This document shows positions 1 to 64,000 of a stretch of DNA of 64,000 nucleotides, one piece after another. The notes beneath the pieces were generated by a model, which saw only the letters and a list, made by a program, of their open reading frames with translations, searched no databases and was not told where the DNA came from. Source of the stretch: Crossiella sp. CA-258035 (GTDB lineage: Bacteria; Actinomycetota; Actinomycetes; Mycobacteriales; Pseudonocardiaceae). Position numbers and translations under genes: made by a program. The DNA lies in assembly GCF_030064675.1 (NCBI RefSeq), contig NZ_CP116413.1, positions 8,709,501 to 8,773,500 on the forward strand, read 5' to 3'. How positions within the stretch are numbered: the stretch's first letter is position 1; each line of letters opens with the position of its first letter.

Positions 1-964
1 GCAGGGTGGCCATGGACACCGCGACCGCGAGCACCGGCACGCCGAGCACGATCAGCGTGGCCAGCCACGGCGAGGGCCGCACGTCCACCGCGAACACGCT
101 GACGCCGAACACCTCGCCCAGTTCCACCAGCTGCCTGCCGAGCAGGAACACCAGCCAGCCGAGCAGCACGCCGAGCACCGCGCCGATCAGCGTCTCGCCC
201 GCGGCCACCCGCCTGGTCTGCACCGCGTCCGCGCCGACCAGCCGCAGCGCGGCCAGCCTGCGGTCGCGGGCGGCGGCGGCCAGCCGGGTGCTGGTGCCGA
301 TGAACACCACCACCGGGATCAGCATGGTGGCGGCCCCGACCAGCACCAGCAGCGCCAGCAGCGGCTCCAGCGACCGCGGTTCCGGCGTCTCGCCGAAGCT
401 GTACAGGGTCCGCACGTCACTGGCCCAGGTGAGGTCGTTGGCGCCGCCGTAGAAGAACAGCTCGTGCGGCCCGACCAGGCCCTCGTCCGCGATCAGCCGC
501 CGGGGCCCGTCGAACCGGGGCCGCAGCAGCTCACCCTCGGCCGAGCTCAGCAGCCGGTCCAGCGCGGGCGAGACCACGAACTCGCCCGGCCCGGGCAGCG
601 TGCTGACCCCCGGCGGCAGCGGCGGGGTGGCGCCCAGCGGCTGGAGCAGGACGCCCTGGACGGTCTGCCCGCGGAACTCGGTGCTGGTCCTGGTGGCCAG
701 CAGCGGGTCCCTGCCGGGCACCGGTTTCTGTTGCTGCTGGCTGACCGCGCGGTCGTACCGGCGCGCGTCGTGGTCTTCCTTGATGTTGAAGAAGGAGGCC
801 GCGAGCAGCAGCACGGCCACGCCGATGCCGATGCCGACGGCGGTCAGGGTGAGCCTCGCCCAGGAGTTCCGGCTGCCCCCGACGGCCAGCCGGATGCCCA
901 GGGCGAGGTCGTCAACCCAACGGCGGACCACGGTCCGCTTGTCCCTTTTGCCTGTACCCCTCAC
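1..964 (-). CDS. ABC transporter permease, FtsX/MacB type (C-terminus beyond the window)
   Basis: The gene starts at a GTG at 964 and runs off the left edge, so 321 codons are visible. An N-terminal membrane segment lies at about residues 41-58. It is followed by an extracytoplasmic stretch of about 140 residues and then three hydrophobic segments near residues 203-225, 255-275 and 300-318. This is the FtsX-like permease arrangement, and the visible end may be only the first half of a duplicated permease. It lies 34 bp downstream of an ABC ATPase gene and surely forms the membrane part of that exporter. The substrate cannot be told; lipids, peptides or antibiotics are usual for the family. 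Confidence 0.85.
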   Translation of the reverse strand, partial: MRGTGKRDKRTVVRRWVDDLALGIRLAVGGSRNSWARLTLTAVGIGIGVAVLLLAASFFNIKEDHDARRYDRAVSQQQQKPVPGRDPLLATRTSTEFRGQTVQGVLLQPLGATPPLPPGVSTLPGPGEFVVSPALDRLLSSAEGELLRPRFDGPRRLIADEGLVGPHELFFYGGANDLTWASDVRTLYSFGETPEPRSLEPLLALLVLVGAATMLIPVVVFIGTSTRLAAAARDRRLAALRLVGADAVQTRRVAAGETLIGAVLGVLLGWLVFLLGRQLVELGEVFGVSVFAVDVRPSPWLATLIVLGVPVLAVAVSMATL

Positions 965-998
965 GCGGCACTTCCAAACCTGTTCCGGCGCAACGGGA

Positions 999-1688
999 TC
1001 AACCCACCAGCTCGACGTCGCGGGTCCGGCCGTCGCGCACCACGACCTCGCGGTCGGAGTAGGCGGCCACCCTGGCCTCGTGCGTCACCAGCACCACCGC
1101 GGCCCCAGTCTCCTTGGCCGCGGTGACCAGCAGCCGCATCACCCGCTCGCCGTTGAGCGAGTCCAGCGCGCCGGTCGGCTCGTCAGCGAAGATCACCCGA
1201 GGTCCGGTGACCAGCGCGCGGGCCACCGCGACCCGCTGGCCCTGGCCGCCGGAGGTCTCGCCGGGCCGCTTGTCCCGCACGTCGGCGACCTCCAGCCGCT
1301 CCAGCCAGTCGGTCGCCTTGGCCTCGGCCTCCTTGCGCTTGATCCCGCCCAGCCGCAGCGGCAGCGCCACGTTCTCCACCGCGGTCAGCTCCGGCACCAG
1401 CTGGCCGAACTGGAAGACGAAACCGAACTCGGTGCGCCGCAGCGCGCTGCGCTCGGACTCGCCCATGGCCGACATCTCCCGGCCGCGGTAGGTCACCCGG
1501 CCCGAGTCCGGCACCAGGATCCCGGCCAGGCAGTGCAGCAGGGTGGACTTGCCGGAGCCGGAGGGCCCCATCACGGCGACCACCTCGCCGGGGCTGACCT
1601 GCATCCCGGCCCCGTCCAGCGCCGGGGTCGGGCCGAAGGTCTTGTGCAGGTCGAATCCGGCCAGCAGCGGCCCGTTCACGTTGGTCAT
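999..1688 (-). CDS. ABC transporter ATP-binding protein, MacB/LolD type
   Basis: This 229-aa protein is the ATPase of the adjacent FtsX-like permease. Walker A (GPSGSGKST) is at residues 41-49, the signature SGGQ at 146-149, Walker B (VIFADE) at 165-170 and a H-loop (VTHEA) near residue 202. The length and the LDS-type Walker B end fit the MacB/LolD group of exporters. The ATG at 1688 overlaps the stop of the upstream padR-like gene (ATGA), so the two are translationally coupled and the transporter is probably under PadR control. A longer reading frame upstream of the ATG is only read-through into the PadR gene. Confidence 0.93.
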   Translation of the reverse strand: MTNVNGPLLAGFDLHKTFGPTPALDGAGMQVSPGEVVAVMGPSGSGKSTLLHCLAGILVPDSGRVTYRGREMSAMGESERSALRRTEFGFVFQFGQLVPELTAVENVALPLRLGGIKRKEAEAKATDWLERLEVADVRDKRPGETSGGQGQRVAVARALVTGPRVIFADEPTGALDSLNGERVMRLLVTAAKETGAAVVLVTHEARVAAYSDREVVVRDGRTRDVELVG

Positions 1689-2209
1689 GCCCCGACTTCC
1701 TTCGCGAGCTGGTGCAGGCGGGCCGCGGTGAGCTCCAGCCACCGCAGGTCGGCCTCCAGGTGGAACAGCGCGTGGTCGCAGATCAGCTGGTCGGCGAGGT
1801 CACCGGCGCTCTTGCGCTGGGTCAGCTCGCGCATCAGCCGCAGGTGCTCGGCGCGCTGGGTGTCCAGCAGGTCGGTGGCGCTGCGGCCGGAGAGCAGGGC
1901 CAGCACGACCTTGGTGTAGAGCGTGTTCTGCAGGTACGGCTCCGGCTTCTCCGGCGTGGCCAGCCAGGTGCCCACATCGGTGATGCCCGCGCCGGTGATC
2001 GCGTACCGCTTGCGCTCGGGACCCTCGCCCTGCTCGACGCCCTCGACCTGGACCAGGCCGTTGCGGAGCAGGCGGGACAGCGTCGAGTAGACCTGCCCGT
2101 AGTGCAGCGGGCGGTCCTGCCCAAAGCGCTCGTCATAGGCGCGTTTGAGGTCGTAGCCGTGCCGAGGACCGCCTTCCAGCAGCCCGAGCAGGGTGTGTCC
2201 GATTGACAT
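1685..2209 (-). CDS. PadR family transcriptional regulator
   Basis: This 174-aa protein has the PadR winged-helix hallmark at its N-terminus (LLGLLEGGPRHGYDLKR), a wing with the GPERKRYAIT stretch, and a C-terminal helical dimerisation part. The ATG at 2209 begins exactly at the conserved MSIGHTLLGLL start. It is the first gene of a padR / ATPase / permease operon, with ATGA overlap to the ATPase. PadR proteins of this class usually repress an adjacent exporter and respond to its substrate. The TATACA direct repeats just upstream are a candidate autoregulatory site. Confidence 0.9.
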   Translation of the reverse strand: MSIGHTLLGLLEGGPRHGYDLKRAYDERFGQDRPLHYGQVYSTLSRLLRNGLVQVEGVEQGEGPERKRYAITGAGITDVGTWLATPEKPEPYLQNTLYTKVVLALLSGRSATDLLDTQRAEHLRLMRELTQRKSAGDLADQLICDHALFHLEADLRWLELTAARLHQLAKEVGA

Positions 2210-2229
2210 GACGGCGACTCTACACGGTG

Positions 2230-2252
2230 GGTATACACACACTCTATACATG
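2230..2252. promoter_or_regulatory. TATACA direct repeats in the padR / vanY-like divergent region
   Basis: Two copies of TATACA lie at 2232-2237 and 2245-2250, in a short AT-rich patch between the divergently transcribed padR-like gene and the VanY-like gene. They are the only AT-rich sequence in the interval, so they probably include a -10 element and possibly the PadR binding site. This is inference from position and composition. Confidence 0.4.
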
Positions 2253-2329
2253 ACCCGAATAGGACATTCGGGCCAGCATGCAACCCGCCGCCCGGCCGCG
2301 CGCGTATCAGCGGCGAGAGGAGGTCGCGC

Positions 2330-2992
2330 GTGCGACGGAAGATCATCGGCTTGGCCCTGGCGATCGGCCTGACCGGCGCCCTGCTCGGCGTGCTGGGCAC
2401 CACCGGGGTCTGGCAGGACGCGGCCGAATGGGCCGGCCTGGACGCGGCGGCTGCCACCACCAGCCGCACCAGCCCGCCGCCCGCGCAGACCTCGGTGGAG
2501 GTGGTGACCGTGCCGGACAACCCGGCCCGGCCGCCGAACACCCCGGGTCCGCAGCCGGAACCCCAGCTGGACAAGAACGGCAAGCCGGTCTGCGCGGTGG
2601 ACCCGAGCTACTTCGACAAGAAGGTCGACGGGCTCAAGGACGCGGCCGAGCAGGCGTGGAAGCGGGCCAGGCAGGCGGCCTGGGAGGCCGGGCTGACCCT
2701 GTGCGTGCACGACGGCAAGCGCAGCACCGCGGCCCAGCAGGCCGAGTTCGACGCCGCGCTGGCCCTGCACGGCAGCGTGGCCAAGGCCCGGCAGTACGTG
2801 TTGCCACCGGAGCAATCTCTGCATGTGAAAGGACTCGCGGTGGACGTGCAGCCCCGGGCCTCGGCAGCATGGTTGGAGCGGACCAGGGGCGAGTTCGGCT
2901 GGTGCAGGCGCTACGCCAACGAGCCCTGGCACTTCGAGTACTCCGCCGGCTACCAGAGCGGCGGCTGCCCTGAGCTGCTGCCGCACCCGTGA
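2330..2992 (+). CDS. VanY-like D-alanyl-D-alanine carboxypeptidase family protein, membrane anchored
   Basis: This 220-aa protein has an N-terminal hydrophobic anchor (residues 5-26), a Pro-rich linker, and a C-terminal VanY/peptidase M15 domain. The zinc-site motif appears as SLHVKGLAVDV and the second His motif as EPWHFEY, near the C-terminus. Two Cys near the end could form a disulphide outside the membrane. The GTG at 2330 is preceded by a good ribosome site (GAGAGGAGG). Its expected role is trimming the terminal D-Ala of peptidoglycan stem peptides. A paralogue lies at 24223-24870. The linkage to vancomycin resistance is not supported by neighbours. Confidence 0.82.
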   Translation: MRRKIIGLALAIGLTGALLGVLGTTGVWQDAAEWAGLDAAAATTSRTSPPPAQTSVEVVTVPDNPARPPNTPGPQPEPQLDKNGKPVCAVDPSYFDKKVDGLKDAAEQAWKRARQAAWEAGLTLCVHDGKRSTAAQQAEFDAALALHGSVAKARQYVLPPEQSLHVKGLAVDVQPRASAAWLERTRGEFGWCRRYANEPWHFEYSAGYQSGGCPELLPHP

Positions 2993-3037
2993 GCTGCCGT
3001 CGGCGTGGTCGCCCCCCGACATGCCAGCGGCATGGCT

Positions 3038-3068
3038 GGACCGCCCGGACTTTCGTGCCGGGCGGTCC
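3038..3068. terminator. Bidirectional hairpin between convergent genes
   Basis: A perfect 11-bp inverted repeat (GGACCGCCCGG at 3038-3048 and its complement at 3058-3068) with a 9-nt loop lies just after the VanY-like gene and just before the end of the convergent VOC gene. No strong T-run follows, which is common in this GC class. Confidence 0.7.
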
Positions 3069-3075
3069 GGTCCTT

Positions 3076-3447
3076 TCAGTCGGTGACCAGGCAGAACGGG
3101 TGCCCGGCCGGATCGGCGTAGACCCGGAAGCCGTCCTTGGACGTGCCCTGCACCTCGCCCAGGGCCACCGCCCCGCAGGCCAGCGTGCGCTCGTGCTCGG
3201 CGTCCAGGTCGGCCACCCGGAGGTCCAGGTGCAGCATCTGCGGGCGGGGGCCGCTCGGCCAGGTCGGCGGCTGGAAGTCGGGGGCGAACTGGAAGGCCAG
3301 TCGCACCCCGTCCGGGCCGTGCAGCTTCAGGAAGTCCTCCCGCCCGGTGATCTTGTCCCAGCCGAGCAGCCTGCCGTAGAACTCGGCCAGCTCCCTCGGG
3401 TCCGGACAGTCGAACACGGTCGACTCCACGCTGATGCCAGCGGCCAT
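3076..3447 (-). CDS. VOC (glyoxalase/bleomycin-resistance fold) family protein
   Basis: This 123-aa single-domain protein has the vicinal oxygen chelate pattern: VESTVFDCPDPRELAEFYGRLLG at the start (residues 6-28), a central HLDLRVADLD metal-binding strand, and a C-terminal YADPAGHPFCLV strand with a conserved His. The length fits two beta-alpha-beta-beta-beta modules that dimerise. The actual substrate is unknown; such proteins are commonly annotated as glyoxalase-like. The ATG at 3447 has a modest ribosome site (GGGAGATC). It lies 18 bp downstream of the DUF445 gene and may be co-transcribed with it. Confidence 0.88.
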   Translation of the reverse strand: MAAGISVESTVFDCPDPRELAEFYGRLLGWDKITGREDFLKLHGPDGVRLAFQFAPDFQPPTWPSGPRPQMLHLDLRVADLDAEHERTLACGAVALGEVQGTSKDGFRVYADPAGHPFCLVTD

Positions 3448-3465
3448 TCCTGATCTCCCTTTTTC

Positions 3466-4725
3466 CTAGAACAACAGCTGGGACAGGGTGTGGATGCCCA
3501 GTCCGGCCAGCGCGCCAACCACCGTGCCGTTGATCCGGATGAACTGCAGGTCCCGGCCCACCTGGAGCTCGACCTTGCGCGCGGTCTGCTCGCCGTCCCA
3601 GCGTTCCACCGTGTCGGTGATCAGCGTGACGATCTCGGCCTGGTAGTTGGTCACCAGGTACACCGCCGCGCCTTCCAGCCAGCCGTCCACCTTGGCCCGC
3701 AGCGCCGCGTCCTCGCCGAGCTTGCGGCCCAGCGTGCGCAGGCCGTCGCGGACCCGGACCCGGAACTCGCTGGAGGGGTCCTCGGCCGCGTTGAGGATCA
3801 TCTTCTTCGCCGCGCCCCAGGCCGAGCCGACCAGGTTCTGCACGTCCGGGTGCTCCACCACCTGCTGTTTGACCGCCTCGGCGCGGGCCATGGTGTCCGG
3901 GTCGTGCTGCAGGTCGTCGGCGAACTCGCCGAGGAACTTGTCCAGGGACAGCCGGACCGGGTGGTCGGGCTCGGTCTTGACCGCCCAGGCAAAGGCCAGC
4001 AGCTCGTTGTAGACCTTGTCCGCGACCAGGCCCTCGACGAACTTCGGCGACCAGGACGGGGCGCGGTCGGAGACCAGCGACTTGAGGGTCTGCTCGTTGG
4101 TCAGCACGTAGTCGTAGGCGCGGTCGAAGAGCAGGTCGACCAGCTTGTGGTGGGCGCCGTCGGTGAAGGTCTGGCCGAGCAGCTTGCCCAGCGGCGGCCC
4201 CCACGGCCGGTCCACCACCTTGCGCAGCACGGCTTGCTCCAGCACCGCCTGCACGTCCTCGTCGCGCAGCACGGTGACCGCGCCGCGCACCGCGGTGGCC
4301 AGCTCCTCGGTGACCCGCTCGGCGTGGCCGGGCGCGCTGAGCCACTGGCCGAGCCGCCCGGCGATGCCGACCCGGCTCAGCTTGTCCCGCACCACCTCGG
4401 TGGAGAGGAAGTTGGCCCCGACGAAGTCGCCGAGGCTGGAGCCCAGCTCGTTCTTGCGGGTCGGGATGATCGCGGTGTGCGGGATGGGCAGCCCGAGCGG
4501 CCGCCGGAACAGCGCGGTGACCGCGAACCAGTCCGCGAGCGCGCCGACCATGCCCGCCTCGGCCGCGGCCCGCACGAATCCCACCCAGGTCGGCGCGCCA
4601 GCCGACTCCTGCCAGCGCGCGAACAGGTAGATGACCACCGCTCCGAGCAGGAACGAGGTGGCCACGGCCTTCATCTTGCGCAGCTCGGCGCGCTTGACGC
4701 GTTCGGCTGGTGTCAGCTCTTGCAC
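3466..4725 (-). CDS. DUF445 family membrane protein
   Basis: This 419-aa protein fits DUF445: a membrane segment at residues 21-37, the conserved AEAGMVGALADWFAVTALFR patch at about 55-74, the NELGSSLGDFVGANFL segment, a long helical middle, and a C-terminal hydrophobic segment (VVGALAGLGIHTLSQLLF). The arrangement resembles other DUF445 proteins of the bacterial envelope, whose molecular role is not established. It is divergent from the aminotransferase gene, with only 45 bp between the two starts, so the promoters must be very close. Confidence 0.88.
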   Translation of the reverse strand: MQELTPAERVKRAELRKMKAVATSFLLGAVVIYLFARWQESAGAPTWVGFVRAAAEAGMVGALADWFAVTALFRRPLGLPIPHTAIIPTRKNELGSSLGDFVGANFLSTEVVRDKLSRVGIAGRLGQWLSAPGHAERVTEELATAVRGAVTVLRDEDVQAVLEQAVLRKVVDRPWGPPLGKLLGQTFTDGAHHKLVDLLFDRAYDYVLTNEQTLKSLVSDRAPSWSPKFVEGLVADKVYNELLAFAWAVKTEPDHPVRLSLDKFLGEFADDLQHDPDTMARAEAVKQQVVEHPDVQNLVGSAWGAAKKMILNAAEDPSSEFRVRVRDGLRTLGRKLGEDAALRAKVDGWLEGAAVYLVTNYQAEIVTLITDTVERWDGEQTARKVELQVGRDLQFIRINGTVVGALAGLGIHTLSQLLF

Positions 4726-4770
4726 ACCTCCGATTGTGGCTCAGCCCGGTGAAGTTGCAGGATCACTCCC

Positions 4771-5946
4771 GTGACCATTCCCGCTCTCGTCTCCCGGCTC
4801 CAGCCGTTCACCTCGACGATCTTCGCCGAGATGACGGCGTTGGCGCAGCGCACCGGCGCGGTCAACCTGGGTCAGGGCTTCCCCGACACCGACGGTCCCG
4901 CCTCGATGCTCGCCGCCGCCCAGCAGGCGATCGCGGACGGGATCAACCAGTACCCGCCCGGTCCCGGCCGCCCCGAGCTGCGCGCCGCGATCGCCGAGCA
5001 CCGCGCGGGCCAGTACGGCCAGGAGTTCGACCCGGACACCCAGGTCCTGGTCACCGTGGGCGCCACGGAAGCGATCGCGGCCAGCCTGATCGCCCTGGTC
5101 GAACCGGGCGACGAGGTCATCCTGATCGAGCCCTACTACGACTCCTACGCCGCCTCGGTCGCCATGGCAGGCGGCGTGCGCCGCGCGGTGGCCCTGCGCC
5201 CGGACCCGGAAACCGGCCGCTTCACCCTGGACATCGAGGCCCTGCGCGCCGCCGCGGGCCCGAAGACCAAGGCGCTGCTGCTCAACACCCCGCACAACCC
5301 CACCGGCACCGTGCTGACCGACGCCGAGCTGGCCGAGATCGCCGAGCTGGCCCAGCGGCACGACTTCCTGGTGATCTCCGACGAGGTCTACGAACACCTG
5401 CTCTACGACGGCCGCGCGCACCACCCCATCGGCACCCTGCCCGGCATGGCCGAGCGCACCCTGACCATCTCCAGCTGCGGCAAGACCTTCAACGCCACCG
5501 GCTGGAAGATCGGCTGGGTCTGCGGCAGGCCGGACCTGATCGCCGCGGTCCGCGCTGCCAAGCAGTTCATCACCTTCGTCGCGGGCGCCCCCTTCCAGCC
5601 CGCCGTGGCGCACGCCCTGCGCACCGAGCTGCCCTGGGTGAAGAACCTCCGCCAGGACCTGCAACGCAAACGCGACCGCCTGGCCGGGGGCCTGTCCGAC
5701 GCGGGCTTCAAGGTCCTGCCCAGCGAAGGCACCTACTTCATCTGCACCGACGTCCGCCCCCTCGGCTTCGACGACGGCGCCACCCTCTGCCGCGAGCTCC
5801 CCGAACGCATCGGCGTGGCCGCCATCCCGGTCCAGGTCTTCTGCGACGACCCGGCCACCGCCCGCCACCTGGTCCGCTTCGCCTACTGCAAACGCGACGA
5901 GGTCCTCGACGAAGCCCTGCTCCGCCTGGCCAAACTGACCTCCTGA
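4771..5946 (+). CDS. PLP-dependent class I/II aminotransferase (DapC/KAT-like)
   Basis: This 391-aa enzyme has the fold-type I aminotransferase signatures: an N-terminal NLGQGFPD, a glycine-rich substrate loop (QYPPGPGRPELR), the NxPHNPTG loop that binds the cofactor ring, DEVYEH, and the Schiff-base lysine in SSCGKTFNATGWKIGW. The arginine that binds the substrate carboxylate lies near the C-terminus (VRFAYCKR). Homologues act on N-succinyl-diaminopimelate, methionine or kynurenine, and the sequence alone does not decide which. The start is a GTG at 4771. The last 64 bp overlap the end of the convergent CHAT gene. Confidence 0.9.
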   Translation: MTIPALVSRLQPFTSTIFAEMTALAQRTGAVNLGQGFPDTDGPASMLAAAQQAIADGINQYPPGPGRPELRAAIAEHRAGQYGQEFDPDTQVLVTVGATEAIAASLIALVEPGDEVILIEPYYDSYAASVAMAGGVRRAVALRPDPETGRFTLDIEALRAAAGPKTKALLLNTPHNPTGTVLTDAELAEIAELAQRHDFLVISDEVYEHLLYDGRAHHPIGTLPGMAERTLTISSCGKTFNATGWKIGWVCGRPDLIAAVRAAKQFITFVAGAPFQPAVAHALRTELPWVKNLRQDLQRKRDRLAGGLSDAGFKVLPSEGTYFICTDVRPLGFDDGATLCRELPERIGVAAIPVQVFCDDPATARHLVRFAYCKRDEVLDEALLRLAKLTS

Positions 5947-7970
5947 CCCACGCAGACGAACCCCCGGTGCCCGTGCACCCGCTGCACCGCGGCCAACGCG
6001 GCCGCCGGGGGTTCGGCGCGCAACCGCCGGTGCAGCTCCAGCATCAGCGCGCCGGTGCCGGCATCAGCCACGTCCAGCACACTCGCCACCACCACCCCAC
6101 ACCCCCGCCCCAGCGCCCGCCCAGCCCCGCACGCGGACAACACCACCGGCCCAGCCGCCAGCCCCAGCAACTCGGCCACCCGCAACCGCCCATCGGCCAG
6201 CTCCAGCCCCGCGCCCTGCTGACGACCGTGCGCGGCCACGTGCACCAGCCCCGCCTCCGCCACGGCCCGCAAGGTCCGCGCCACGGTCGCCCGGAACCCG
6301 GTGAGCAGGCGGCCGCCGAACTCCCGGTGCAGCTCCCGCACCTCGGCCTCGGCCCCCGGCAACCCCGGCCCCGCCACCCACAACGGCTCCCCGCCCCGCA
6401 CGCGGCCCGGCCCCCAGCCCGGCGGCAGCACCGAGACCTCCCGCCCAGCCAGCGAGGGCAACCCGTTCCACGGCACCCCGGCCAGTTCAACCGGCGCCAG
6501 CACCAGCACCGGCCCGGAACCCAGCTCCGGCAACAGCAACCGCTCCAGCCGGGCCACAGACCCACTGCCCAGGCGCACCCCGGCCAGCTCCCACTCGACC
6601 TCGCCCAGTCCGGCCATCCGCCGCACCCGGCCCGCGCTGCCGACCCAGACCTCTCCGCGGTGCACGAAGTACTCCAGCGTCCCCAACGCCCCATCACCCC
6701 GGCACCGCCGAGCCCAGCGCAGCGCCGCCCCAGCATCGCCACTGGCCAACGCGGCTCCCAGCCCGATCTCGGCCAGCTCCGGATCCCACCCGGCCCGCAG
6801 CCCCCTCCGGCACACGGCCAGCACCTCGCCGGCACCGGCCAGCTCCGCCCGCGCCCGCCACCGCCCCGCGCCGCACACCTGGCCGAGCAGCTTGCGCCCC
6901 AAGGCTTCCCGCCCGTCCCGCCGGGCGGCCCGCCCCGCGACCAGCCGCAGCTCCTCGGCGTCCTCAGGCCACCCGGCCCGCGCGCACAACGCGGCCACCC
7001 GGCCCGCCGCCGACCACCGCGCGGGTGTGCTCCCCACCGCCAACGCCGCCCGCAGCGCCAGCGCCCTGGCCAGCGCCGCCCACCCGGGCCGCCGCTGCTG
7101 CCGGAACAGCTCCACCGCGGCAAGCGCCGCGGCCTCGGCGGCCCGGAAGTCCTTGTCCCGCAACGCACAGCGCGCCAACGCCACCTTCGCCTCAGCCAGC
7201 TTCCGCCCCTTCCCCGCCGCCGCGAGCAGCGCCACCGCCTTCCGCAGCACCGGCAGCGCCTCCGCCGGTTCGAGCGCCTCGGCCCGGTCGAGCAACATCT
7301 CCGGATGCCGCAGCGGATCCGCGCCCGCCCGCTCGGCGGCGTCGAACAACCGGAGCGCCGCAACGGGATCCCCCTCCCGCAAGGCCGCGAACCCCTGGTT
7401 GTGCACGCACACCGCGGCCCGCTCGGTCAACCCGAGTCCGGCCAGAACCCGTTCCGCCGCAGCGAAATCCGTCCGGCCACGAGCCGCCTGCCCTCGGTAG
7501 CAGGCGTCCGCGCCGCGCACGATGAGCGCGTTGGCCAGCCACCGTGGCGCTGCGTCCAGGCCCGCCACGGCCGCGGTCAGCTCCGTCTCCGCCGGTTCCC
7601 GCAACGCGAACAGCGCCGCCCCGCGCAGGCACCGGGCCTTGGCCAGCTCGATCCCGCGCAGTCCGACGGCCCGGTCCAGTTCGGCCAGCGCCGCTCTTGG
7701 GCGTCCCCGGTCGACCGCGAGCCAGGCCCTGGCCAGCCGCACCGACGCGGTCAGCCCGGTCAGCCCGGCCCGTTCCGCCGCGGCCAGGGCCAGCCGGGCG
7801 TGCCGGGCGGCCGGGTTGGGCTCGCCCAGCTCCACATGCGCGAGGCAGGCCGCCAGCCGCAGGCTCACCAGCTCGGCGCCTCTGGCCGTCGGCAGACCGG
7901 CGACGGCCTGGCGCAGCACCAGATCGGGCTCGGTCGCGGCCCGGTCGACCAGGCTCACCACGTCAACCAC
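5883..7970 (-). CDS. TPR-CHAT protein (caspase-like protease)
   Basis: This 695-aa protein has about 450 residues of Ala/Leu/Arg-rich helical repeats of TPR type, followed by a C-terminal CHAT domain (about residues 480-675). The caspase-like dyad is visible as a His in VHVAAHG (about residue 579) and a Cys in VVLSACGAG (about residue 612), so it looks catalytically competent. CHAT proteases act as effectors in several bacterial self/non-self and death systems, for example Craspase (established). The GTG at 7970 overlaps the end of the preceding 130-aa gene by 16 bp, and that gene overlaps the sigma factor, so all three form one operon. The 3' end overlaps the aminotransferase by 64 bp. Confidence 0.85.
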   Translation of the reverse strand: MVDVVSLVDRAATEPDLVLRQAVAGLPTARGAELVSLRLAACLAHVELGEPNPAARHARLALAAAERAGLTGLTASVRLARAWLAVDRGRPRAALAELDRAVGLRGIELAKARCLRGAALFALREPAETELTAAVAGLDAAPRWLANALIVRGADACYRGQAARGRTDFAAAERVLAGLGLTERAAVCVHNQGFAALREGDPVAALRLFDAAERAGADPLRHPEMLLDRAEALEPAEALPVLRKAVALLAAAGKGRKLAEAKVALARCALRDKDFRAAEAAALAAVELFRQQRRPGWAALARALALRAALAVGSTPARWSAAGRVAALCARAGWPEDAEELRLVAGRAARRDGREALGRKLLGQVCGAGRWRARAELAGAGEVLAVCRRGLRAGWDPELAEIGLGAALASGDAGAALRWARRCRGDGALGTLEYFVHRGEVWVGSAGRVRRMAGLGEVEWELAGVRLGSGSVARLERLLLPELGSGPVLVLAPVELAGVPWNGLPSLAGREVSVLPPGWGPGRVRGGEPLWVAGPGLPGAEAEVRELHREFGGRLLTGFRATVARTLRAVAEAGLVHVAAHGRQQGAGLELADGRLRVAELLGLAAGPVVLSACGAGRALGRGCGVVVASVLDVADAGTGALMLELHRRLRAEPPAAALAAVQRVHGHRGFVCVGQEVSLARRSRASSRTSSRLQ

Positions 7971-8347
7971 TCCCCGACCAGGAGGGCCTCGCCGTGCACG
8001 CGCAGGCTCAGCGGGCCGTGCGGCACGCCCTCGATGGTGAACCGGCCAGTCGCGTCGATCTCGGCGAACCAGGAGCCGTCCGGGGTGCGGGCCTCGATCC
8101 TGCCCGCGGTGCCGGTGACCACGCCGGTGAGCGGGTCGCCGAGCTCCACCCGGACCGTGATGCCGTAGGCGGACAACACGATCAGGTCCGCACCGGCGCG
8201 CATGCCCTGTTCCACCTCGCGCAGCCGGAGGCCATGGACTGGCGGCAGGTTCCCGGCGGCCCTGGCCGCGGCGAGGACCGCGGGTGGCAGTGGGTCGGTG
8301 GCGGAGACCGTCTGGGTGAGTTCGGCGAAGAGGTCGTCGTCGGTCAT
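7955..8347 (-). CDS. 130-aa protein linking a sigma factor and a CHAT protease
   Basis: This 130-aa protein lies between the sigma factor gene (ATGA overlap at 8344-8347) and the CHAT gene (overlap at 7955-7970), a tightly coupled three-gene operon. The N-terminal 40 residues are helical (LFAELTQTVSATDPLPPAVL) and look anti-sigma-like or adaptor-like. The C-terminal half is beta-rich (ITVRVELGDPLTGVVTG, then EIDATGRFTIEGVPHGPLSL), like a small carboxypeptidase-regulatory beta-sandwich. No signal peptide or membrane segment is seen. I do not recognise a characterised family. An adaptor or substrate role for the protease is plausible from context only. Confidence 0.8.
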   Translation of the reverse strand: MTDDDLFAELTQTVSATDPLPPAVLAAARAAGNLPPVHGLRLREVEQGMRAGADLIVLSAYGITVRVELGDPLTGVVTGTAGRIEARTPDGSWFAEIDATGRFTIEGVPHGPLSLRVHGEALLVGEWLTW

Positions 8348-8868
8348 CCCGCTGCTCCCAGCTCGCCGACCAGGCGGCGGCGCAAGGCGGCCAGGCACCG
8401 GCCTCTGGTGGGGCCGATGCTGCCCAGTGGCATGGCCAGCAGTTCGGCGATCCGGGTGTACGGCAGGTCCGGGGCGTAGGCGGCGATCCAGAGCAACTGC
8501 CTGCAGCGCAACGGCATTCGGGCGAAAGCTCGCCAGAGCCGGCCCGCGCGGTCGCCTTGGACGACCAGGTCCGCCGGGTCCGGGGCGCGGAAGCGGTCCA
8601 GGTGTGCCACGCGGCCCAGGGTGTCCAGGTCGAGGGGGTGTTCGCGGTGGCGGGCGGCCAGGGTGCGCAGCGACTCGCGGCGGGCGGTGGTGACCAGCCA
8701 GGCCTGGACGCGGTCCGGGGCGGTCAGCGCGTGGCGGTGTTCGGCCAGTTTCAGCCAGGTGGTCTGGCTGACGTCGGCGGCTTCCTGGTCGTCCAGGCGG
8801 TGCGAGCGGGCGACCGCCCACACCAGCCTGGCGTAGCGGTTGATGAGGTCCTGCCACTCCGGGTCCAT
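8344..8868 (-). CDS. ECF-type RNA polymerase sigma factor heading the CHAT operon
   Basis: This 174-aa protein has region 2 (INRYARLVWAVARSHRL, then DVSQTTWLKLAEH) and region 4 (MPLRCRQLLWIAAY followed by YTRIAELLAMPLGSIGPTRGR). That is the usual length and order of an ECF sigma factor, and there is no C-terminal extension. It is the first gene of an operon with the 130-aa protein and the CHAT protease. The region 4 recognition helix ends in TRGRCLAALRR. Its targets probably include its own operon, but I see no clear autoregulated promoter. Confidence 0.9.
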   Translation of the reverse strand: MDPEWQDLINRYARLVWAVARSHRLDDQEAADVSQTTWLKLAEHRHALTAPDRVQAWLVTTARRESLRTLAARHREHPLDLDTLGRVAHLDRFRAPDPADLVVQGDRAGRLWRAFARMPLRCRQLLWIAAYAPDLPYTRIAELLAMPLGSIGPTRGRCLAALRRRLVGELGAAG

Positions 8869-9198
8869 CGGCTCTCCCCTGCGTCGGCGACTCGGCAGGC
8901 ACTTGGAAGCAGCGGGGGCGGTCCGGGATCCGTCAGCCGCCCGAAGGCGTTACCGCGGTCACTCGCCCGGATGACACTTGCCCTCGGTGACTGGGCACCG
9001 GTTGGCCAGCTCGGGAAATCGCTTGCCTACCTGGTGTTATCGACGCAGGGTGATCGTTTGGCGCACGTCCGGAGCAACACGACCCACCTCCGGGTGGAAA
9101 CCGGTCAGTACGCTCGCGCATACCGGCAAACGGGCCAACCATGGTTGACGAACCCAGGAAGAGATCTGTCTTTCCTTCAGTCGTCCGGTGATCGGTAG
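8869..9198. other. Intergenic region with no recognisable gene
   Basis: This 330-bp stretch separates the divergent sigma factor gene and the proline-rich protein gene. It presumably holds both promoters. A TTGACG at 9146-9151 with an AT-rich patch at about 9168-9178 is a possible promoter for the rightward gene. I see no tandem repeat, strong hairpin or RNA gene in it. Confidence 0.4.
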
Positions 9199-10089
9199 GT
9201 GGTGGTGACGGTGACCAGCGCCGGGGCGGTGCGCAGCCGGGGAGAGAGGCTGCGCGTCGTTGCCGTCCGGCTGGCCATTGCCAGCGGCCTGGCTGCGGCC
9301 GCCTGGCTGGCCGGAGCTGTCGCCGCCCATGCCGACGAGTCACCGGCCCGCGCAGACGTTCTGAGCCCGTCGACCGTTTCGGAAGTCCAGGAGCCGGCCA
9401 AGACGGATGCCGTCGCGCGGGCCGGTGGCCTCGGCGCACGCATCACCGAGCGGGTCACCGCCCGGCTGGACCGCCCCGGCACCGCGCTCCGCGGCACCGC
9501 TACCCCGCTGACCAGCCACGACGAGGCCGACGCCAGTGGTGGCGGCATGGTCGCCGTCGGCTCCGACGAGGTGCGGCCGCTGCCCGAACAGGACGGTCCG
9601 GCGCCGGCGCCGATCAGGTCGACCCGCACCGCGAAGTCCGCCGAGGGGTCGGTCAGCGCGGTCCGCCCGCCGCGGCAGGCCCCGCCGCCACCACCGCCGC
9701 CGGTCCAGCAGCCCGCGCCGGTTGAGCCAGTCGTCGAGCCGGTGGTGGTGGAGACGCCGCCTGCCGCGCCCGTGCTGAGCTCCCGCCCGATGGTCACGGT
9801 CCGCACGGTCGAGCCCAAGGCCGCCGAGCCGCCGGCCGGCACCAGGCCCAAGCAGGACGACGGGCCCGACCTGCCCATGCCCGATCCGCGGAAACCAGCC
9901 CCCAGCGCGCCGTCCTCGGCCTCGCTGGGCGGCACGGCTTCCGACAACGGTGGTGCCCGTGGTGCCACCGCCCTGGTCACCGCCCCGCTTCCGCAGCTGC
10001 CGAAGCCGAGCCTGGTGACCGTCGAGCACCCGCGCAACGCGGGCTCGCCGAGCAACACCCCGGGCCTGCCGCCCACCTCGCCCGACTGA
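9199..10089 (+). CDS. Proline-rich secreted or cell-wall protein
   Basis: This protein of about 296 residues has a positively charged N-terminus and a hydrophobic stretch ending in AGAVAAHADES (about residues 24-48), which reads as a signal peptide with an AHA cleavage site. The rest is low-complexity and very rich in Pro, Ala and Val, including a run of seven prolines near residue 162 and PVEPVVEPVVVE repeats. No catalytic domain is seen. Starts are ambiguous: three GTG codons in a row at 9199-9207 and another at 9211. A spacer or envelope-spanning role is possible, but the function is unknown. Confidence 0.7.
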   Translation: MVVTVTSAGAVRSRGERLRVVAVRLAIASGLAAAAWLAGAVAAHADESPARADVLSPSTVSEVQEPAKTDAVARAGGLGARITERVTARLDRPGTALRGTATPLTSHDEADASGGGMVAVGSDEVRPLPEQDGPAPAPIRSTRTAKSAEGSVSAVRPPRQAPPPPPPPVQQPAPVEPVVEPVVVETPPAAPVLSSRPMVTVRTVEPKAAEPPAGTRPKQDDGPDLPMPDPRKPAPSAPSSASLGGTASDNGGARGATALVTAPLPQLPKPSLVTVEHPRNAGSPSNTPGLPPTSPD

Positions 10090-10340
10090 CTGAGTCGGTA
10101 ACACGCCACCGGTGTGCGCACAGCCAGTGACGGCTTGCGCCATCCGAGCGGCATTCCTGGCGCGGCCGTTTCGCCGCACCTGCGTTGAGCAGGGACAACC
10201 ACCCGCGTGAAGCAGTGATCGGCGCTTCGTTGCCGCAGTTGCCGGATTTCCCGAGCAACGCCGACGAAGGAAGCCAGCGTCCTGTGGACACGCCCCCGAT
10301 CTCCCAACCGGCCGACCGCGCCCGGCCGTGTTGGGTGCGC

Positions 10341-10377
10341 AGCCCCGGTACCGCGTTGCCCCCGCGGTACCGGGGCT
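10341..10377. terminator. Strong bidirectional terminator hairpin
   Basis: A perfect 15-bp stem (AGCCCCGGTACCGCG at 10341-10355, complement at 10363-10377) with a 7-nt loop is followed by CCTTATTT. It lies between the convergent proline-rich and MocR genes. The rest of the 303-bp gap (10090-10392) shows nothing else recognisable. Confidence 0.88.
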
Positions 10378-10392
10378 CCTTATTTGCCCAGG

Positions 10393-11838
10393 TCAGGTCA
10401 CTGCGAGTAGGTCGTCGGCGGCACCGGTGAGGGTGGCGGCGGCGCGGGCCAGCCGGTTCGCCGCCTCGGTGAGCACCGCGGGCTCCTGGGCGAAGGACAG
10501 CCGCAGCCACCGCTCCAGACCGCCGTTGACCCCGAAGCGGGGGCCCGGCACCAGGTGCAGGCCGTGGTTGATCGCGGCGGCGGCCAGCCGGGTGCTGATC
10601 GGCCCGTCCAGCTCGCACCACAGGCTCAGCCCGCCGGCCGGGCGGCGCACGGTCCAGGCGGGCAGCCGGGCCCGCAGCGCGTCCACCAGGACGTCCCGCG
10701 CGGTGGCGAAGTGGGCGCGCCTGCGGGCCAGCAGCGGCTCGGGGTCGGTGAGCAGCTCGGTGAGCACCAGCTGGTCCAGCACCGAGGAACCGAGGTCGAT
10801 GGAGGCGCGCACCCCGGCCAGCTGCCGGATCAGCTCCACCGGTCCGCGCAACCAGCCCAGGCGCAGGCCGCCCCAGAGCATCTTGGACGCCGAGCCCGCG
10901 GTGAGCACCAGCCCTTCGGCGAAGGCGGCCAGCGGCGGTGGGCCGTCCAGCGGGTCGCCGTCCAGGTCCAGCTCGGCCAGGGTCTCGTCCACCAGCGCCA
11001 GCGTCCTGGTCCGGCGCAGCGCGGCGGCCAGCTGCTCCCGGCCCTGCGCGGACAGGCGCAGGCCGGTCGGGTTCTGGAAGTCCGGGATCAGGTAGGCCAG
11101 CCGGGGCGCGACCTGGCGCAGGGTGGCCTCGATGCCGGGCAGGTCCCAGCCGTCCGGGGCCATCGCCACCGGCACCGGCTGGGCGTGCGCGGCCCGGATG
11201 CCGTCCACCGCGTTCGGGTAGGTCGGGTTCTCCAGCAGCACCCGCTGGCCGGGCATGACCAGCAGCCGCAGCGCCAGTGCCAGCGCGTGCTGCGCGCCCG
11301 AGGTGATCATGACCTGGTCCGAGCCGGTGGGCAGGCCGCGCCGGGTGTAGCGCTCGGCGATGCGTTCCCGCAGCACCGGCAGCCCCATCGGGGCGTAGCC
11401 GGGGCCGCTCAGGTACCCGGGCAGGCGCAGCCGGGCCGCGTCCACCGCGGCGGCCAGTTCGGCAGGCGCGGCCGGGGTGGCCTGGGCCAGGTTGATCGTC
11501 TCGTCCTCCGGCAGCGAGGTGAACCCCTGCGGCCCGAGCTCCTTGCCGGGCAGGGTGATCCAGGAGCCCGCGCCGCGGCGGCTGGCGATCAGGTCCTGTT
11601 CGCGCAGCCGGTCCAGCATCGCGGTGACCGTGGTGCGGCTGAGGTTGAGCGCCTGGGCCAGCTCCCGTTCCGCGGGCAGCCGGGTGCCCGCGGGCAACCG
11701 GCCCTCCAGCACCAGCAACCGCAGCGCGGCGGCCAGGTCGGCGGACTGGCCCCGGTTCGGCCCGTCGCGCCAGCAGCCGAGCAGGTCGGCGAGGTGCGGC
11801 GCGGAGATCCGGCCACCGGTGGGCAGTGCCTGGCTCAT
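10393..11838 (-). CDS. MocR family regulator (GntR HTH fused to aminotransferase domain)
   Basis: This 481-aa protein has an N-terminal GntR winged helix (AALRLLVLEGRLPAGTRLP, then LAQALNLSRTTVTAMLDRL) and a class I aminotransferase-fold domain from about residue 115. The PLP lysine is in the SASKMLWGGLRLGWL segment and the NPT loop is DFQNPTG. MocR proteins bind PLP or an amino-PLP adduct and regulate nearby genes (PdxR and GabR are known examples). It is divergent from a yczE-like membrane gene, a pairing common for MocR regulators. The ATG at 11838 is chosen because the GntR fold begins directly after it. Confidence 0.92.
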   Translation of the reverse strand: MSQALPTGGRISAPHLADLLGCWRDGPNRGQSADLAAALRLLVLEGRLPAGTRLPAERELAQALNLSRTTVTAMLDRLREQDLIASRRGAGSWITLPGKELGPQGFTSLPEDETINLAQATPAAPAELAAAVDAARLRLPGYLSGPGYAPMGLPVLRERIAERYTRRGLPTGSDQVMITSGAQHALALALRLLVMPGQRVLLENPTYPNAVDGIRAAHAQPVPVAMAPDGWDLPGIEATLRQVAPRLAYLIPDFQNPTGLRLSAQGREQLAAALRRTRTLALVDETLAELDLDGDPLDGPPPLAAFAEGLVLTAGSASKMLWGGLRLGWLRGPVELIRQLAGVRASIDLGSSVLDQLVLTELLTDPEPLLARRRAHFATARDVLVDALRARLPAWTVRRPAGGLSLWCELDGPISTRLAAAAINHGLHLVPGPRFGVNGGLERWLRLSFAQEPAVLTEAANRLARAAATLTGAADDLLAVT

Positions 11839-11840
11839 GT

Positions 11841-11880
11841 GGGCCAATTTTTCCACTTTGGCCCTCGAAGTAAAGGCCAA
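11841..11880. promoter_or_regulatory. Probable MocR operator: three GGCCAA half-sites
   Basis: GGCCAA occurs at 11842-11847 and 11875-11880 in direct orientation, and as its complement at 11858-11863. The first and third are 33 bp apart, about three helical turns. They fill the 62-bp gap between the divergent mocR-like and yczE-like genes, as expected for a MocR operator with direct and inverted half-sites. Binding is inferred. Confidence 0.55.
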
Positions 11881-11900
11881 TCCCGGCAGAGGATGGCCGC

Positions 11901-12548
11901 ATGGCCTCCCCGACGATCCCCCTGCACCCGCTGCCCGTGGCGGACCGGCCGCTGCGGCGGCTCAGCCAGCTGCTGGCCGGGCTGCTGCTCTACGGCGCGA
12001 GCATGGCGCTGATGATCAGGGCCGGGCTCGGCCTCGACCCGTGGGACGTCCTGCACGAGGGCCTGACCAGGCACATCCCGGTCAGCTTCGGCACCGTCAC
12101 GGCGATCACCGGGGTGATCGTGCTGCTGGGCTGGATCCCGCTGCGGCAGCGGCCGGGCATCGGCACGGTGGCCAACGTGGTGCTGATCGCGGTCGCGGTG
12201 GACGCCTCGCTGTACCTGCTGCCCGCGCCTTCGTCCTGGTGGCTGCGCGCGGTGTTCCTGGTCTCGGCGATCGTGCTGAACGGCCTGGCCACCGCCGCCT
12301 ACATCGGCGCCCGGCTCGGGCCGGGGCCGAGGGACGGGCTGATGACCGGGCTGTGCGCGCGCACCGGCTGGTCGATCCGCCTGGTGCGCACCGGGATCGA
12401 GATCACCGTGCTGGCGGTGGGTTTCCTGCTCGGCGGCACGATCGGCATCGGCACCCTGCTGTACGCGATCACCATTGGTCCACTTGCCCAGTTCTTTGTG
12501 CCGTTCGTGGCGCTGCGTACTCCGGCTGAGTGGAAAACCGAGCGGTAG
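11901..12548 (+). CDS. YczE/YitT-type membrane protein
   Basis: This 215-aa integral membrane protein has about five hydrophobic segments and the family stretch GLGLDPWDVLHEGLTRHI near residue 42, with a related GARLGPGPRDGLMTGL in the second half. This internal duplication is typical of YczE proteins. The ATG at 11901 has a ribosome site (AGAGGA). YczE-like genes are often found next to MocR regulators and are thought to transport or sense a pyridoxine-related or amino compound, but this is not proven. Control by the divergent MocR is likely. Confidence 0.85.
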   Translation: MASPTIPLHPLPVADRPLRRLSQLLAGLLLYGASMALMIRAGLGLDPWDVLHEGLTRHIPVSFGTVTAITGVIVLLGWIPLRQRPGIGTVANVVLIAVAVDASLYLLPAPSSWWLRAVFLVSAIVLNGLATAAYIGARLGPGPRDGLMTGLCARTGWSIRLVRTGIEITVLAVGFLLGGTIGIGTLLYAITIGPLAQFFVPFVALRTPAEWKTER

Positions 12549-12584
12549 CAGGCTTTTCCGGGTTTTCGCATTAGGGTCCCGGAC

Positions 12585-13433
12585 GTGCCGGCGATCGAAA
12601 TGGCTGAACGAGCAGGGGTCCAGCTGACCGGCGGGTCCGCCGAGAGCGAGGACCGCATCGTGGTCCTGCCGAACGCGGTGGTGCTGCTGGACGGCGCGAC
12701 CCAGCTGGAACCTGGGCGCCACACCGGCGGCTGGTACGCCGAGCGCCTCGGCGACCGGCTGCGCCGCGAGCTGACCGCGCAGCCCGACATCGACCTGGCC
12801 GAGCTGCTGGCCGCCTGCATCAGCCAGGTGGCCGCCGACCACGGCCTGGAGCCGGGCAAGGCCCCCTCCAGCACGGTGGCGCTGCTGCGCTGGGACGACG
12901 AGCGGGTGGACGCCCTGGTGCTGGCGGACAGCCCGGTGGTGGCCTTCACCGTCGGCGACGTGCACGTGCTCTCCGACACCCGGCTGGCGAACCTGGCCGT
13001 CCCGCGCCGCACTGGCTATCGCGACCAGCTCCGCGAGGGCGCGGGTTTCTCCACCGGCCACGCGGACGCGCTGCGCGCCTCGGCGACCGAGGTGGGCCAG
13101 TGGCGCAACCGCCAGGGCGGCTTCTGGGTGGCCGAGGCCGACCCGGACGCGGCCAAGCAGGCCATGCGGGCGAGCTGGATGCGGGACCAGGTGCAGGCGA
13201 TCGTGATGGCCAGCGACGGCGTCTCCTGCGGCGTGGACGACTACGGCGTGTTCGCCGACTGGACCGCGCTCTACGACCAGGCGGTGCAGGACGGCCTGCA
13301 CACGGTGCTGGACGCGGTGCGCAAGGCCGAGGAGTCCGACCCGGACGGCCGCAAGTGGCCGCGCCCGAAGCGGCACGACGACCAGAGCCTGGTCGTGGTG
13401 CACTTCGACGACGACTGGTTCCCCCGCTTCTGA
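12585..13433 (+). CDS. PP2C-like protein phosphatase domain protein
   Basis: This 282-aa protein (start GTG 12585; ATG 12600 is an alternative) carries PP2C metal-site motifs: VVLLDGAT near residue 30, VIMASDGVSCG at about residue 207, and KRHDDQSLVVV at about residue 263. These match the DGxG, SDG and DN strands of the PPM fold. It may dephosphorylate Ser/Thr phosphoproteins or control an anti-sigma system. It lies 17 bp upstream of an HTH protein gene with which it probably forms an operon. No kinase gene is close. Confidence 0.8.
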   Translation: MPAIEMAERAGVQLTGGSAESEDRIVVLPNAVVLLDGATQLEPGRHTGGWYAERLGDRLRRELTAQPDIDLAELLAACISQVAADHGLEPGKAPSSTVALLRWDDERVDALVLADSPVVAFTVGDVHVLSDTRLANLAVPRRTGYRDQLREGAGFSTGHADALRASATEVGQWRNRQGGFWVAEADPDAAKQAMRASWMRDQVQAIVMASDGVSCGVDDYGVFADWTALYDQAVQDGLHTVLDAVRKAEESDPDGRKWPRPKRHDDQSLVVVHFDDDWFPRF

Positions 13434-13450
13434 GCACCTACGCTCCCAGC

Positions 13451-14344
13451 ATGCCGCCGGAGCACCAGCCGGACCCGTTCGCCACCGCCCTGCGCGCCGC
13501 GATCGCCGGCCGCGGCCTTGGCCTGCACCGCATCCGCGAACGCCTGCGCACCAGGGGCATCACCATCTCCGCGGCCACCCTCAGCTACTGGCAGTCCGGC
13601 CGCAGCCGCCCCGAGCGCCACGAGTCCCTGACCGCCCTGCACCACCTGGAAGAGGTCCTGGAAGTCCCCCGGGGCTCGCTGACCACCCTGCTGGGCCCAC
13701 CCCGCCCCCGCGGTCCGCACCGGCTCACCGACCCGCCGGACATCGACGCCTTCTGGCCGGCCCCCACCGAGGTGGCCGAAGCCCTCACCGAGATCAACAC
13801 CAGCTGGGACACCCGCCTGACCCGCCTCAGCCAGCACGACACCATCCACATCGGCCCGCACCGCGAGGAGCTGACCTCCGTCTCCCGCCAGGTGCTCAGG
13901 GCCAACGCCGACGGCCCCGACCGCTGGGTGGTCATCCTGCACCTGGACGAGCACGACCACCCCCTCCCCGAGGTCCGCCCCCTGCGCCACTGCACCCTGG
14001 GCCGAACCTCCGCAAACCCCAGCACCGGCCTGCTGACCGCCGAGCTCCTCTTCCCCAAACCCTTGCGCCGCAACGAAACCATCATCACCGAACACGAGCT
14101 CCGCAACCACGCCCCGCACCCCACCGCCACCAACTACGAACGCAAGTTCCGCCTCCCCGTCCGCGAGTACGTCCTGGAAGTCCGCTTCGACCCCACCTGC
14201 CCCCCAGCAACAATCACCCGCAGAACAACAACCCAAACCACCACCCACGAGGACCAGGTCCACCTGGACGAACTCACCTCAGTCCACGGCGTGGCAACGG
14301 ACTTCGGCCCCGGAACCTACGGCTTCCACTGGACCTGGCCGTGA
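13451..14344 (+). CDS. Helix-turn-helix protein with a beta-rich C-terminal domain
   Basis: This 297-aa protein has an N-terminal Xre-like helix-turn-helix (LGLHRIRERL, then ISAATLSYWQSGRSRP; residues 22-58), followed by a linker and a beta-rich C-terminal half of unknown role. The C-terminal half includes RKFRLPVREYVLEVRFDP. Similar XRE-plus-sensor proteins are common in actinomycetes. The 3' part uses many A-ending codons and CCA/ACC runs, but this is still within the GC-rich range. It follows the PP2C-like gene by 17 bp. Confidence 0.8.
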   Translation: MPPEHQPDPFATALRAAIAGRGLGLHRIRERLRTRGITISAATLSYWQSGRSRPERHESLTALHHLEEVLEVPRGSLTTLLGPPRPRGPHRLTDPPDIDAFWPAPTEVAEALTEINTSWDTRLTRLSQHDTIHIGPHREELTSVSRQVLRANADGPDRWVVILHLDEHDHPLPEVRPLRHCTLGRTSANPSTGLLTAELLFPKPLRRNETIITEHELRNHAPHPTATNYERKFRLPVREYVLEVRFDPTCPPATITRRTTTQTTTHEDQVHLDELTSVHGVATDFGPGTYGFHWTWP

Positions 14345-14347
14345 AAA

Positions 14348-14376
14348 ACGGGGCGCCCCAACAAGGAGCGCCCCGT
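14348..14376. terminator. Bidirectional hairpin between HTH gene and protease gene
   Basis: A 9-bp perfect stem (ACGGGGCGC at 14348-14356 with its complement at 14368-14376) lies between the convergent HTH and S1 protease genes. On the leftward side it precedes AAAA on the plus strand, read as a T-run for the minus-strand gene. Confidence 0.75.
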
Positions 14377-14380
14377 CCCA

Positions 14381-16033
14381 TCACACCGAGATGGACCAGC
14401 TGCTCAAGGTCCCGGTATCCCCAGCCCCGTTGTCCCCGATCCACAACACCCAGTTCCCCCCAGCCTGCTCCGAGGTCCGCACGGTAAAGGTCCGAGACCC
14501 CGGAAACGCATGACACTCGAACCCGCCGGCCCGGTGCAGCGAGTAGTACCGCCCAGAAGGCCCCACCAGGTTGATGTTCAGGTCCTCCTGACAAGTGTGC
14601 GAGGCATTCACCACCACGGTCACCGGCACCGCGGCCACCCCACCGGCAGTGGACCGCACCGGACTGACCGCCACCGCGAAGTCCCGAATCGGATAAGCGT
14701 TGGCATTGCTGAAGGTCCGAGCCCCCGCATCCCCCTTCGCCGTCCGAGCCGTCACCGCCGCACTGGCCCCCGACCGGTTCCCGGCCGCATCCCGAGCCCG
14801 CACCACAAACGAGTACTCGGTATCCGCGGTCAGCCCGGAAACAGTCGCCGAGGTCCCCTCCGCACTGGCCACCACCGCGTCCCCGCGATACACGTCGTAC
14901 CCAGTCACCCCAACGTTGTCAGTCGCCGCATCCCAAGCCAGCGCAACAGAGGAGGACGTGCTCCCGGTAGCCCGCAGGTTCCCCGGCACCGAAGGCGCCT
15001 CGGTATCCCCACTACTCCCACCGGTCACCAACGTCAGCCCCCACTTCTTCAACGCCTCGCCCACCGGCTGGAAGATCGACTGGTTGTCAGCCCCACCCGG
15101 CTCACAGGACGACTGCCCACCCGAGTGCAGCCCCACAGCCTTGTCCCCAACCAGCCACCCCCCACCAGAGTCCCCACCCTTGGAACAAGCAGTGGTCGTG
15201 GCCAACCCCTCGATGACCACGTTCCCGTAGTTGATCGTCTGATTGACCGCCGTAACCCGCCCACACTGCCACTTCGACGTGTTCCCCGAGTGACACACCG
15301 CCTGGTTGACCACCGGCTCCACAACCCCCGCCACAGTGACCGCAGCCCCACCCCACGTGTTCACCGCCGGAGACAAACTCCACCCCGGCTCGGTAACGGA
15401 AACAACCCCCATATCCCCTTCACGGGCATTGACACTGCGCGAACCCCCAAAGTTGGAAGTCCCGATCCGATTCTGCTGCCCAGACTGCCCATAAGCAGCC
15501 TGATTGACATCATTGGTGCAATGCCCAGCAGTCAAGAAATGCTTCCCCCCACCAGAATCCGTAGCCCCAAACCCCACAGAACAGTTGCTCTCACTCCCCG
15601 GCCACCACGGATTCCCCGTCCGCACCTCACCACCCTGCTGCACCGGCGCAGCAGCATCCACCACAACCCGCACAGCCTCGCCAAACGCCCGCACGCGCTC
15701 GACGACGGAGGCATCAGCGGACGCGATGGTGCGCACCACCACCTGCGCACTCACGGGATCGATACCCCAGGAGGTCACCCCGGTGGGTCCGACGGCAAGC
15801 TCGCCAACCCGCCGAGCCACCCCATCAAGCTCAGCCCGCCCGCGCGGCATCACTTGAGCGCGCCCCCCGGCCCGCCGAACCTGAGAAGCAGTGGATTCAT
15901 CACCAACAGAAACCACAACCTCCCCACTGGCAGGATCAATCCATTTACCAATAACACCACCGCCTTCAGGCGCAGCCGAAGCGTAGGCAGGAAGTGCCAA
16001 CAAAAGTACAACCGCGGGGATAATCGCCCTCAT
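14381..16033 (-). CDS. Secreted streptogrisin-type S1 protease with FN3 and P-domain
   Basis: This 550-aa preproprotein has a signal peptide (AIIPAVVLLLALPAYASA), a propeptide of about 125 residues, and a chymotrypsin-fold S1 domain. The triad is His in LTAGHC, Asp in EGDMGVV and Ser in GGDSGGGW. An FN3 domain follows at about residues 350-440 (PGNLRATGSTSSSVALAW), and a C-terminal P/Homo B domain (about 450-550) with LSSWSISV at the end. This is a modular extracellular protease. The ATG at 16033 has an AGGAG site; a GTG directly upstream at 16036 is possible. Paired GTTAAC palindromes lie 70-105 bp upstream and probably control it. Confidence 0.92.
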   Translation of the reverse strand: MRAIIPAVVLLLALPAYASAAPEGGGVIGKWIDPASGEVVVSVGDESTASQVRRAGGRAQVMPRGRAELDGVARRVGELAVGPTGVTSWGIDPVSAQVVVRTIASADASVVERVRAFGEAVRVVVDAAAPVQQGGEVRTGNPWWPGSESNCSVGFGATDSGGGKHFLTAGHCTNDVNQAAYGQSGQQNRIGTSNFGGSRSVNAREGDMGVVSVTEPGWSLSPAVNTWGGAAVTVAGVVEPVVNQAVCHSGNTSKWQCGRVTAVNQTINYGNVVIEGLATTTACSKGGDSGGGWLVGDKAVGLHSGGQSSCEPGGADNQSIFQPVGEALKKWGLTLVTGGSSGDTEAPSVPGNLRATGSTSSSVALAWDAATDNVGVTGYDVYRGDAVVASAEGTSATVSGLTADTEYSFVVRARDAAGNRSGASAAVTARTAKGDAGARTFSNANAYPIRDFAVAVSPVRSTAGGVAAVPVTVVVNASHTCQEDLNINLVGPSGRYYSLHRAGGFECHAFPGSRTFTVRTSEQAGGNWVLWIGDNGAGDTGTLSSWSISV

Positions 16034-16105
16034 CACAGGGCTCCTCTCAAAGCAGGGAGCCCAAAGCTAGAACGCCACCCCAAACAACCGGCAGACCAAA
16101 TCCGC

Positions 16106-16138
16106 GTTAACAGTTAACCAACGAGCATTAACCGTTAA
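16106..16138. promoter_or_regulatory. Paired TTAACnGTTAA palindromes upstream of the S1 protease
   Basis: Two 11-bp palindromes (TTAACAGTTAA at 16107-16117, TTAACCGTTAA at 16128-16138) have centres 21 bp apart, two helical turns, so a dimeric repressor could bind both on one face. They lie about 75-105 bp before the protease start. The cognate regulator is not identifiable here. Confidence 0.55.
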
Positions 16139-16142
16139 CACC

Positions 16143-16162
16143 TGTGGACAACCTGTGGATAA
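16143..16162. promoter_or_regulatory. Two tandem DnaA boxes
   Basis: TGTGGACAA (16143-16151) and TGTGGATAA (16154-16162) are the complements of TTGTCCACA, the actinomycete DnaA box, and TTATCCACA, the strong E. coli box. They are 11 bp apart in the same orientation. No oriC genes (dnaA, dnaN) are near, so this is not an origin by itself; a DnaA titration or gene-control site is possible. Confidence 0.6.
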
Positions 16163-16303
16163 CCCGACCACGCAAGCCCACGCGCAACCACGCTGGTTCG
16201 GCACCGCTCGCACCGTGGGGGTCCGGGGGGCTCGGCCCCCCGGGTCGAAGACCACCGAAAAAAGCGAAGCCCCCCGCGGGCAAGCAGGGGGCTCCCATTT
16301 CGG

Positions 16304-16377
16304 TGGCCAGGGGCGGGGTCGAACCGCCGACCTACCGCTTTTCAGGCGGTCGCTCGTACCAACTGAGCTACCTGGCC
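16304..16377 (-). tRNA. tRNA-Phe (anticodon GAA)
   Basis: A full cloverleaf can be drawn on the minus strand: acceptor GGCCAGG pairing with CCTGGCC, a D-arm with AGTTGGT, an anticodon stem ACCGC/GCGGT with loop CTGAAAA, and TTCGA in the T-loop. The anticodon GAA reads Phe. The 3' CCA is not encoded. It is the last of a Glu-Asp-Phe tRNA run, an order common in actinobacteria. Confidence 0.97.
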
Positions 16378-16413
16378 GAAAGGGGTCCGCTCCACGGAGC
16401 GAACCCCTTCGCG

Positions 16414-16487
16414 CGACCCAGACGGGACTCGAACCCGCGACCTCCGCCGTGACAGGGCGGCGCGCTAACCAACTGCGCCACTGGGCC
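16414..16487 (-). tRNA. tRNA-Asp (anticodon GTC)
   Basis: The minus strand folds with acceptor GGCCCAG/CTGGGTC (one G-T wobble), anticodon stem CCGCC/GGCGG, loop CTGTCAC (anticodon GTC) and T-loop GTTCGAG. It is the middle gene of the tRNA run, 36 bp from the Phe gene and 29 bp from the Glu gene. CCA is not encoded. Confidence 0.97.
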
Positions 16488-16516
16488 TTGCTGTACTGCC
16501 GTCTTGCTGTGTTGCG

Positions 16517-16589
16517 TACCCCCAACGGGATTCGAACCCGCGCTACCGCCTTGAAAGGGCGGCGTCCTAGGCCACTAGACGATGGGGGC
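16517..16589 (-). tRNA. tRNA-Glu (anticodon TTC)
   Basis: The minus strand folds with acceptor GCCCCCA/TGGGGGT, a D-arm with GTCTAGTGGCCTAGGAC typical of tRNA-Glu, anticodon stem CCGCC/GGCGG, loop CTTTCAA (anticodon TTC) and T-loop GTTCGAA. It is the first gene of the run in the direction of transcription. Confidence 0.97.
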
Positions 16590-16803
16590 CAGGATACTTC
16601 TGACTCAGTGAATCAGAACTTCTCCCGCACCTCCAACGGCTTTCCGTTGGGAGCATGGATAGCTTAGGGGGCTGGGGGCGGAAGTTCCAAATCGGGGGTC
16701 CTGAAACGCTCCTACCAGCCCCAACAGCTCCCCGCCAACCGCGACCGGCGATCAAGTCCAGTCCGCTGACAGGCCGAAGTCACCCATCCGAGCCGCCAAC
16801 CCC

Positions 16804-16854
16804 GGATGGAGCAGCGGCCAGCGAACTCTTGTGAGTTCCGCCACTGCTCCATCC
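16804..16854 (-). terminator. Long hairpin downstream of the SCO6745-like gene
   Basis: An 11-bp outer stem (GGATGGAGCAG at 16804-16814 with 16844-16854) continues, after a mismatch, with GGC/GCC and an inner GAACTC/GAGTTC stem around a TTGT loop. It begins 7 bp after the stop of the leftward gene, so a factor-independent or attenuating terminator is likely. It has no T-run. Confidence 0.65.
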
Positions 16855-16860
16855 ACCAGG

Positions 16861-17619
16861 TCACGGGGTCGGCAGCGCTAGCATCAGTTCCCGGAACTCG
16901 GCCAGCTCGGCCTCGGACAGCGTGGCGGCCAGGGTCTGGCCCATCGCCTCGTCGGTCAGGTCCTCGGCCTGGCGCCAGCGGCGCGGCAGGTCGGGCTTGG
17001 CCTGGGTGGCGGCGATCAGCGCGTCGGCCTCCTCTTCCTGCCAGGCCAGCCTGGTCATGATCTGCTTGCCGCTCTCCGGGTTGACCGCGAGCGCCTCGTC
17101 GATGCCGATGCCGCAGGCCCGCAGCGCGCAGAAGTGCAGGCCGCCGCGGTACTCGCGCAGCAGGTTGAGCGCGTGCGCGAGCCGGGCCGGGGCGTCCTCG
17201 GGCCGGGTGGCCTCGCGCCAGCCCGCGAACAGCGGCAGGTTGCCGGCGTCGGCGGCGTCGCTGACCTGGAACAGCAGTTCGGCGGTGCGTTCGGCGGCCG
17301 GCACCTCGGCCAGGGCTTCCCGGCCCCACTCCCAGCAGGCCGCGGAGTAGGCGGCGACCGCGGCCTTGGCCGGCAGCAGCTGGGTGACCTGCGGGATCAC
17401 CGCGTGCATCAGCCACTTCGGGAAGATCCCGTACAGCTCGGCGACCACGGTGGACGAGGGGTCGCCGAGCACCGCGGCGCGGCCGCGGAAGTACAGGCCG
17501 CCCCTGGGTAGTTCGAGCGCCTTGGTGTGCGCGTTCATCTGGGGCGAGGTCATGAAGACCCCGCCGAGCTTCACCAGCGGTTTCCGGGTCGCCGCTGCGA
17601 CCTCGGCCGGACTGGTCAC
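16861..17619 (-). CDS. SCO6745-like family protein of unknown function
   Basis: This 252-aa soluble protein fits the actinomycete family that includes Streptomyces coelicolor SCO6745 (recognised by eye, not searched). Diagnostic stretches are LYFRGRAAVLGDPSSTVVAE (about residues 34-53), NLPLFAGWREATRPEDAPAR, LLREYRGGLHFCALRACGIG, and a C-terminal EDLTDEAMG. Family members often sit in secondary-metabolite or butenolide-control regions, and the role is not known. The GTG at 17619 has a GGAGG site and ORF extension further upstream would overlap the TetR gene. It lies 11 bp after the TetR gene and is probably co-transcribed with it. Confidence 0.75.
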   Translation of the reverse strand: MTSPAEVAAATRKPLVKLGGVFMTSPQMNAHTKALELPRGGLYFRGRAAVLGDPSSTVVAELYGIFPKWLMHAVIPQVTQLLPAKAAVAAYSAACWEWGREALAEVPAAERTAELLFQVSDAADAGNLPLFAGWREATRPEDAPARLAHALNLLREYRGGLHFCALRACGIGIDEALAVNPESGKQIMTRLAWQEEEADALIAATQAKPDLPRRWRQAEDLTDEAMGQTLAATLSEAELAEFRELMLALPTP

Positions 17620-17630
17620 GTGATGCCTCC

Positions 17631-18260
17631 TCAGCCCCCGAACCCGGGGGCGGTTCGCCAGTCGGTCAGCCACTCCTCGGTGGCGATGGCAGGCAGCAGC
17701 ACTCGCCACGCCTGCTCCATCCGGGTGACGTAGTCCGCGTACCCGGTGAGGGCCGCGGCGATCTCCCGGTTACCAGCGAACACGGCGTTGAGCACCCGCG
17801 CCACTGCCACCGGGTCGGCACCGGTTCGCAGCAGGCCCTCTTCCCGCGACCGCTCCAGCAGCGCGGTCAGCAGGGACTCCCAGTTCAGGTACTGCGGGCG
17901 CAGGCCGGAGGCGTGCAGCTCGGGGTCGGTGGACAGGCGCACGCCCGCGCGCACAATGGGGTCGTTGGAGATCAGCTCGACGGCCTGGGTGGTGGAGCCG
18001 ATCAGCGTGCGCAGGGCGTCCAGGCCGCGTTCGTCCCAGCGGCGGGTGAGCTCCGGCCAGATCGCCTGTTCGGCCGCCATGATGGCCGCGGCCAGCCCGA
18101 TCTTGGACGGGAAGTGGAAGTAGAAGGCCCCCTTGGACACGCCGCTGCGCTCCAGGATGAGGCTGAGCGGGACAGCGGCATAGCCGAGCCGGTCGAACTC
18201 GGACGCGGCGGCGACCATGATCGATTCTCGGGTGACCTGGGCCCTGGGCTGCTGGGGCAT
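17631..18260 (-). CDS. TetR family regulator, ScbR-like receptor type
   Basis: This 209-aa protein has a TetR HTH (EFDRLGYAAVPLSLILERSGV, then SKGAFYFHFPSK) and a ligand domain whose QAVELISNDPIVRAGVRLS resembles the gamma-butyrolactone receptor group of ScbR/ArpA. The ATG at 18260 is chosen over an upstream MITGAV extension because the operator palindrome lies just before it. It precedes the SCO6745-like gene. A perfect 16-bp palindrome at 18278-18293 is probably its autoregulatory operator. It may be a pseudo-receptor; its ligand is unknown. Confidence 0.85.
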   Translation of the reverse strand: MPQQPRAQVTRESIMVAAASEFDRLGYAAVPLSLILERSGVSKGAFYFHFPSKIGLAAAIMAAEQAIWPELTRRWDERGLDALRTLIGSTTQAVELISNDPIVRAGVRLSTDPELHASGLRPQYLNWESLLTALLERSREEGLLRTGADPVAVARVLNAVFAGNREIAAALTGYADYVTRMEQAWRVLLPAIATEEWLTDWRTAPGFGG

Positions 18261-18277
18261 GACGGCTCCGGTGATCA

Positions 18278-18293
18278 CTTGCGGTACCGCAAG
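18278..18293. promoter_or_regulatory. Perfect 16-bp palindrome, probable TetR operator
   Basis: CTTGCGGTACCGCAAG is a perfect palindrome 18 bp upstream of the TetR start. In this position it would overlap the promoter or leader of the TetR/SCO6745-like operon, as expected for autorepression. Confidence 0.7.
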
Positions 18294-18522
18294 CTACCGC
18301 CTCGGACCGCCCGCGCGCAGCCTCCCACCACCGGGTGAAACGAGGTCACGCTGTGCTGTCCGCGACACCGTGAAACAGATTCATTGCCGGATAAGCCGAC
18401 CGCTCGGTATGTTCCGGCCAGGCAGCCCGAGGCGGGCGCCGGGGGGTGTGCGTCTCGGGGGTCCGGGGCGTGGCTTCTCGGCCACGTCCCGGCCCAGCCC
18501 AATCGTTTGTCGCGAAGCGCCC

Positions 18523-18762
18523 CTACCGGCGCACCGGCGGGATGCCGTCCTCCTCACTGGGCACGAGTCCCAGCATGTCAAGCAGCATGCGGCAGTCCTC
18601 GGCGCCCAAAGCGCCACGGGCCACGGCCATGCGCGCCCTGTGCACCTGTTCCGCGGAGATCCGGGATGGTTCTCCGTTCCGCGGCAGCGGCACCCCGCTG
18701 CCCTTGGCAACCGTGTCGTCCTGCTCCCACAGGTACTTCCGCACCTCGAGCGACCCGTGCAT
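18523..18762 (-). CDS. Small 79-aa protein of unknown function
   Basis: The reading frame of 79 codons begins with an ATG at 18762 after a good ribosome site (GGGGAGG) and contains a helical region (AEQVHRARMAVARGALGAED, then CRMLLDMLGLVP). It has one Cys and no signal peptide. Its codon use matches the neighbours. It is divergent from the csoR operon. I do not recognise the family; a standalone regulator or small cytoplasmic protein is possible. Confidence 0.6.
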   Translation of the reverse strand: MHGSLEVRKYLWEQDDTVAKGSGVPLPRNGEPSRISAEQVHRARMAVARGALGAEDCRMLLDMLGLVPSEEDGIPPVRR

Positions 18763-18922
18763 GGCGCCTCCCCGACGTTGGCTTCGCAGGCAGGCTAGCT
18801 ACTGGCTCTCGCCCTCACAGCCCCCCGCAGAGTGATTCATCCAGAACCCTGTGTAATCAACGGTTGGCAATCTGTCTCTTGACAGGACAAGCGTTCTGTG
18901 AGCCGGGCCACCCTGCGGCGAT

Positions 18923-18945
18923 TTACCCCTACCCCCTAGGGGTAT
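18923..18945. promoter_or_regulatory. CsoR operator in the copper operon promoter
   Basis: The C-run/G-run sequence TACCCCCTAGGGGTA at 18930-18944, with a second TACCCCTA half to its left (18924-18931), is the typical GC-run inverted repeat bound by CsoR-type repressors. It ends 10 bp before the csoR ATG. Repression would be relieved by Cu(I). Confidence 0.8.
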
Positions 18946-18954
18946 GCTTCGAGC

Positions 18955-19251
18955 ATGGCCGAGGAGCACAGCCACCCGTACAGCAAGCGCAAGGACGCCC
19001 ACCTGCGCCGACTCCGTCGAGTCGAGGGGCAGGTCCGCGGACTTCAGCGGATGGTCGACGACGACACCTACTGCATCGACGTGCTGACCCAGGTGTCCGC
19101 GGCGACCAGGGCGCTCCAGGCATTCGCCCTCGAACTGCTCGAGGAGCACATGGCCGGCTGCGTGGTCGAGGCCGCGCGCACCAGCGACGAGGCCGCCCAG
19201 GCGAAGGTCCGCGAGGCCGCGGACGCGATCGCCCGCCTGGTCAAGTCGTAG
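18955..19251 (+). CDS. csoR: CsoR-type copper-sensing repressor
   Basis: This 98-aa all-helical protein has the CsoR/RcnR pattern: the basic N-terminal helix ([17 protein letters not shown]), the Cys in [11 protein letters not shown] (about residue 40), and the His-x3-Cys pair in EEHMAGCVV (about residues 64 and 68). These are the Cys-His-Cys copper ligands of CsoR. It is the first gene of csoR-copZ-copA and has its operator directly upstream, so it autoregulates the operon. Confidence 0.95.
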
Positions 19252-19307
19252 CGAACGTCCCCGCCGCCGCGTCCGTACCAAAGACATACAGAACTGAAGG
19301 AGCACGC

Positions 19308-19517
19308 ATGTCCGTCAGCACCACCTACACCGTCACCGGCATGACCTGCCAGCACTGCGTCAGCTCGGTGACCGAGGAGCTGTCCGAGGTCGCCGGGGTC
19401 ACCGGCGTGACCGTGGACCTGCCCACCGGCGCGGTGACCGTCACCAGCGAGCGCGAGCTGGCTGAGGCGGAGGTCAAGGCCGCGGTGACCGAGGCCGGTT
19501 ACCAGCTCGCGAGCTGA
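19308..19517 (+). CDS. copZ: Copper chaperone, HMA domain
   Basis: This 69-aa protein is one heavy-metal-associated domain with the metal site GMTCQHCV at residues 11-18. It carries Cu(I) to the downstream P-type ATPase. The ATG at 19308 has an AAGGAG site. It lies between csoR and copA, with 32 bp to the copA start, and is regulated by CsoR. Confidence 0.95.
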   Translation: MSVSTTYTVTGMTCQHCVSSVTEELSEVAGVTGVTVDLPTGAVTVTSERELAEAEVKAAVTEAGYQLAS

Positions 19518-19549
19518 TTTTTGTGGCAGGACAGCGGAGGGGAGCGGTT

Positions 19550-21802
19550 GTGACCACCACGGAGGCCGGTCAGCGGATCGAGCTGGCCATCGGCGGGATG
19601 ACCTGCGCGGCCTGCGCCGGGCGGATCGAACGCAAGCTGAACAAGCTCGACGGCGTGACCGCGACGGTCAACTTCGCCACCGAGAAGGCCACCGTGGCCT
19701 GTCCGGCGGGCCTGGACGTGGACACGCTGGTGGCCACGGTGCAGACCGCCGGGTACACCGCGACCCCGCCGCAACCGTCCACTGTGGACGATTCGGCTGA
19801 TGCGCCGGAGGACACCGACGAGCGGGCCGAGGAGCTGAAGGCGCGCTTCGTGATCGCCGCGCTGCTCGGCCTGCCCGTGGTGCTGCTCTCGATGGTCCCG
19901 GCGCTGCAGTTCCCGTTCTGGCAGTGGGTGGCGCTGGCGCTGACCTCGCCGGTGGTGCTGGTCTGCGGCTGGCCGTTCCACCGCACCGCCGCGGTGAACC
20001 TGCGGCACGGCGCGACCACCATGGACACCCTGGTCTCCATGGGCGTCGCGGTGGCCTACCTGTGGTCGGTGTACGCGCTGATCTGGGGCGGCGCCGGGAT
20101 GCCGGGCATGGTGCACGAGTTCAGCCTGCTGCCGCGCGAGTCGACCACCGCGGACATCTACCTGGAGGTCGCCGCCGGGGTGACCGTGTTCCTGCTGCTG
20201 GGCCGCTGGCTGGAGGCCAGGTCCAAGCGGCGCAGCGGAGCGGCCTTGCGCGCGCTGCTGGCCTTGGGGGCCAAGGACGTCGCGGTGCTGGCAGACGGTC
20301 GCGAGCGCCGCGTTCCGGTGGAGTCGCTGGCCGTTGGCATGCGGTTCGTGGTGCGGCCGGGCGAGAAGGTGGCCACCGACGGGGTGGTCGAGGAGGGCAC
20401 CTCGGCGCTGGACCGGTCGATGCTGACCGGGGAGTCGGTGCCCGAGGAGGTCGGGCCGGGCGCCCAGGTGGCGGGCGGCACGGTGAACGCGGGCGGGCGG
20501 CTGGTGGTACGCGCCACCAGGGTCGGCGCGGACACCCAGCTGGCCCAGATGGCCCGGCTGGTCGAGCAGGCGCAGGCGGGCAAGGCGCAGGTGCAGCGGC
20601 TGGCCGACCGGGTCTCGGCGGTGTTCGTGCCGGTGGTGCTGCTGGTCGCGGTGGGCACGCTGGCCTTCTGGCTGCTGTGGGGCGCGGGCGCGTCCTTCGC
20701 GCTGACCGCGGCGGTGGCCGTGCTGGTGATCGCCTGCCCGTGCGCGCTCGGGCTGGCCACGCCGACCGCGCTGCTGGTGGGCACCGGGCGGGGCGCGCAG
20801 CTGGGCATCCTGGTGAAGGGGCCGGAAGTCCTGGAGTCCACCCGCCGGGTCGACACCATCGTGCTGGACAAGACCGGCACGGTGACCACCGGCGTGATGA
20901 CGCTGGCCGGCGCGGTGCCCGCCGAGGGCTTCGACCGGGCCGAGCTGCTGCGGCTGGCCGGGGCGGTGGAGGCGGCCTCGGAGCACCCGATCGCGCGGGC
21001 CATCGCCGAGGGCGCGAGTGCCGAGGCAGGCGAGCTGCCCGCGGTGACCGAGTTCGGCAACAACGAAGGCCTCGGCGTGCAGGGACAGGTGGCCGGCCGG
21101 GCCGTGCTGGTCGGCAGGCCGCGGCTGCTCGCCGAACGCGGGGTCGAGCTGCCCGCCGAGCTGACCGAGGCGGTGCGGGTGGCCGAGGCCTCCGGGCGCA
21201 CCGTGGTGGCCGCGGCGGTGGACGGCGCGGCGGCCGGGCTGCTGATGGTCTCCGACACGGTGAAGCCGACCAGCGCGGAGGCGGTGCGCAGGCTGCGCGA
21301 GCTCGGGCTGCGGCCGGTGCTGCTGACCGGGGACAACGCCACGGTGGCCGCCGCGGTGGCGGCCGAGGTGGGCATCCCGGCCGAGGACGTGATCGCCGAG
21401 GTGCTGCCCGCGGACAAGGTGGCCGCGGTGCGCGGCCTGCAGGAGCAGGGCCGGGTGGTGGCCATGGTCGGCGACGGGGTGAACGACGCCCCGGCGCTGG
21501 CAGCCGCTGACCTGGGACTCTCCCTGGGCACGGGCACCGATGTGGCCATCGAGGCCGGTGACCTGACCCTGGTCCGAGGGGACCTGCGGGTGGCCGCGGA
21601 CGCGATCCGGCTGTCCCGGCGCACCCTGGGCACCATCAAGGGAAACCTGTTCTGGGCCTTCGCCTACAACGTGGCAGGTTTGCCTCTGGCCGCGGCCGGG
21701 GTACTCAACCCCATGCTGGCCGGCGCGGCGATGGCGTTCTCCAGTGTGTTCGTGGTCACAAACAGCTTGCGCTTGCGGAAGTTCCGGTCTTGGGCGGAGT
21801 GA
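19550..21802 (+). CDS. copA: Copper-exporting P1B-type ATPase
   Basis: This 750-aa protein has one N-terminal HMA domain (GMTCAACAG), six to eight membrane segments, the actuator TGES loop, the CPC copper site (ACPCALGLATP), phosphorylation motif DKTGT, SEHPIARA, and the hinge GDGVNDAP. It exports Cu(I) from the cytoplasm. The GTG at 19550 is chosen because it has a GGAGGGG ribosome site; a GTG at 19523 is a poorer alternative. It is the last gene of the CsoR-controlled operon. A short inverted repeat (GTGTCCA/TGGACAC, 21833-21850) follows the stop and might help termination. Confidence 0.95.
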   Translation: MTTTEAGQRIELAIGGMTCAACAGRIERKLNKLDGVTATVNFATEKATVACPAGLDVDTLVATVQTAGYTATPPQPSTVDDSADAPEDTDERAEELKARFVIAALLGLPVVLLSMVPALQFPFWQWVALALTSPVVLVCGWPFHRTAAVNLRHGATTMDTLVSMGVAVAYLWSVYALIWGGAGMPGMVHEFSLLPRESTTADIYLEVAAGVTVFLLLGRWLEARSKRRSGAALRALLALGAKDVAVLADGRERRVPVESLAVGMRFVVRPGEKVATDGVVEEGTSALDRSMLTGESVPEEVGPGAQVAGGTVNAGGRLVVRATRVGADTQLAQMARLVEQAQAGKAQVQRLADRVSAVFVPVVLLVAVGTLAFWLLWGAGASFALTAAVAVLVIACPCALGLATPTALLVGTGRGAQLGILVKGPEVLESTRRVDTIVLDKTGTVTTGVMTLAGAVPAEGFDRAELLRLAGAVEAASEHPIARAIAEGASAEAGELPAVTEFGNNEGLGVQGQVAGRAVLVGRPRLLAERGVELPAELTEAVRVAEASGRTVVAAAVDGAAAGLLMVSDTVKPTSAEAVRRLRELGLRPVLLTGDNATVAAAVAAEVGIPAEDVIAEVLPADKVAAVRGLQEQGRVVAMVGDGVNDAPALAAADLGLSLGTGTDVAIEAGDLTLVRGDLRVAADAIRLSRRTLGTIKGNLFWAFAYNVAGLPLAAAGVLNPMLAGAAMAFSSVFVVTNSLRLRKFRSWAE

Positions 21803-21884
21803 GATCGGATTTACTCCACACTGTGTCCAAACCTGGACACCAAGTGTTCACAACGCCGTTTTGGTGAATAAGTACGCGCGCTAA

Positions 21885-22016
21885 ACAAAAAAATTCGACG
21901 CCATCACTGGGCACCGACGAGTGAGCATGCAACAATCACTTTGCTGACACACCCCCGGTCAGCGCCTGTGGAGATCCCCTCCGGCCCCCGTGCTCCTCCC
22001 CCTGGCGCGGGGGCCT
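21885..22016 (+). ncRNA. 6C-type small RNA (B11-like)
   Basis: The intergenic region downstream of copA has the two C-rich-loop hairpins that define the actinobacterial 6C RNA. The first is GCTGAC/GTCAGC (21943-21963) with loop ACACCCCCG. The second is GGCCCCCG/CGGGGGCC (21983-22015) with a loop containing TCCTCCCCCT, and it ends the transcript. In mycobacteria 6C/B11 pairs its C-rich loops with G-rich mRNA sites. The 5' end is not defined; an AT-rich patch with GAATAAGT near 21866 may be the promoter. The identification is from structure, not a covariance search. Confidence 0.8.
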
Positions 22017-22107
22017 CTCCATGTCAATAGGCCGTTCGCGGCGTTACACACTGACGGGTAGCTCACAAGCCTCGAACTTCCTTCATCAGTTCGTTACCGT
22101 GTCTGCC

Positions 22108-22410
22108 GTGCTTCTCAGTCGATCGAAGAACGGCCGTCATCGCCCGGCTCCGGCAGCCGAGACCGAGCTTCTCGCCCCCGACGCGGAGTTGGACAACTAC
22201 CTCGCCGCCCTCGCTCCCGAGGCCGACGTGGAGACCACGGCCACCGGCCGCCGCTTCGGCAACGCCGAGGTCCACCAGCTCCGGCTGAGCCTGATCGCGA
22301 ACGAGCAGCTCCGTGAGCTCGCCGCGCAGCGCCAGACCTCGCCGATGGCCCTGGCCCAGGAGTGGGTCATGCAGCGCCTCGACTGGGAGTTCCGCCAGCA
22401 GGCGCACTGA
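22108..22410 (+). CDS. Small protein, possible ribbon-helix-helix
   Basis: This protein of about 100 residues (GTG 22108; starts at 22099 or 22021 are alternatives) has a charged N-terminal half rich in Pro/Ala/Glu and a C-terminal segment that resembles a MetJ/CopG-type fold: EVHQLRLSLIANEQLRELA followed by TSPMALAQEWVMQRL. A toxin-antitoxin role would need a partner, and none is adjacent. The start is unclear because no good ribosome site is seen and the 6C RNA terminator lies directly upstream. Confidence 0.6.
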   Translation: MLLSRSKNGRHRPAPAAETELLAPDAELDNYLAALAPEADVETTATGRRFGNAEVHQLRLSLIANEQLRELAAQRQTSPMALAQEWVMQRLDWEFRQQAH

Positions 22411-22442
22411 AACCTTGTTCGGCGCGTTGAGCATCCCGAGCC

Positions 22443-23192
22443 TCAGCGCGCCGCGACCGCCCTGGTCGCAGGCACCAACCGCACCACGTCGTCACCAGCG
22501 GCTGCCTCCCCGAGCAGTCCGGCCTGGTAGGCCAGGGCCACCGCGTGCGCCCGGTCCCGCGCGTCGAGCTTGCGCAGCATCCGCCGGACGTGGGTCTTCA
22601 CCGTCTCCTCGGAGACCTCGAGCCGGTGCGCGATGTTCTTCGCGGTGAGCCCGTCCGCGATCAGCCGCAGCACCTCGAACTCCCGCTTGGACAGCGCGGT
22701 CCCGTTGCCCCGCTGGGCGCCGACGACCCGGCCAGGCGCGAGCAGGGGGGCCAGCGAGGGGTCCACGTACAGCCCCAGCTCCACCGCCTGGCAGATCGCC
22801 TCCGGGAGCCGGGCCGGGTCCAGTTCGCGCGGCAGGAAGCCCTTGGCGCCGCTGCGCCGGGCCACCTCCACCTCACCGGCCAGCCGCGCGCCGGGACGGA
22901 ACAGGGTCACCACCGCCAGGTTCGGCTGCATCCCGGCCAGCATCCGGCACAGGTGCGCGCCGGGGTCCAGCTCGGAGTCGATGAGCAGCACGTTGGGCTG
23001 GGCCGCCCGGCAGAGCTGCACGGCGCTGCCCGGCGAGCTGGCCGCGCCCACCCACTGCACCCTGGGGTCGCGACCGAGGACCGCGGCGACACCGTGCTGG
23101 AACAGCGGCACGGAGTCGATCTGGGCGACCCGGTACGCGCCGACCCGAGCCCTCATGCCGGCGGCACGTGCACGCAGTGTCACTGGATCCAC
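22443..23192 (-). CDS. LuxR-type response regulator-like protein
   Basis: This 249-aa protein has a receiver-like N-terminal domain (VLLIDSELDPG in the position of the phospho-acceptor Asp, with GAKGFLPREL near the end of the domain) and a C-terminal LuxR HTH (LSKREFEVLRLIADGLTAK followed by VSEETVKTHVRRMLRKL). The receiver lacks the DD pair at its start, so canonical phosphorylation may be lost. No kinase gene is adjacent, suggesting an orphan or atypical regulator. The GTG at 23192 has a weak GGGGA site. Confidence 0.85.
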   Translation of the reverse strand: MDPVTLRARAAGMRARVGAYRVAQIDSVPLFQHGVAAVLGRDPRVQWVGAASSPGSAVQLCRAAQPNVLLIDSELDPGAHLCRMLAGMQPNLAVVTLFRPGARLAGEVEVARRSGAKGFLPRELDPARLPEAICQAVELGLYVDPSLAPLLAPGRVVGAQRGNGTALSKREFEVLRLIADGLTAKNIAHRLEVSEETVKTHVRRMLRKLDARDRAHAVALAYQAGLLGEAAAGDDVVRLVPATRAVAAR

Positions 23193-23464
23193 GGCGGTCC
23201 CCTTTCGACGTCTTGCCTTCTTGGAGTCGCCTCACACCCGATCGTGACGCCACCTATGGAGGTAGTCGGGTTCGACGCGGGGTTCTGACGTTGGAACCAG
23301 CACTTCCAGCCACTCGTTGTCACTCGATTAGAGGACAAAACCGACCTTTTGGTCTGTCTTCGGACACGCGAACGTTCGGCGCAGTGTGGCTGCATCCTTC
23401 GGCCTAGTTTGTGTCCGGTTTCGCTGCGTGGTCAACTAATTACGCTGCGACCCTGGAGGTGGCC

Positions 23465-24226
23465 ATGACTACGCGGCGTGCACTGTTGACCGGGCTGGCC
23501 GGACTGGCCGGGGCGGCGTTCACCGGCGCGGGCACGGCCTCGGCCGCGCCCCGGCAGCCACCGGCCGAACTGGCCCCGCCGGGCCGGGACGACCTGAAGG
23601 TGCGGATCCGGACCAGGGCGGAGTGGGGCGCGGACGAGAAGCTGCGCTTCGGGCCGAAGGGCGAGCTGTGGCCGCCGACGTTCAGCCCGGTCCAGTGCCT
23701 GACCGTGCACCACTCGGCGATCGCCGTGGACGCCGACCGGGACGCCGCGATGCGCTCGATCTACCACGGGCACACCGTGGGCAACGCCTGGGGCGATATC
23801 GGCTACCACCTGCTGATCGACCCGGAGGGCGTGCTCTACCAGGGCAGGCACACCGGCGGCGCGCCGGTGTTCGGCACCATGCTGGCCAACGGCAAGGCGA
23901 CGGGGACGGTGACCGCGGGGCACGTGCGCGGCCGCAACCCCGGCAACATCGGCATCTGCCTGCTCGGCGACTTCACCGGCGGCCTGCCCGCCCCGGGGGC
24001 GTGGAGCACGCTGACCAGGACGCTGGCCGCGCTGACCCTGATCTGCGGGCTGGACCCGCGGGCCAAGCTGACCTACGTCAACACCGAGGACGGGCAGCGC
24101 TACGAGGGGCCGGTGCTGGCCAGGCACCGGGACTGGGTGACCACGCAGTGCCCTGGCAACCTCTTCGCGGAGACCTTCGAGCCGGTGCGGCTCGAGGTGG
24201 CCAGGCTGCGCGGCGCACGGCGCTAA
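23465..24226 (+). CDS. Secreted N-acetylmuramoyl-L-alanine amidase / PGRP-type protein
   Basis: This 253-aa protein has a Tat-like signal (TTRRALLTGLAGLAGAAF) ending in ASA. The mature part is an Amidase_2/PGRP domain: RTRAEWGAD, LTVHHSAIAVD (first zinc His), DIGYHLLIDPEG, and GRNPGNIGICLLGDF, with a final HRDWVTTQCPG (second zinc His and the Cys of the ligand set). It should cleave the amide bond between muramic acid and L-Ala in peptidoglycan. Its stop overlaps the VanY-like gene, which is convergent. Confidence 0.9.
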   Translation: MTTRRALLTGLAGLAGAAFTGAGTASAAPRQPPAELAPPGRDDLKVRIRTRAEWGADEKLRFGPKGELWPPTFSPVQCLTVHHSAIAVDADRDAAMRSIYHGHTVGNAWGDIGYHLLIDPEGVLYQGRHTGGAPVFGTMLANGKATGTVTAGHVRGRNPGNIGICLLGDFTGGLPAPGAWSTLTRTLAALTLICGLDPRAKLTYVNTEDGQRYEGPVLARHRDWVTTQCPGNLFAETFEPVRLEVARLRGARR

Positions 24227-24870
24227 CGCGGGTCGGGGCAGCCCTTGCCGGCCCAGTCCGCGCTGTGCTCGAAGTGCCACCACTCGCGCTCGATGGTGCG
24301 GCACAGGCCCCACTGGCTGCCGTAGCGCTCCAGCCACTTCGCGCCGGACTGCGGCTTCACGTCCACCGCGGTGCCCTTGACGTGCGCGGACTCCTCCGGC
24401 GGCAGCACCCACTTGCGCGCCTCGGCCTCCGAGCCGCGCTTCTTGATCTCCGCGCGGTACAGCCTGCGCTGCTCGGCCGCGGTGCGCCGGGCCGACTTCA
24501 CGAAGATGTCCACGCCGTCGGCCCGGGCCGCGCAGCGGGCCGCCTGGAATGCCTCCCGCATCGCGGGCTCCAGCCGGTCCGGCTCCAGCTCGCTGGGCAC
24601 CTCCAGCCGTTCGGCTTTCTGCGGCTCGAAGATGCAGTTCGGGTTGTTCTCGGTGGTCTTGCCGGTGCTGGTGCCCGTAGTCAGGCCGAGCAGCTGACCG
24701 CCGGGGTGGGCGGGCGAGGGCAGCCCGTAGACCACGAAGCCGGTCGCCAGCAGCAGTGCGACGCTCAGGCCGGCCACTCCGGTCCAGGTGCGGAACCGGC
24801 GACGGGGCTGGGTTCCGGGCACCGGGATGGGTGCGGTCGGCGCGTCCAGGGAGTTGGTCTGGTTGCGCAT
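24223..24870 (-). CDS. VanY-like peptidase family protein, membrane anchored (second copy)
   Basis: This 215-aa protein has a hydrophobic anchor (VAGLSVALLLATGFVVYGL) and a C-terminal M15/VanY domain with ESAHVKGTAVDV and EWWHFE. It is a paralogue of the protein at 2330-2992. It is convergent with the amidase gene (4-bp overlap), and the two probably act on the same cell wall, although they are on opposite strands. The ATG at 24870 is chosen, with a GTG 9 bp upstream as an alternative. Confidence 0.82.
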   Translation of the reverse strand: MRNQTNSLDAPTAPIPVPGTQPRRRFRTWTGVAGLSVALLLATGFVVYGLPSPAHPGGQLLGLTTGTSTGKTTENNPNCIFEPQKAERLEVPSELEPDRLEPAMREAFQAARCAARADGVDIFVKSARRTAAEQRRLYRAEIKKRGSEAEARKWVLPPEESAHVKGTAVDVKPQSGAKWLERYGSQWGLCRTIEREWWHFEHSADWAGKGCPDPR

Positions 24871-24983
24871 GCCACTCACGGTCGGCGCTGGATGTCCCTG
24901 GCTGGTCCGCGCCTTGTCATGGTTCTGCTACAGCAGCCGCACCGGCGCGGCGGGGGTGTCCGCCGGGGCCAATAATCGGTGCC

Positions 24984-25658
24984 ATGCCGAGGGTGCTGTT
25001 GATCGAGGACGACCATGCCGTGCGCGAGGGCCTGCAGCTGGCCCTGCGCAGGCAGGGCTACACCGTGGACGCGGCGGCCACCGGCGAGCTCGGCCTGGAC
25101 GCGCTGCGCGCGCAGGCGCCGGACATCGTGGTGCTGGACCTGATGCTGCCCGGCATCGACGGCTTCGAGGTGTGCCGCCGGATCAGGGCGGGCGGCGAGG
25201 TGCCGATCATCATGCTGACCGCGCGCAGCGACGACATGGACATCGTCGGCGGGCTGGAGGCGGGCGCCGACGACTACGTGGTCAAGCCGGTGCAGCCCAG
25301 GGTGCTGGACGCCCGGATCAGGGCGGTGCTGCGGCGCAGGGTCAGTGAGCAGACCAGCAAGGAGCGGCACGGGTCGCTGGAGATCGACCGGCAGGCGCTG
25401 GTGGTGGCCAAGGACGACAAGCAGGTCGGGCTGACCCCGACCGAGCTGCGGCTGCTCCTGGAGCTGTCCGCCTCGCCCGGCCAGGTGTTCAGCCGCCAGC
25501 AGCTGTTGCAGGCGGTGTGGGAGCACGACTACCTCGGTGACTCCCGGCTGGTGGACGCGTGCGTGCAGCGGCTGCGGGCCAAGATCGAGGATCGGCCGGC
25601 CAGCCCGGTGTACGTGCAGACCGTGCGCGGTTTCGGCTACCGGTTCGGCCCGGTATGA
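24984..25658 (+). CDS. OmpR/PhoB-type response regulator (CseB/AfsQ1-like)
   Basis: This 224-aa protein has a full receiver: LIEDD at the acidic pocket, the phospho-acceptor Asp in VVLDLMLPG, Thr in MLTARS, and Lys in YVVKPV. It ends in a winged-helix domain (TPTELRLLLELSASPGQVFSR, then VQTVRGFGYRFGPV). It is followed by a kinase (ATGA overlap) and a lipoprotein gene, the same order as AfsQ1-AfsQ2 and its lipoprotein in Streptomyces, so envelope or antibiotic stress sensing is likely. Confidence 0.92.
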   Translation: MPRVLLIEDDHAVREGLQLALRRQGYTVDAAATGELGLDALRAQAPDIVVLDLMLPGIDGFEVCRRIRAGGEVPIIMLTARSDDMDIVGGLEAGADDYVVKPVQPRVLDARIRAVLRRRVSEQTSKERHGSLEIDRQALVVAKDDKQVGLTPTELRLLLELSASPGQVFSRQQLLQAVWEHDYLGDSRLVDACVQRLRAKIEDRPASPVYVQTVRGFGYRFGPV

Positions 25659-27112
25659 GCCGCCTGCTCGACTCGCTGCCCACCTGGGCCCGCGGCCTGC
25701 GCGCGCGGCTGGTGTTCGCCTTCCTGGCGGTGGCCGCGCTCGGCGCGGCGGCCGCGGCGGGGGCCAGCTACGTCTCGGCGCGCACCACGGTGCTCAAGTA
25801 CGCCCAGGACCAGGTCATGAACGCGACCAAGGACGCGGTGAGCCAGCTCGCGCCCGAGCTCAGCTTCCCGCCGACCCAGGCCACCCTGGACCAGCTGGTC
25901 AGCAGGCTCCCGGACAGCGCCGCGGTGGTGACCTACCAGGACCTGCGGTCGCGCCCGATGGGATACCGGCTGGAGGACATCCCGGCCGAGCTGCGGGCCG
26001 CGGTGCGGACCAGGGGCACCCTGGTGTTCCAGCGGGGCACCTCGCCGGGCGGCAGTTCGCCCATGTTCTACGTCGGCATGCCGGTGCTGACCAAGCGGGC
26101 GGGCGGTGAGCTGGAGCCCTCCGGCATGGAGGTCTACCTGGCGCGTAACCTCGGCGGACCGGCCGGCCAGATCAGCGACCTGGCCCAGACCGCGTGGCAG
26201 ACCAGCCTGCTGGCGCTGCCGCTGGCCGCGCTGCTGGCACTGCTGGCCGCGCGCGGGGTGCTGCGGCCGGTGCGCGAGCTGCGCGGGGCGACCCGGCGGC
26301 TGGCCGGTGGCGACCTGGGCGCGCGGCTGGAGGTCAAGGGCTCGGACGAGCTGGCCGACCTGGCGCACACCTTCAACGACACCGCGGCCGCGCTGGACCG
26401 GACGGTGACCGGGTTGCAGCGGATGGAGGCGGACGCGCGGCGGTTCGTGGCTGACGTCTCGCACGAGCTGCGCACCCCGCTGGCCGCGATGACCGCGGTG
26501 ACCGACGTGCTGGACGAGGAAGCGGAGAACCTGCCCGAGGACGCGCAGATCGCGGCCAGGCTGGTCGGCCAGGAGACCCGCAAGCTGGCCAGGATGGTGG
26601 AGGACCTGATCGAGATCTCCCGGTTCGACGCGGGCGCGGCCAGGCTGGTGCTGACCGAGGTGGACGTGGCCGAGGCGGTGCGCAACACGCTGCGCGCCAG
26701 GGGCTGGACGGACCAGGTGACCACCGAGCTGCCCGAGGGCGTGCGGGTCAAGCTGGACGCCAGGCGGCTGGACGTGATCGTGGCCAACCTGGTCGGCAAC
26801 GCGCTGCGGCACGGGCAGCCGCCGGTGGTGGCCACGCTGACCGCGAGCCCGCAGTGGATCGAGCTGACCGTCACCGACCACGGGTCCGGGCTGCCGGAGG
26901 CGGTGCTGCCGCAGGTGTTCGCCCGCTTCTACAAGGCCGACTCGGCCCGGTCCCGGTCCGAGGGCAGCGGGCTCGGGCTGGCCATCGCCTGGGAGAACGC
27001 GCAGCTGCACTACGGCACCATCGAGGCGGCCAACGCGCCGCACGGCGGGGCCAGGTTCACCCTGCGGCTGCCCCGGCTGGCCAGGGGCGTGGAAGAGGGT
27101 GTTCCGCGGTGA
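25655..27112 (+). CDS. Sensor histidine kinase (CseC/AfsQ2-like)
   Basis: This 485-aa kinase has two membrane segments (about residues 18-40 and 180-205) enclosing an extracytoplasmic sensor of about 140 residues. A HAMP domain follows (RPVRELRGATRRLAGGDLGARL), then the phospho-acceptor His in DVSHELRTPL (about residue 270), the N-box (NLVGNALRHG), the G1 box (DHGSGLP) and the G2 box (GSGLGLAI). The receiver gene overlaps upstream and the lipoprotein gene overlaps downstream (GTGA), so signal input probably involves that lipoprotein. Confidence 0.93.
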   Translation: MSRLLDSLPTWARGLRARLVFAFLAVAALGAAAAAGASYVSARTTVLKYAQDQVMNATKDAVSQLAPELSFPPTQATLDQLVSRLPDSAAVVTYQDLRSRPMGYRLEDIPAELRAAVRTRGTLVFQRGTSPGGSSPMFYVGMPVLTKRAGGELEPSGMEVYLARNLGGPAGQISDLAQTAWQTSLLALPLAALLALLAARGVLRPVRELRGATRRLAGGDLGARLEVKGSDELADLAHTFNDTAAALDRTVTGLQRMEADARRFVADVSHELRTPLAAMTAVTDVLDEEAENLPEDAQIAARLVGQETRKLARMVEDLIEISRFDAGAARLVLTEVDVAEAVRNTLRARGWTDQVTTELPEGVRVKLDARRLDVIVANLVGNALRHGQPPVVATLTASPQWIELTVTDHGSGLPEAVLPQVFARFYKADSARSRSEGSGLGLAIAWENAQLHYGTIEAANAPHGGARFTLRLPRLARGVEEGVPR

Positions 27113-27582
27113 GGCGGCTGGTGACGGTGCTGCTGGGGGTGGTGCTGCTGGCCGGGTGCGGGGTGCGGCCCACCCCGCCGGTGGGCGGCGGGGACGCGCC
27201 GCGCGGGGTGGCCGAGGGACCGACGCTGTACTTCCTGCGCGGTGGCAGCCTGGTGCCGGTGGTGCGCAAGATCGGCAAGCTGGGCGACTACCCGACCGCG
27301 CTGCGCGAGCTGTTCTACGGGGTCGCCGAGGGCGATCCGCCCGGCTTGACCAGCGCGCTGCCCACGGGCGGGTTCGGCGAGCTGACCGCGGGGGTGACCC
27401 AGCGCAACACCGTCGAGGTGCGGGTGCTCAGGGGCGACGGGCGGCCGCTGACGCTGTCCGGGGCGGCACTCGACCAGATCGCGTGCACCCTCTCCGCCCG
27501 GCACCTGGCCGCGGACCGGGTGTACAACGTGGAGTCGGTGATCGTGAACGAGGTGCCCCGGCGCTGTCCGATTGGGGTCTAG
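27109..27582 (+). CDS. Lipoprotein of the two-component operon
   Basis: This 157-aa protein has a lipoprotein signal with lipobox LLAGC (Cys about residue 17). The mature part resembles the GerMN-like extracytoplasmic domain of CseA-type lipoproteins (LRELFYGVAEGDPPGLTSALP). It starts with a GTG overlapping the kinase stop. In Streptomyces, related lipoproteins modulate the CseBC or AfsQ kinase outside the membrane. The 3' end overlaps the convergent methyltransferase gene by 4 bp. Confidence 0.85.
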   Translation: MRRLVTVLLGVVLLAGCGVRPTPPVGGGDAPRGVAEGPTLYFLRGGSLVPVVRKIGKLGDYPTALRELFYGVAEGDPPGLTSALPTGGFGELTAGVTQRNTVEVRVLRGDGRPLTLSGAALDQIACTLSARHLAADRVYNVESVIVNEVPRRCPIGV

Positions 27583-28226
27583 GCGATCGTGCCGCGCAGG
27601 GCGAGCACGTCCAGCTGGTCGCGGGAGGAGTTGAGCCTGCGGGTCCAGGAGGTGGCCAGCTCGGCGATCTCCTCAGGGCTCAGGTAGGCGGCCTCGGTGA
27701 GCTGCCAGCCCGCGGTGGCGTAGGCCTTGGCCAGCACCTCGGTGGCCGACTCCGGGGTGGGCTCGGCGGTGTCGCCGACCTCGGGCACCGGCGGGCGCCA
27801 GGCGTGCAGGTTCAGCGTGATCAGGAAGTCCGCGCCGGGGCGGCAGCAGGCGGCCAGCCCGCGCAGCACCGCGCCCTCGGTGTCCAGCACGCCGCGCAGC
27901 AGGCTGCCCCAGGGCATCAGCACGTGCAGCTCGTCGATCTCGCGCAGCTCCGGCGGCAGCGACTCGGCGGCGTGCCAGAGGTAGACCAGGTTGGGCAGAC
28001 CGCCCTTGGCCGGTTTGGCCGCCGCCTTGCCCGCGGTCTTGCGCAGGTTGTCCGGGGCCGCGTCCAGGCCGATGACCAGCTGGTCGGGATGCTTGCGGGC
28101 CAGGTGCAGCGGGTGCTTGCCGTCGCCGGTGCCCACGTCGAGCAGGACCGAGGTGTACTGGGCGCGGAGCTCGGCGAACTGCTCCGCGGTCAGGTCGACG
28201 ACCTGCTTGCCGGTTACGCGACGCAC
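27579..28226 (-). CDS. KamB-like 16S rRNA (adenine-1408-N1) methyltransferase
   Basis: This 215-aa protein matches the KamB/NpmA family along its whole length. It has the SAM motif DVGTGDG (residues 30-36), KPAKGGLPNL, HVLMPWGSLLRGVL with Trp106, LNLHAWRPPVPEVG, and TSWTRRL with Trp194. The two Trp correspond to those that clamp A1408 in KamB and NpmA. The expected reaction is N1 methylation of A1408, giving resistance to kanamycin, apramycin and tobramycin. It follows the DUF371-like gene by 1 bp, so it is in the same transcript. No aminoglycoside biosynthesis genes are visible. Confidence 0.9.
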   Translation of the reverse strand: MRRVTGKQVVDLTAEQFAELRAQYTSVLLDVGTGDGKHPLHLARKHPDQLVIGLDAAPDNLRKTAGKAAAKPAKGGLPNLVYLWHAAESLPPELREIDELHVLMPWGSLLRGVLDTEGAVLRGLAACCRPGADFLITLNLHAWRPPVPEVGDTAEPTPESATEVLAKAYATAGWQLTEAAYLSPEEIAELATSWTRRLNSSRDQLDVLALRGTIA

Positions 28227-28227
28227 C

Positions 28228-29307
28228 TCAGGAGCCTAGATCCTTCAGTTGCTGGACCGCGTCGTAGGCGGTGCGACGGGTGAAGCCGGGCAGCTCGGCC
28301 AGGGTCTGGGCGATGCTTTTCGCTGGCACCCCCTGGGCGAGCAGGCCGGAGATCAGCTTGTGCAGCAACGGGTCCAGGCCCTGGCTGGGGGCCGGGTCGA
28401 GGCAGATCCAGAACTCGCCGCGGGCGGGCAGCGGCAGGGTGTCCAGCTCGCCCCAGCGCGGGCGCTCGCTCTCGGCGTAGGGCTCGGTGGCCACCGCGAG
28501 GGTGCGGGTGCCGCGATCGCGGGCGGCGGCGAGCACCTTGGCCGCGGTGTCGGCGGCGACGCGGAGCACCACCTTGGCGTCCAGGGGGGCGGCGCGCAGG
28601 GTGTCGGCGGGTTTGCGGGAGGGCACGGTGAGGTGCAGCGGGGCGGCGGAGGGGGAGGCGGCCGCGGCGGCCAGGCCGGGGGGCAGGCCGATGACCTCGG
28701 TGGGGCCGCCGAGCAGGTGGCGGACGGTGCGGCCGGGGAGGTCCTCGGTGGCGAGGACGAAGATGCGGCCGATGCGGTCGGCGGGCACGGCGCGCGCGGG
28801 GGCGGCGGTCAGCCGGGCGAGCAGGGCGCGGGCGCCCGCGTCCTCGGCGAGCACGGTGTCGGCGGCGGCCAGTTCGGCGCTCAGGCGCGGGCTGGGGCCG
28901 GTGGCGTGCAGCAGGACGACCGTGCCGGGATCGTCCACAGCGGACACCTCGACCAGCACCTCGGTGGCCGGGTCAGTCAGCCGGGCGGCCAGGTCGCGGG
29001 GCAGGTCGGCCGCGGACAGGTCGGCGTCGGTGGCCAGGGTGCCGGGCAGGCGCAGGGGGCTGCGGCGGATGACGGCCGGGCCGCCGGGAACCCAGCTCGG
29101 GTTGCCGACGGCCCGGACGGTCGCGCTGTGCCCGCCCGCGCCGATCCGCAGCTCCACTGGACCGGCCAGCGGGCCGCCCTCGGTCACCGCGCCGACGCCG
29201 AGCACGCAGGTGGCGCGGGCGGTCAGCTCGGTGTCCGGGGTCAGCTCCCAGGTCTTGTCGTGGGTGGCCCTGATCTCCGGGTGGCCGGTGGCGCGGATGG
29301 TGGTCAT
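28228..29307 (-). CDS. DUF371-like protein with a RsmI-like C-terminal segment
   Basis: This 359-aa protein begins with a DUF371-type domain (GHPEIRATHDKTWELT, then ARATCVLGVGA), a domain best known from archaea. The middle contains TDPATEVLVEVS, VVLLHATG and a repeated LPGRTVRHLLGGP segment. The C-terminus (SGLLAQGVPAKSIAQTLAEL followed by GFTRRTAYDAVQQL) resembles the small HTH-like end of RsmI rRNA methyltransferases. No SAM motif is obvious. It precedes the KamB-like gene and follows MaoC by 18 bp, so a link to ribosome or RNA modification is plausible but unproven. Confidence 0.7.
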   Translation of the reverse strand: MTTIRATGHPEIRATHDKTWELTPDTELTARATCVLGVGAVTEGGPLAGPVELRIGAGGHSATVRAVGNPSWVPGGPAVIRRSPLRLPGTLATDADLSAADLPRDLAARLTDPATEVLVEVSAVDDPGTVVLLHATGPSPRLSAELAAADTVLAEDAGARALLARLTAAPARAVPADRIGRIFVLATEDLPGRTVRHLLGGPTEVIGLPPGLAAAAASPSAAPLHLTVPSRKPADTLRAAPLDAKVVLRVAADTAAKVLAAARDRGTRTLAVATEPYAESERPRWGELDTLPLPARGEFWICLDPAPSQGLDPLLHKLISGLLAQGVPAKSIAQTLAELPGFTRRTAYDAVQQLKDLGS

Positions 29308-29325
29308 CCGCCCCAGTGTGCCCGG

Positions 29326-30204
29326 TCAGGCGAAGCTGAACGCGCCCCGGTCCAGGGTGACGCCACCCTCCTTGGTCTCGGTGCGGAAGGCCACCTCGGC
29401 GCCCTCGGCCCAGGCGTGCACGATCAGCTCCTGGCCGGGCAGCACCGGGGCGGTGAACCGGCCGAAGATCCGGCGCACCCTGCTGACCTCGCCGCCGCAG
29501 AAGTGGCCGGTGAGCAGCCGGGCGGTGATGCCGTAGGTGCACAGGCCGTGCAGGATCGGCCGCGGGAACCCGCCCCGCCCGGCGAAGGCGGGGTCGGAGT
29601 GCAGCGGGTTGTGGTCGCAGCCGCCCAGCCGGTACAGCAGGGCCTGGCTGGGCGCGGTCTGGAAGGTGAGCACCGCGTCCGGCTCGCGCGCCGGCGGCGC
29701 CCAGTCCTCCGAGGGACCGCGGTCGCCGCCGAACCCGCCCTGGCCGCGGACGAACACCGAGGACATGGTGGACAGCAGCGGTTCGCCGTTGATCGTGCTG
29801 CCCTCGGTCCTGGCCACCACCAGGGCGCCCTTGCCCTTGTCGAAGACGTCGGTGACCGTGCGGCGCAGGCTCATCCGGCCCTCGGCGGGCAGCGGCCGGT
29901 GCAGCACCAGCTCCTGCTCGGCGTGCACCAGCAGCGCCGGGTCGAAGTCGCCGAAGGACTGCGCGGGGCCGCCGAACTGGGCCAGCACCACGCCGAAGGT
30001 GGGCAGCACCTGCTGCTGCACCCCCGCGGTGTTCTCGGTGGTGTAGGCCAGTTCCGCCAACGGGTCCTCGGCGCCGGCGCCGACGCCGAGCGCGTACAGC
30101 AACGCCTCCTCCGCCGTCCAGCTGCGTTCCCACGGGCCGACTGCGCGGCCCACCGCGGACAGGTCGATCGGCAACTTCTCGCTCCCCTCAGCCGAGTGCG
30201 CCAC
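29326..30204 (-). CDS. MaoC-like enoyl-CoA hydratase (double hotdog)
   Basis: This 292-aa protein has two hotdog domains. The N-terminal one has YTTENTAGVQQQVLPTFGVV, and the C-terminal one has the MaoC active-site pattern LYRLGGCDHNPLHSDPAFA followed by FPRPILHGLCTYG. The Asp-x4-His pair (D-H-N-P-L-H) is intact. It hydrates trans-2-enoyl-CoA in fatty-acid oxidation. The start GTG at 30204 overlaps the end of the acyl-CoA dehydrogenase gene by 17 bp. It is in a run with acyl-CoA dehydrogenase, SDR and acyl-CoA ligase. Confidence 0.9.
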   Translation of the reverse strand: MAHSAEGSEKLPIDLSAVGRAVGPWERSWTAEEALLYALGVGAGAEDPLAELAYTTENTAGVQQQVLPTFGVVLAQFGGPAQSFGDFDPALLVHAEQELVLHRPLPAEGRMSLRRTVTDVFDKGKGALVVARTEGSTINGEPLLSTMSSVFVRGQGGFGGDRGPSEDWAPPAREPDAVLTFQTAPSQALLYRLGGCDHNPLHSDPAFAGRGGFPRPILHGLCTYGITARLLTGHFCGGEVSRVRRIFGRFTAPVLPGQELIVHAWAEGAEVAFRTETKEGGVTLDRGAFSFA

Positions 30205-31357
30205 GCACGTTCGCGTGGCCCTTCAACAGGTTCCGGGCGATGGTGCGGCGCTGGATCTCGTCGGTGCCCTCGTAGATGCGCAGCAGGCGCAGCTCGCGGT
30301 ACCAGCGCTCCAGCGGGAGTTCCTTGGTGTAGCCCATGCCGCCGTGGATCTGCAGCATGCGGTCGACGATCTCGTTGGCCTTGATGCCGCCGTAGAGCTT
30401 CGCCATGGACTGACCCTGCCGGGAATCCAGGCCCGCGTCCACCTGCCAGGCGGCGGTGAGCACCAGCCAGCGCAGCGCCTCGATCTCCACCGCGGAGTCG
30501 GCCAGCATCCACTGGATGGCCTGCCGCTCGGCCAGCAGCTCGCCGAAGGTCTCCCTGGTGCGCGCGTAGTCCAGGCCGAACTCGACCAGCCGGACGCAGG
30601 CGCCCAGCGCGCGGGCGGGCAGCAGGTAGCGGCCGCGGCCGATCCAGCTCATGGCCAGTGCGAAGCCCTGCCCGACCTCGCCGAGCACGTTCTCCTGCGG
30701 CACCCGGACGTTGTCGAAGACCAGCGCGGCCGGGCCCCACTCGCCCATGGTGGCGATCGGCTCGGACTTCCAGCCCATGTCCCGGTCCACCAGGAAGCAG
30801 GTGACGCCGCCGTTGGCGCCCTTCTCCTTGTCGGTGACCGCGAAGACCATCACGAAGTCGGCGTCGTTGCCCCTGGTGATGAAGGTCTTCTCACCGTTGA
30901 TGACCCACTCGTCGCCGTCCTTGACCGCGCTGGTCCTGATCGCCTTGGCGTCGGAGCCCGCGCCGGGCTCGGTGATGGCGAAGCAGGAGGTCCGGTCACC
31001 GGCGATGGTGGGCAGCAGGTACTTCTCCTTCTGCGCCTCGTTGCCGAAGTAGAGGATGTTGTCGGCCTCGCCGCCGAAGTGGAAGGGCACGAAGCTGTAG
31101 CCCAGCTCGCCCTCCACCAGCGCGGTCATCACCGCGCCCATGCCCATGCCGCCGTAGGCCTCCGGGGTCTGGATGCCCCAGAACCCGGCCGCCTTGGCCT
31201 TGAGCTGCAAGTCGCGCAGCTCCTCCTTGGTGATGCCCGGCTGGCCGAGGCGTTCCCTGCGGAGCACCTCCGGCTCCAGCGGGATGAGCTCCTTGCGGAC
31301 GAAGTTGCGCACCCAGTCCCGGATGTCGCGTTCGGTGTCGTTGAGGGAGAAGTCCAT
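30188..31357 (-). CDS. Acyl-CoA dehydrogenase
   Basis: This 389-aa flavoprotein has the ACAD signatures: CFAITEPGAGSDA, an N-terminal helical domain, ARTRETFGELLAERQAIQWM, and the C-terminal YEGTDEIQRRTIARNLL. The catalytic glutamate of this family is probably in the YEGT loop. It oxidises acyl-CoA to the enoyl-CoA that the adjacent MaoC enzyme would hydrate. The ATG at 31357 begins at MDFSLND, the usual start for the family. Confidence 0.93.
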   Translation of the reverse strand: MDFSLNDTERDIRDWVRNFVRKELIPLEPEVLRRERLGQPGITKEELRDLQLKAKAAGFWGIQTPEAYGGMGMGAVMTALVEGELGYSFVPFHFGGEADNILYFGNEAQKEKYLLPTIAGDRTSCFAITEPGAGSDAKAIRTSAVKDGDEWVINGEKTFITRGNDADFVMVFAVTDKEKGANGGVTCFLVDRDMGWKSEPIATMGEWGPAALVFDNVRVPQENVLGEVGQGFALAMSWIGRGRYLLPARALGACVRLVEFGLDYARTRETFGELLAERQAIQWMLADSAVEIEALRWLVLTAAWQVDAGLDSRQGQSMAKLYGGIKANEIVDRMLQIHGGMGYTKELPLERWYRELRLLRIYEGTDEIQRRTIARNLLKGHANVRGALG

Positions 31358-31373
31358 TGTGCTGCTTGCCTTT

Positions 31374-32129
31374 CTAGCGGCCACCGTCGACGTAGAGGAT
31401 CTGACCGTTGATGAACGAGGAGTCCTCGCTGACCAGGAAGGCCACCGTGTTCGCGATGTCCTCGGGCTTTCCGGTGCGGCGCACCGAGATCTGCTCGGCG
31501 GCGGCCTTCTTGAACTGCTCGAAGTCCATCCCGATCCGGGCCGCGGTGGCCGCGGTCATGTCGGTCTCGATGAAGCCGGGGGCGATGGCGTTGACGTTGA
31601 CGCCGAACGGGCCCAGCTCGATGGCCAGGGTCTTGGTGAAGCCCTGCAGGCCGGCCTTGGCCGCGGCGTAGTTGGCCTGGCCGCGGTTGCCCAGCGCGGA
31701 GGTGCTGGACAGGTTGACGATCTTGCCGAACTGCTGCTGCACCATGTGCTTCTGCGCGATCTGGCTGCACAGGAAGGCACCGCGCAGGTGCACCGACATG
31801 ACCGTGTCCCAGTCCTCGTCGGTCATCTTGAACAGCAGGTTGTCCCTGGTCACCCCGGCGTTGTTGACCAGGATGTGCAGCCCGCCCAGCTCGGCGACCA
31901 CCCGGTCGAAGGCCGAGGTGACCTGCTCGCGGCTGGTCACGTCGCAACCGATGCCCACCGCCCGGCCACCGGCCCCGGTGATCGCCTCGACGGTCTCGGC
32001 GGTGGCCGCCTCGTCCAGGTCGATCACCGCGACCGCGGCGCCGCGCTCGGCCAGCGTGCGGGCGGTGGCCGCGCCGATCCCGCGTGCCGAGCCGGTCACC
32101 ACCGCGACGCGTCCGTCCAGAGTTCCCAC
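31374..32129 (-). CDS. SDR family 3-oxoacyl reductase (FabG-like)
   Basis: This 251-aa short-chain dehydrogenase has the dinucleotide-binding TGSARGIGAATA, NNAG, the catalytic Ser in NLSSTSAL, YAAAKAG (Tyr and Lys), and the C-terminal INGQILYVDGG. The GTG at 32129 has a good AAAGGGAAA site. It is between the acyl-CoA ligase and acyl-CoA dehydrogenase genes and probably handles the 3-hydroxy/3-oxo step of the pathway. The FabG name is not assigned because the role in synthesis versus oxidation is unclear. Confidence 0.93.
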   Translation of the reverse strand: MGTLDGRVAVVTGSARGIGAATARTLAERGAAVAVIDLDEAATAETVEAITGAGGRAVGIGCDVTSREQVTSAFDRVVAELGGLHILVNNAGVTRDNLLFKMTDEDWDTVMSVHLRGAFLCSQIAQKHMVQQQFGKIVNLSSTSALGNRGQANYAAAKAGLQGFTKTLAIELGPFGVNVNAIAPGFIETDMTAATAARIGMDFEQFKKAAAEQISVRRTGKPEDIANTVAFLVSEDSSFINGQILYVDGGR

Positions 32130-32143
32130 GAGTTTCCCTTTCC

Positions 32144-33679
32144 TCACTTGACCTTGCCGGTGGCCACCCACTGGCGGAGCTCGCGCTTGAGCACCTTGTG
32201 GCTGGGGCCAACGGGCAGTTCGTCGACCACGACGACCCGTCGCGGATACTTGTGGTGGCCGAGGCGTTCCCTGGTCCAGGCGATCACCTCGTCCTGGGTG
32301 ACCTGCTGTCCCGGCTTGGGCACCACCACGGCGCAGACCTCCTCGCCGCTGCGCTCGTCCGGCAGGCCGATCACCGAGACCTCGGCGATGGCGGGGTGCC
32401 GGATGAGCATCTCCTCGACCTCGCGCGGGTAGACGTTGAACCCGCTGCGGATGATCAGGTCCTTCTTGCGGTCCACCACTGAGAGGTAGCCCTCGGCGTC
32501 CTTGACCCCGATGTCGCCGGTGCGGAACCAGCCGTCCACCACGGCCGCCTCGGTGGCCGCCGGGTCGTCGAGGTAGCCGGCGAAGACGTTGTGCCCCCTG
32601 ATGACGATCTCGCCGGACTGCCCGGCAGGCAGGAACTCGTTCCGCTCGTCGATCGCCGGGTCCACGACCGCCACCTCGACGCCCCAGATCGGATGGCCGA
32701 CGGTGCCCGGCCGCGCGCCGAAGACCGGCTGGTTCACCGTGGCCGTCGGCGAGGTCTCGGACAGGCCGTAACCCTCCAGGATCTCGGTGCCGAAGCGCTC
32801 CTGGAAGGCCTCCAGCACGGCCACCGGCAGCGGCGCCCCGCCGGAGGTGCAGCCCCGCAGCTGGGGCACCTCGGCCTGGCCCTCGCTGACCTCCAGCAGC
32901 CGCAGGTACATGGTGGGCACGCCCAGGAAGATCGACACCTGGTGCTGGCGCATCAGCTCCAGCGCCTCGGCGGCGTCGAAGCGGGGTTGCAGCAGCAGGG
33001 TGGCGCCGACCCGGAAGCCGGAGTTCATCGCGCTGGACTGGCCGAAGATGTGGAACAGCGGCAGGCAGCCCAGGATCACCTCGCCCGCGGCCAGCTTGTC
33101 CACGTCGAAGGCGGCCACGGTGGCGTTCATGACCAGGTTGAGGTGGGTGAGCACGGCGCCCTTGGGGCGGCCGGTGGTGCCGGAGGTGTAGAAGACCACC
33201 GCCGGGTCTTCCGCGGCGCGGGTGCGGAAGGTGGGCAGCGGGTCGGTGGCGGCGGCCAGCTCGGTCAGCGAGGGGTGCTCGGGGGTGGCCGGGCCGAGCG
33301 TGCGCAGCTCGACCCCGGCGGCCTTGGCGGCGGGCGCGCCGAGGGGCAGCTGGGAGACGTGGCAGAGCACCAGCTTGGCCTTGGCGTGCGAGATCAGGTA
33401 GGTGGCCTCGTCCGGCACCAGCAGCAGCGGGATCGGCACCACCACCGCGCCGGCGGCCAGCACGCCGAAGTAGGACTCGACGAAGCCGATCACGTTGGGG
33501 GCCACGATCGCGACCCGGTCGCCCTCCCGGATGCCCAGCTCGCGCAGGGCCGCGGCGTGCCGCCTGGCCCGCTCCCAGAGCTCCGGGTAGGTGAGCTGCT
33601 GATCGCCCTGGATGAGGGCGACCCGTTCGCGGTGCAGCCGCGCCGACTCCGCGAGGACCATCGCCAGCGAGAGAGTCAT
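32144..33679 (-). CDS. Long-chain fatty acid-CoA ligase / AMP-dependent synthetase
   Basis: This 511-aa adenylating enzyme has the P-loop-like YTSGTTGRPKGA, the GYGLSETSP motif, YRTGD-type FRTGD, the hinge region VDRKKDLIIRSG, and the Lys-containing GPSHKVLKREL near the C-terminus. It activates fatty acids with ATP and CoA. It is the first gene of the leftward run, and a perfect 10-bp inverted repeat lies 39 bp before it, next to a divergent TetR gene, so repression by that TetR is likely. Confidence 0.92.
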   Translation of the reverse strand: MTLSLAMVLAESARLHRERVALIQGDQQLTYPELWERARRHAAALRELGIREGDRVAIVAPNVIGFVESYFGVLAAGAVVVPIPLLLVPDEATYLISHAKAKLVLCHVSQLPLGAPAAKAAGVELRTLGPATPEHPSLTELAAATDPLPTFRTRAAEDPAVVFYTSGTTGRPKGAVLTHLNLVMNATVAAFDVDKLAAGEVILGCLPLFHIFGQSSAMNSGFRVGATLLLQPRFDAAEALELMRQHQVSIFLGVPTMYLRLLEVSEGQAEVPQLRGCTSGGAPLPVAVLEAFQERFGTEILEGYGLSETSPTATVNQPVFGARPGTVGHPIWGVEVAVVDPAIDERNEFLPAGQSGEIVIRGHNVFAGYLDDPAATEAAVVDGWFRTGDIGVKDAEGYLSVVDRKKDLIIRSGFNVYPREVEEMLIRHPAIAEVSVIGLPDERSGEEVCAVVVPKPGQQVTQDEVIAWTRERLGHHKYPRRVVVVDELPVGPSHKVLKRELRQWVATGKVK

Positions 33680-33717
33680 CCGGCCTCCGTGACTTCATCG
33701 TCGTGGGTGCAGACCCG

Positions 33718-33740
33718 GAAAACTAACCGTGTTAGTTTTC
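33718..33740. promoter_or_regulatory. Perfect inverted repeat, probable TetR operator of the fatty-acid operon
   Basis: GAAAACTAAC at 33718-33727 and its exact complement at 33731-33740 are separated by 3 bp. The site lies between the divergent acyl-CoA ligase and TetR genes. Its AT-rich, TTAG-containing half-site resembles those bound by FadR/KstR-type TetR repressors. Confidence 0.75.
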
Positions 33741-33818
33741 ATCGAGGCTAGGACGGCGGCGAGCGCACGGCAAGACCACGGCGCGAAGTCGAGCGAGACT
33801 CATCCACGAGGAGCAACG

Positions 33819-34496
33819 GTGCCCAGACCCCCAGCCCCGCTGCTGTCGGTCGACCGGATCCGGACGGCCGCGCTGGAGATCATCGACCAGCACGGGCTGG
33901 AGGCGCTGACCATGCGCAGGCTGGCCCACCACATCGGCGTGCAGGCCGCCTCGCTGTACAACCACGTGCGCACCAAGGAGCAGCTGCTGCACGACGTGGC
34001 CAACGAGCTGGCCACCGAGGTGGACACCTCCGCCTTCGGCCGCTGCGACTGGCGCGAGGCGCTGACCATCTACCTGCGCTCCTACCGGTCCGTGCTGGCC
34101 CGCCACCCCAACATCGTGCCGCTGCTCTCGGCCGGGCCCGGCCGCCGCGAGTCCGGGCTCAAGCTGGCCGACGCGGTGCACGGCGGCCTGGTCTCCGCGG
34201 GCTGGCCGCCCAAGTACGCGACCATGATCGGCGCGGCCACCAAGTACCTGGTCTTCGGCGCGGCCATGGGCTCGTTCTCCCAGGGCTTCGACGACGACGA
34301 GCAGCTCTACGCCGAGCGCTACCCGAACCTGGCCCAGGCGCACCTGCTGCGCGGCCGGGCCGAGATCGACACCGAGGCCTTCGAGCTGGCCCTACGCGTG
34401 ATGCTGGACGGGCTGACGAACCTGTGGGAAAGCCTGGAGCACCCCGACGGCCAGCAGCGCGACCAGCCCGCCGGCGACCATGGTGACCGGGACTGA
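33819..34496 (+). CDS. TetR family regulator of fatty-acid genes
   Basis: This 225-aa protein has a TetR HTH (EIIDQHGLEALTMRRLAHHI, then GVQAASLYNHVRTKEQL) and a C-terminal ligand domain. The GTG at 33819 has a GAGGAG site. It is divergent from the acyl-CoA ligase gene, with the 33718-33740 operator between them, so it likely represses that operon in response to an acyl-CoA. Its last 105 bp overlap the end of the convergent MFS gene. Confidence 0.88.
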   Translation: MPRPPAPLLSVDRIRTAALEIIDQHGLEALTMRRLAHHIGVQAASLYNHVRTKEQLLHDVANELATEVDTSAFGRCDWREALTIYLRSYRSVLARHPNIVPLLSAGPGRRESGLKLADAVHGGLVSAGWPPKYATMIGAATKYLVFGAAMGSFSQGFDDDEQLYAERYPNLAQAHLLRGRAEIDTEAFELALRVMLDGLTNLWESLEHPDGQQRDQPAGDHGDRD

Positions 34497-35543
34497 GCTC
34501 GCGTCCACCAGCACCCCGCCGAGCAGCGCGCCGGTGGACAGGGTGGCCTGGAAGGCCGAGGTGAACAGCACGGTCGCCGCCTCCGGCGCGTCCGGCGCGG
34601 ACTGGGCCAGCCAGGTCTGTGCGCAGGCGGGCACCGCGCCGTAGGCCAGCCCCCAGAGCACCAGCAGCGGCAGCTCCCAGCCGCCGAGCACCGGCAACAG
34701 CACGGTGGCCAGCGCGATCAGCCCAGCCGCCAGCGCGAACACCCGGCGCACCGAGGTGGCCACCCAGGCCCCGGCGAGGAAGTTGCCGAGCACTCCCGCC
34801 AGGCCGTAGGCCAGCAGGTACGGCGTGGGACTGGCCTGGGTGGCCTGGTGCAGGAACGGGGTCACGTAGGTGTAGGTGCCGAAGTGCGCGAGCACCACCA
34901 GGAAGGTCACCGCCAGCCCGAGCCGGGCACTCGGCAGGCGCAGCAGCCCGGCCAGCACCCGGGGACTGGTCGCCCGCTCGGCGGGCAGCGGCGGCAGGAA
35001 CACCAGCAGTGCCAGCCACACCACCGCGGTGAGCACCCCCAGCACCACGAACGCGGCCCGCCACCCGGCCAGCTCGCCGAGGAAGGTCCCGGCCGGCACA
35101 CCGAGCACCGAGCCCAGCGGCACCGCCGCGAAGATCACCGCGGTGGCCGCGCCCACCCGGTGCGCGGGCACCAGCCGCGGCGCCAGTCCGGCCCCGATGG
35201 ACCAGAACCCGCCGATGACCACGCCCAGCAGCACCCGGGAGAGCAGCATCAGCCAGTAGCCGGGGGCCACCGCGGCGAGGAAGTTCGCCACCGCCAGCAG
35301 CAGCGCCAGCGCGCCCAGCATCCGCCGCCGGTCCAGCCGCGCGGTGGCCACCGTGACCAGCGGCGCGGCCAGCGCGGCCAGGAAACCGGGCATGGTCATC
35401 ATCAGGCCCGCAGTGCCGGGCGAGATGCCGAAGGTCGCGCCGATGGGGGTGAGCAGGCCGATGGGCAGGATCTCGGTGGTGACGATGGCGAAGATGCCCA
35501 GCATGACGGAGACGACCGCGGGCCAGCGGGAGTGAACGGACAT
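34392..35543 (-). CDS. MFS transporter (drug:proton antiporter type)
   Basis: This 383-aa membrane protein has about twelve hydrophobic segments and the MFS motif A-like LDRRRMLGALALLLA after the second segment. The N-terminus (MLGIFAIVTTEILPIGLLTPI) fits the AraJ/PurE-type sugar or drug efflux subgroup of the DHA1 family. The substrate is not determined. The last 105 bp overlap the TetR gene on the other strand; the overlap is convergent. Confidence 0.9.
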   Translation of the reverse strand: MSVHSRWPAVVSVMLGIFAIVTTEILPIGLLTPIGATFGISPGTAGLMMTMPGFLAALAAPLVTVATARLDRRRMLGALALLLAVANFLAAVAPGYWLMLLSRVLLGVVIGGFWSIGAGLAPRLVPAHRVGAATAVIFAAVPLGSVLGVPAGTFLGELAGWRAAFVVLGVLTAVVWLALLVFLPPLPAERATSPRVLAGLLRLPSARLGLAVTFLVVLAHFGTYTYVTPFLHQATQASPTPYLLAYGLAGVLGNFLAGAWVATSVRRVFALAAGLIALATVLLPVLGGWELPLLVLWGLAYGAVPACAQTWLAQSAPDAPEAATVLFTSAFQATLSTGALLGGVLVDASSVPVTMVAGGLVALLAVGVLQAFPQVRQPVQHHA

Positions 35544-35604
35544 GCGCTCAGATCAGCAGCCCTGGGCGGTCCCGGTCTCGCGAGATCGCGACCAGGCAGT
35601 GGGC

Positions 35605-36063
35605 TCAGCCCTCGGCCAGCTCCTTGAGGCCGGCCAACGTCTTGTCGATGTTGCGCTTGTTGCGGGCCGCGCGGTCCTTGACGCCGACGATGCGGTTGAA
35701 CAGCCACTTGATCACCGGGTTGCGCAGGTCGACGAAGGACTCGGTGACCCGGCAGCCGGTGCCGGCGGGCTCGAAGGTCCAGGCCCAGTCGGCGACCCGG
35801 ATCGGGCCCGCGGTGACGCGGTAGGCGAACGCGCGGCCGGGGTCGGCCTTGGTGACGCGGCAGGTGGTGGACCACTTGGCCTTGCCTGCCTCGTTGTGGC
35901 CGCGGAAGCGGGCGCCGACCGCGGGACCGGTGGCCGGGGGCAGCCAGTCGGCGGCGCGGCATTCCCTGGTGAACCGGTGCTGGTTCGGCACGTCGGAGAC
36001 CAGGGCGTAGACCGCGGCCGGGGTGGCCGCGATGTCGGTGGTGCCGGCGATCTGCTCGGTCAT
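35605..36063 (-). CDS. SRPBCC (START-like) family protein
   Basis: This 152-aa protein has the SRPBCC helix-grip pattern: an N-terminal strand (AGTTDIAATPAAVYALVSD), an ARFRGHN strand, a WSTTCRVTKAD segment, VTAGPIRVADWAWTFEP and a C-terminal helix. It could bind a hydrophobic ligand or act as a polyketide cyclase/aromatase. It lies 61 bp from the MFS gene and 64 bp from the SnoaL-like gene. Confidence 0.88.
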   Translation of the reverse strand: MTEQIAGTTDIAATPAAVYALVSDVPNQHRFTRECRAADWLPPATGPAVGARFRGHNEAGKAKWSTTCRVTKADPGRAFAYRVTAGPIRVADWAWTFEPAGTGCRVTESFVDLRNPVIKWLFNRIVGVKDRAARNKRNIDKTLAGLKELAEG

Positions 36064-36127
36064 GTGTTGCCTCCGCTGGACGGGGTTGGCCGGGACCGCG
36101 CGCGCGGCGGACCCGGCCAGTGCGCCG

Positions 36128-36550
36128 TCAGTAAATCGGATAGGCCCTGCCGAGGGCCATGGCGATGGCCAGGGTGTCCTCGACGACCCGGTACTCCTGA
36201 ATCAGCCCGGCCCGCACGGAAAGACTCACCGCGAAGTCCTGGGCGAATACGCGACCGGTTCCGGTGGCCCGGTATCGGCCGCCGCCGAAGACCACCGCAT
36301 CGTCGCCGTCAACCAGGACCTTTCGCACGGTCACCGCGTGGAACTCCAACCTGTGGAACAGCGCCAGGAAGAACGCCTCGATTTCCCGGCGGCCATGGGA
36401 GCGCACCGGCCAGGGATCTCCTGGGATTTCCGAGGAATGGCACTGGGCGTCCACGTGGAACAACTGGGCGACGCCCGCGGCATCCTGCGCGCCGAATCGG
36501 GTGAGCAGTCGTTGCACCATTTCCAGGGTGGAGGACGTCCGATTCGTCAT
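36128..36550 (-). CDS. SnoaL-like (NTF2 fold) protein
   Basis: This 140-aa protein has the NTF2-like cone fold pattern: VQRLLTRFGAQDAAGVAQLF at the start, DAQCHSSE, GRREIEAFFLALF, and a beta sheet ending in IQEYRVVEDTLA. SnoaL-like enzymes are often polyketide cyclases or small hydrolases. The ATG overlaps the stop of the AfsA-like gene (ATGA), so it is translationally coupled to it and probably part of the same signalling or small-molecule pathway. Confidence 0.85.
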   Translation of the reverse strand: MTNRTSSTLEMVQRLLTRFGAQDAAGVAQLFHVDAQCHSSEIPGDPWPVRSHGRREIEAFFLALFHRLEFHAVTVRKVLVDGDDAVVFGGGRYRATGTGRVFAQDFAVSLSVRAGLIQEYRVVEDTLAIAMALGRAYPIY

Positions 36551-37437
36551 GACACCGGCCCGGCGCCCGGCGCCAGCCGCCAGGCCGCGGTCGCCGCCCG
36601 CTGGCCGTCCTGCTCCACCGCGACCCAGCACATGCCGTTCGCGGTGCGCAGCACGCTCACCTCGGCCGGCCGGTCCAGCTCGACGAACCGGCCGGTGCGG
36701 GCCTGGCAGGAGACCAGGTATCCGGGACCCACGACGGCCCGGACCGCCTGGCGCATGGCCGCGAAGACCACCATGCCCGGCACGTGGTCGACCGCGTGGT
36801 CGAACAGCGCCGGATGGCCCGCATCCACCAGCAGGCCCCAGCGGTTCGCCTTGTTCACGCTGGTCAACAACACATCCCTGACATCGCGGCGGCCAACCAG
36901 GTCCGGCGACACCGGCGCCGGCCGCTCACCGGCCGCCTGACTGGGCACCCTTGGCGGGCGCAGCCTGGCGTACACCGATGGCGGCAGCGCACCCAGCGTG
37001 CCGCCGCCCTGACCGAACCGGCGGCCCTCCCGGTACAGCTCGGCCTCCACCGCGAGCGTGGAGGCGTGCCCCGGCCGCACCCGCGGATCCCTGGTGCGCA
37101 CCACCAGTTGGATGTCGACCGGCCGGTCCCCGGCCCGCAACGCCGCAGGATCCACGGCGTAACTCATTCCCCGCATGACGAACTTGTGGTCAAGCGGTAT
37201 GTCCCAACCCGTATGGGCAATCAGCAGCCCGGTTTGGCGAATGGTCTCCAGTATCAGCAGCGGGTCGACCCGGCCCTGTTCTGGCTGGTAGAAGGCGTGC
37301 GCCCGGGGTAACTGGGCACAGATCCGGAAGTCGCCGGTGCGGCGGCGCACCCATCTGGTCAGCAGCACCTCGGCCACGGACTCGCGATGCACCAGCCTGC
37401 GCGGTACGGTCGTGTCGAATCCCTCCTCTCCACTCAT
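36547..37437 (-). CDS. AfsA-like gamma-butyrolactone biosynthesis enzyme
   Basis: This 296-aa protein (start at 37437; a longer start near 37500 is possible) has the AfsA double hotdog: FDTTVPRRLVHRESVAEVLL, HAFYQPEQGRVDPLLILETIRQ (residues about 40-60), HKFVMRGMSY, and the second repeat DVLLTSVNKANRWGLLVDAGHP followed by FDHAVDHVPGMVVFAAMRQA. AfsA condenses a 3-oxoacyl chain with dihydroxyacetone phosphate to start A-factor-type autoregulators. It is divergent from an ScbR-like receptor gene and overlaps a SnoaL-like gene. Butenolide rather than GBL production is possible. Confidence 0.9.
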   Translation of the reverse strand: MSGEEGFDTTVPRRLVHRESVAEVLLTRWVRRRTGDFRICAQLPRAHAFYQPEQGRVDPLLILETIRQTGLLIAHTGWDIPLDHKFVMRGMSYAVDPAALRAGDRPVDIQLVVRTRDPRVRPGHASTLAVEAELYREGRRFGQGGGTLGALPPSVYARLRPPRVPSQAAGERPAPVSPDLVGRRDVRDVLLTSVNKANRWGLLVDAGHPALFDHAVDHVPGMVVFAAMRQAVRAVVGPGYLVSCQARTGRFVELDRPAEVSVLRTANGMCWVAVEQDGQRAATAAWRLAPGAGPVS

Positions 37438-37564
37438 TTCGAGTGCAACGAATAGTGAGTCTTTGCTCTTCGGCACCTGGTCGTTGCCCAACCGCAACAT
37501 GTCGGCCAACATACCGGTACAGATTAGTTTCGACGGCAAGAACACCTGGATGGCGGAGCAGTCG

Positions 37565-38236
37565 ATGTTCAAGCGTGAACAATCGAGCAACACGAAGCAA
37601 AGCCTGCTGCTGGCGGCAGCGAACACTTTCGACCGGAAGGGCTTTCTCGGTACCAATCTCACCGACGTTTGCGCAAGTGCGGGCGTCACAAAAGGGGCTC
37701 TGTACTGCCATTTTCCCTCGAAGGAAGCACTCGCGGTCGCTTTGATCGAGACCCAGTTACGTCTCTGGCACGAAGTCCACCACCATTTGGCCCAGCAGCC
37801 ACTGAGCCCGATGCAGTCGCTCATCGATCTCTCGCACGAGTTCGGCAACCGGTTGCGCACCGATGTGCGGGCCAGGGTGGGCGTCCGGCTGCTCTTCGAG
37901 GCCGACCTGTTCGACCGCGAGGCGGGCGGTCAGTTCCACGGCTGGGTCACCATGGTGCGGGACCTGTTGATCTTGGCGGGCGCGGCCGGGCAGCTGCGGC
38001 CCGAGGTGCACCCGAGGGAGGCCGCGGAGTCCCTGGTGGCCGCCTTCACCGGCACCCAGCTGCTGTCCAGGGCCACCAGCGGGCACGACGACCTGGCGGC
38101 CAAGTTCACCGCGCTGTGGCGGCTCTGGCTGCCCGCCCTGGTGGTGCCCTCGGCTCTGGTGGCGCTGCGCATCGGCCCACCGGTGAGCGAGCCGGAAGTC
38201 TTCGTGCCGGTCCAACAAACCGCCGGTATCACCTGA
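37565..38236 (+). CDS. ScbR-like gamma-butyrolactone receptor
   Basis: This 223-aa TetR-family protein has the ScbR/ArpA-type HTH (LLLAAANTFDRKGFLGTNL, then ASAGVTKGALYCHFPSKEAL) and the receptor-type DVRARVGVRLLFEADLFD segment. The ATG at 37565 has a GGAG site; an ATG at 37550 is possible. It faces the AfsA-like gene across 127 bp. This is the classical synthase/receptor pair, in which the receptor represses both genes until its lactone ligand accumulates. Confidence 0.9.
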   Translation: MFKREQSSNTKQSLLLAAANTFDRKGFLGTNLTDVCASAGVTKGALYCHFPSKEALAVALIETQLRLWHEVHHHLAQQPLSPMQSLIDLSHEFGNRLRTDVRARVGVRLLFEADLFDREAGGQFHGWVTMVRDLLILAGAAGQLRPEVHPREAAESLVAAFTGTQLLSRATSGHDDLAAKFTALWRLWLPALVVPSALVALRIGPPVSEPEVFVPVQQTAGIT

Positions 38237-38280
38237 TCTGATCCGGCCACGGCGGCGGCGGGCGCGGCAGGGTGAGGACC

Positions 38281-38772
38281 ATGCGCGACAAGAGGTCCCG
38301 CCCGGCAAGCACCGCCGTCGACTGGCAGGAGTGCCTGCGCCTGCGGCCCGCGCTGCTGCGGCTGGCCAGGCAACGCTGCCCAGCCGGCGCCGAACCCGAG
38401 GACGTGGTGCACGAGGCACTCGCCCAGGCCGCCGAGCTCGGCCGGGTGCCACCGGACCGGCTGGCCGCGTTCCTGGCCCTGGTGGTCGGCAGGCTGTGCG
38501 CGGAGGAACACCGGCGGCAGCACGAGGACGCGGCCCTGTTCGACCACCCCCGGCTCCGGCCGAGCACCCCGGAGGACCCGACCGAACGGGTCAACGACCG
38601 GTTGGAGGGACGCTGGTTCCGGCAGCGGCTGCGCGACTTCTCCACCCGCGACCGCAACCTGCTGCTGCTCTTCGCCGACGGCCTGCCGCACACCGAGATC
38701 GCCAGGGAGTTGCACACCACTGTGGGCGCGACGCAGTCCGCCCTGCACCGCATCAGGGAGAGGTTGCGTTAG
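38281..38772 (+). CDS. ECF-like sigma factor
   Basis: This 163-aa protein has a region 2 (PALLRLARQRCPAGAEPEDV, then VHEALAQAAEL) and region 4 (RLRDFSTRDRNLLLLFADG, then PHTEIARELHTTVGATQSAL). It ends exactly after the region 4 HTH, so it has no sensory tail. It lies between the ScbR-like gene and an MBL hydrolase gene, and no anti-sigma factor is adjacent. The ATG at 38281 has a GAGG site; GTG 38272 is an alternative. Confidence 0.88.
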   Translation: MRDKRSRPASTAVDWQECLRLRPALLRLARQRCPAGAEPEDVVHEALAQAAELGRVPPDRLAAFLALVVGRLCAEEHRRQHEDAALFDHPRLRPSTPEDPTERVNDRLEGRWFRQRLRDFSTRDRNLLLLFADGLPHTEIARELHTTVGATQSALHRIRERLR

Positions 38773-38830
38773 GTCACAAGTCGATGGTCGGAGCAACGAG
38801 TGGGTGAACTCGGCTGCTAGATGTACGGAC

Positions 38831-39667
38831 ATGCGGGTTCACCACCTCAACTGCGCGAGCATGGCTCCGCTCGGCGGGCGGCTGATCAACGGCGACGCCC
38901 CGCCGCACCGGGCGGCCCGGCTGGTCGCGCACTGCCTGCTGATCGAGACCGAGCAGGGCCTGGTGCTGGTGGACACCGGGTTCGGTCTCGACGACCTGCG
39001 TTCGCCGGGCAGGCTGGGCGCGCTGTTCCGGCTTTCCTGCCGGCCGAAGCTGGCCGAGAGCGAGACCGCGGTCCGGCAGATCGCCCGGCTGGGTTATTCA
39101 CCGGCTGACGTCCGGCACATCGTGCTGACCCACCTGGACCTGGACCACGCGGGCGGGATCGCGGATTTCCCGCAGGCCAAGGTGCACGTGCATGCCGAGG
39201 AATACGCCGCGGCAATGGCCAGGCGGACCTTGGGGGAACGTTCGCGCTATGTGCCGGCGCAATGGGCGCACGGCCCGGACTGGGCCACATACGACCGGCC
39301 CGGGGGCGGGGGCTGGTTCGGCTTCGAGGCGGTGCGGCAACTCGACGGACTTCCGCCGGAGATCCTGCTGATTCCACTGGCTGGACACACCCACGGCCAT
39401 AGTGGAGTCGCGGTGGCGGCTGACGGCGACCGCTGGCTGTTGCATGCCGGGGACGCCTACTTCTTCCACGGCGAGGTCAATGCGCGACCGTCTCGCGGCA
39501 CCCCGGGGCTGGACCTATTCCAATCCGTGGTGGCGGTCGACCGGGCAAAACGTCTGGACAACCTGCGCAGGCTGCACGCGCTGGCCGCGGCGCAGCCCCA
39601 GCGGATTCAGGTCTTTTCCGCCCACGATCCGCTGGAGTTCGAACGCTGCCGCGAAGGCGGGGCCTGA
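38831..39667 (+). CDS. MBL-fold metallo-hydrolase (lactonase-like)
   Basis: This 278-aa protein has the MBL zinc motif THLDLDHAGG near residue 97, a further His in HTHGHSGV (about residue 189), an Asp in HAGDAYF and a final His in SAHDPLEF. This resembles AHL lactonase and related hydrolases. No signal peptide is seen. It sits next to a gamma-butyrolactone synthase/receptor pair, so a lactone-degrading or quorum-quenching role is attractive. Its 3' end forms one arm of a strong terminator hairpin. Confidence 0.85.
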   Translation: MRVHHLNCASMAPLGGRLINGDAPPHRAARLVAHCLLIETEQGLVLVDTGFGLDDLRSPGRLGALFRLSCRPKLAESETAVRQIARLGYSPADVRHIVLTHLDLDHAGGIADFPQAKVHVHAEEYAAAMARRTLGERSRYVPAQWAHGPDWATYDRPGGGGWFGFEAVRQLDGLPPEILLIPLAGHTHGHSGVAVAADGDRWLLHAGDAYFFHGEVNARPSRGTPGLDLFQSVVAVDRAKRLDNLRRLHALAAAQPQRIQVFSAHDPLEFERCREGGA

Positions 39668-39700
39668 CCCGACCAGACAGGCTTCGCCTTCGCGGCAGCG
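39644..39700. terminator. 23-bp terminator hairpin spanning the end of the MBL gene
   Basis: A 16-bp perfect stem (CGCTGCCGCGAAGGCG at 39644-39659 with 39685-39700) continues with two G-U pairs and five more pairs to 39666/39678, giving a 23-bp stem with an 11-nt loop. It covers the last codons of the MBL gene and lies before the convergent lsr2 stop. A bidirectional terminator is likely. Confidence 0.85.
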
Positions 39701-39716
39701 CTGAAGTACCGCGAAC

Positions 39717-40058
39717 TCAGGAAGCGTGGGCTTCCTGGAACTTCACGACCAGCTCCTGCGGAATGCGGCCGCGCTCGGAGACCTGGTGGCCCTGGGTGCG
39801 GGCCCACTGCCGAATCTCCTGGTTGCGGTCGCGCTCGCCGGCGGCCTTGGCGCCGCCGCCGCGGGTGGCCCGCTGCTTGCGGCCACCGGTGCGCCGGGCC
39901 GCGGCGACATACGCCGCAACGGCGTCGCGAAGAGCCGCCGCATTGTCCGCGGACAGGTCGATGACGTAGTCGACGCCGTCGAGGCCGAAGGAGACGCTCT
40001 CCTCAGCCTTCGACCCGTCGAGGTCGTCCACCAGCTCGACCGTGACTTTCTCCGCCAT
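39717..40058 (-). CDS. lsr2: Lsr2-type nucleoid-associated protein
   Basis: This 113-aa protein matches Lsr2: an N-terminal dimerisation domain (VTVELVDDLDGSKAEESVSF, then GLDGVDYVIDLS), a linker rich in basic residues, and the C-terminal DNA-binding domain with IRQWARTQGHQVSERGRIPQ and the RGR AT-hook-like loop. It bridges and silences AT-rich DNA in actinobacteria. The ATG at 40058 has a GGGGAG site. Confidence 0.95.
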   Translation of the reverse strand: MAEKVTVELVDDLDGSKAEESVSFGLDGVDYVIDLSADNAAALRDAVAAYVAAARRTGGRKQRATRGGGAKAAGERDRNQEIRQWARTQGHQVSERGRIPQELVVKFQEAHAS

Positions 40059-40188
40059 TTGCACTCCCCGTTTGGATAGGTGGCTCGTGGCAGTAAATAT
40101 CCGAACGGGCGTGAAGTCAAATTTCCCGGTGGGTCAGCAACCAGGACGTGACCGGATCGCGTGATGGGGCAACGGAATCATAAACCCT

Positions 40189-40866
40189 TCACCGAGCGGC
40201 CGCGCCGTGGTAGAAGAAATCTCCGAAGCCGATGGTGAAGACCAGCAGGCCATAGAGCCCGTGCTCCACCCAGGCGGCGAACAGCGAGCGGGTGCGCCGG
40301 TATCGGTTGCTGAAGATCCAGCCGCCGATGACGGTGAGTACCACGCTCAGCACGTTGCCGAAGATGATGTGCACGAAACCGAAGGCAGCGGCACTAGCCG
40401 CGACCATTCCCAGGCCGTTGCCGAACACCGGCGCGTACCGGTGGAACAGGAACGCCCGGAAGATGAGTTCCTGCGGGTAGACCGACAGCAGCGGGTACAA
40501 CACCATGATGAACAGCCACACCGTCGGGTTGTTCCTGGGCAGCTCGAACAGGCGTTCCGGGCTGAACAGCCACAGCGACACCAGGCCGAGCGCGGCGGTG
40601 GCCGCCCACAGCAGCAGCATCCTCGGCAGCACCGGCCACAGCGCGGACGGCCGCCAGAAGTTCGACCGGTCGAAGTCCGGCTGCCGGCGCAGGTAGAGCA
40701 CCGCGGTGATGCCGAGCACCACCAGCAGCGGAATGGGCCCGCCGGGAATGCGGAAGACGGTGTAGACCGAGACCGCCCCGAAGAACAACAGGAGGAACTC
40801 GGCGGCCAGGTAGTTGCGGCGACTCCGGCCGACACCGGGAGCGACCGCGTCGGCGGTGGTCGTCAT
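40189..40866 (-). CDS. CPBP family intramembrane metalloprotease
   Basis: This 225-aa membrane protein has about seven hydrophobic segments. The CPBP/Abi motifs are visible as PQELIFRAFLF (motif 1; the usual EExxxR reads QExxxR here), FGFVHIIFGN (motif 2 His) and the C-terminal HGLYGLLVF. Family members are Rce1-like proteases or bacteriocin-immunity proteins. It is a single gene, 36 bp from the LysR gene on the same strand. Confidence 0.85.
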   Translation of the reverse strand: MTTTADAVAPGVGRSRRNYLAAEFLLLFFGAVSVYTVFRIPGGPIPLLVVLGITAVLYLRRQPDFDRSNFWRPSALWPVLPRMLLLWAATAALGLVSLWLFSPERLFELPRNNPTVWLFIMVLYPLLSVYPQELIFRAFLFHRYAPVFGNGLGMVAASAAAFGFVHIIFGNVLSVVLTVIGGWIFSNRYRRTRSLFAAWVEHGLYGLLVFTIGFGDFFYHGAAAR

Positions 40867-40902
40867 GCCTGCCGACTTTACCGAGGGAAACTGAGGATCT
40901 CT

Positions 40903-41865
40903 TCAGCTTCTGGGCGGCCAGTGCCCGCCGCGCAGCCGCCCTTCCCGAATCGCCCGCGCCCAGTAGTCCCCGGCCCGCGCGGCCAGCTCGGCGTAATGCG
41001 CGCAGGCCGCGCCGAGCGCGCTGTCCACCACGTCAGCCGGCAGTCTGCCCAGCCAGGCCGCCCACACCGGGCGGTGGATCGGCGGGTCGACCGGCAGCAC
41101 CACCACGTTGTCATCTGGCCAGGCCGCGGCCAGCGGGGCGGCCAGGCTGACCGCCTGCCCGGAGGAGACCAGGTTGCGCACCGTGTTCGAGGAGTCGGCC
41201 ACGTGCAGCACGTGCGGGCGAATTCCGGCCGAGGTGAACACCGCCGCGCACACCTGGGCCAGCACGGTGTCCGGCGGCGGCGCCACCCAGCGGTCGGCGG
41301 CCAGCTCGGCCAGGTGCACGGACTCCGCGGCGGCGCATCGATGGGCAGCCGAAAGGGCCACGTAAATCGGTTCATGCAACAGAATTTCGGCTTGGGCACC
41401 CGGCGGTAACGAGGGTTGCGTACCCGGCGGGCCGTAGCCGAGGACAAGATCGACTTCCCCGCGTTCCAGCGCCTGCACGGCCAGGTCGGGGGTGGTGGTC
41501 AGGGTGGCCACCTGGACCTCGGGCAGGGCCTGGGTGAGCCGGGCGGTCAGCTCGGAGACGCCGATCGGATAGGTGGCCAGCCGGAGCTGCACCTGACCAT
41601 GATCGGCGGCGGTGACATCGGCCCTGAGCTGCTCGGCGAGCTCCTCGGCCCGCCTGGCGTGGGTGTAGAGGGCGTGCCCGGCCGGGGTGAGCGAGACCGC
41701 GCGGGTGCTGCGCCGCAACAGGCTCACGCCGAGGCTGCGCTCCAGCCGCTGCACCTGACGGGACAGACCGGACTGCGGAACACCCAGACGTGCCGCGGCG
41801 CGGGTGAAGTTCAGCTCCTCCGCGAGCACCCGGAACGCCTTAAGATGCCGGAACTCGATATCCAT
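40903..41865 (-). CDS. LysR family transcriptional regulator
   Basis: This 320-aa protein has a LysR HTH (FRVLAEELNFTRAAARLGVP, then QSGLSRQVQRLERSLGVSL) and a periplasmic-binding-like effector domain. The start is the ATG at 41865, although an ATG at 41871 is possible. It is divergent from the subtilase gene across 150 bp, and might control either that gene or the CPBP gene behind it. I see no clear T-N11-A site. Confidence 0.9.
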   Translation of the reverse strand: MDIEFRHLKAFRVLAEELNFTRAAARLGVPQSGLSRQVQRLERSLGVSLLRRSTRAVSLTPAGHALYTHARRAEELAEQLRADVTAADHGQVQLRLATYPIGVSELTARLTQALPEVQVATLTTTPDLAVQALERGEVDLVLGYGPPGTQPSLPPGAQAEILLHEPIYVALSAAHRCAAAESVHLAELAADRWVAPPPDTVLAQVCAAVFTSAGIRPHVLHVADSSNTVRNLVSSGQAVSLAAPLAAAWPDDNVVVLPVDPPIHRPVWAAWLGRLPADVVDSALGAACAHYAELAARAGDYWARAIREGRLRGGHWPPRS

Positions 41866-42014
41866 GCTCATCCTGCATCAATCTTGGTCACCCGTTGGTA
41901 TTTCCGCTTGTCCGTCGGCCACTGCTGCAATGCGCGCGGCGCATAACCGCAGTTCGTTCCGTGAGCGTGCCGCTTGGACACGGACGTGTCCAGCCGGGTC
42001 ACGTCGAGGAGGCA

Positions 42015-43751
42015 ATGAACGTGAAGGTCAAGAAAATCCTGACAGCCGGGCTGGCTGTGCCGGTCGTGGCAGGTTCCCTGCTGCTGGCCGGTGGCCCGGC
42101 GGGTGCCGCGGGCACGGCATCCCAGCAGGCTCAGTCCGACTACACCGTGCTGGTCGCCGACGGCGCCAGCCGGGAGGCCGCGATCCGCGCGGTGCAGGCT
42201 GCCGGCGGCACCGTGACCAAGGAGAACGCCGCGATCGGCGCCCTGGTCGTGCGGGCCCCGCAGCAGGGCTTCATCACCCAGGTCGCCGGGTCCACGGACG
42301 TGGGCGGCGCGACCAGGGCGCGGCCGGTCGGCCAGGCGCCCAAGCAGAAGCTGGAGAAGGCCAAGCGGGACGCGGTCGAGAAGGAGTCCGCGGGCAAGCA
42401 GGGCCCGGCCGAGGCCAAGGTCCAGCAGTCCGGCATGGACCCGCTGGACGACAAGCTGTGGGGCCTGAAGATGCTCCGCTCCGACCTCGCGCGGTCCAAG
42501 CAGCCGGGTGACAAGCGGGTCACCGTCGGCATCCTGGACACCGGCGTGGACGGCAACCACCCGGACATCGCGCCGAACTTCTCCAAGGAGCTGTCCCGCA
42601 ACTTCACCACGGACCTCCCCTACGACGAGAACGGCGCCGAGGTCGACGGCGAGTGCGAGTACCGCGGCTGCGTGGACCCCAACGACCACGACGACAGCGG
42701 CCACGGCACGCACGTCGCGGGCACCATCGGCGCGGCGGTCAACGGCTTCGGCGTCTCCGGCGTCGCGCCCGGCGTCACGCTGGTGAACATCCGCGGCGGC
42801 CAGGACAGCGGCTACTTCTTCCTGCAGCCGGTCATCGACGCGCTGACCTACGGCGCGGACGCGGGCCTGGACGTGATCAACATGTCCTTCTACGTCGACC
42901 CGTGGGCGTTCAACTGCGTGGCCAACCCGGCCGACACCCCTGAGCAGCAGCAGGAGCAGCGCGCCACCATCAAGGCGATCAACCGCGCGCTGAACTACGC
43001 GCACAACAAGGGCGTCACCCTGGTCGGCGCGCTGGGCAACAACCACGAGGACCTCGGCAAGCCGCGGACCGACAAGTCCAGCCCGAACTTCCCGGCCGGC
43101 AACACCCACGAGCGTCCGATCGACAACTCCTCCTGCTTCGACCTGCCGGTCGAGGGCGCGCACACCATCGGCGTGTCCAGCCTCGGCCCGTCGGGCAAGA
43201 AGTCGGACTTCTCCAACTACGGCCTGGAGCAGATCTCGGTGGCCGCCCCCGGCGGTTACACCCGCGACTACTTCGGCACCCCGTGGTTCAACGCCAACGA
43301 GAACCGCATCCTGTCCTCGTACCCGAAGAACGTGCTGCAGGCCGAGAAGCTGGTCGACGCCGAGGGCAACATCACCCCGGACGGCGTCAAGGCGGGCGTG
43401 ACCAAGTACGTGCAGGGCGACAAGGTGGGTTACTACAACTACCTGCAGGGGACCTCGATGGCCTCCCCGCACGCGGCCGGTGTGGCGGCGCTGATCGTCA
43501 GCCAGTACGGCAAGAAGGACCGGAAGAACCCGGGTCTCACCATGTCCCCGGACAAGGTGGAGAAGGTGCTCTACGGCACCGCGCAGAAGCGCCCCTGCCC
43601 GACCCCGCGCACGGTGGACTACCTGAAGGAGGGCCGGAGCGCGGAGTTCACGGCCACCTGTGAGGGTGACACCAAGTTCAACGGGTTCTACGGGCACGGC
43701 ATCGTGGACGCGTGGAACGCGGTGACCCGCGGCGCGGAGTTCGCCCGGTAG
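42015..43751 (+). CDS. Secreted S8 (subtilisin-like) serine protease
   Basis: This 578-aa protein has a signal peptide (ILTAGLAVPVVAGSLLLAGG, residues 7-26), an inhibitor-I9-like propeptide (YTVLVADGASREAAIRAVQA), and an S8 domain. The triad is Asp in ILDTGVDG, His in GHGTHVAG and Ser in GTSMASPHAAG. A DPWAFNC and several Cys suggest disulphides. The ATG at 42015 has a strong GAGGAGG site. A terminator hairpin follows the stop. Extracellular proteolysis is the expected role. Confidence 0.94.
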   Translation: MNVKVKKILTAGLAVPVVAGSLLLAGGPAGAAGTASQQAQSDYTVLVADGASREAAIRAVQAAGGTVTKENAAIGALVVRAPQQGFITQVAGSTDVGGATRARPVGQAPKQKLEKAKRDAVEKESAGKQGPAEAKVQQSGMDPLDDKLWGLKMLRSDLARSKQPGDKRVTVGILDTGVDGNHPDIAPNFSKELSRNFTTDLPYDENGAEVDGECEYRGCVDPNDHDDSGHGTHVAGTIGAAVNGFGVSGVAPGVTLVNIRGGQDSGYFFLQPVIDALTYGADAGLDVINMSFYVDPWAFNCVANPADTPEQQQEQRATIKAINRALNYAHNKGVTLVGALGNNHEDLGKPRTDKSSPNFPAGNTHERPIDNSSCFDLPVEGAHTIGVSSLGPSGKKSDFSNYGLEQISVAAPGGYTRDYFGTPWFNANENRILSSYPKNVLQAEKLVDAEGNITPDGVKAGVTKYVQGDKVGYYNYLQGTSMASPHAAGVAALIVSQYGKKDRKNPGLTMSPDKVEKVLYGTAQKRPCPTPRTVDYLKEGRSAEFTATCEGDTKFNGFYGHGIVDAWNAVTRGAEFAR

Positions 43752-43764
43752 TCAACGGTTTTGC

Positions 43765-46170
43765 TCAGTCGCCCCACGGACCTCTCAGGGCCGCGGGGCG
43801 ACTGTCGTTTCGGGGTCGCCAGATGACCTGTAGCTCAGGACGTCGCCGCAATGGACCGAGGATGGTCGGATCGGCGCAGACGATGTCCAGCTGGCGCAGC
43901 GCCTTCAGATCCAGGAGCGAGGCGACATCGCGGTTCATCAGGAGGTCGCGTGGCTCGACCTCGAGAATCTCAAGCCGGGGCGCGGACTTGAGCACGGACA
44001 GGTCACTGACGTCCTGAATGCCGTACAGCCCCAGCTCTTTCAGCTTGGGTAGCGGCGGGAGGCCGCCCAGATGCGTGGCATTGAAGACACGAGCTGACGC
44101 ACTCCAAGCGGCACATCACGCAGGTCAAAACCACCGACGACAATCAGGTTCCGGAGCCCGTGCAGGTGGCGCACTGACGGGTTGGCTCCCCCGACCTGCA
44201 ACTCACCCGCGTATTCAGTGAGAACACTGCGGGCCTACTCGCCTCGGCCAGCCTGGTCTCAGGCGGCGGACACTCGCGCCTGGGTGCGGGACTTGGGCGG
44301 CACCAGATCGGCCGCTTGGCGCTGGATCTGCGCGCGGAGTTCGGCATTCAGGTCCGGCGCGGTTTCCAGGCAGGCCAGCGCCAGCAACTGGAGGTTGCGT
44401 TTGCCCTGGGTTTTGGTCGAACCGGAGAGCAGGGCTTCGCGTTGGCGGCTGGAGGCGTGGCCGACCGCCAGCACGAAGACCTCGTGCCAGCTGGCCGCGT
44501 TCTTGAGCAGCACCTCCACGTCGTCGAAGTCCTGCATCGCGGAACGCGCGGCGAGGTATTCCTGGAAGGTCCGGTGCACGAAGTCGATCCGGCCTTCCAC
44601 CGGCTCACGCAGCAAGCCCGAGCGGATCAGCAGATGCCGGTAGACCTCTTCCGGCTCGGCCTGGACCTGGGCCATTGAGCGCAACCGGCGGCCCAACTGC
44701 TCGATGGCGCGTTCGGTTTCGATGTCGCTGCGCTCGTTTGCGGATCAGCCAGTAGGCCAGATCGCCCAACAGCAAGGCGTTCTCGGTGCGGTTGAGGCCA
44801 ACCGGCGGGGGATAGCCCGCCAGGCGGCGGAGGTGGTTGCGGGTGTCCAGCTGGGTGCGCAGGTTCTGGTGGTAGGACTCGAGCTGGGCCTTGGTCTCCT
44901 CGTCGGCGGAGAGCGACTGCATGGCGGTGTGCCAGCGGTGGATGAAGGTGCGCACGTCGGCGGGCGTCATGGGTTGCAGGTCGAGGCTGAGGAAGCCGTC
45001 GGTGGCCAGCCAGTCCGGTTGGGCGGCGCCGGGGCGGGAGGTGATCACCCAGCGGGCCTCGGGGAAGCTCAGGGTGAGGTGGCGCAGCCAGTCGCGGGCC
45101 TCCTCGCGGCGGGCCGGGGCCAGCTCGTCCACGCCGTCGATGAGGACCACCGCGTGGCCGCCGCGCAGGTGCTGCTGGACCCAGCCCTTGGGCATCTCGT
45201 CGGCGATGTGGCGGCCGACCTCGTCCAGGAACTGCTCGGGGCGGGGCAGGTCGCGGTCGGCGTAGCGGCGCAGCGGGACGAAGAACGGGATGGTCTGGTT
45301 CCAGGCGGCCAGCGCGGGCGGGAAGTCGCGGCGGGCGCTGCGCACCGCGATCCAGTGCAGCAGGGTGGTCTTGCCGAGGCCGGCCTCGCCGCGGATGAAC
45401 AGCTTGCTGCTCCTGGCCAGCAGGTCCTCGATGCGTTCCGGGCGGCCGTGGCCGGTGTCCGCGGTGAGGCTGATGTAGGCCACGCTGAGCGGGTAGCGCC
45501 TGCTCGCGTCGTCCAGGGTGACGCCGAAGAGCTCGATGTGGTCCAGCTTGCGGGCGGCCTGCTGGCGGTAGTCGTAGTCAAAACCGGCGCTGCGGTCGCG
45601 TTGCGGCAGCCGGGCCAGCACCTCGCGGATGCCGTTGATGATCTCGGTGTCCCTGCGCAACAGCTCGGTCAGCGCGGCGGTGCTGAAGGCAGGCAGGCCG
45701 CGGGCGATCTCGATGACGTAGCCGCAGGACTCGCGTAGCAGCAGGTCGTAGAGGGCCTCGGTGTCGGCGGAGAGCAGGGCGGCGTGGCCGGGGGCCTGGC
45801 GGCGCAGGGCGCGGTCCAGGTGGCGGGCGTCCAGGTCGGCGGCGAAGAGGTCCTTGTCCACCAGGGCGGCCTGCTCGAAGGTGTCCTGGACCGCGTGCAC
45901 GGCGGCGGCGCGCTCGTGCTCGGGCAGGGCGGCGAACTCGGCCTCGATGACGGGTTCCAGCCGGTCCACCACGGCCTCGGCGAAGGTCTCCAGCATCCGG
46001 GCGAAGCGGCGTTTGTCGCGCTGGTTGCCGAACCGCTCGGACACCAGGTCCACCGCGTTGGCGCCGACCTCGGCGGCGACCTTGTCATCGGCCAGCCACA
46101 GCTTGGTGGCGGTGCGCACGGCGGCGGTGCCGAGCTTGAGCAGGGCGGCTTCGAGCAACACCTGGCTCAT
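43765..46170 (-). pseudogene. Decayed NACHT-LRR (NLR-like) NTPase gene
   Basis: An intact start (ATG 46170) leads through an N-terminal helical domain of about 240 residues and a NACHT domain with Walker A GEAGLGKTTLLHW and Walker B VVLIDGVDEL. At about 44740 a one-base insertion (AAA where two A fit) breaks the frame. The next part (YRHLLIRSGLLREPVEGRID, then FVHRTFQEYLAARSAM) continues in another frame until a stop near 44259. LRR-like remnants (LHGLRNLIVVGGFDLRDVPL, LPPLPKLKELGLYG) follow with at least two more stops or frameshifts down to 43765. The HEAT-like middle seems deleted. Intact relatives are anti-phage NLR-like sensors. Confidence 0.8.
43767..43803 (+). terminator. Terminator after the subtilase gene
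   Basis: AGTCGCCCC at 43767-43775 pairs with GGGGCGACT at 43795-43803, and the intervening ACGG/CCG adds a few pairs. GTCGTTT follows. It lies 15 bp after the subtilase stop. Confidence 0.8.
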
Positions 46171-46262
46171 TCAACACCTGAGCAGGCACGCTAGTCATCC
46201 AACAAGGTCCATTGTGGACTTTCGCCTGGCGTTCTGACCAGTAGTTGGTTCTGGTTCAGGTT

Positions 46263-46718
46263 ATGAACAACAACCTGCCGGTGTTGCGGACCCGGTTCCT
46301 CCGAGTTGTGACGGCGCTGCTGGTGGCCCTCGGGGCGCTGGCGGTTGCCCCGGTCGCGGCCGCCTCGGCCGCCGACTCCGGCTCGACGGTGGTCGAGCAG
46401 GACAAGAAGAAGGTCAAGGTCAACGCGAAGGCGGACAAGAAGAAGGTCAAGAAGGGCGAGGAGGTCAAGATCGACGGCTCGCTGGAGGAGCTGGCCGGCG
46501 CCCGTTCCGCGGCGCTGCTCGGCTCGGTGATCCTCCAGACGCAGACCAGCGCCGGGCTGTGGGTGAACCTCGGTGACTGGAGCCGCTGCCGCCCCAACGG
46601 CACGTTCAGCCTGTCACTGCGGGTGCAGACCTCGCTGACGCTGCGGGTGCAGGCCGACGGCCCGGACATCGACGTCAGCACCGCGGTGTCCTCGGCGATC
46701 TCGATCAGGGTCGGCTAA
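46263..46718 (+). CDS. Small secreted protein
   Basis: This 151-aa protein has a signal peptide (LRVVTALLVALGALAVAP, cleavage after ASA) followed by a very basic, Lys-rich stretch (KKKVKVNAKADKKKVKKG) and a beta-rich C-terminal domain (ILQTQTSAGLWVNLGDWSRC). It has one Cys. The family is not recognised. The Lys-rich stretch may bind the wall or nucleic acids. The ATG at 46263 is used, though a GTG upstream at 46245 is possible. A terminator follows. Confidence 0.75.
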   Translation: MNNNLPVLRTRFLRVVTALLVALGALAVAPVAAASAADSGSTVVEQDKKKVKVNAKADKKKVKKGEEVKIDGSLEELAGARSAALLGSVILQTQTSAGLWVNLGDWSRCRPNGTFSLSLRVQTSLTLRVQADGPDIDVSTAVSSAISIRVG

Positions 46719-46725
46719 CAGGGGA

Positions 46726-46777
46726 AGGTCACGGTGGAGTCGGGATCGGGGCCCTGACACCGACCCCACCGTGACCT
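46726..46777 (+). terminator. Terminator after the small secreted protein gene
   Basis: A 12-bp perfect stem (AGGTCACGGTGG at 46726-46737 with 46766-46777) encloses a 28-nt loop, and inner GTCGG/CCGAC pairs extend it. It lies 8 bp after the stop codon. Confidence 0.75.
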
Positions 46778-46873
46778 CGACACCGGATTCCCACTGGCCA
46801 GGGCAGCGCGTGAACCTCAACCAGAACTTCCTCCGGTGCTGGTGGACACCACCGCGTGTGCTGCGCGGCGCGG

Positions 46874-47860
46874 TCAGTGCCTGCTGCGTCCACCACTGTG
46901 TTGTCGCGCGGGACCGCCCGGACCCGCAAAAAGATCTTGACGATTTTTCCCGGCGCGGTCAGATCTATGCCCTGACCAGCCAGAACTTTGGAAACTTTGT
47001 CCTCGGTCAGCTGGTTTGCGACCCCGGTCCTTGCCGTTGCCGTCCTTGCCCTTGCCGTGCGCGGGCGGGTCCGCTTTGCCGTTGCCGCCGGAGCCGGACC
47101 GGCCGGTCGAGCCAGGCTGACGGGTGTCCGAGGCAGGTGGGTCCGCTTGGGTGCCGCCCTGCGCGGGCGGTGGCACCGGCTGCGGGGTCTCCTGCGGCAC
47201 CTCGACCAGGGCCAGCGGTGGCGGTTCGGGGCTGAGCTCCGGGCCCGGCAGCGGCGGCAGCACGGCCAGTGAGCCCAGGGCCAGCGGTACCGACACCGCG
47301 GCCAGCGCGACCTTGGCCCCGGCCAGGTTGCCCGCGCCCAGCCAGCGCCAGATCCCGGCCAGGCCGGCGCCCAGCGGCAGCACCGCGGCCGCGGCCAGGC
47401 GGCGCAGCAGCCTGCGCGCCCTGGTCAGGTGCGACTCGACCGAGCGGCTGCTCAGGCCCAGCTCGGTGGCGATCTCGGTGGGCGGCTTGCCCGCGCCCGC
47501 CATGGCCACCACCTCGCGGGTGGTCTCGGGCAGCTCGTCCAGCGCGGCGGCCATCCAGCGGGCCTGGTCGCGGTCGGCCACCGCCTCGGAGGGGTCGGCG
47601 CCGAACACCGCGCGCTGGGCGTCACTGCGGGCCAGCGCGGTCTGCTCACGCCTGCGGCGGCGCAGCTGGTCCGCGAACCGGCGCCGGGAGACCGTGGTCA
47701 GCCAGGCCTCCGGCCGGTCGACCGGCGTGGTGTGCGCGCTGGCCAGCAGGTCGGCCACCGCGTCCTGCACGCAGTCCTCGGCCTGTTCCTTGCTGGCGCC
47801 TGCCGCGCGGACGCGCACCAGCGCCCGCTGGGCGGCGGCGGCAAGTCGCTCCTGGTCCAT
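46874..47860 (-). CDS. ECF-type sigma factor with a membrane segment and extended C-terminal tail
   Basis: This 328-aa protein has a normal ECF part (residues 1-165): region 2 (DCVQDAVADLLASAHTTPVD) and region 4 (LPETTREVVAMAGAGKPPTE, then LGLSSRSVESHLTRARRLL). A hydrophobic stretch follows at about residues 170-210, enough for one or two membrane passes, and then a Pro/Gly/Ser/Lys-rich tail of about 120 residues. The tail resembles an extracytoplasmic or linker region. Such fusions would tether the sigma factor to the membrane until released. The ATG at 47860 has a GGGGG site. The tail length depends on the frame staying open. Confidence 0.85.
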   Translation of the reverse strand: MDQERLAAAAQRALVRVRAAGASKEQAEDCVQDAVADLLASAHTTPVDRPEAWLTTVSRRRFADQLRRRRREQTALARSDAQRAVFGADPSEAVADRDQARWMAAALDELPETTREVVAMAGAGKPPTEIATELGLSSRSVESHLTRARRLLRRLAAAAVLPLGAGLAGIWRWLGAGNLAGAKVALAAVSVPLALGSLAVLPPLPGPELSPEPPPLALVEVPQETPQPVPPPAQGGTQADPPASDTRQPGSTGRSGSGGNGKADPPAHGKGKDGNGKDRGRKPADRGQSFQSSGWSGHRSDRAGKNRQDLFAGPGGPARQHSGGRSRH

Positions 47861-47971
47861 GCACAAGCCCCCAGGTCGGCGCGGATTCGGAGCACGATCG
47901 TGACACATGGCCGTGCGGACCAGCCAGCGTCGTTATACGACCTTGGTGCCGAGTTCTTCCAGTACGCAGTT

Positions 47972-48003
47972 CGGGCCCGATGCGGACTTCCGCACCGGGC
48001 CCG
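47972..48003 (-). terminator. Terminator after the sortase gene
   Basis: A 15-bp stem (CGGGCCCGATGCGGA at 47972-47986 with 47989-48003, one mismatch) with a 2-nt loop lies 15 bp after the stop of the leftward sortase gene. Confidence 0.7.
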
Positions 48004-48018
48004 TGCCGCGGGATCGGC

Positions 48019-48621
48019 TCAGGCGGCCAGCTTGGCCGAGACGATCACGTTGTCCTGGTAGCTGTGCGCGGCCTTGTCGAAGGCGCCGCCACAGGTGATC
48101 AACCGCAGGATCGGGTCGGGGCTGTCGCCGTACACCGCCTCGGTCGGGAACTCGTTCTTGGGCTTCTGCTCCCTGGCGGTGACCACGAACTTCACCTCCT
48201 TGCCGTCGCTGCGCTTGACGAACACCTCGTCACCGACGGCCAGCTCGTGCAGCTTGAAGAAGATGCCGGGCTGCTTGTTGCCGTCCACGTGGCCGAGGAT
48301 GATCGCCGGGCCCTTGTCCCCCGGCACCGGGCTCATCCGGTACCAGGCGGCCTGCATGGGCTTGTCCGCCTTGGGCACCTCGAGCGACCCGTCCGGGTTG
48401 ATCGCGGTGCTGATCAGCGAGGACTGCGCACCGATCTTCGGGATGCGCACGTCCGTCGGCTTGAGCTTGGTCTCGGCCGAGGCCGCTGCGCTGGTCTGCG
48501 GCGCGGAAGTCTGCGGCGGGGCGGGCTCCCCGCCACCGCCGCACGCGCTCAGCAGCAGCGTGGTGGCGAGCAGGACGGTGGCCGCGAAACCGCGGCCACC
48601 ACTGCGCTTGGTCGTCGACAT
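48019..48621 (-). CDS. Class F sortase
   Basis: This 200-aa protein has a lipobox-like N-terminus (LLLSACGGGG, Cys 27) and a compact sortase domain: VRIPKIGAQSSLIST, AAWYRMSPVPGDKGP, ILGHVDG (His 111), and LRLITCGGAFDK (Cys 177). The third catalytic residue is not assigned from the sequence. It is translationally near (2 bp) a Thr/Ser-rich secreted protein, which might be a substrate or partner. Class F sortases are common in actinobacteria and their natural substrates are mostly unknown. Confidence 0.88.
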   Translation of the reverse strand: MSTTKRSGGRGFAATVLLATTLLLSACGGGGEPAPPQTSAPQTSAAASAETKLKPTDVRIPKIGAQSSLISTAINPDGSLEVPKADKPMQAAWYRMSPVPGDKGPAIILGHVDGNKQPGIFFKLHELAVGDEVFVKRSDGKEVKFVVTAREQKPKNEFPTEAVYGDSPDPILRLITCGGAFDKAAHSYQDNVIVSAKLAA

Positions 48622-48623
48622 GC

Positions 48624-49298
48624 TCAGGCGGTGCCGCCGACGCCGGTCTCCACGCCGCCCCGCGGGGTGAAGCCGATCTGCGAGTTCTTCTTGCCCTTGC
48701 CCGGCTTGCCCAGCACCGGGGTCTTGCCGCCGGACTGCTCGTCGCCGATCACCCGGAAGGTGAAGCTGAGGGACTTGCCCCCGCACTTGGCGGTGACCTG
48801 GTACTCGCCCAGCGCGACGCCGTCCTTGAGGCGGGCCAGCGCGACGTAGACGCGCGGGTCGACCTCGCTCTGGATGGCCTCGTCGATGGTGAGCGCGACC
48901 GAGCTGATGTCGGTCGGCTTGCCCGCGGCGCAGCCGATGATGATCGCGGCCTGGGTCGGGTCGTTCGGGTTGGAGGCCAGACCGAAGATCTGGTCCTGCC
49001 ACGGCTTGCCGCCCGGGTCCGGCTGCTCGCTGGTCGAGGTGGTCGGCCGGATCGAGGTGGTCGGCCGCGGGCTGGTGCTGCTGGTCACCGGGCTCGTGGT
49101 GGCCGACGGCGAGGTCGTCGGCACCGAGCTGGAGGTGGACGGCGTGGTGGTCGGCGCGGTGGTGCTGCTGACCGGGTTCGTCGTCGTGGTCGTGGTGGTG
49201 CTGGAGGTGGTCTGCGCCAGTGCCATCGGCGCGGCGATCACCGCGAGCGCGGCTGCGGTCGCGACGGCACGGGTCAGCAGACCCAAGGACTTCTGCAC
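48624..49298 (-). CDS. Secreted Ser/Thr-rich protein paired with the sortase
   Basis: This 224-aa protein has a signal peptide (RAVATAAALAVIAAPMALAQ), a Ser/Thr/Pro-rich linker of about 70 residues, and a C-terminal beta-rich domain of about 125 residues (DPTQAAIIIGCAAGKPTDIS, SLSFTFRVIGDEQS). The end, GFTPRGGVETGVGGTA, resembles a Gly-rich C-terminal sorting motif but lacks the usual hydrophobic helix and basic tail. The GTG at 49298 has a GGGGA site. It is upstream of, and co-transcribed with, the sortase. Confidence 0.75.
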   Translation of the reverse strand: MQKSLGLLTRAVATAAALAVIAAPMALAQTTSSTTTTTTTNPVSSTTAPTTTPSTSSSVPTTSPSATTSPVTSSTSPRPTTSIRPTTSTSEQPDPGGKPWQDQIFGLASNPNDPTQAAIIIGCAAGKPTDISSVALTIDEAIQSEVDPRVYVALARLKDGVALGEYQVTAKCGGKSLSFTFRVIGDEQSGGKTPVLGKPGKGKKNSQIGFTPRGGVETGVGGTA

Positions 49299-49609
49299 GT
49301 GATTCCCCAAAATGTGTACGCGCTCGGGCGCGATCCCAGTCCCCCCGGTGAGTCCGGTTGGGATGGGCAGATCCTGCCCGAAAAGGCGGTCGCGGAGGGA
49401 ATCCGAAGGGCGTGAGAAAAAGCACCGAAAAGGGGCGTAACGACTCGCCTCGGACAACCGATACACGTTGTCGCAGACGCCCTGTGACGGGCGGTGGTCC
49501 GGCCGCGGCGTCCTCACTCGCCGCGACCGGCGAAGATCAGCTTAGGCGCGGCTGCTGAGCGTGGGCTGAAGATGCGCGTAGAACCCCGGTGCGAGGGGTA
49601 GCCAAGACC
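49299..49609. other. Intergenic region, no gene recognised
   Basis: The 311-bp stretch separates two divergent genes. It should contain both promoters. I see a short GTGACGGGCG/CGCCCTGTGAC-type partial repeat near 49480-49500, but no strong hairpin, tandem repeat or RNA gene. Confidence 0.4.
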
Positions 49610-50029
49610 ATGAGGTCCGGTACGGCGCAACTAGATCGTACGGTGAGTGCGCGGGTGAGCCGCCGGGCCAGGCGGACCCGCGGCCGGATCAGCCGGGCCT
49701 GGGCGTTCGCCTACTTCCTGCTGGGCCTCCAGGTCTTCACCCTCGCACTCGGCGAACACGGCGACAGCGCGCTGCAGTACCTGGCCCTGCTGGCGTTCAG
49801 CCTGTTCCTCTACGTGCTGCGGCACGAGCCCAACGTGGCGAAGGTGGCCGGGGTGGTGGTGTTCTTCACCGGGGCCCGGATGCTGGCGCTCGGCGAGGGG
49901 CACACGGCCTGGCTGATCGCGCTGGCCACGCTGGCCGGCCTCACCGTGGCACTGGTGCCGAACTGGCCGGAACCGACCCCGTGGGTGCGTCCGGCGCGGG
50001 CCCGCCGACCTGACGAAAGTCAGGGGTAG
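49610..50029 (+). CDS. Small membrane protein
   Basis: This 139-aa protein (ATG 49610, GTG 49589 possible) begins with a strongly basic segment (SARVSRRARRTRGRISRAWA) and has three to four hydrophobic segments (FAYFLLGLQVFTLALG, LQYLALLAFSLFLYVL, VAGVVVFFTGARMLAL, TLAGLTVALVP). No catalytic motif is seen and the family is not recognised. It is 54 bp upstream of the PAP2 gene on the same strand. Confidence 0.65.
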   Translation: MRSGTAQLDRTVSARVSRRARRTRGRISRAWAFAYFLLGLQVFTLALGEHGDSALQYLALLAFSLFLYVLRHEPNVAKVAGVVVFFTGARMLALGEGHTAWLIALATLAGLTVALVPNWPEPTPWVRPARARRPDESQG

Positions 50030-50083
50030 CCGCTGCCGATCGAGCACTGTGGACGGTGGGGTGCCGTGCCTAGCTTTCGTTGA

Positions 50084-50680
50084 GTGTCCCTGATCCCTGA
50101 TGTGAGCATCGACCTCTACCGCGCGGTCACCGGATTCGCCGCGAGCACCCCGGACTGGGTGCGCTCGCTGGTGGAGTTCGGCACCGACGCCGGACTGTTC
50201 GTCTTCGGCGCCTTCTTCCTGGTCCTGTTCTGGCGGGCCCGCGACCGCGCGCCCCTGACGCTGGCCACCGCGCTGGCCGTGCCGCTGGCGGTGGTCGGCG
50301 GTTACGCCGTCTCCGAGGCGCTCAAGCTCGTCCTGCAAGAGGAACGGCCCTGCCGTGCGGTGGCCGGGGCGGCGGCCATCACGCACTGTCCCGAGGTCGG
50401 TGACTGGTCCTTCCCCAGCAACCACGCCACGCTGGCCGCCGGTTCGGCCTTCGCGCTGGCCTTCGTCTGGCGGCGCACCGCGTGGTGGCTGCTGCCGCTG
50501 GCCGTGCTGATGGCCGGTTCCCGGGTCTTCCTCGGCGTGCACTACCCGCACGACGTGCTGGCCGGGTTCCTGCTCGGCGCGCTGCTGGCGCCCGCGCTGG
50601 TCGCGCTGGTCGTGCGGGTGCTGGCGCCGGTGCTGGCGCGGCGGCTTCAGTCCAGGCCGCGGACCAGCCCGGCCTCGTAG
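50084..50680 (+). CDS. PAP2-type membrane phosphatase
   Basis: This 198-aa protein has about five membrane segments and the PAP2 motifs: KLVLQEERPC (C1), FPSNHATLAAG (C2 with the catalytic His) and SRVFLGVHYPHDVLAG (C3). It should dephosphorylate lipid phosphates, for example undecaprenyl pyrophosphate or phosphatidate, at the outer face. Its 3' end overlaps the convergent response regulator gene by 34 bp. The start is a GTG. Confidence 0.92.
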   Translation: MSLIPDVSIDLYRAVTGFAASTPDWVRSLVEFGTDAGLFVFGAFFLVLFWRARDRAPLTLATALAVPLAVVGGYAVSEALKLVLQEERPCRAVAGAAAITHCPEVGDWSFPSNHATLAAGSAFALAFVWRRTAWWLLPLAVLMAGSRVFLGVHYPHDVLAGFLLGALLAPALVALVVRVLAPVLARRLQSRPRTSPAS

Positions 50681-51306
50681 GCCAGGATCGCCGCCTGCAC
50701 CCGGTTGCGCACGCCGAGCCTGCTCAGGATGGTGCTGACGTAGGCCTTCACGGTGCCCTCGACCAGGTGCAGGCGGCGGGCGATCTCCGCGTTGGACAGG
50801 CCGCCGCCGACGAAGGCGAGCACCTCCCGCTCCCGCTCGGTGAGCCTGCCGGTCTGCTCCCGCGCGGCCGCGCCGCGGGCCATCAGGCCGCCGCTGAGCT
50901 CGGTGAGCACCCGGTGCGCGACCTTGGGCGAGAGGTAGGCGGCACCCTCGGCCACCGCGCGCACCCCGGCGATCAGCTCCCGGGGATCGCCAGCCTTGAG
51001 CAGGAAGCCGCTGGCGCCGTCGCCGAGCGCGCGGGCGATGTAGGCGTCCTCGGAGAAGGTGGTGAGCATGACCACCGCGGTGCCCGGCGCCAGGCGGCGG
51101 ATCTCCGCGGCCGCGGCCAGCCCGTCCAGCTTGGGCATCCGGATGTCCAGCAGCACCACGTCCGGCCGCAGCTCGCGGACCCGCTCGATGGCCTGGCGCC
51201 CGTCCGCGGCCTCGCCGACCACCTCGATCTCGTTGTCCACGGCCAGGATGGCCCGGACCCCGGCCCGGATCACCGCCTCGTCGTCGGCCAGCACCACTCG
51301 GATCAC
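50647..51306 (-). CDS. NarL/LuxR-type response regulator
   Basis: This 219-aa protein has a full receiver (VVLADDEAVIRAG; acceptor Asp in VVLLDIRMPKLDG; Thr/Ser in MLTTFS; Lys in GFLLKAG) and a LuxR HTH (LTEREREVLAFVGGGLSNAE, IARRLHLVEGTVKAYVSTIL). The GTG at 51306 overlaps the kinase stop (GTGA), so it forms a two-component pair with that kinase. The targets are not identified. Confidence 0.93.
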   Translation of the reverse strand: MIRVVLADDEAVIRAGVRAILAVDNEIEVVGEAADGRQAIERVRELRPDVVLLDIRMPKLDGLAAAAEIRRLAPGTAVVMLTTFSEDAYIARALGDGASGFLLKAGDPRELIAGVRAVAEGAAYLSPKVAHRVLTELSGGLMARGAAAREQTGRLTEREREVLAFVGGGLSNAEIARRLHLVEGTVKAYVSTILSRLGVRNRVQAAILAYEAGLVRGLD

Positions 51307-52838
51307 CGCAGCCCCCGTGGAATCACGTACTTGTAGACCAGCGCCTCGCCCGCGAAGCACAGCTGGTGCACGTCGACCTGGTTGAACACCCCGGTCGAGG
51401 AACGGTAGTACGCGCAGCGCACCCCGGCCTCCGGTTGCAGGCCGCGCTCCGACGGCGGGTCGGCCATCTCGTACCTGGGCAGCACCTCCGCCAGCTCCGC
51501 CCTGCTCTGGCCGACCCGTATCTGGTCGAACGGCGCCGGCTTGAGCACCGAGTTGACCGTGACGAAAAGGTAGACGCCGAGCACGCCGAGGCAGAGCACG
51601 ATGCCCGCGCCGACCGGGATGAACACCGCGGCCAGCAGGCCCCGCCACACCCGGCGCTGCGCCCTGGCCAGCTGGCTGGCCGACTCCGAGCGCTCGGCCG
51701 CTTCCGGTTGCGGCGCAACGGATCTGCTCTGGTGCGGCAGCCGGGCGGCGACCCGGAACCCGCCCTGGTGCGGACCGGCGGTCAGGCTGCCGCCGAGCAG
51801 CCGGACCCGTTCCCGCAGCCCGAGCAGGCCGCGCTGCCCGGAGGCCAGGCCGTTGCCGGGCTGCCGCGGCTGCTCGTTGGTCGCGGTCACCGCGGTCTCG
51901 CCGTCGCCGTGCTCGATCCGCACCGTGACCAGCGCGCCCGGCGCGTGCTTGGTGGCGTTGGTCAGCGCCTCCTGCACCACCCGGTACAGCGCGCGGTCCA
52001 CCATCGGCGGCAGGGTCGCCGTGCCGGTGACCACCAGGTCGATGGCCATGCCGGAGGCGCGGGCGCGCTCGATGAGCTCGGCGGCCTGCTCGCCGACCGG
52101 TTCCAGCGGCACCGGGTCGGTCTCGTCGCGCAGCACGCCGATGATGTCGCGCAGTGACTCGGTGGCCGCGGTGGCGGTGGCGCGCAGCTCCCCTGCCGAG
52201 CCGCGGTGCCGTTCGCTGAGGTCGGGCGCGATCTCCAGGGCGCCCGCCCGCAGCGCGATCAGGCTCAGCTCGTGGCCGAGCGAGTCGTGCATGTCCTGGG
52301 CGATCCGCGCCCGCTCCCGCAGCCTGGCCCGGTCGGCCAGGACCATCTGCTGGCTCTCCAGCTGCTCCGCCCGCCGCCAGCCCGCGGACACCAGGTCCTG
52401 GTAGAGCCGCCAGCAGCGCCCGGCCAGCACCGGGAAGATCACCGCGAGCAGCAGCACGAACACACCGGTGACCAGCTCGCCGACCGGCTGGCTGGCCAGG
52501 GTCAGCCACAGCGCGCCGATGACGAGCGCGCCGGCCAGCCAGAGCAGCGCGGGCGGGCCGCGGTCCGGGCGGCGACCGGCCAGGAAGCTGAGCAGGGTGA
52601 GCAGGAAGACGAAGGTGAGCAGCCAGGCGGTGCCGAACATGGCCAGCGCCAGGCCGAGCGCGGGGCTGATCCGGCTGACGAACACCGCCAGCAGGGTGAG
52701 CAGCACCACCCCGGCCACGGTCGGCCAGAACCACGGACTCGCCTTGGGCACCTGGCTGCCGCCCACCGTGACCATGCCGAAGGTCAGCCACAGCGCCAGG
52801 TCGAGGGCGAGCGTGGTCGGGGTCCAGCGGGAGCGCAC
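51303..52838 (-). CDS. NarL-type sensor histidine kinase with a C-terminal membrane/BamE-like module
   Basis: This 511-aa kinase has five or so N-terminal hydrophobic segments, then HisKA_3 (RARIAQDMHDSLGHELSLIA; the His is near residue 182), the N-box (VVQEALTNATKHAPG) and G-boxes (GQRGLLGLRERVRLLGG). After the ATPase domain it has an extra hydrophobic segment (IPVGAGIVLCLGVLGVYLFV) followed by about 80 residues resembling a small-protein BamE/SmpA-like fold (FDQIRVGQSRAELAEVLPRY). A kinase with a C-terminal membrane anchor and outer domain is unusual. The start is a GTG without a strong ribosome site. Confidence 0.88.
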   Translation of the reverse strand: MRSRWTPTTLALDLALWLTFGMVTVGGSQVPKASPWFWPTVAGVVLLTLLAVFVSRISPALGLALAMFGTAWLLTFVFLLTLLSFLAGRRPDRGPPALLWLAGALVIGALWLTLASQPVGELVTGVFVLLLAVIFPVLAGRCWRLYQDLVSAGWRRAEQLESQQMVLADRARLRERARIAQDMHDSLGHELSLIALRAGALEIAPDLSERHRGSAGELRATATAATESLRDIIGVLRDETDPVPLEPVGEQAAELIERARASGMAIDLVVTGTATLPPMVDRALYRVVQEALTNATKHAPGALVTVRIEHGDGETAVTATNEQPRQPGNGLASGQRGLLGLRERVRLLGGSLTAGPHQGGFRVAARLPHQSRSVAPQPEAAERSESASQLARAQRRVWRGLLAAVFIPVGAGIVLCLGVLGVYLFVTVNSVLKPAPFDQIRVGQSRAELAEVLPRYEMADPPSERGLQPEAGVRCAYYRSSTGVFNQVDVHQLCFAGEALVYKYVIPRGLR

Positions 52839-52962
52839 CTGCGCGAGGCTACGCAGCCGGGCCGGACCCGGGTACTGCCGAAAGTCAACCGTGGCACTGG
52901 CATCGCGAACACGCGCTGTGTCAGCATCAACACCGACCGCAGTCGCCTGGGCAGGGGGAACC

Positions 52963-53310
52963 ATGCCGGAACCAGTCCTCGCCACCATCGCCGCCGCACT
53001 GGCCAGTAGCCGCCACACCGGCCTGTACGAGCTGGTCCAAGCCCGGTTCACCGACGACCGGACGGCGACCAAGGCGCTGGTCGCGGCCGAGGGCGAGGCG
53101 GCGGACTCGCGGCAGGTGCGCAAGCTGACCGCGGCGCTGGCACAGGCCGAGGCGGCCGACCCGGAGTTCGGCGAACGGCTGCGCGCGGAGTGGGCGAAGG
53201 CCTCCCAGCACGCCGAGACCGAGGGCGTGACCAACCACATCTCCGGCACCGTGACCGGCAACGTGGTGCAGGCCAGGGACATCCACGGCGGAGTGCGGTT
53301 CACCTCGTAA
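52963..53310 (+). CDS. Small protein with a C-terminal GxVxGNVVQA-IHGG motif
   Basis: This 115-aa protein is mostly helical (residues 1-85, rich in Ala, Glu and Arg) and ends in NHISGTVTGNVVQARDIHGG followed by VRF. Residues 91-113 form a short beta or loop element. A similar DLVQVGVVHGGVHLHH element is at residues 18-33 of the NB-ARC protein encoded at 54948-57047, so the two may interact or share a domain. It lies just upstream of the phase-variable transferase gene (11-bp gap). No known function. Confidence 0.7.
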   Translation: MPEPVLATIAAALASSRHTGLYELVQARFTDDRTATKALVAAEGEAADSRQVRKLTAALAQAEAADPEFGERLRAEWAKASQHAETEGVTNHISGTVTGNVVQARDIHGGVRFTS

Positions 53311-53321
53311 GATCACCGCTC

Positions 53322-54966
53322 GTGCCTGGACAGCGGTGGGTGAAGGTGCCGATCGGGCCGCACAGTCCACAGTGGACGACGGTGCGGACCGAGCGCACGG
53401 TGCTCGCGGTGGTGCACAACCTGACCGCGGCCACCCGCCTGCTGGACCTGCTGCCGCTGCTCGCCGACGACCCCAGGGTGCAGGTGGTGTTCACCTGTCC
53501 CGGTTCCTCGCCGTTCTCCGGGCGGACCGAGGAATGGCTGCACGAACGCGAGATGGCGGTCATTCCGTGGAGCCAGGCGATCCAGGTGGAGTTCGACCTG
53601 GCGATCTCCGCCAGCTACGGCGGTGACCTGCGGGATCTGCAAGCCCCCCTGGCCGTGGTGCCGCACGGAATGGGCTACAATAAATACTCGCCCGGAAATC
53701 GGAAATCGGAAATCGGAAATCGGAAATCGGAAATCGGTTTTCGGTCTTTCGTCCCGCTGGCTGCTCTCCGATGGTGAACTCATCCCGTCGCTGATCGTGC
53801 TCTCGCACGAGGAACAGCTGACCCGCCTGGCCGCCGCCGTGCCGGAGGCCGCCGAACGCGCCCTGGTCGCCGGTGACCCCTGTTTCGACCGCCTGCTCGC
53901 CGGGCTGCCGCTGCGCCCCAGCTACCGCGCCACCCTGGGCTCCACGGACACCCAGCGGATCGTCCTGGTCTGTTCCACCTGGGGCCAGGACTCCTTGTAC
54001 GGCAACGATCCGCAGCTCATCCGCCGTCTGCTGGAAGCCCTCCCGCTGGACGAGTACCGGATCGTGGTCGCCCTGCACCCCGCGGTCTGGGACGCGCATT
54101 CCCGCTGGCAGCTGCACCGGTGGCTGGCCGAGTGCACCCGCGCGGGCGCGGTCGTGCTGCCGCCGGAGGAGGGCTGGCGCGCCGCCACCATCGCCGCCGA
54201 CCTGGTCATCGGCGACCACTCCAGCCTCAGCTTCTACGCCGCCGCCCTGGGCCGCCCGGTGCTGCTGGCCACCGCACCGGCACACGCGGTCGATCCCGGT
54301 TCCGCCGTCGGCCGGTTCCTGGCCACCGCACCACGACTGGCCGCCGACCTCCGCACCGCCGTCGACCAGGCCATCGCCACCCACGACCCGGCCGCCGCGG
54401 CCGAGGTCACCAGCCTCGCCACCTCGGTGCCCGGCGAGTCAGCCCCGTTGCTGCGCAAGGCTTTCTACGAGTTGCTCGGTCTGCCCGAACCCGGCACCCC
54501 GTCCCGCCTGGCCGCCCCGCCACTGCCCCCGGCCGCCCCGGAACCCGTTGCCGCCCAACTGGTCCAGGTGCAGCTCGACCTGCCCAAGGCCACCGTCACC
54601 CGGCACCCGGCCGAGCTGCTGCGCCAGCAGACCGCCATGCCGCCCGGCGCGCACCTGGCCGCGGACACCACCGAGCCCTACCGCGCCTGGCTGGACCTGG
54701 CCGAGGTGGTGCTGCACACGCACACCCCGATCACCGCGGACTGGGTGGCCGCGACCCTGGCCGCGTTGCCGTCCTGCCAGGTCGCGGCGGGTCCGCTGGA
54801 TGCGAGCAGCTGGCTCGCGGGCACCAGGGACGGCCGCTTGTTCCGGTACCTGGCCGACGGGCTGACCGGCAGGCTGGCCGCCTCGGTGCTGCGGGTGGCC
54901 GGTGACCTGCCGCCGGAGCTGACCATCGAGGTCGGCGGGCGGACCGTTCAGGCCACCCGGAAGTAG
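53322..54966 (+). CDS. Phase-variable GT-B-like transferase, copy 1 (out of frame here)
   Basis: The N-terminal frame begins at a GTG (53322), codes for RTVLAVVHNLTAATRLLDLL and VVPHGMGYNKYSPG, and meets a six-unit GGAAATC repeat. In the present sequence it stops at 53777 after 151 aa. The matching C-terminal part is in the +1 frame and codes for VFGLSSRWLLSDGELIPSLI, VAGDPCFDRL, IVLVCSTWGQDSLYG, HPAVWD and DHSSLSFYAAALGRPVLL to 54966. These fit a GT-B fold, like CDP-glycerol glycerophosphotransferases. Five or eight repeat units would join the frames into about 545 aa. The last 19 bp overlap the NB-ARC gene. Confidence 0.75.
53694..53735 (+). repeat. Heptanucleotide tandem repeat, GGAAATC x 6, in transferase copy 1
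   Basis: Six exact copies of GGAAATC occupy 42 bp, preceded by CCC and followed by GGTTTTC. Read in any frame it gives a GNRKSEI heptapeptide repeat without stops. Because each unit is 7 bp, gain or loss of one unit shifts the frame of the gene. The arrangement is identical to that in the second copy at 59284-59325. Confidence 0.98.
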
Positions 54967-57047
54967 GCCACCGCCCGTTGCACCTGCCGCACCAGGCCCA
55001 GCTCGGCGTAGATGTCGGCGGCGGCCCGGTAGTGCCGCTGGGCCGAGTCGTGCTCGCCCCGCGCGGTGGCCAGCTCGGCCAGCGCCTCGTGCACCTCGCC
55101 GCGGTCGAAGTCCCGGCCCAGCCTGGTCATGGTGTCCAGCGCCGCGGTCAGCGGAGTGCCCGCGTCACCGAGCTGCCGCGCCTCGATGAGCTTCTTTCCC
55201 TGCCACAGCTGGACTTTCGCCGCGTTGTCCTCCTCGCCCAGCTCGCGGAACGTCGCTTCAGCGGCCGTGAGCAGCACCTGCGCGACACCCGGCTGTTCCG
55301 CCTTGGCGGCGTGCAACTCGGCCAGCGCGATCCGGCGCGAGTCGTCGATCAACCGTGCGCCGGCCAGGTTCTCCCGCAACAACTCCAGTGCTTCCGGGAC
55401 CCTGCCCTGGTCCAGCAGCATCAGGCCAAGGCCCTCGCTCGCGCTCAGCCTCGCCTCCAGGTCCCCGGCCGTCCTGGCCAGCGCGATCGCGTCGTCGAAA
55501 GCCCGCTGGCCGTCGTCGAACTCCTCGCAGTGCCGGTGCACGAACCCGATCTGCGTCCGCAGCACGCTCTCCACCAGCGGCGACCGCAGCGCCTGCGCGG
55601 ACCGGGCGGCCGCCTGGAACACCGCCAGCGCCTCCGGATGCCGCTTCAGCGCCAGGAACAGCGACCACAGCAGGACGCCGAACCGGACCACCTGCTCGTG
55701 CTCACCGGCCGCCTCGGCCAGCTCCACCACCGCCCGCAGGTTCTCCACCTCGACCAGCAGCCACTTCTCCGCGTTCTCCCGGCCAACACTGTCCACTGTG
55801 GACAGTTCCGGGAACATCCGCGCGCGCCACGGGCGGTTGGGGCACAGCGCCTGGTCAACGGACGCGGCGACGGTCAGGTAGCTGTGCACCGTCCTGGTCA
55901 GGACCTGGTCATCGTCTTCGGCCGGGAACCGCCGGACCAGCCCGGCGGCGTGCGACCTGATCCACGGGTGCATCGCGTACCGGTCCGCCGTCGGCGGCTC
56001 CACCAGGCGCAGCCCCAGGAGCTCACGCATCCCCTTGCGCACCTGAGTCTCGGTCAACCCAGTGGCCGCGGCCAGCACACCGGCGGACAGCGCGGCGAAC
56101 CCGGGGTGCAGACCGTAAACCCGGTGGCAGGCCGCGGCTTCCGGGCCGAGCTTGCCGGCCACCACGTCGAAGATCAGGTCCACCGGTTCGCCGCCGGAGG
56201 TGCGCATCGAGGTCACGCCGTGCCCGGCCGCGTCCAGCTCGGCGAGCAGTTCCCGGAAGTCCAGGCCGGGCGTCACCAGCAGCATCGCGCGCACCGCGTC
56301 CAGCAGCACCGGCACCCCGTGGCAGCGGTCGAGCACGGCCCGCACCGCCTCGGCCTGCTCCGCCATCAGCGGCACCAGCGGTTCGGCGAGGGAGAGGAAC
56401 AGCTCGGCCATGTCGTCTTCCAGCGGCGCCAGCTCGATCGAGTGCGCGCCCTGCGCGGCCAGTGCGCGGAGGTTGTCCGAGCCGGTGGCCAGCACCACCG
56501 ACCGGCCGCGGCTGGGCAGCAGCGCGGTGACCTGGCCGGGCGCCACCACGTCGTCGAGCACCAGCAGGAACGCCTTGCCCCTGGTCAGCTCGCGGAACAG
56601 GCTGGACAGCGCGCCCAGCTCGGTCGGCTGACCGGCCCTGGCGCAGCCCAGCTGCTCCAGCACCTCGGCCAGCACCTCCGCGGTGCCGCGCGGGCGGTCG
56701 GTCCAGGCGCCGAAGCCGACGTGGATCCGGCCGTCCGGGAACTCCTTCTCGTGCTGGTTCCCCCAGTGCAGGCACAGCGCGGTCTTGCCGAAGCCCCGGC
56801 CAGCCGAGATGGTGGCCACGACCGGCTCGTGCTCCTCGGGCCGGTCCAGCAGCAGCCGGTCCAGCGCGGCCAGCGGGCCGACCTGGTTGACGAAGGCGCG
56901 CGGCCCGCTCGGCAGGCTGGGCCGCCGCGCCGGGGACACCGCCCCGCTGTGGTGCAGGTGCACCCCGCCGTGCACCACCCCGACCTGGACCAGGTCCCCC
57001 ATCACCCGGTCGACCTGGTTGTGGTTGTCCGCCTGCTCGTCCCGCAT
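54948..57047 (-). CDS. NB-ARC/STAND NTPase with TPR-like C-terminus, copy 1
   Basis: This 699-aa protein starts with the shared motif DLVQVGVVHGGVHLHH (residues 18-33). A nucleotide-binding domain has Walker A AGRGFGKTA (residues 82-90, Lys 88) and Walker B LLVLDDV (161-167), with downstream LHPWIRSHAA-type winged-helix features (MHPWIRSHAAGLVR). The C-terminal half (about 400-690) has TPR-like helices (RTQIGFVHRHCEEFDDGQRA, then ALARTAGDLEARLSASEGLG). STAND NTPases act as signalling or death-effector switches. It is convergent with the phase-variable transferase gene and overlaps it by 19 bp. Confidence 0.88.
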   Translation of the reverse strand: MRDEQADNHNQVDRVMGDLVQVGVVHGGVHLHHSGAVSPARRPSLPSGPRAFVNQVGPLAALDRLLLDRPEEHEPVVATISAGRGFGKTALCLHWGNQHEKEFPDGRIHVGFGAWTDRPRGTAEVLAEVLEQLGCARAGQPTELGALSSLFRELTRGKAFLLVLDDVVAPGQVTALLPSRGRSVVLATGSDNLRALAAQGAHSIELAPLEDDMAELFLSLAEPLVPLMAEQAEAVRAVLDRCHGVPVLLDAVRAMLLVTPGLDFRELLAELDAAGHGVTSMRTSGGEPVDLIFDVVAGKLGPEAAACHRVYGLHPGFAALSAGVLAAATGLTETQVRKGMRELLGLRLVEPPTADRYAMHPWIRSHAAGLVRRFPAEDDDQVLTRTVHSYLTVAASVDQALCPNRPWRARMFPELSTVDSVGRENAEKWLLVEVENLRAVVELAEAAGEHEQVVRFGVLLWSLFLALKRHPEALAVFQAAARSAQALRSPLVESVLRTQIGFVHRHCEEFDDGQRAFDDAIALARTAGDLEARLSASEGLGLMLLDQGRVPEALELLRENLAGARLIDDSRRIALAELHAAKAEQPGVAQVLLTAAEATFRELGEEDNAAKVQLWQGKKLIEARQLGDAGTPLTAALDTMTRLGRDFDRGEVHEALAELATARGEHDSAQRHYRAAADIYAELGLVRQVQRAVAYFRVA

Positions 57048-57110
57048 CGCCAGCTCCCCCGTCGTCGACGTGGGTCAGGCTACTGGCCGGGCGATGCGGG
57101 ACGAGCGAGT

Positions 57111-58172
57111 TCAGCGGACGGTGTGCCTGGTCTGCGGCACCAGGTCACCCTGACGGCTGATGCCGACCGCCCACACCGCGTTGGACCCCGGCACCGTGCT
57201 GAACGTCCTGGCCACGATGCCCGGATCGGCCAGGCGCTGCCAGGCGTTCGCGGCCGGGTCCCAGCGGAGCAGCACCGCGACCGCGCCCTTGCCACCGGCG
57301 GCCAGCAGCTCACCCGCGGCGGTGCGGCCGACGGCGCGCAGACGGCCGTCCGGCACCGGCGGGACCTGGGTGGCGGCCCAGGCCGAGCCGTTCCAGCGCA
57401 GGGCGAGGGGTTGTTCCACGCCGTTGACCGAGGTGGCGCCGACCGCCCAGGCCTCGGTGGGGCTGACGCTGGTCACCGCGCTCAGCCAGCTGTGCCCGGC
57501 CGGTTGGGGCACGGGTTCGGTGCGCCACTGGCCGTTGCTCAGGCGCAGCACCAGGGGGCGCTGCGGCTGGCCCGCGGTGCCGAACTGCGCGCCCACCGCG
57601 AGGGCCTGGCCCGCGCCGAGGGAGACGATGCCGTTCAGCTCTCCCTTGCCCAGGGCGGGCAGGGTCTGCCGCCGCCAGGCCGTGCCGTCCCAGCGCTGGA
57701 CCGCCGGGGTGCCGTTCTTGATCGCACCCGGCACCGCCTTGCCCGCCACCCAGACCGCGTTGTGCTCCGCCAGGGCAAGGGCTTCCGGGGTCACCGTGCC
57801 GCCCGGGTCGCTGGCCAGCGCACGGCGGACCCAGCTGGATCCGTTCCACTGCGCGGTGCCCGCGCCCGCGGCCCACATGTCGGTGGCCGAGCGCACCGCC
57901 AGTGCCTGCGGGAAGCTCTCCGCGGGCAGGGTCGAGTGCTGGGTCCAGGTCCGGCCGTCCCAGCGCAGCGCGAGCATGTCCGCCGCGGTGTCGCTGCGCA
58001 GCCGGTAGCCGACCGCGTAGGCCTGGGTGTCGCTGAGCGCGGCCACCGCGGTCAGGTCGCCCTTGGTCACCGGGACCGGCACCGCCTGCCAGTTCAGCGG
58101 GTCCGCGCCGGCGGCCGGCGCGAGCAGCGCGCCCAGCACCGCCAGCGCCGGGGCCAGCCAGCGCCTGCTCAC
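57111..58172 (-). CDS. Secreted beta-propeller-like repeat protein
   Basis: This 353-aa protein has a signal peptide (WLAPALAVLGALLAPAAG) and a repeated WDGTAWRRQTLP / WNGSSWVRRALA / WNGSAWAATQVP pattern, with intervening AWAVGATSVNG and AVWVAGKA units. This is typical of Kelch-like or LVIVD-type propellers. It probably binds a ligand or polymer outside the cell. The start GTG overlaps the dioxygenase stop (GTGA). It is placed between the two phase-variable modules. Confidence 0.82.
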   Translation of the reverse strand: MSRRWLAPALAVLGALLAPAAGADPLNWQAVPVPVTKGDLTAVAALSDTQAYAVGYRLRSDTAADMLALRWDGRTWTQHSTLPAESFPQALAVRSATDMWAAGAGTAQWNGSSWVRRALASDPGGTVTPEALALAEHNAVWVAGKAVPGAIKNGTPAVQRWDGTAWRRQTLPALGKGELNGIVSLGAGQALAVGAQFGTAGQPQRPLVLRLSNGQWRTEPVPQPAGHSWLSAVTSVSPTEAWAVGATSVNGVEQPLALRWNGSAWAATQVPPVPDGRLRAVGRTAAGELLAAGGKGAVAVLLRWDPAANAWQRLADPGIVARTFSTVPGSNAVWAVGISRQGDLVPQTRHTVR

Positions 58173-58882
58173 GACACGGTCCGTTTGACCACGAAGTCGA
58201 ACCGGCCGCCGTAGGCACCGGAACTGTTGGCGTTCAACAGGATCGTGCAGGCCCGGTTGATCAGCGCGTCCTGGGCGTTGAGCGCGGCGAAGTCCCGCCC
58301 GTAGGCGACCGTGTTGTCCGGGAAGTACAGCTGGGTGACCAGCAGCGGCCCGCCGGGCGCCTGGACGTGGGTGTGGATGTGCGGGGCCCGGCGGCCCCAA
58401 CGGCCGTAGTAGTCCCTGGGGATGATCGTCTCCAGCCGGTAGCCGCCGTCGGCCCCGGTGTACTGGTGGCCGCGCAGGGAGAACCCGCTGACGTCGTAGT
58501 CGCCGTGCTGGTCGCACTGCCAGAACTCCAGCAGCGCGCGCGGAATCGGCCGGCACGCGGTGTCGTAGACGATCCCGCGCAGGGAAAGGAAAACCCCGGT
58601 GATGGCCGGGGTGCGGAGGTCGGTGCGCTCTGGCGACTCGGGCCGGAACAGCGGACCCTCCATCGCCGCCGGGGTCTCCCGGCCGGAGCAGGCCGGGGTC
58701 ACCGGCGCCGGTGAGCCGTCCGCGGGTGGCCGGACCGGCTGACCGAGGGCCGCCACGGCCTGCCCGCCACTGGCGGTCACCCCGCCCGCCGCGAGCGCCG
58801 CCGCGGTCACCCCGAGCGCGCCGGAGCGGATGAATCGTCGTCGGGAACTTGCCTGTGGTGGTGGTGCGTCATCGCGCCGCAT
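58169..58882 (-). CDS. Secreted intradiol ring-cleavage dioxygenase
   Basis: This 237-aa protein has a Tat-like signal (SSRRRFIRSGALGVTAAALA) and an intradiol dioxygenase domain: FRPESPERTDL, LRGIVYDTACRPIPRALLEF, WQCDQHGDYD (Tyr ligand), DYYGRWGRRAPHIHTHV (Tyr and two His ligands), and LLVTQLYFPDN. It should cleave catechol-type rings with non-haem Fe(III). A secreted member suggests use on lignin-derived or self-made aromatics. The second gene of this pair is the propeller-like protein. Confidence 0.9.
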   Translation of the reverse strand: MRRDDAPPPQASSRRRFIRSGALGVTAAALAAGGVTASGGQAVAALGQPVRPPADGSPAPVTPACSGRETPAAMEGPLFRPESPERTDLRTPAITGVFLSLRGIVYDTACRPIPRALLEFWQCDQHGDYDVSGFSLRGHQYTGADGGYRLETIIPRDYYGRWGRRAPHIHTHVQAPGGPLLVTQLYFPDNTVAYGRDFAALNAQDALINRACTILLNANSSGAYGGRFDFVVKRTVS

Positions 58883-58962
58883 AATTCAAAGTTAAACTAG
58901 ATCAACGCGGGCAGGGCTCCGCCGAAGGGAGGGCCGCCCCCAGACTTTCGTAAGGTCTGGAC

Positions 58963-60562
58963 ATGTCGACGCGCCAGGACAGCCGCAGCGTGCTGTTCGT
59001 CGTGCACACAGTGGCCTCAGCCAACCGGCTGCTCGACCTGGTGCCGTTGTTCGACGCCGATCTGCGGGTAGCGCTGCACTTCACCTGCCCCGAGGACTCC
59101 ACCGCGCCGGAGGGGGTGGCGGAGTGCTTTGCCGCGCTGGGCATCCAGCCGCTGTCCTGGCAGGCGGCGCTGGCCGCCAAGTTCGACCTGGCGATCACCG
59201 CGAACCACCGGGGTGACCTGCACGAGCTCAGCGCGCCGGTGATGATCGTTTCGCATGGCGTCGGATATACTAAGAATTCGCCCGGAAATCGGAAATCGGA
59301 AATCGGAAATCGGAAATCGGAAATCGGCCTACGGCCTTTCGCCGGAGTACGTGCTGCGCGACGGCGAGGTCATCGCCAGTTCGCTGGTCCTCTCCCATTC
59401 CGAACAGCTCGACCGCCTGGCCAGGGACGTGCCGCAGGCCCTCGACGTGGCCACCGTCGCCGGTGACCCCAGCCTGGACCGCCTGCGCGCCAGCACCCTG
59501 CTCCGCCGGCGCTACCGCGACCAGCTCGGCCTCCTGCCCGGCCAGCGCCTGATCGTCATCTCCTCCACCTGGAACCGGGGCTCGGTCTTCGGCGCCTGGC
59601 CGCAGCTCTACGGCCAGCTGATGGCGGAGCTGCCGGTGGACGAGTACCGGGTGGCCGGGATCGTGCATCCCCATGTGTGGCACGGTTCCGGCCCGTTCGA
59701 GCTGCGCCGCTGGCTGGCCGACTGCGTGCGCGCGGGACTGCTGCTGATCCCGCCGCTGGAGGGCTGGGGCGCGGCGCTGATCGCGGCGGACGCGGTGGTC
59801 GGTGACCACGGCGCGGTCACCGCCTACGGCGCGGCCCTGGACCGCCCGGTGCTGCTGGCCGCCTTCCCGGAACCGGAGGTGGTGCCCGGCACCTGCGTGG
59901 ACCTGTTGGGCCGCACCGCACCCCGGCTCGATCCCACCCGCCCGCTGCGCCCGCAGCTGGACCGGGTGCTCGAGGAGTTCCGCCCCGGGCAGCACCGCGC
60001 GGTCGCCGACCTGGTGTCCAGCCATCCCGACCAGGCCGCCGCCCGCCACCGCGCCCTGGCCTACCACCTGCTCGGCCTGCCCGAACCCGCCACGCCGCCC
60101 CTGGTCCCGCTGCTCGCCCCGGACCGCCTGCCGCTGCTCACGCGCGCCGCCGCCCTGCGGGTCACCGGCCACCTCGACGGCGACGCGGTGCACCTGACCC
60201 GGCACGCCGCCGACGTCCTGCGCGGCCGCCCGCTGAACGCCCCCGAACTCGCCGACCCACACCTGGTCGCGCACCTGCACCACCCGGACCGCAGCCTGCG
60301 GCAGACCGCGGAAGTCCTGCTCTGCCAACGGAACGAGCTGTCCTTCGCGGCCCTGCCCAGCTGCCGGATCTTCCTGCTCGGCGACGAGCTGCGCCTGCGC
60401 GACGGCCGCCGCTACCGCGTTGAGTCCACAATGGACAGTGATCCGGCGCTGGCCGCCTCGGCCGTTCTGCTGCTGCCCGACCCGCCCCGCGAGCTGCGCG
60501 TGGTCACCGGCGCGATCGAGCACCGGTTCCGGCTCACCCCGCTGGCCGCAGCCCCAGGCTGA
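58963..60562 (+). CDS. Phase-variable GT-B-like transferase, copy 2 (out of frame here)
   Basis: A paralogue of the copy at 53322-54966. The N-terminal frame (ATG 58963) codes for SVLFVVHTVASANRLLDLVP, ITANHRGDL and IVSHGVGYTKNSPG, meets six GGAAATC units and, in the present sequence, stops at 59466 after 167 aa. The matching C-terminal part is in the +1 frame (YGLSPEYVLRDGEVIASSLV, VAGDPSLDRLRAS, VISSTWNRGSVFG, VAGIVHPHVWHGSG, VVGDHGAVTAYGAALDRPVL) to 60562. Five or eight units give about 530 aa. Its end overlaps the second NB-ARC-like gene by 29 bp. Confidence 0.75.
59284..59325 (+). repeat. Heptanucleotide tandem repeat, GGAAATC x 6, in transferase copy 2
   Basis: Six exact copies of GGAAATC (42 bp), preceded by TCGCCC as in copy 1. 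The copy number and frame are the same as in copy 1, so the OFF phase is the same. The paralogous gene is otherwise diverged, so the repeat has been kept or recreated while the rest changed. Confidence 0.98.
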
Positions 60563-62453
60563 TCTCCAGCTGGACGATCTCCTGGCTGTCCGGTTCCAGC
60601 TCGCGCAGCACGGCGAGCAGGCTGCGCAGCGAACCGTCCGCCCGGAACAGCTCCGTCGCCCGCCGCAGCTCCGCCGTGGCCGGTTCGCCAAGCGCTCGCC
60701 GGGCCAGCCCCAGCTCCATGGCCACCTTGGCCTGGTTGTCGGTCTCCGCCGTCCCCGCGAAGTGCGCCGCCGCCGCCAGCAGCAGCTCCACCGCCTCCGC
60801 CGGCCGTCCGGTCGAACGCAGCAACCTAGCCCGCTGCAACCTCAGGATGGCGTAGGTGCGCGGCCGGGCCGGTTCCGGCACCAGGGTTTCCGTTGCCCGC
60901 CAAGACTTCTCGAACCACGCGGCTGCTTCCTCGGCGTCCCCGCGCTTCGCGGCGATCTTGCCCCGCCACTCCAGCGCGCTCTGCTGCCCCGACCCGTCCC
61001 CGTAGCGCGCCGCGGCCTCGTGCTGCTCGGCGAAGCACTCGTCCGCCGCCGCGAGCTCACCCACCGCGAAGTGCGCCGACCCGAGCTGCCCGGCCATCCG
61101 CATGATCGCCGCGTCCACGCCCAGCCGCCGGGCCGCGGCCAGCCCGAGCTGGTGCGTCTCGATCCAGTCGTCGTAGTGCCCGTGCAGGTGGTAGAGGCCC
61201 CACAGGGCTTCGCACAGCTGCCAGGCCGCCGCGTCGAACCCGTGCTGCTCGGCCAGTCGCACCGTGCCGCGCAACGCGTCCCGATGCCCGGACAGCCAGG
61301 CCAGCGCCTCGGCCCTGCTGACCCGCGCGGGAGCCAGCTCGGTGAACAGCGGTCCGGACCTCGGCCGGTCGGACAGCACCTTGTCCCTGGTCACCGCGCC
61401 GTGCAGGTAGTGCTCGATGATCCACCCGAGCACCTGCCCCAGCTCGCGGAAGCCCTCCTCGGCCAGCGCGCGGGCGGCCGCGTCCCGCCAGACCAGCTCG
61501 TCCAGCCGGTACCGCCCGTCCTGCTCGGTCAGCAGCGCCAGGTCGACCAGCTCGGCCAGCAGCTCCTCGGCGTCTTCGCCGAGCAGCGCGGTGGCCGCCG
61601 CGAGATCCAGCTCAAGGCCAGGGTGCAGACCGAGTCGCCGGTAGGCCACCTGGAGCTCGCCCAAGCCCGAATACGTGAGGTCGAAGGAGGCTTGCACCTC
61701 ATCCCGGCCCTCAGCGGCGACCGCGGCGAGCCCTTGTTCCTCGATCCGCGCCAGCACCTTCGCCACCCGGCGAGATGCGGCCAGCTGGGCACCCACCACC
61801 CGCAGTGGCAAGGGCAGCCCGCCGACCGAGCGCGCCACCGTGGCCAGCTGCTCAGGGGCGAGCGCGGCCGCCTTCGGGCCGAGGAGCTGCCGGAACAGGT
61901 CCAGCCGGTGCGGCATCGCCAGCCCGTCGATCTCGACCGGCCGGTAGCCGCGGCCGATGAGTCCCGGCGCGAGCAGCCGGGTGGTGGTCACCGCGACCGT
62001 CGCGCCCGGTGTGGCCAGCGGGAACCAGTCGACCTGCCCGGTCGAGGTGACGTTCTCCAGCACCAGCAGCAACCTCTTGCCCGCGGACAGGTTCAGCAGC
62101 GCCTTGCGCCGCTCCTCCGCGGTGGCCGGCTGGTCTTTGCTGGGCAGTCCGAGCGCGGACAGCACTTCACCCAGTTTCGCACCGACCGCCGCGATCTCGT
62201 CCCGCTGCGGCCCACCCAGCCGCACGTGGATCTGCCCGTCCGGGAACCGGCCAGGGGTGTCCCGGAACCACTTCACGATCGCGCTGAACCGGCCGGCGCC
62301 ATCCGGTCCGCACACCGCGAGGAAGGTCGGCCGCCCGGCCGCCAGCTCCTGTTCGTACAGCGTGCTCATGGTCTGCCGATGGCGCTCCCGGTTGACGAAC
62401 CAGGCCGCGTTCGCCGGCAGTTCGCTCGGTGGATCCCCCTGCTGTTCCGCCAC
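60534..62453 (-). CDS. NB-ARC-like STAND protein with degenerate P-loop, copy 2
   Basis: This 639-aa protein is a distant paralogue of the NTPase at 54948-57047: WFVNRERHRQTMS, PDGQIHVRLG, LGLPSKD, and a C-terminal TPR-like half (RAAFAVGELAAADECF-type segments; LEWRGKIAAKRGDAEEAAAW). Walker A reads GPDGAGRFS, so the usual Lys is Arg 55, and Walker B reads LLLVLEN (128-134), in which the Asp pair is replaced by Glu-Asn. It may bind but not hydrolyse nucleotide. It is convergent with the second phase-variable transferase, overlapping it by 29 bp. Confidence 0.85.
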   Translation of the reverse strand: MAEQQGDPPSELPANAAWFVNRERHRQTMSTLYEQELAAGRPTFLAVCGPDGAGRFSAIVKWFRDTPGRFPDGQIHVRLGGPQRDEIAAVGAKLGEVLSALGLPSKDQPATAEERRKALLNLSAGKRLLLVLENVTSTGQVDWFPLATPGATVAVTTTRLLAPGLIGRGYRPVEIDGLAMPHRLDLFRQLLGPKAAALAPEQLATVARSVGGLPLPLRVVGAQLAASRRVAKVLARIEEQGLAAVAAEGRDEVQASFDLTYSGLGELQVAYRRLGLHPGLELDLAAATALLGEDAEELLAELVDLALLTEQDGRYRLDELVWRDAAARALAEEGFRELGQVLGWIIEHYLHGAVTRDKVLSDRPRSGPLFTELAPARVSRAEALAWLSGHRDALRGTVRLAEQHGFDAAAWQLCEALWGLYHLHGHYDDWIETHQLGLAAARRLGVDAAIMRMAGQLGSAHFAVGELAAADECFAEQHEAAARYGDGSGQQSALEWRGKIAAKRGDAEEAAAWFEKSWRATETLVPEPARPRTYAILRLQRARLLRSTGRPAEAVELLLAAAAHFAGTAETDNQAKVAMELGLARRALGEPATAELRRATELFRADGSLRSLLAVLRELEPDSQEIVQLEISLGLRPAG

Positions 62454-62489
62454 GCCACCCGACCCTACACACGGCGGGTAGGCGCCCAG

Positions 62490-63380
62490 TCACTTCTCGC
62501 GCAGGACCTCCCCGACCAGGCGACCCGTCTCCGCCTGCCCCAGGTACGCCCGCGCGGCATGCGGCTCGCGCCCGTTGTCCACCAGCCGGTGCGGCTCGAC
62601 CACCCCGGCCGCCCCGGGGAACAGCCCGCCCAGCTCGGCTTCGGCGGCGATCAGGTCGTCCCGGTCCAGGATGTTCACCCAGCGGCGCAGCAGCGGCGGG
62701 ACGTGCGGTGGCTGGGGCGCCAAGCGCTCGTAGATCACCGTGCGCAGCCCGAGCGGGGAACCCAGGGTGACCAGCAGCGGAAGGGGATGTGCCAGGCGGT
62801 GCAGGGCCTCGTAGGCGACCACGGTGCCCAGGGAGTGCGCGACCACGACCTTGGTCTCCGGGCCGAGCTGGGCGGTCAGGCGTTCGACGATCTGGTTCCT
62901 GGTGTCCGGTTCGGTGAAGTACTGGGCGACCTGGCTGAGCTCCTGCCAGCGGTACTTCTCGGCCAGCGCGAAACCGAGTCGGCCGAAGGTGCTCATCCGG
63001 GCGACGGCGCGCAGCAGCGGGCGCACGGCGGCACGCGGACCCTGGGCGTCGGGGTGCTCGCCGGTGGCCACCGCGAGGGCGCGGGCGGCTTCCTGGCGGT
63101 CCTCCTGCCGCGGGCCGCGGGTGGCGGCGTTGCGCAGGATGTCCGCGAGCAGTCCGGCGACCAGGTCCTCCTGGGCGGGCATGGCCGCACCCTGCTGGTC
63201 AGGGCGGCCGAACAGGTCCGCGAAGTAGGCCAGGGTGGTCCGGCCGGGCAGCGCGTCGGCTTCGGTGGTGAACCCGGCCGCGCGCAGGCCGACCGCGAGA
63301 TCGGCGGTCATGCTCGCGCCCAGGTCGGCCGGATCATGCCGTTCCTGCCCGATCCCGTGCACCAGGACGACCTCGGCCAC
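62490..63380 (-). CDS. Alpha/beta-hydrolase-like protein (lipase/acyltransferase type)
   Basis: This 296-aa protein (GTG 63380; longer starts possible) has the oxyanion VLVHGIGQ near residue 5 and the nucleophile elbow VVAHSLGTVVAYEAL at about residue 180, followed by LVTLGSPLGLRTV. A catalytic His is likely in the VVEPHRLVDNGREPHAARAY stretch. This pattern is shared by DUF676/PGAP1-type lipases and by some effector domains linked to STAND systems. It is divergent from the caspase-like gene, with 85 bp between the starts. Confidence 0.82.
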   Translation of the reverse strand: MAEVVLVHGIGQERHDPADLGASMTADLAVGLRAAGFTTEADALPGRTTLAYFADLFGRPDQQGAAMPAQEDLVAGLLADILRNAATRGPRQEDRQEAARALAVATGEHPDAQGPRAAVRPLLRAVARMSTFGRLGFALAEKYRWQELSQVAQYFTEPDTRNQIVERLTAQLGPETKVVVAHSLGTVVAYEALHRLAHPLPLLVTLGSPLGLRTVIYERLAPQPPHVPPLLRRWVNILDRDDLIAAEAELGGLFPGAAGVVEPHRLVDNGREPHAARAYLGQAETGRLVGEVLREK

Positions 63381-63465
63381 CGGTTCCCCCGATCTCTCGA
63401 CACCCGTGGGTGCACCGTAGCCCGGCGGCTTGCCCGCGGCCGGGGCGGTGGGAGATCTTTCAGGG

Positions 63466-64000
63466 GTGGAGCGACTGGCGCTGGTGATCAGCTCGGAGTG
63501 GCATGCCTCGGGGCGGCGGGTGCCCGTGCTGGGCAGGCACGCCGAGGCGGTCGCCAGGGTGCTCACCGATCCGGCGACCGGCGGCTGGACCCCGGCGCTG
63601 ACCGGCCGGCCGCTGCTGCTGGACCCGACCGCGGCCGAGCTGGACGAGGCGCTGCGGCTGGCCTTCGAGCGCGCGCACCGGGACCGCGCGGTGTTGCTGG
63701 TGTTCTTCGTCGGCCACGGCGTGCTGACCGAGGACGACTACTACCTGATGGCCACCGACAGCACCGACCTGCCCGACTCGCGGGACTCGCTGCTGCTCGG
63801 CCAGCGGTTCAAGGAGCTGCTGCGCCGCTACTCCGGCCTGGACGCGCTGGTCCTGGTGGTGGACGCCTGCCACTCCGGCCGGGCGATCCGCGCCGCGAGC
63901 CGGCACTTCCTGGACCAGATCAGCCGGGCACGGCGCCGGGTGGAGGTGCTGACCGCCTCCGACGACGACCCGGCCTTCGGCGCCTGCCTGGCCCGCGCCG
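63466..64000 (+). CDS. Caspase-like peptidase (C-terminus beyond the window)
   Basis: The visible 178 residues from GTG 63466 form a peptidase C14-like domain: GRHAEAVARVLTDPATGGWT, VLLVFFVGHGVLTEDDYYLM with the catalytic His in VGHG, and VVDACHSGRAIRA with the catalytic Cys. A TASDDDPAFGACL segment follows. In actinobacteria such caspase domains are often fused to STAND or repeat modules. The rest is off the right edge. It is divergent from the alpha/beta-hydrolase-like gene. Confidence 0.9.
   Translation, partial: MERLALVISSEWHASGRRVPVLGRHAEAVARVLTDPATGGWTPALTGRPLLLDPTAAELDEALRLAFERAHRDRAVLLVFFVGHGVLTEDDYYLMATDSTDLPDSRDSLLLGQRFKELLRRYSGLDALVLVVDACHSGRAIRAASRHFLDQISRARRRVEVLTASDDDPAFGACLARA

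Follow-up and report, generated by a model that had tools for sequence, protein, structure and literature searches.

The DNA under study, a stretch of 64,000 nucleotides from Crossiella sp. CA-258035 (the window), contains two paralogous genes for TagF-like GT-B proteins, both of which are split between two reading frames at an array of six GGAAATC units. Each gene faces a convergent gene encoding an NB-ARC/TPR protein of the NLR type. The features are listed with their positions in the window and strand, where n is the number of repeat units.

52963–53310, + strand: small protein of 115 residues, with the C-terminal motif GNVVQARDIHGGVRF of the same RHIM-like kind as that of the first NLR protein
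53322–54966, + strand: full extent of the first TagF-like GT-B gene, split between two frames at n = 6
53322–53777, + strand: N-terminal part of the first GT-B gene, equal to the n = 6 (OFF) product of 151 residues, start codon GTG
53676–53681, + strand: TACAAT at the Tyr-Asn codons of HGMGYNK, a −10-like hexamer separated by 11 nucleotides from the perfect tract that follows
53694–53735, + strand: array of six GGAAATC units (perfect tract 53693–53737)
53737–54966, + strand: C-terminal part of the first GT-B gene, 409 residues, out of frame with the N-terminal part at n = 6
54948–57047, − strand: NB-ARC/TPR (NLR) gene convergent with the first GT-B gene; its product carries the RHIM-like motif GDLVQVGVVHGGVHLH at the N-terminus
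58963–60562, + strand: paralogous GT-B gene, also split
58963–59466, + strand: OFF product of the paralogue, 167 residues
59266–59271, + strand: TATACT hexamer of the paralogue
59284–59325, + strand: array of six GGAAATC units of the paralogue
from 59327, + strand: C-terminal part of the paralogue
60534–62453, − strand: second convergent NB-ARC/TPR gene

Two GT-B genes split by heptanucleotide arrays

The preliminary description had reported six perfect GGAAATC units that divide the first gene between two frames, and a product of 151 residues at n = 6. Both statements are borne out, by the array at 53694–53735 and by the frame that starts with GTG at 53322, crosses the array, and reaches a stop at 53777. 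The C-terminal frame, which differs from the N-terminal one, is open for 409 residues from 53737. The 7-nucleotide unit lies inside coding sequence and is not a multiple of three. A perfect array of six units is beyond chance, with none expected from 100 dinucleotide-preserving shuffles.

The array of the paralogue matches that of the first gene in position and frame break. An exact search for three GGAAATC units detected no third array in the 9.17 Mb genome, and a protein search identified one more, more distant GT-B homologue there. A dispersed or mobile repeat was considered and rejected: four GGAAATC units occur in just two of 298 genomes of the order, and the three arrays behind these matches, two from the window and one from locus L133, all lie within GT-B genes.

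Unit number within one species and in other close pairs

Crossiella sp. SN42 (G004) belongs to the same species and has n = 5 at both loci, with both GT-B genes whole. Its first gene (L014) encodes 545 residues in one frame and is a natural example of the continuous protein of about that length that had been predicted for n = 5. The first and second genes of the two strains are 96.4% and 96.8% identical, and each alignment contains a single gap of seven nucleotides, located within the array, and no other indel. The preliminary description had named a fixed unit number and a lack of relatives with an intact frame as evidence against phase variation. Instead, n = 5 and n = 6 occur in one species at two loci, and relatives with intact frames exist. 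These observations support the reading of the GT-B gene as a phase-variable contingency gene.

The GT-B gene is very probably a contingency gene that varies by slipped-strand changes in unit number and forms part of an NLR cassette. Slipped-strand mispairing would add or remove units of the non-triplet array, which sits in a loop just after the conserved HGxGYNK motif of the TagF-like enzyme, and every one-unit step shifts the frame. Five or eight units provide a whole enzyme of the 545-residue class (ON), and six units an N-domain fragment of 151 residues (OFF). The change would be reversible in culture.

An assembly or sequencing error in the array is an extremely improbable source of the difference. 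Arrays can be miscounted, and N runs are present inside those of L052 and L135; however, the window arrays are just 42 nucleotides long, and the difference from SN42 is exactly one unit per locus, with no other gap in the two genes. The alternative that the gene is a decaying pseudogene, with expansion of the array as one disabling mutation, draws on the fact that both window copies are out of frame. By contrast, the same species has whole copies, the one-unit gap is the sole indel, and the ratio dN/dS between the window and SN42 is below 0.5. Calculated from few changes, it is 0.17 (N-terminal part) and 0.29 (C-terminal part) in the first gene, and the corresponding values in the second gene are 0.06 and 0.47.

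Comparison of the same gene in other close relatives, which had been proposed as a check, also revealed differences in unit number and frame. The arrays of the second gene of L031/L042 and those of L093/L094 differ by 7 nucleotides with a change between ON and OFF, whereas those of L022/L116 differ by 21 nucleotides and the frame is kept, each difference being a whole number of units; the alignments of all three pairs have one or two small gaps outside the array as well. Several comparisons count against the contingency-gene explanation. Loci L017, L019, and L020 have three-unit differences and are all in one OFF frame. Unit number is identical within the close pairs L012/L090 and L133/L145. 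The arrays of L053/L057 differ by 32 nucleotides, which is not a whole number of 7-nucleotide units, because the L053 array is interrupted by a broken unit. The agreement between the two loci, n = 6 and 6 in the window and n = 5 and 5 in SN42, is not predicted by independent switching. This agreement, noted for the two window arrays and for entries L089 and L095, may reflect chance or coupling.

Structure and relatives of the GT-B protein

The natural 545-residue SN42 form was modelled by AlphaFold together with 53 further rows, with a pLDDT of 92.9 and a pTM of 0.92. The sole stretch with a pLDDT below 50 comprises residues 127–131, within the repeat loop. The top PDB match of the model identified by Foldseek is TagF (3l7j, E 8e-10), with a TM score of 0.45 by query length and 0.57 by target length. 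UDP-GlcNAc 2-epimerases follow closely, other GT-B proteins score nearly as well, and the TM score by query length is below 0.5 for all among the best 50 matches listed. The model shows a GT-B fold like that of TagF.

Sequence profiles place the family near the margin of PF04464: 8 of 54 members match at E ≤ 0.01, and the window protein reaches 19.2 and 18.6 bits, below the Pfam gathering cut-off of 22.1. The C-terminal part of the paralogue (P0003) had no match to PF04464, a sequence-profile search of the PDB returned 0 matches, and an NCBIfam search provided nothing useful. The HG, HP, and D-H-G/S-S motifs are conserved in the family. Of 43 rows, 42 have residue H115, and H250 and D296 are invariant in all 54; we take these three to be the TagF catalytic positions. 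The family resembles the wall teichoic acid polymerases TagF/TarL (CDP-glycerol glycerophosphotransferases, PF04464) in the top Foldseek match and in these motifs; however, it remains below the PF04464 cut-off, with a TM score of just 0.45 by query. Our guess is that the GT-B protein is a transferase whose acceptor bears a phosphate or is of another kind.

Arrays across the gene family

The first scan used one genome per species and provided 77 loci. Searches of the genus and family added further loci, and removal of 13 duplicates with at least 99% C-domain identity reduced 169 genes to 156 distinct ones. A homologue at E ≤ 1e-30 was present in 54 of the 100 genomes sampled from the family; 40 of the further matches, not all of them, were fetched by hand. 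An array was defined among the 156 genes as a perfect run of at least 2.6 copies and at least 18 nucleotides. An earlier loop table, the source of the range of loop lengths given below, included L015 and L027, which are cut by contig ends and are outside the 156; the 156-gene set includes L064, L067, L068, L069, L071, L072, L074, L077, L078, L080, L082, L083, and L088, which are not in that table.

Many relatives carry arrays in the loop, delimited by HGxGYNK and FGLS, with units different from that of the window. Arrays in the loop or at the 5′ end are present in 85 of the 156 distinct homologues, with units of 5, 7, 8, or 10 nucleotides. The loop arrays (65 genes) have periods of 7 (54 genes), 8 (6), 10 (3), and 5 (2), and the 5′-end arrays (18 genes) have periods of 7 (10), 8 (7), and 5 (1); the arrays of L082 (period 8) and L159 (period 7) are positioned slightly inside the N domain. 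No gene among the 156 combines a loop array with a 5′ array. The 56 genes of L108–L174, which were fetched after the hypothesis had been formulated, contributed 14 loop arrays, 10 5′ arrays, and that of L159, all of them non-triplet.

A scan with strict limits (at least 3.5 copies and 24 nucleotides) of 750 kb, comprising the 77 loci and the window, identified 50 arrays. Forty-seven belong to GT-B genes, either within them or at their 5′ ends, and all of these are non-triplet; the three elsewhere have units of 6, 12, and 6 nucleotides. The location of an array in an NLR gene was also considered and rejected, as these genes contained none within the 750 kb.

If the array tuned the length of a peptide loop near the active site, the frame would be incidental. 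The loop of in-frame genes ranges from 15 to 186 nucleotides and is modelled with low confidence, which suits such a role. However, triplet units should then be tolerated, yet no period among the 85 arrays of the loop or 5′ end is a multiple of three, and units of such length do occur in the few arrays elsewhere and in the short C-domain arrays of the GT-B genes L047 and L140 (12 and 6 nucleotides). We therefore regard loop tuning as extremely unlikely.

L026 (1355–9253) contains a tandem pair of GT-B genes, one with an 8-nucleotide loop array and the next with a 7-nucleotide 5′ array. The array of L049 (3825–4000) mixes two 5-nucleotide units of the GCCGA and CCAAA types, and is possibly a stage of unit turnover. 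The N runs of L052 (3613–3637), and those of L135, are assembly gaps at the repeat.

Frame and turnover

Genes with loop arrays are in frame in 34 of 65 cases and out of frame in 31, and genes without a loop array are in frame in 90 of 91, L083 being the lone exception. The breaks of the OFF genes go both ways, into frame 1 in 16 and frame 2 in 15. The ON share of 34/65 is greater than the one third expected from random frames, which counts against the contingency-gene explanation, as does L083. A FastTree tree of the 156 genes implies at least 35 changes of the loop unit, at least 7 of the period, and at least 21 between the ON and OFF states. This turnover, together with the non-triplet periods, indicates that units are replaced by others that still break the frame.

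The repeated state changes on the tree argue further against gene decay, as does the fact that both halves are open in all 31 OFF genes, and a pseudogene appears highly unlikely. It is even less probable that ribosomes make the full protein at every unit number, by a programmed frameshift or by slippage during translation of the array. Such a mechanism could accommodate nearly half of the loop-array genes being out of frame. Nevertheless, the family contains 28 different loop units (of 5, 7, 8, and 10 nucleotides) and breaks in both directions, which leave no common slippery site, and 90 of the 91 genes that lack a loop array are in frame.

A −10-like hexamer next to the array

The Tyr-Asn/Thr/Ser codons of the motif before the loop read TAnnnT in 61 of the 65 loop-array genes. 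By comparison, TAnnnT is found in 3 of the 57 assessed genes without an array and in none of the 18 with a 5′ array (Fisher p 8e-31, not corrected for kinship). Sixteen of the 73 array-less genes were left outside the count because the N-domain match ends before the motif. Many array-less and 5′-array genes do not have the Tyr; therefore, the comparison within Tyr-Asn genes is fairer. There, AAT is the Asn codon in 38 of the 39 loop-array genes and in 3 of the 24 array-less ones (p 1.5e-12, not corrected for kinship); one of these three, L022, has a close relative that carries an array. Thr is encoded by ACT in 21 of 22 loop-array cases, and therefore T itself is favoured and not A+T alone.

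In 60 of 65 loop genes, the last TAnnnT within 32 nucleotides upstream of the array precedes it by 3–13 nucleotides. In 13 of 18 5′-array genes, the distance is 4–13 nucleotides, and the hexamer is mostly TAAGAT. The corresponding share among 4149 random windows from the same loci is 2.0%, a control that is lenient for the 5′ sites because random windows are mostly coding. A −35 box at the standard spacing upstream of TAnnnT was not visible by eye. At the 5′ sites, the hexamer may simply belong to a leaderless promoter of the ordinary kind. Within the loop, where it is inside coding sequence, it could be an internal promoter or reflect an effect of transcription on repeat stability. We also considered that the conserved T serves an out-of-frame stop, with TAA formed from the hexamer and the Lys codon; this suits the loop sites better and the 5′ sites less well. 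It is conceivable, although rather unlikely, that TAnnnT and the non-triplet array a few nucleotides downstream form a composite module that occupies two alternative places in one gene family. Transcription initiation at the hexamer would open the DNA beside the array and drive unit changes, so that expression would set how often an NLR-linked immune component is switched.

The NLR-type partner gene

The two window NLR proteins match PF00931 with 26.3 and 27.6 bits (cut-off 23.5). For TPR_12 (cut-off 30.1), the first scores 40.3 bits, above the cut-off, and the second 24.8, below it; PADLOC reported a weak TPR match for the second only. Single-linkage BLAST clustering of neighbouring genes identified one constant partner cluster, present at 72 of 77 loci, in which the Pfam scan covers the two window members, the other members are grouped by BLAST, and some loci hold longer members too. 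At 65 of 77 loci, including 36 of the 37 with a loop array, a gene of this cluster lies within 1.5 kb of the GT-B gene and is convergent with it. The two genes overlap at 38 of the 65 convergent loci, and the median distance corresponds to an overlap of 9 nucleotides. At locus 1, the 3′ end of the NLR gene (54948–57047) overlaps the 3′ end of the first GT-B gene, and the gene for the small protein ends 11 nucleotides before the GT-B start.

Home-made patterns and profiles place an RHIM-like motif at the N-terminus of the first NLR protein and at the C-terminus of the small protein; the same pattern and profile did not find the N-terminal motif in the second NLR (60534–62453). A motif like VVQAGxIHGDVHFH is present at the N-terminus of 28 of 90 NLR-cluster proteins according to a loose home-made pattern, and of 7 of 90 according to the strict first pattern. 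In sequence, it resembles the RHIM/BASS amyloid signalling motifs. The small motif protein is encoded at about 10 of the 77 loci as well as in the window, counting six matches at E < 1e-3 and four weaker ones accepted by eye. A weak match at L016 was judged spurious.

Bacterial NLR/BASS gene pairs are described in the accessible text of PMC7889193 and PMC8086366. Locus 1 resembles BASS signalosomes with Bell-domain partners in that its NB-ARC/TPR protein has a candidate RHIM-like motif at the N-terminus and a small neighbour bears a candidate motif of the same kind at the C-terminus. By contrast, the constant partner here is the GT-B enzyme, the small protein has the limited distribution given above, and a repeat switch is absent from the accounts in the accessible text of the two papers. 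The GT-B gene and the convergent NLR-type gene would constitute one cassette, to which locus 1 would add a small protein with the amyloid-like motif of the NLR. The array would then switch one part of an NLR-based system for defence or cell death on or off in a fraction of cells. According to the accessible text of PMC7889193, the outcome of NLR/BASS signalling in bacteria remains to be explored; therefore, we infer the defence or cell-death role from gene linkage.

Relation to known phase-variable systems

In SSR contingency loci of the Haemophilus, Neisseria, and Campylobacter type, enzymes of surface polymers are typical targets. The GT-B genes share with them a non-triplet tandem array in coding sequence, in which whole-unit changes move the frame. 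They differ in belonging to soil actinomycetes and in having units of 5–10 nucleotides that turn over between species. Furthermore, a single gene family is affected, with two alternative array positions, a link to NLR-type proteins, and a −10-like hexamer.

The preliminary description knew of no comparable example in an actinomycete, which holds in part. Phase variation as such is known from the Pgl phage-defence system of Streptomyces coelicolor, where it occurs via a G tract in pglX, according to the accessible text of PMC4365076. Pgl therefore shares with the GT-B genes a phase-variable gene of an actinomycete, whereas its tract is a homopolymer and its genes are others (methyltransferase, kinase, and ATPase; PMC4365076, accessible text). 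The heptanucleotide type was not found reported: the literature searched, in which subscription papers are thinly represented and which included the accessible text of PMC3711429, contained no report of the GT-B family, of heptanucleotide switching in actinomycetes, or of NLR-linked repeat switching. The kind of switch is known, and its setting and breadth appear to be new, namely the distribution, the NLR link, and the TAnnnT hexamer that accompanies the loop array.

The arrays look like a widespread genetic on/off switch. Switching of the reading frame by tandem repeats, familiar from host-adapted pathogens, would thereby also occur in a gene family of many actinomycete genera and be linked with proteins of the NLR type. 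Should the cassette be a defence system, immunity would vary among the cells of a single culture, and such differences would explain the upkeep of a costly or self-damaging NLR system. With its many natural in-frame and out-of-frame alleles and its two array positions, the family allows direct tests of the selection that favours non-triplet units and of the part played by the hexamer. Seven plasmid records, six from Streptomyces and one from Embleya, also contain distant homologues.
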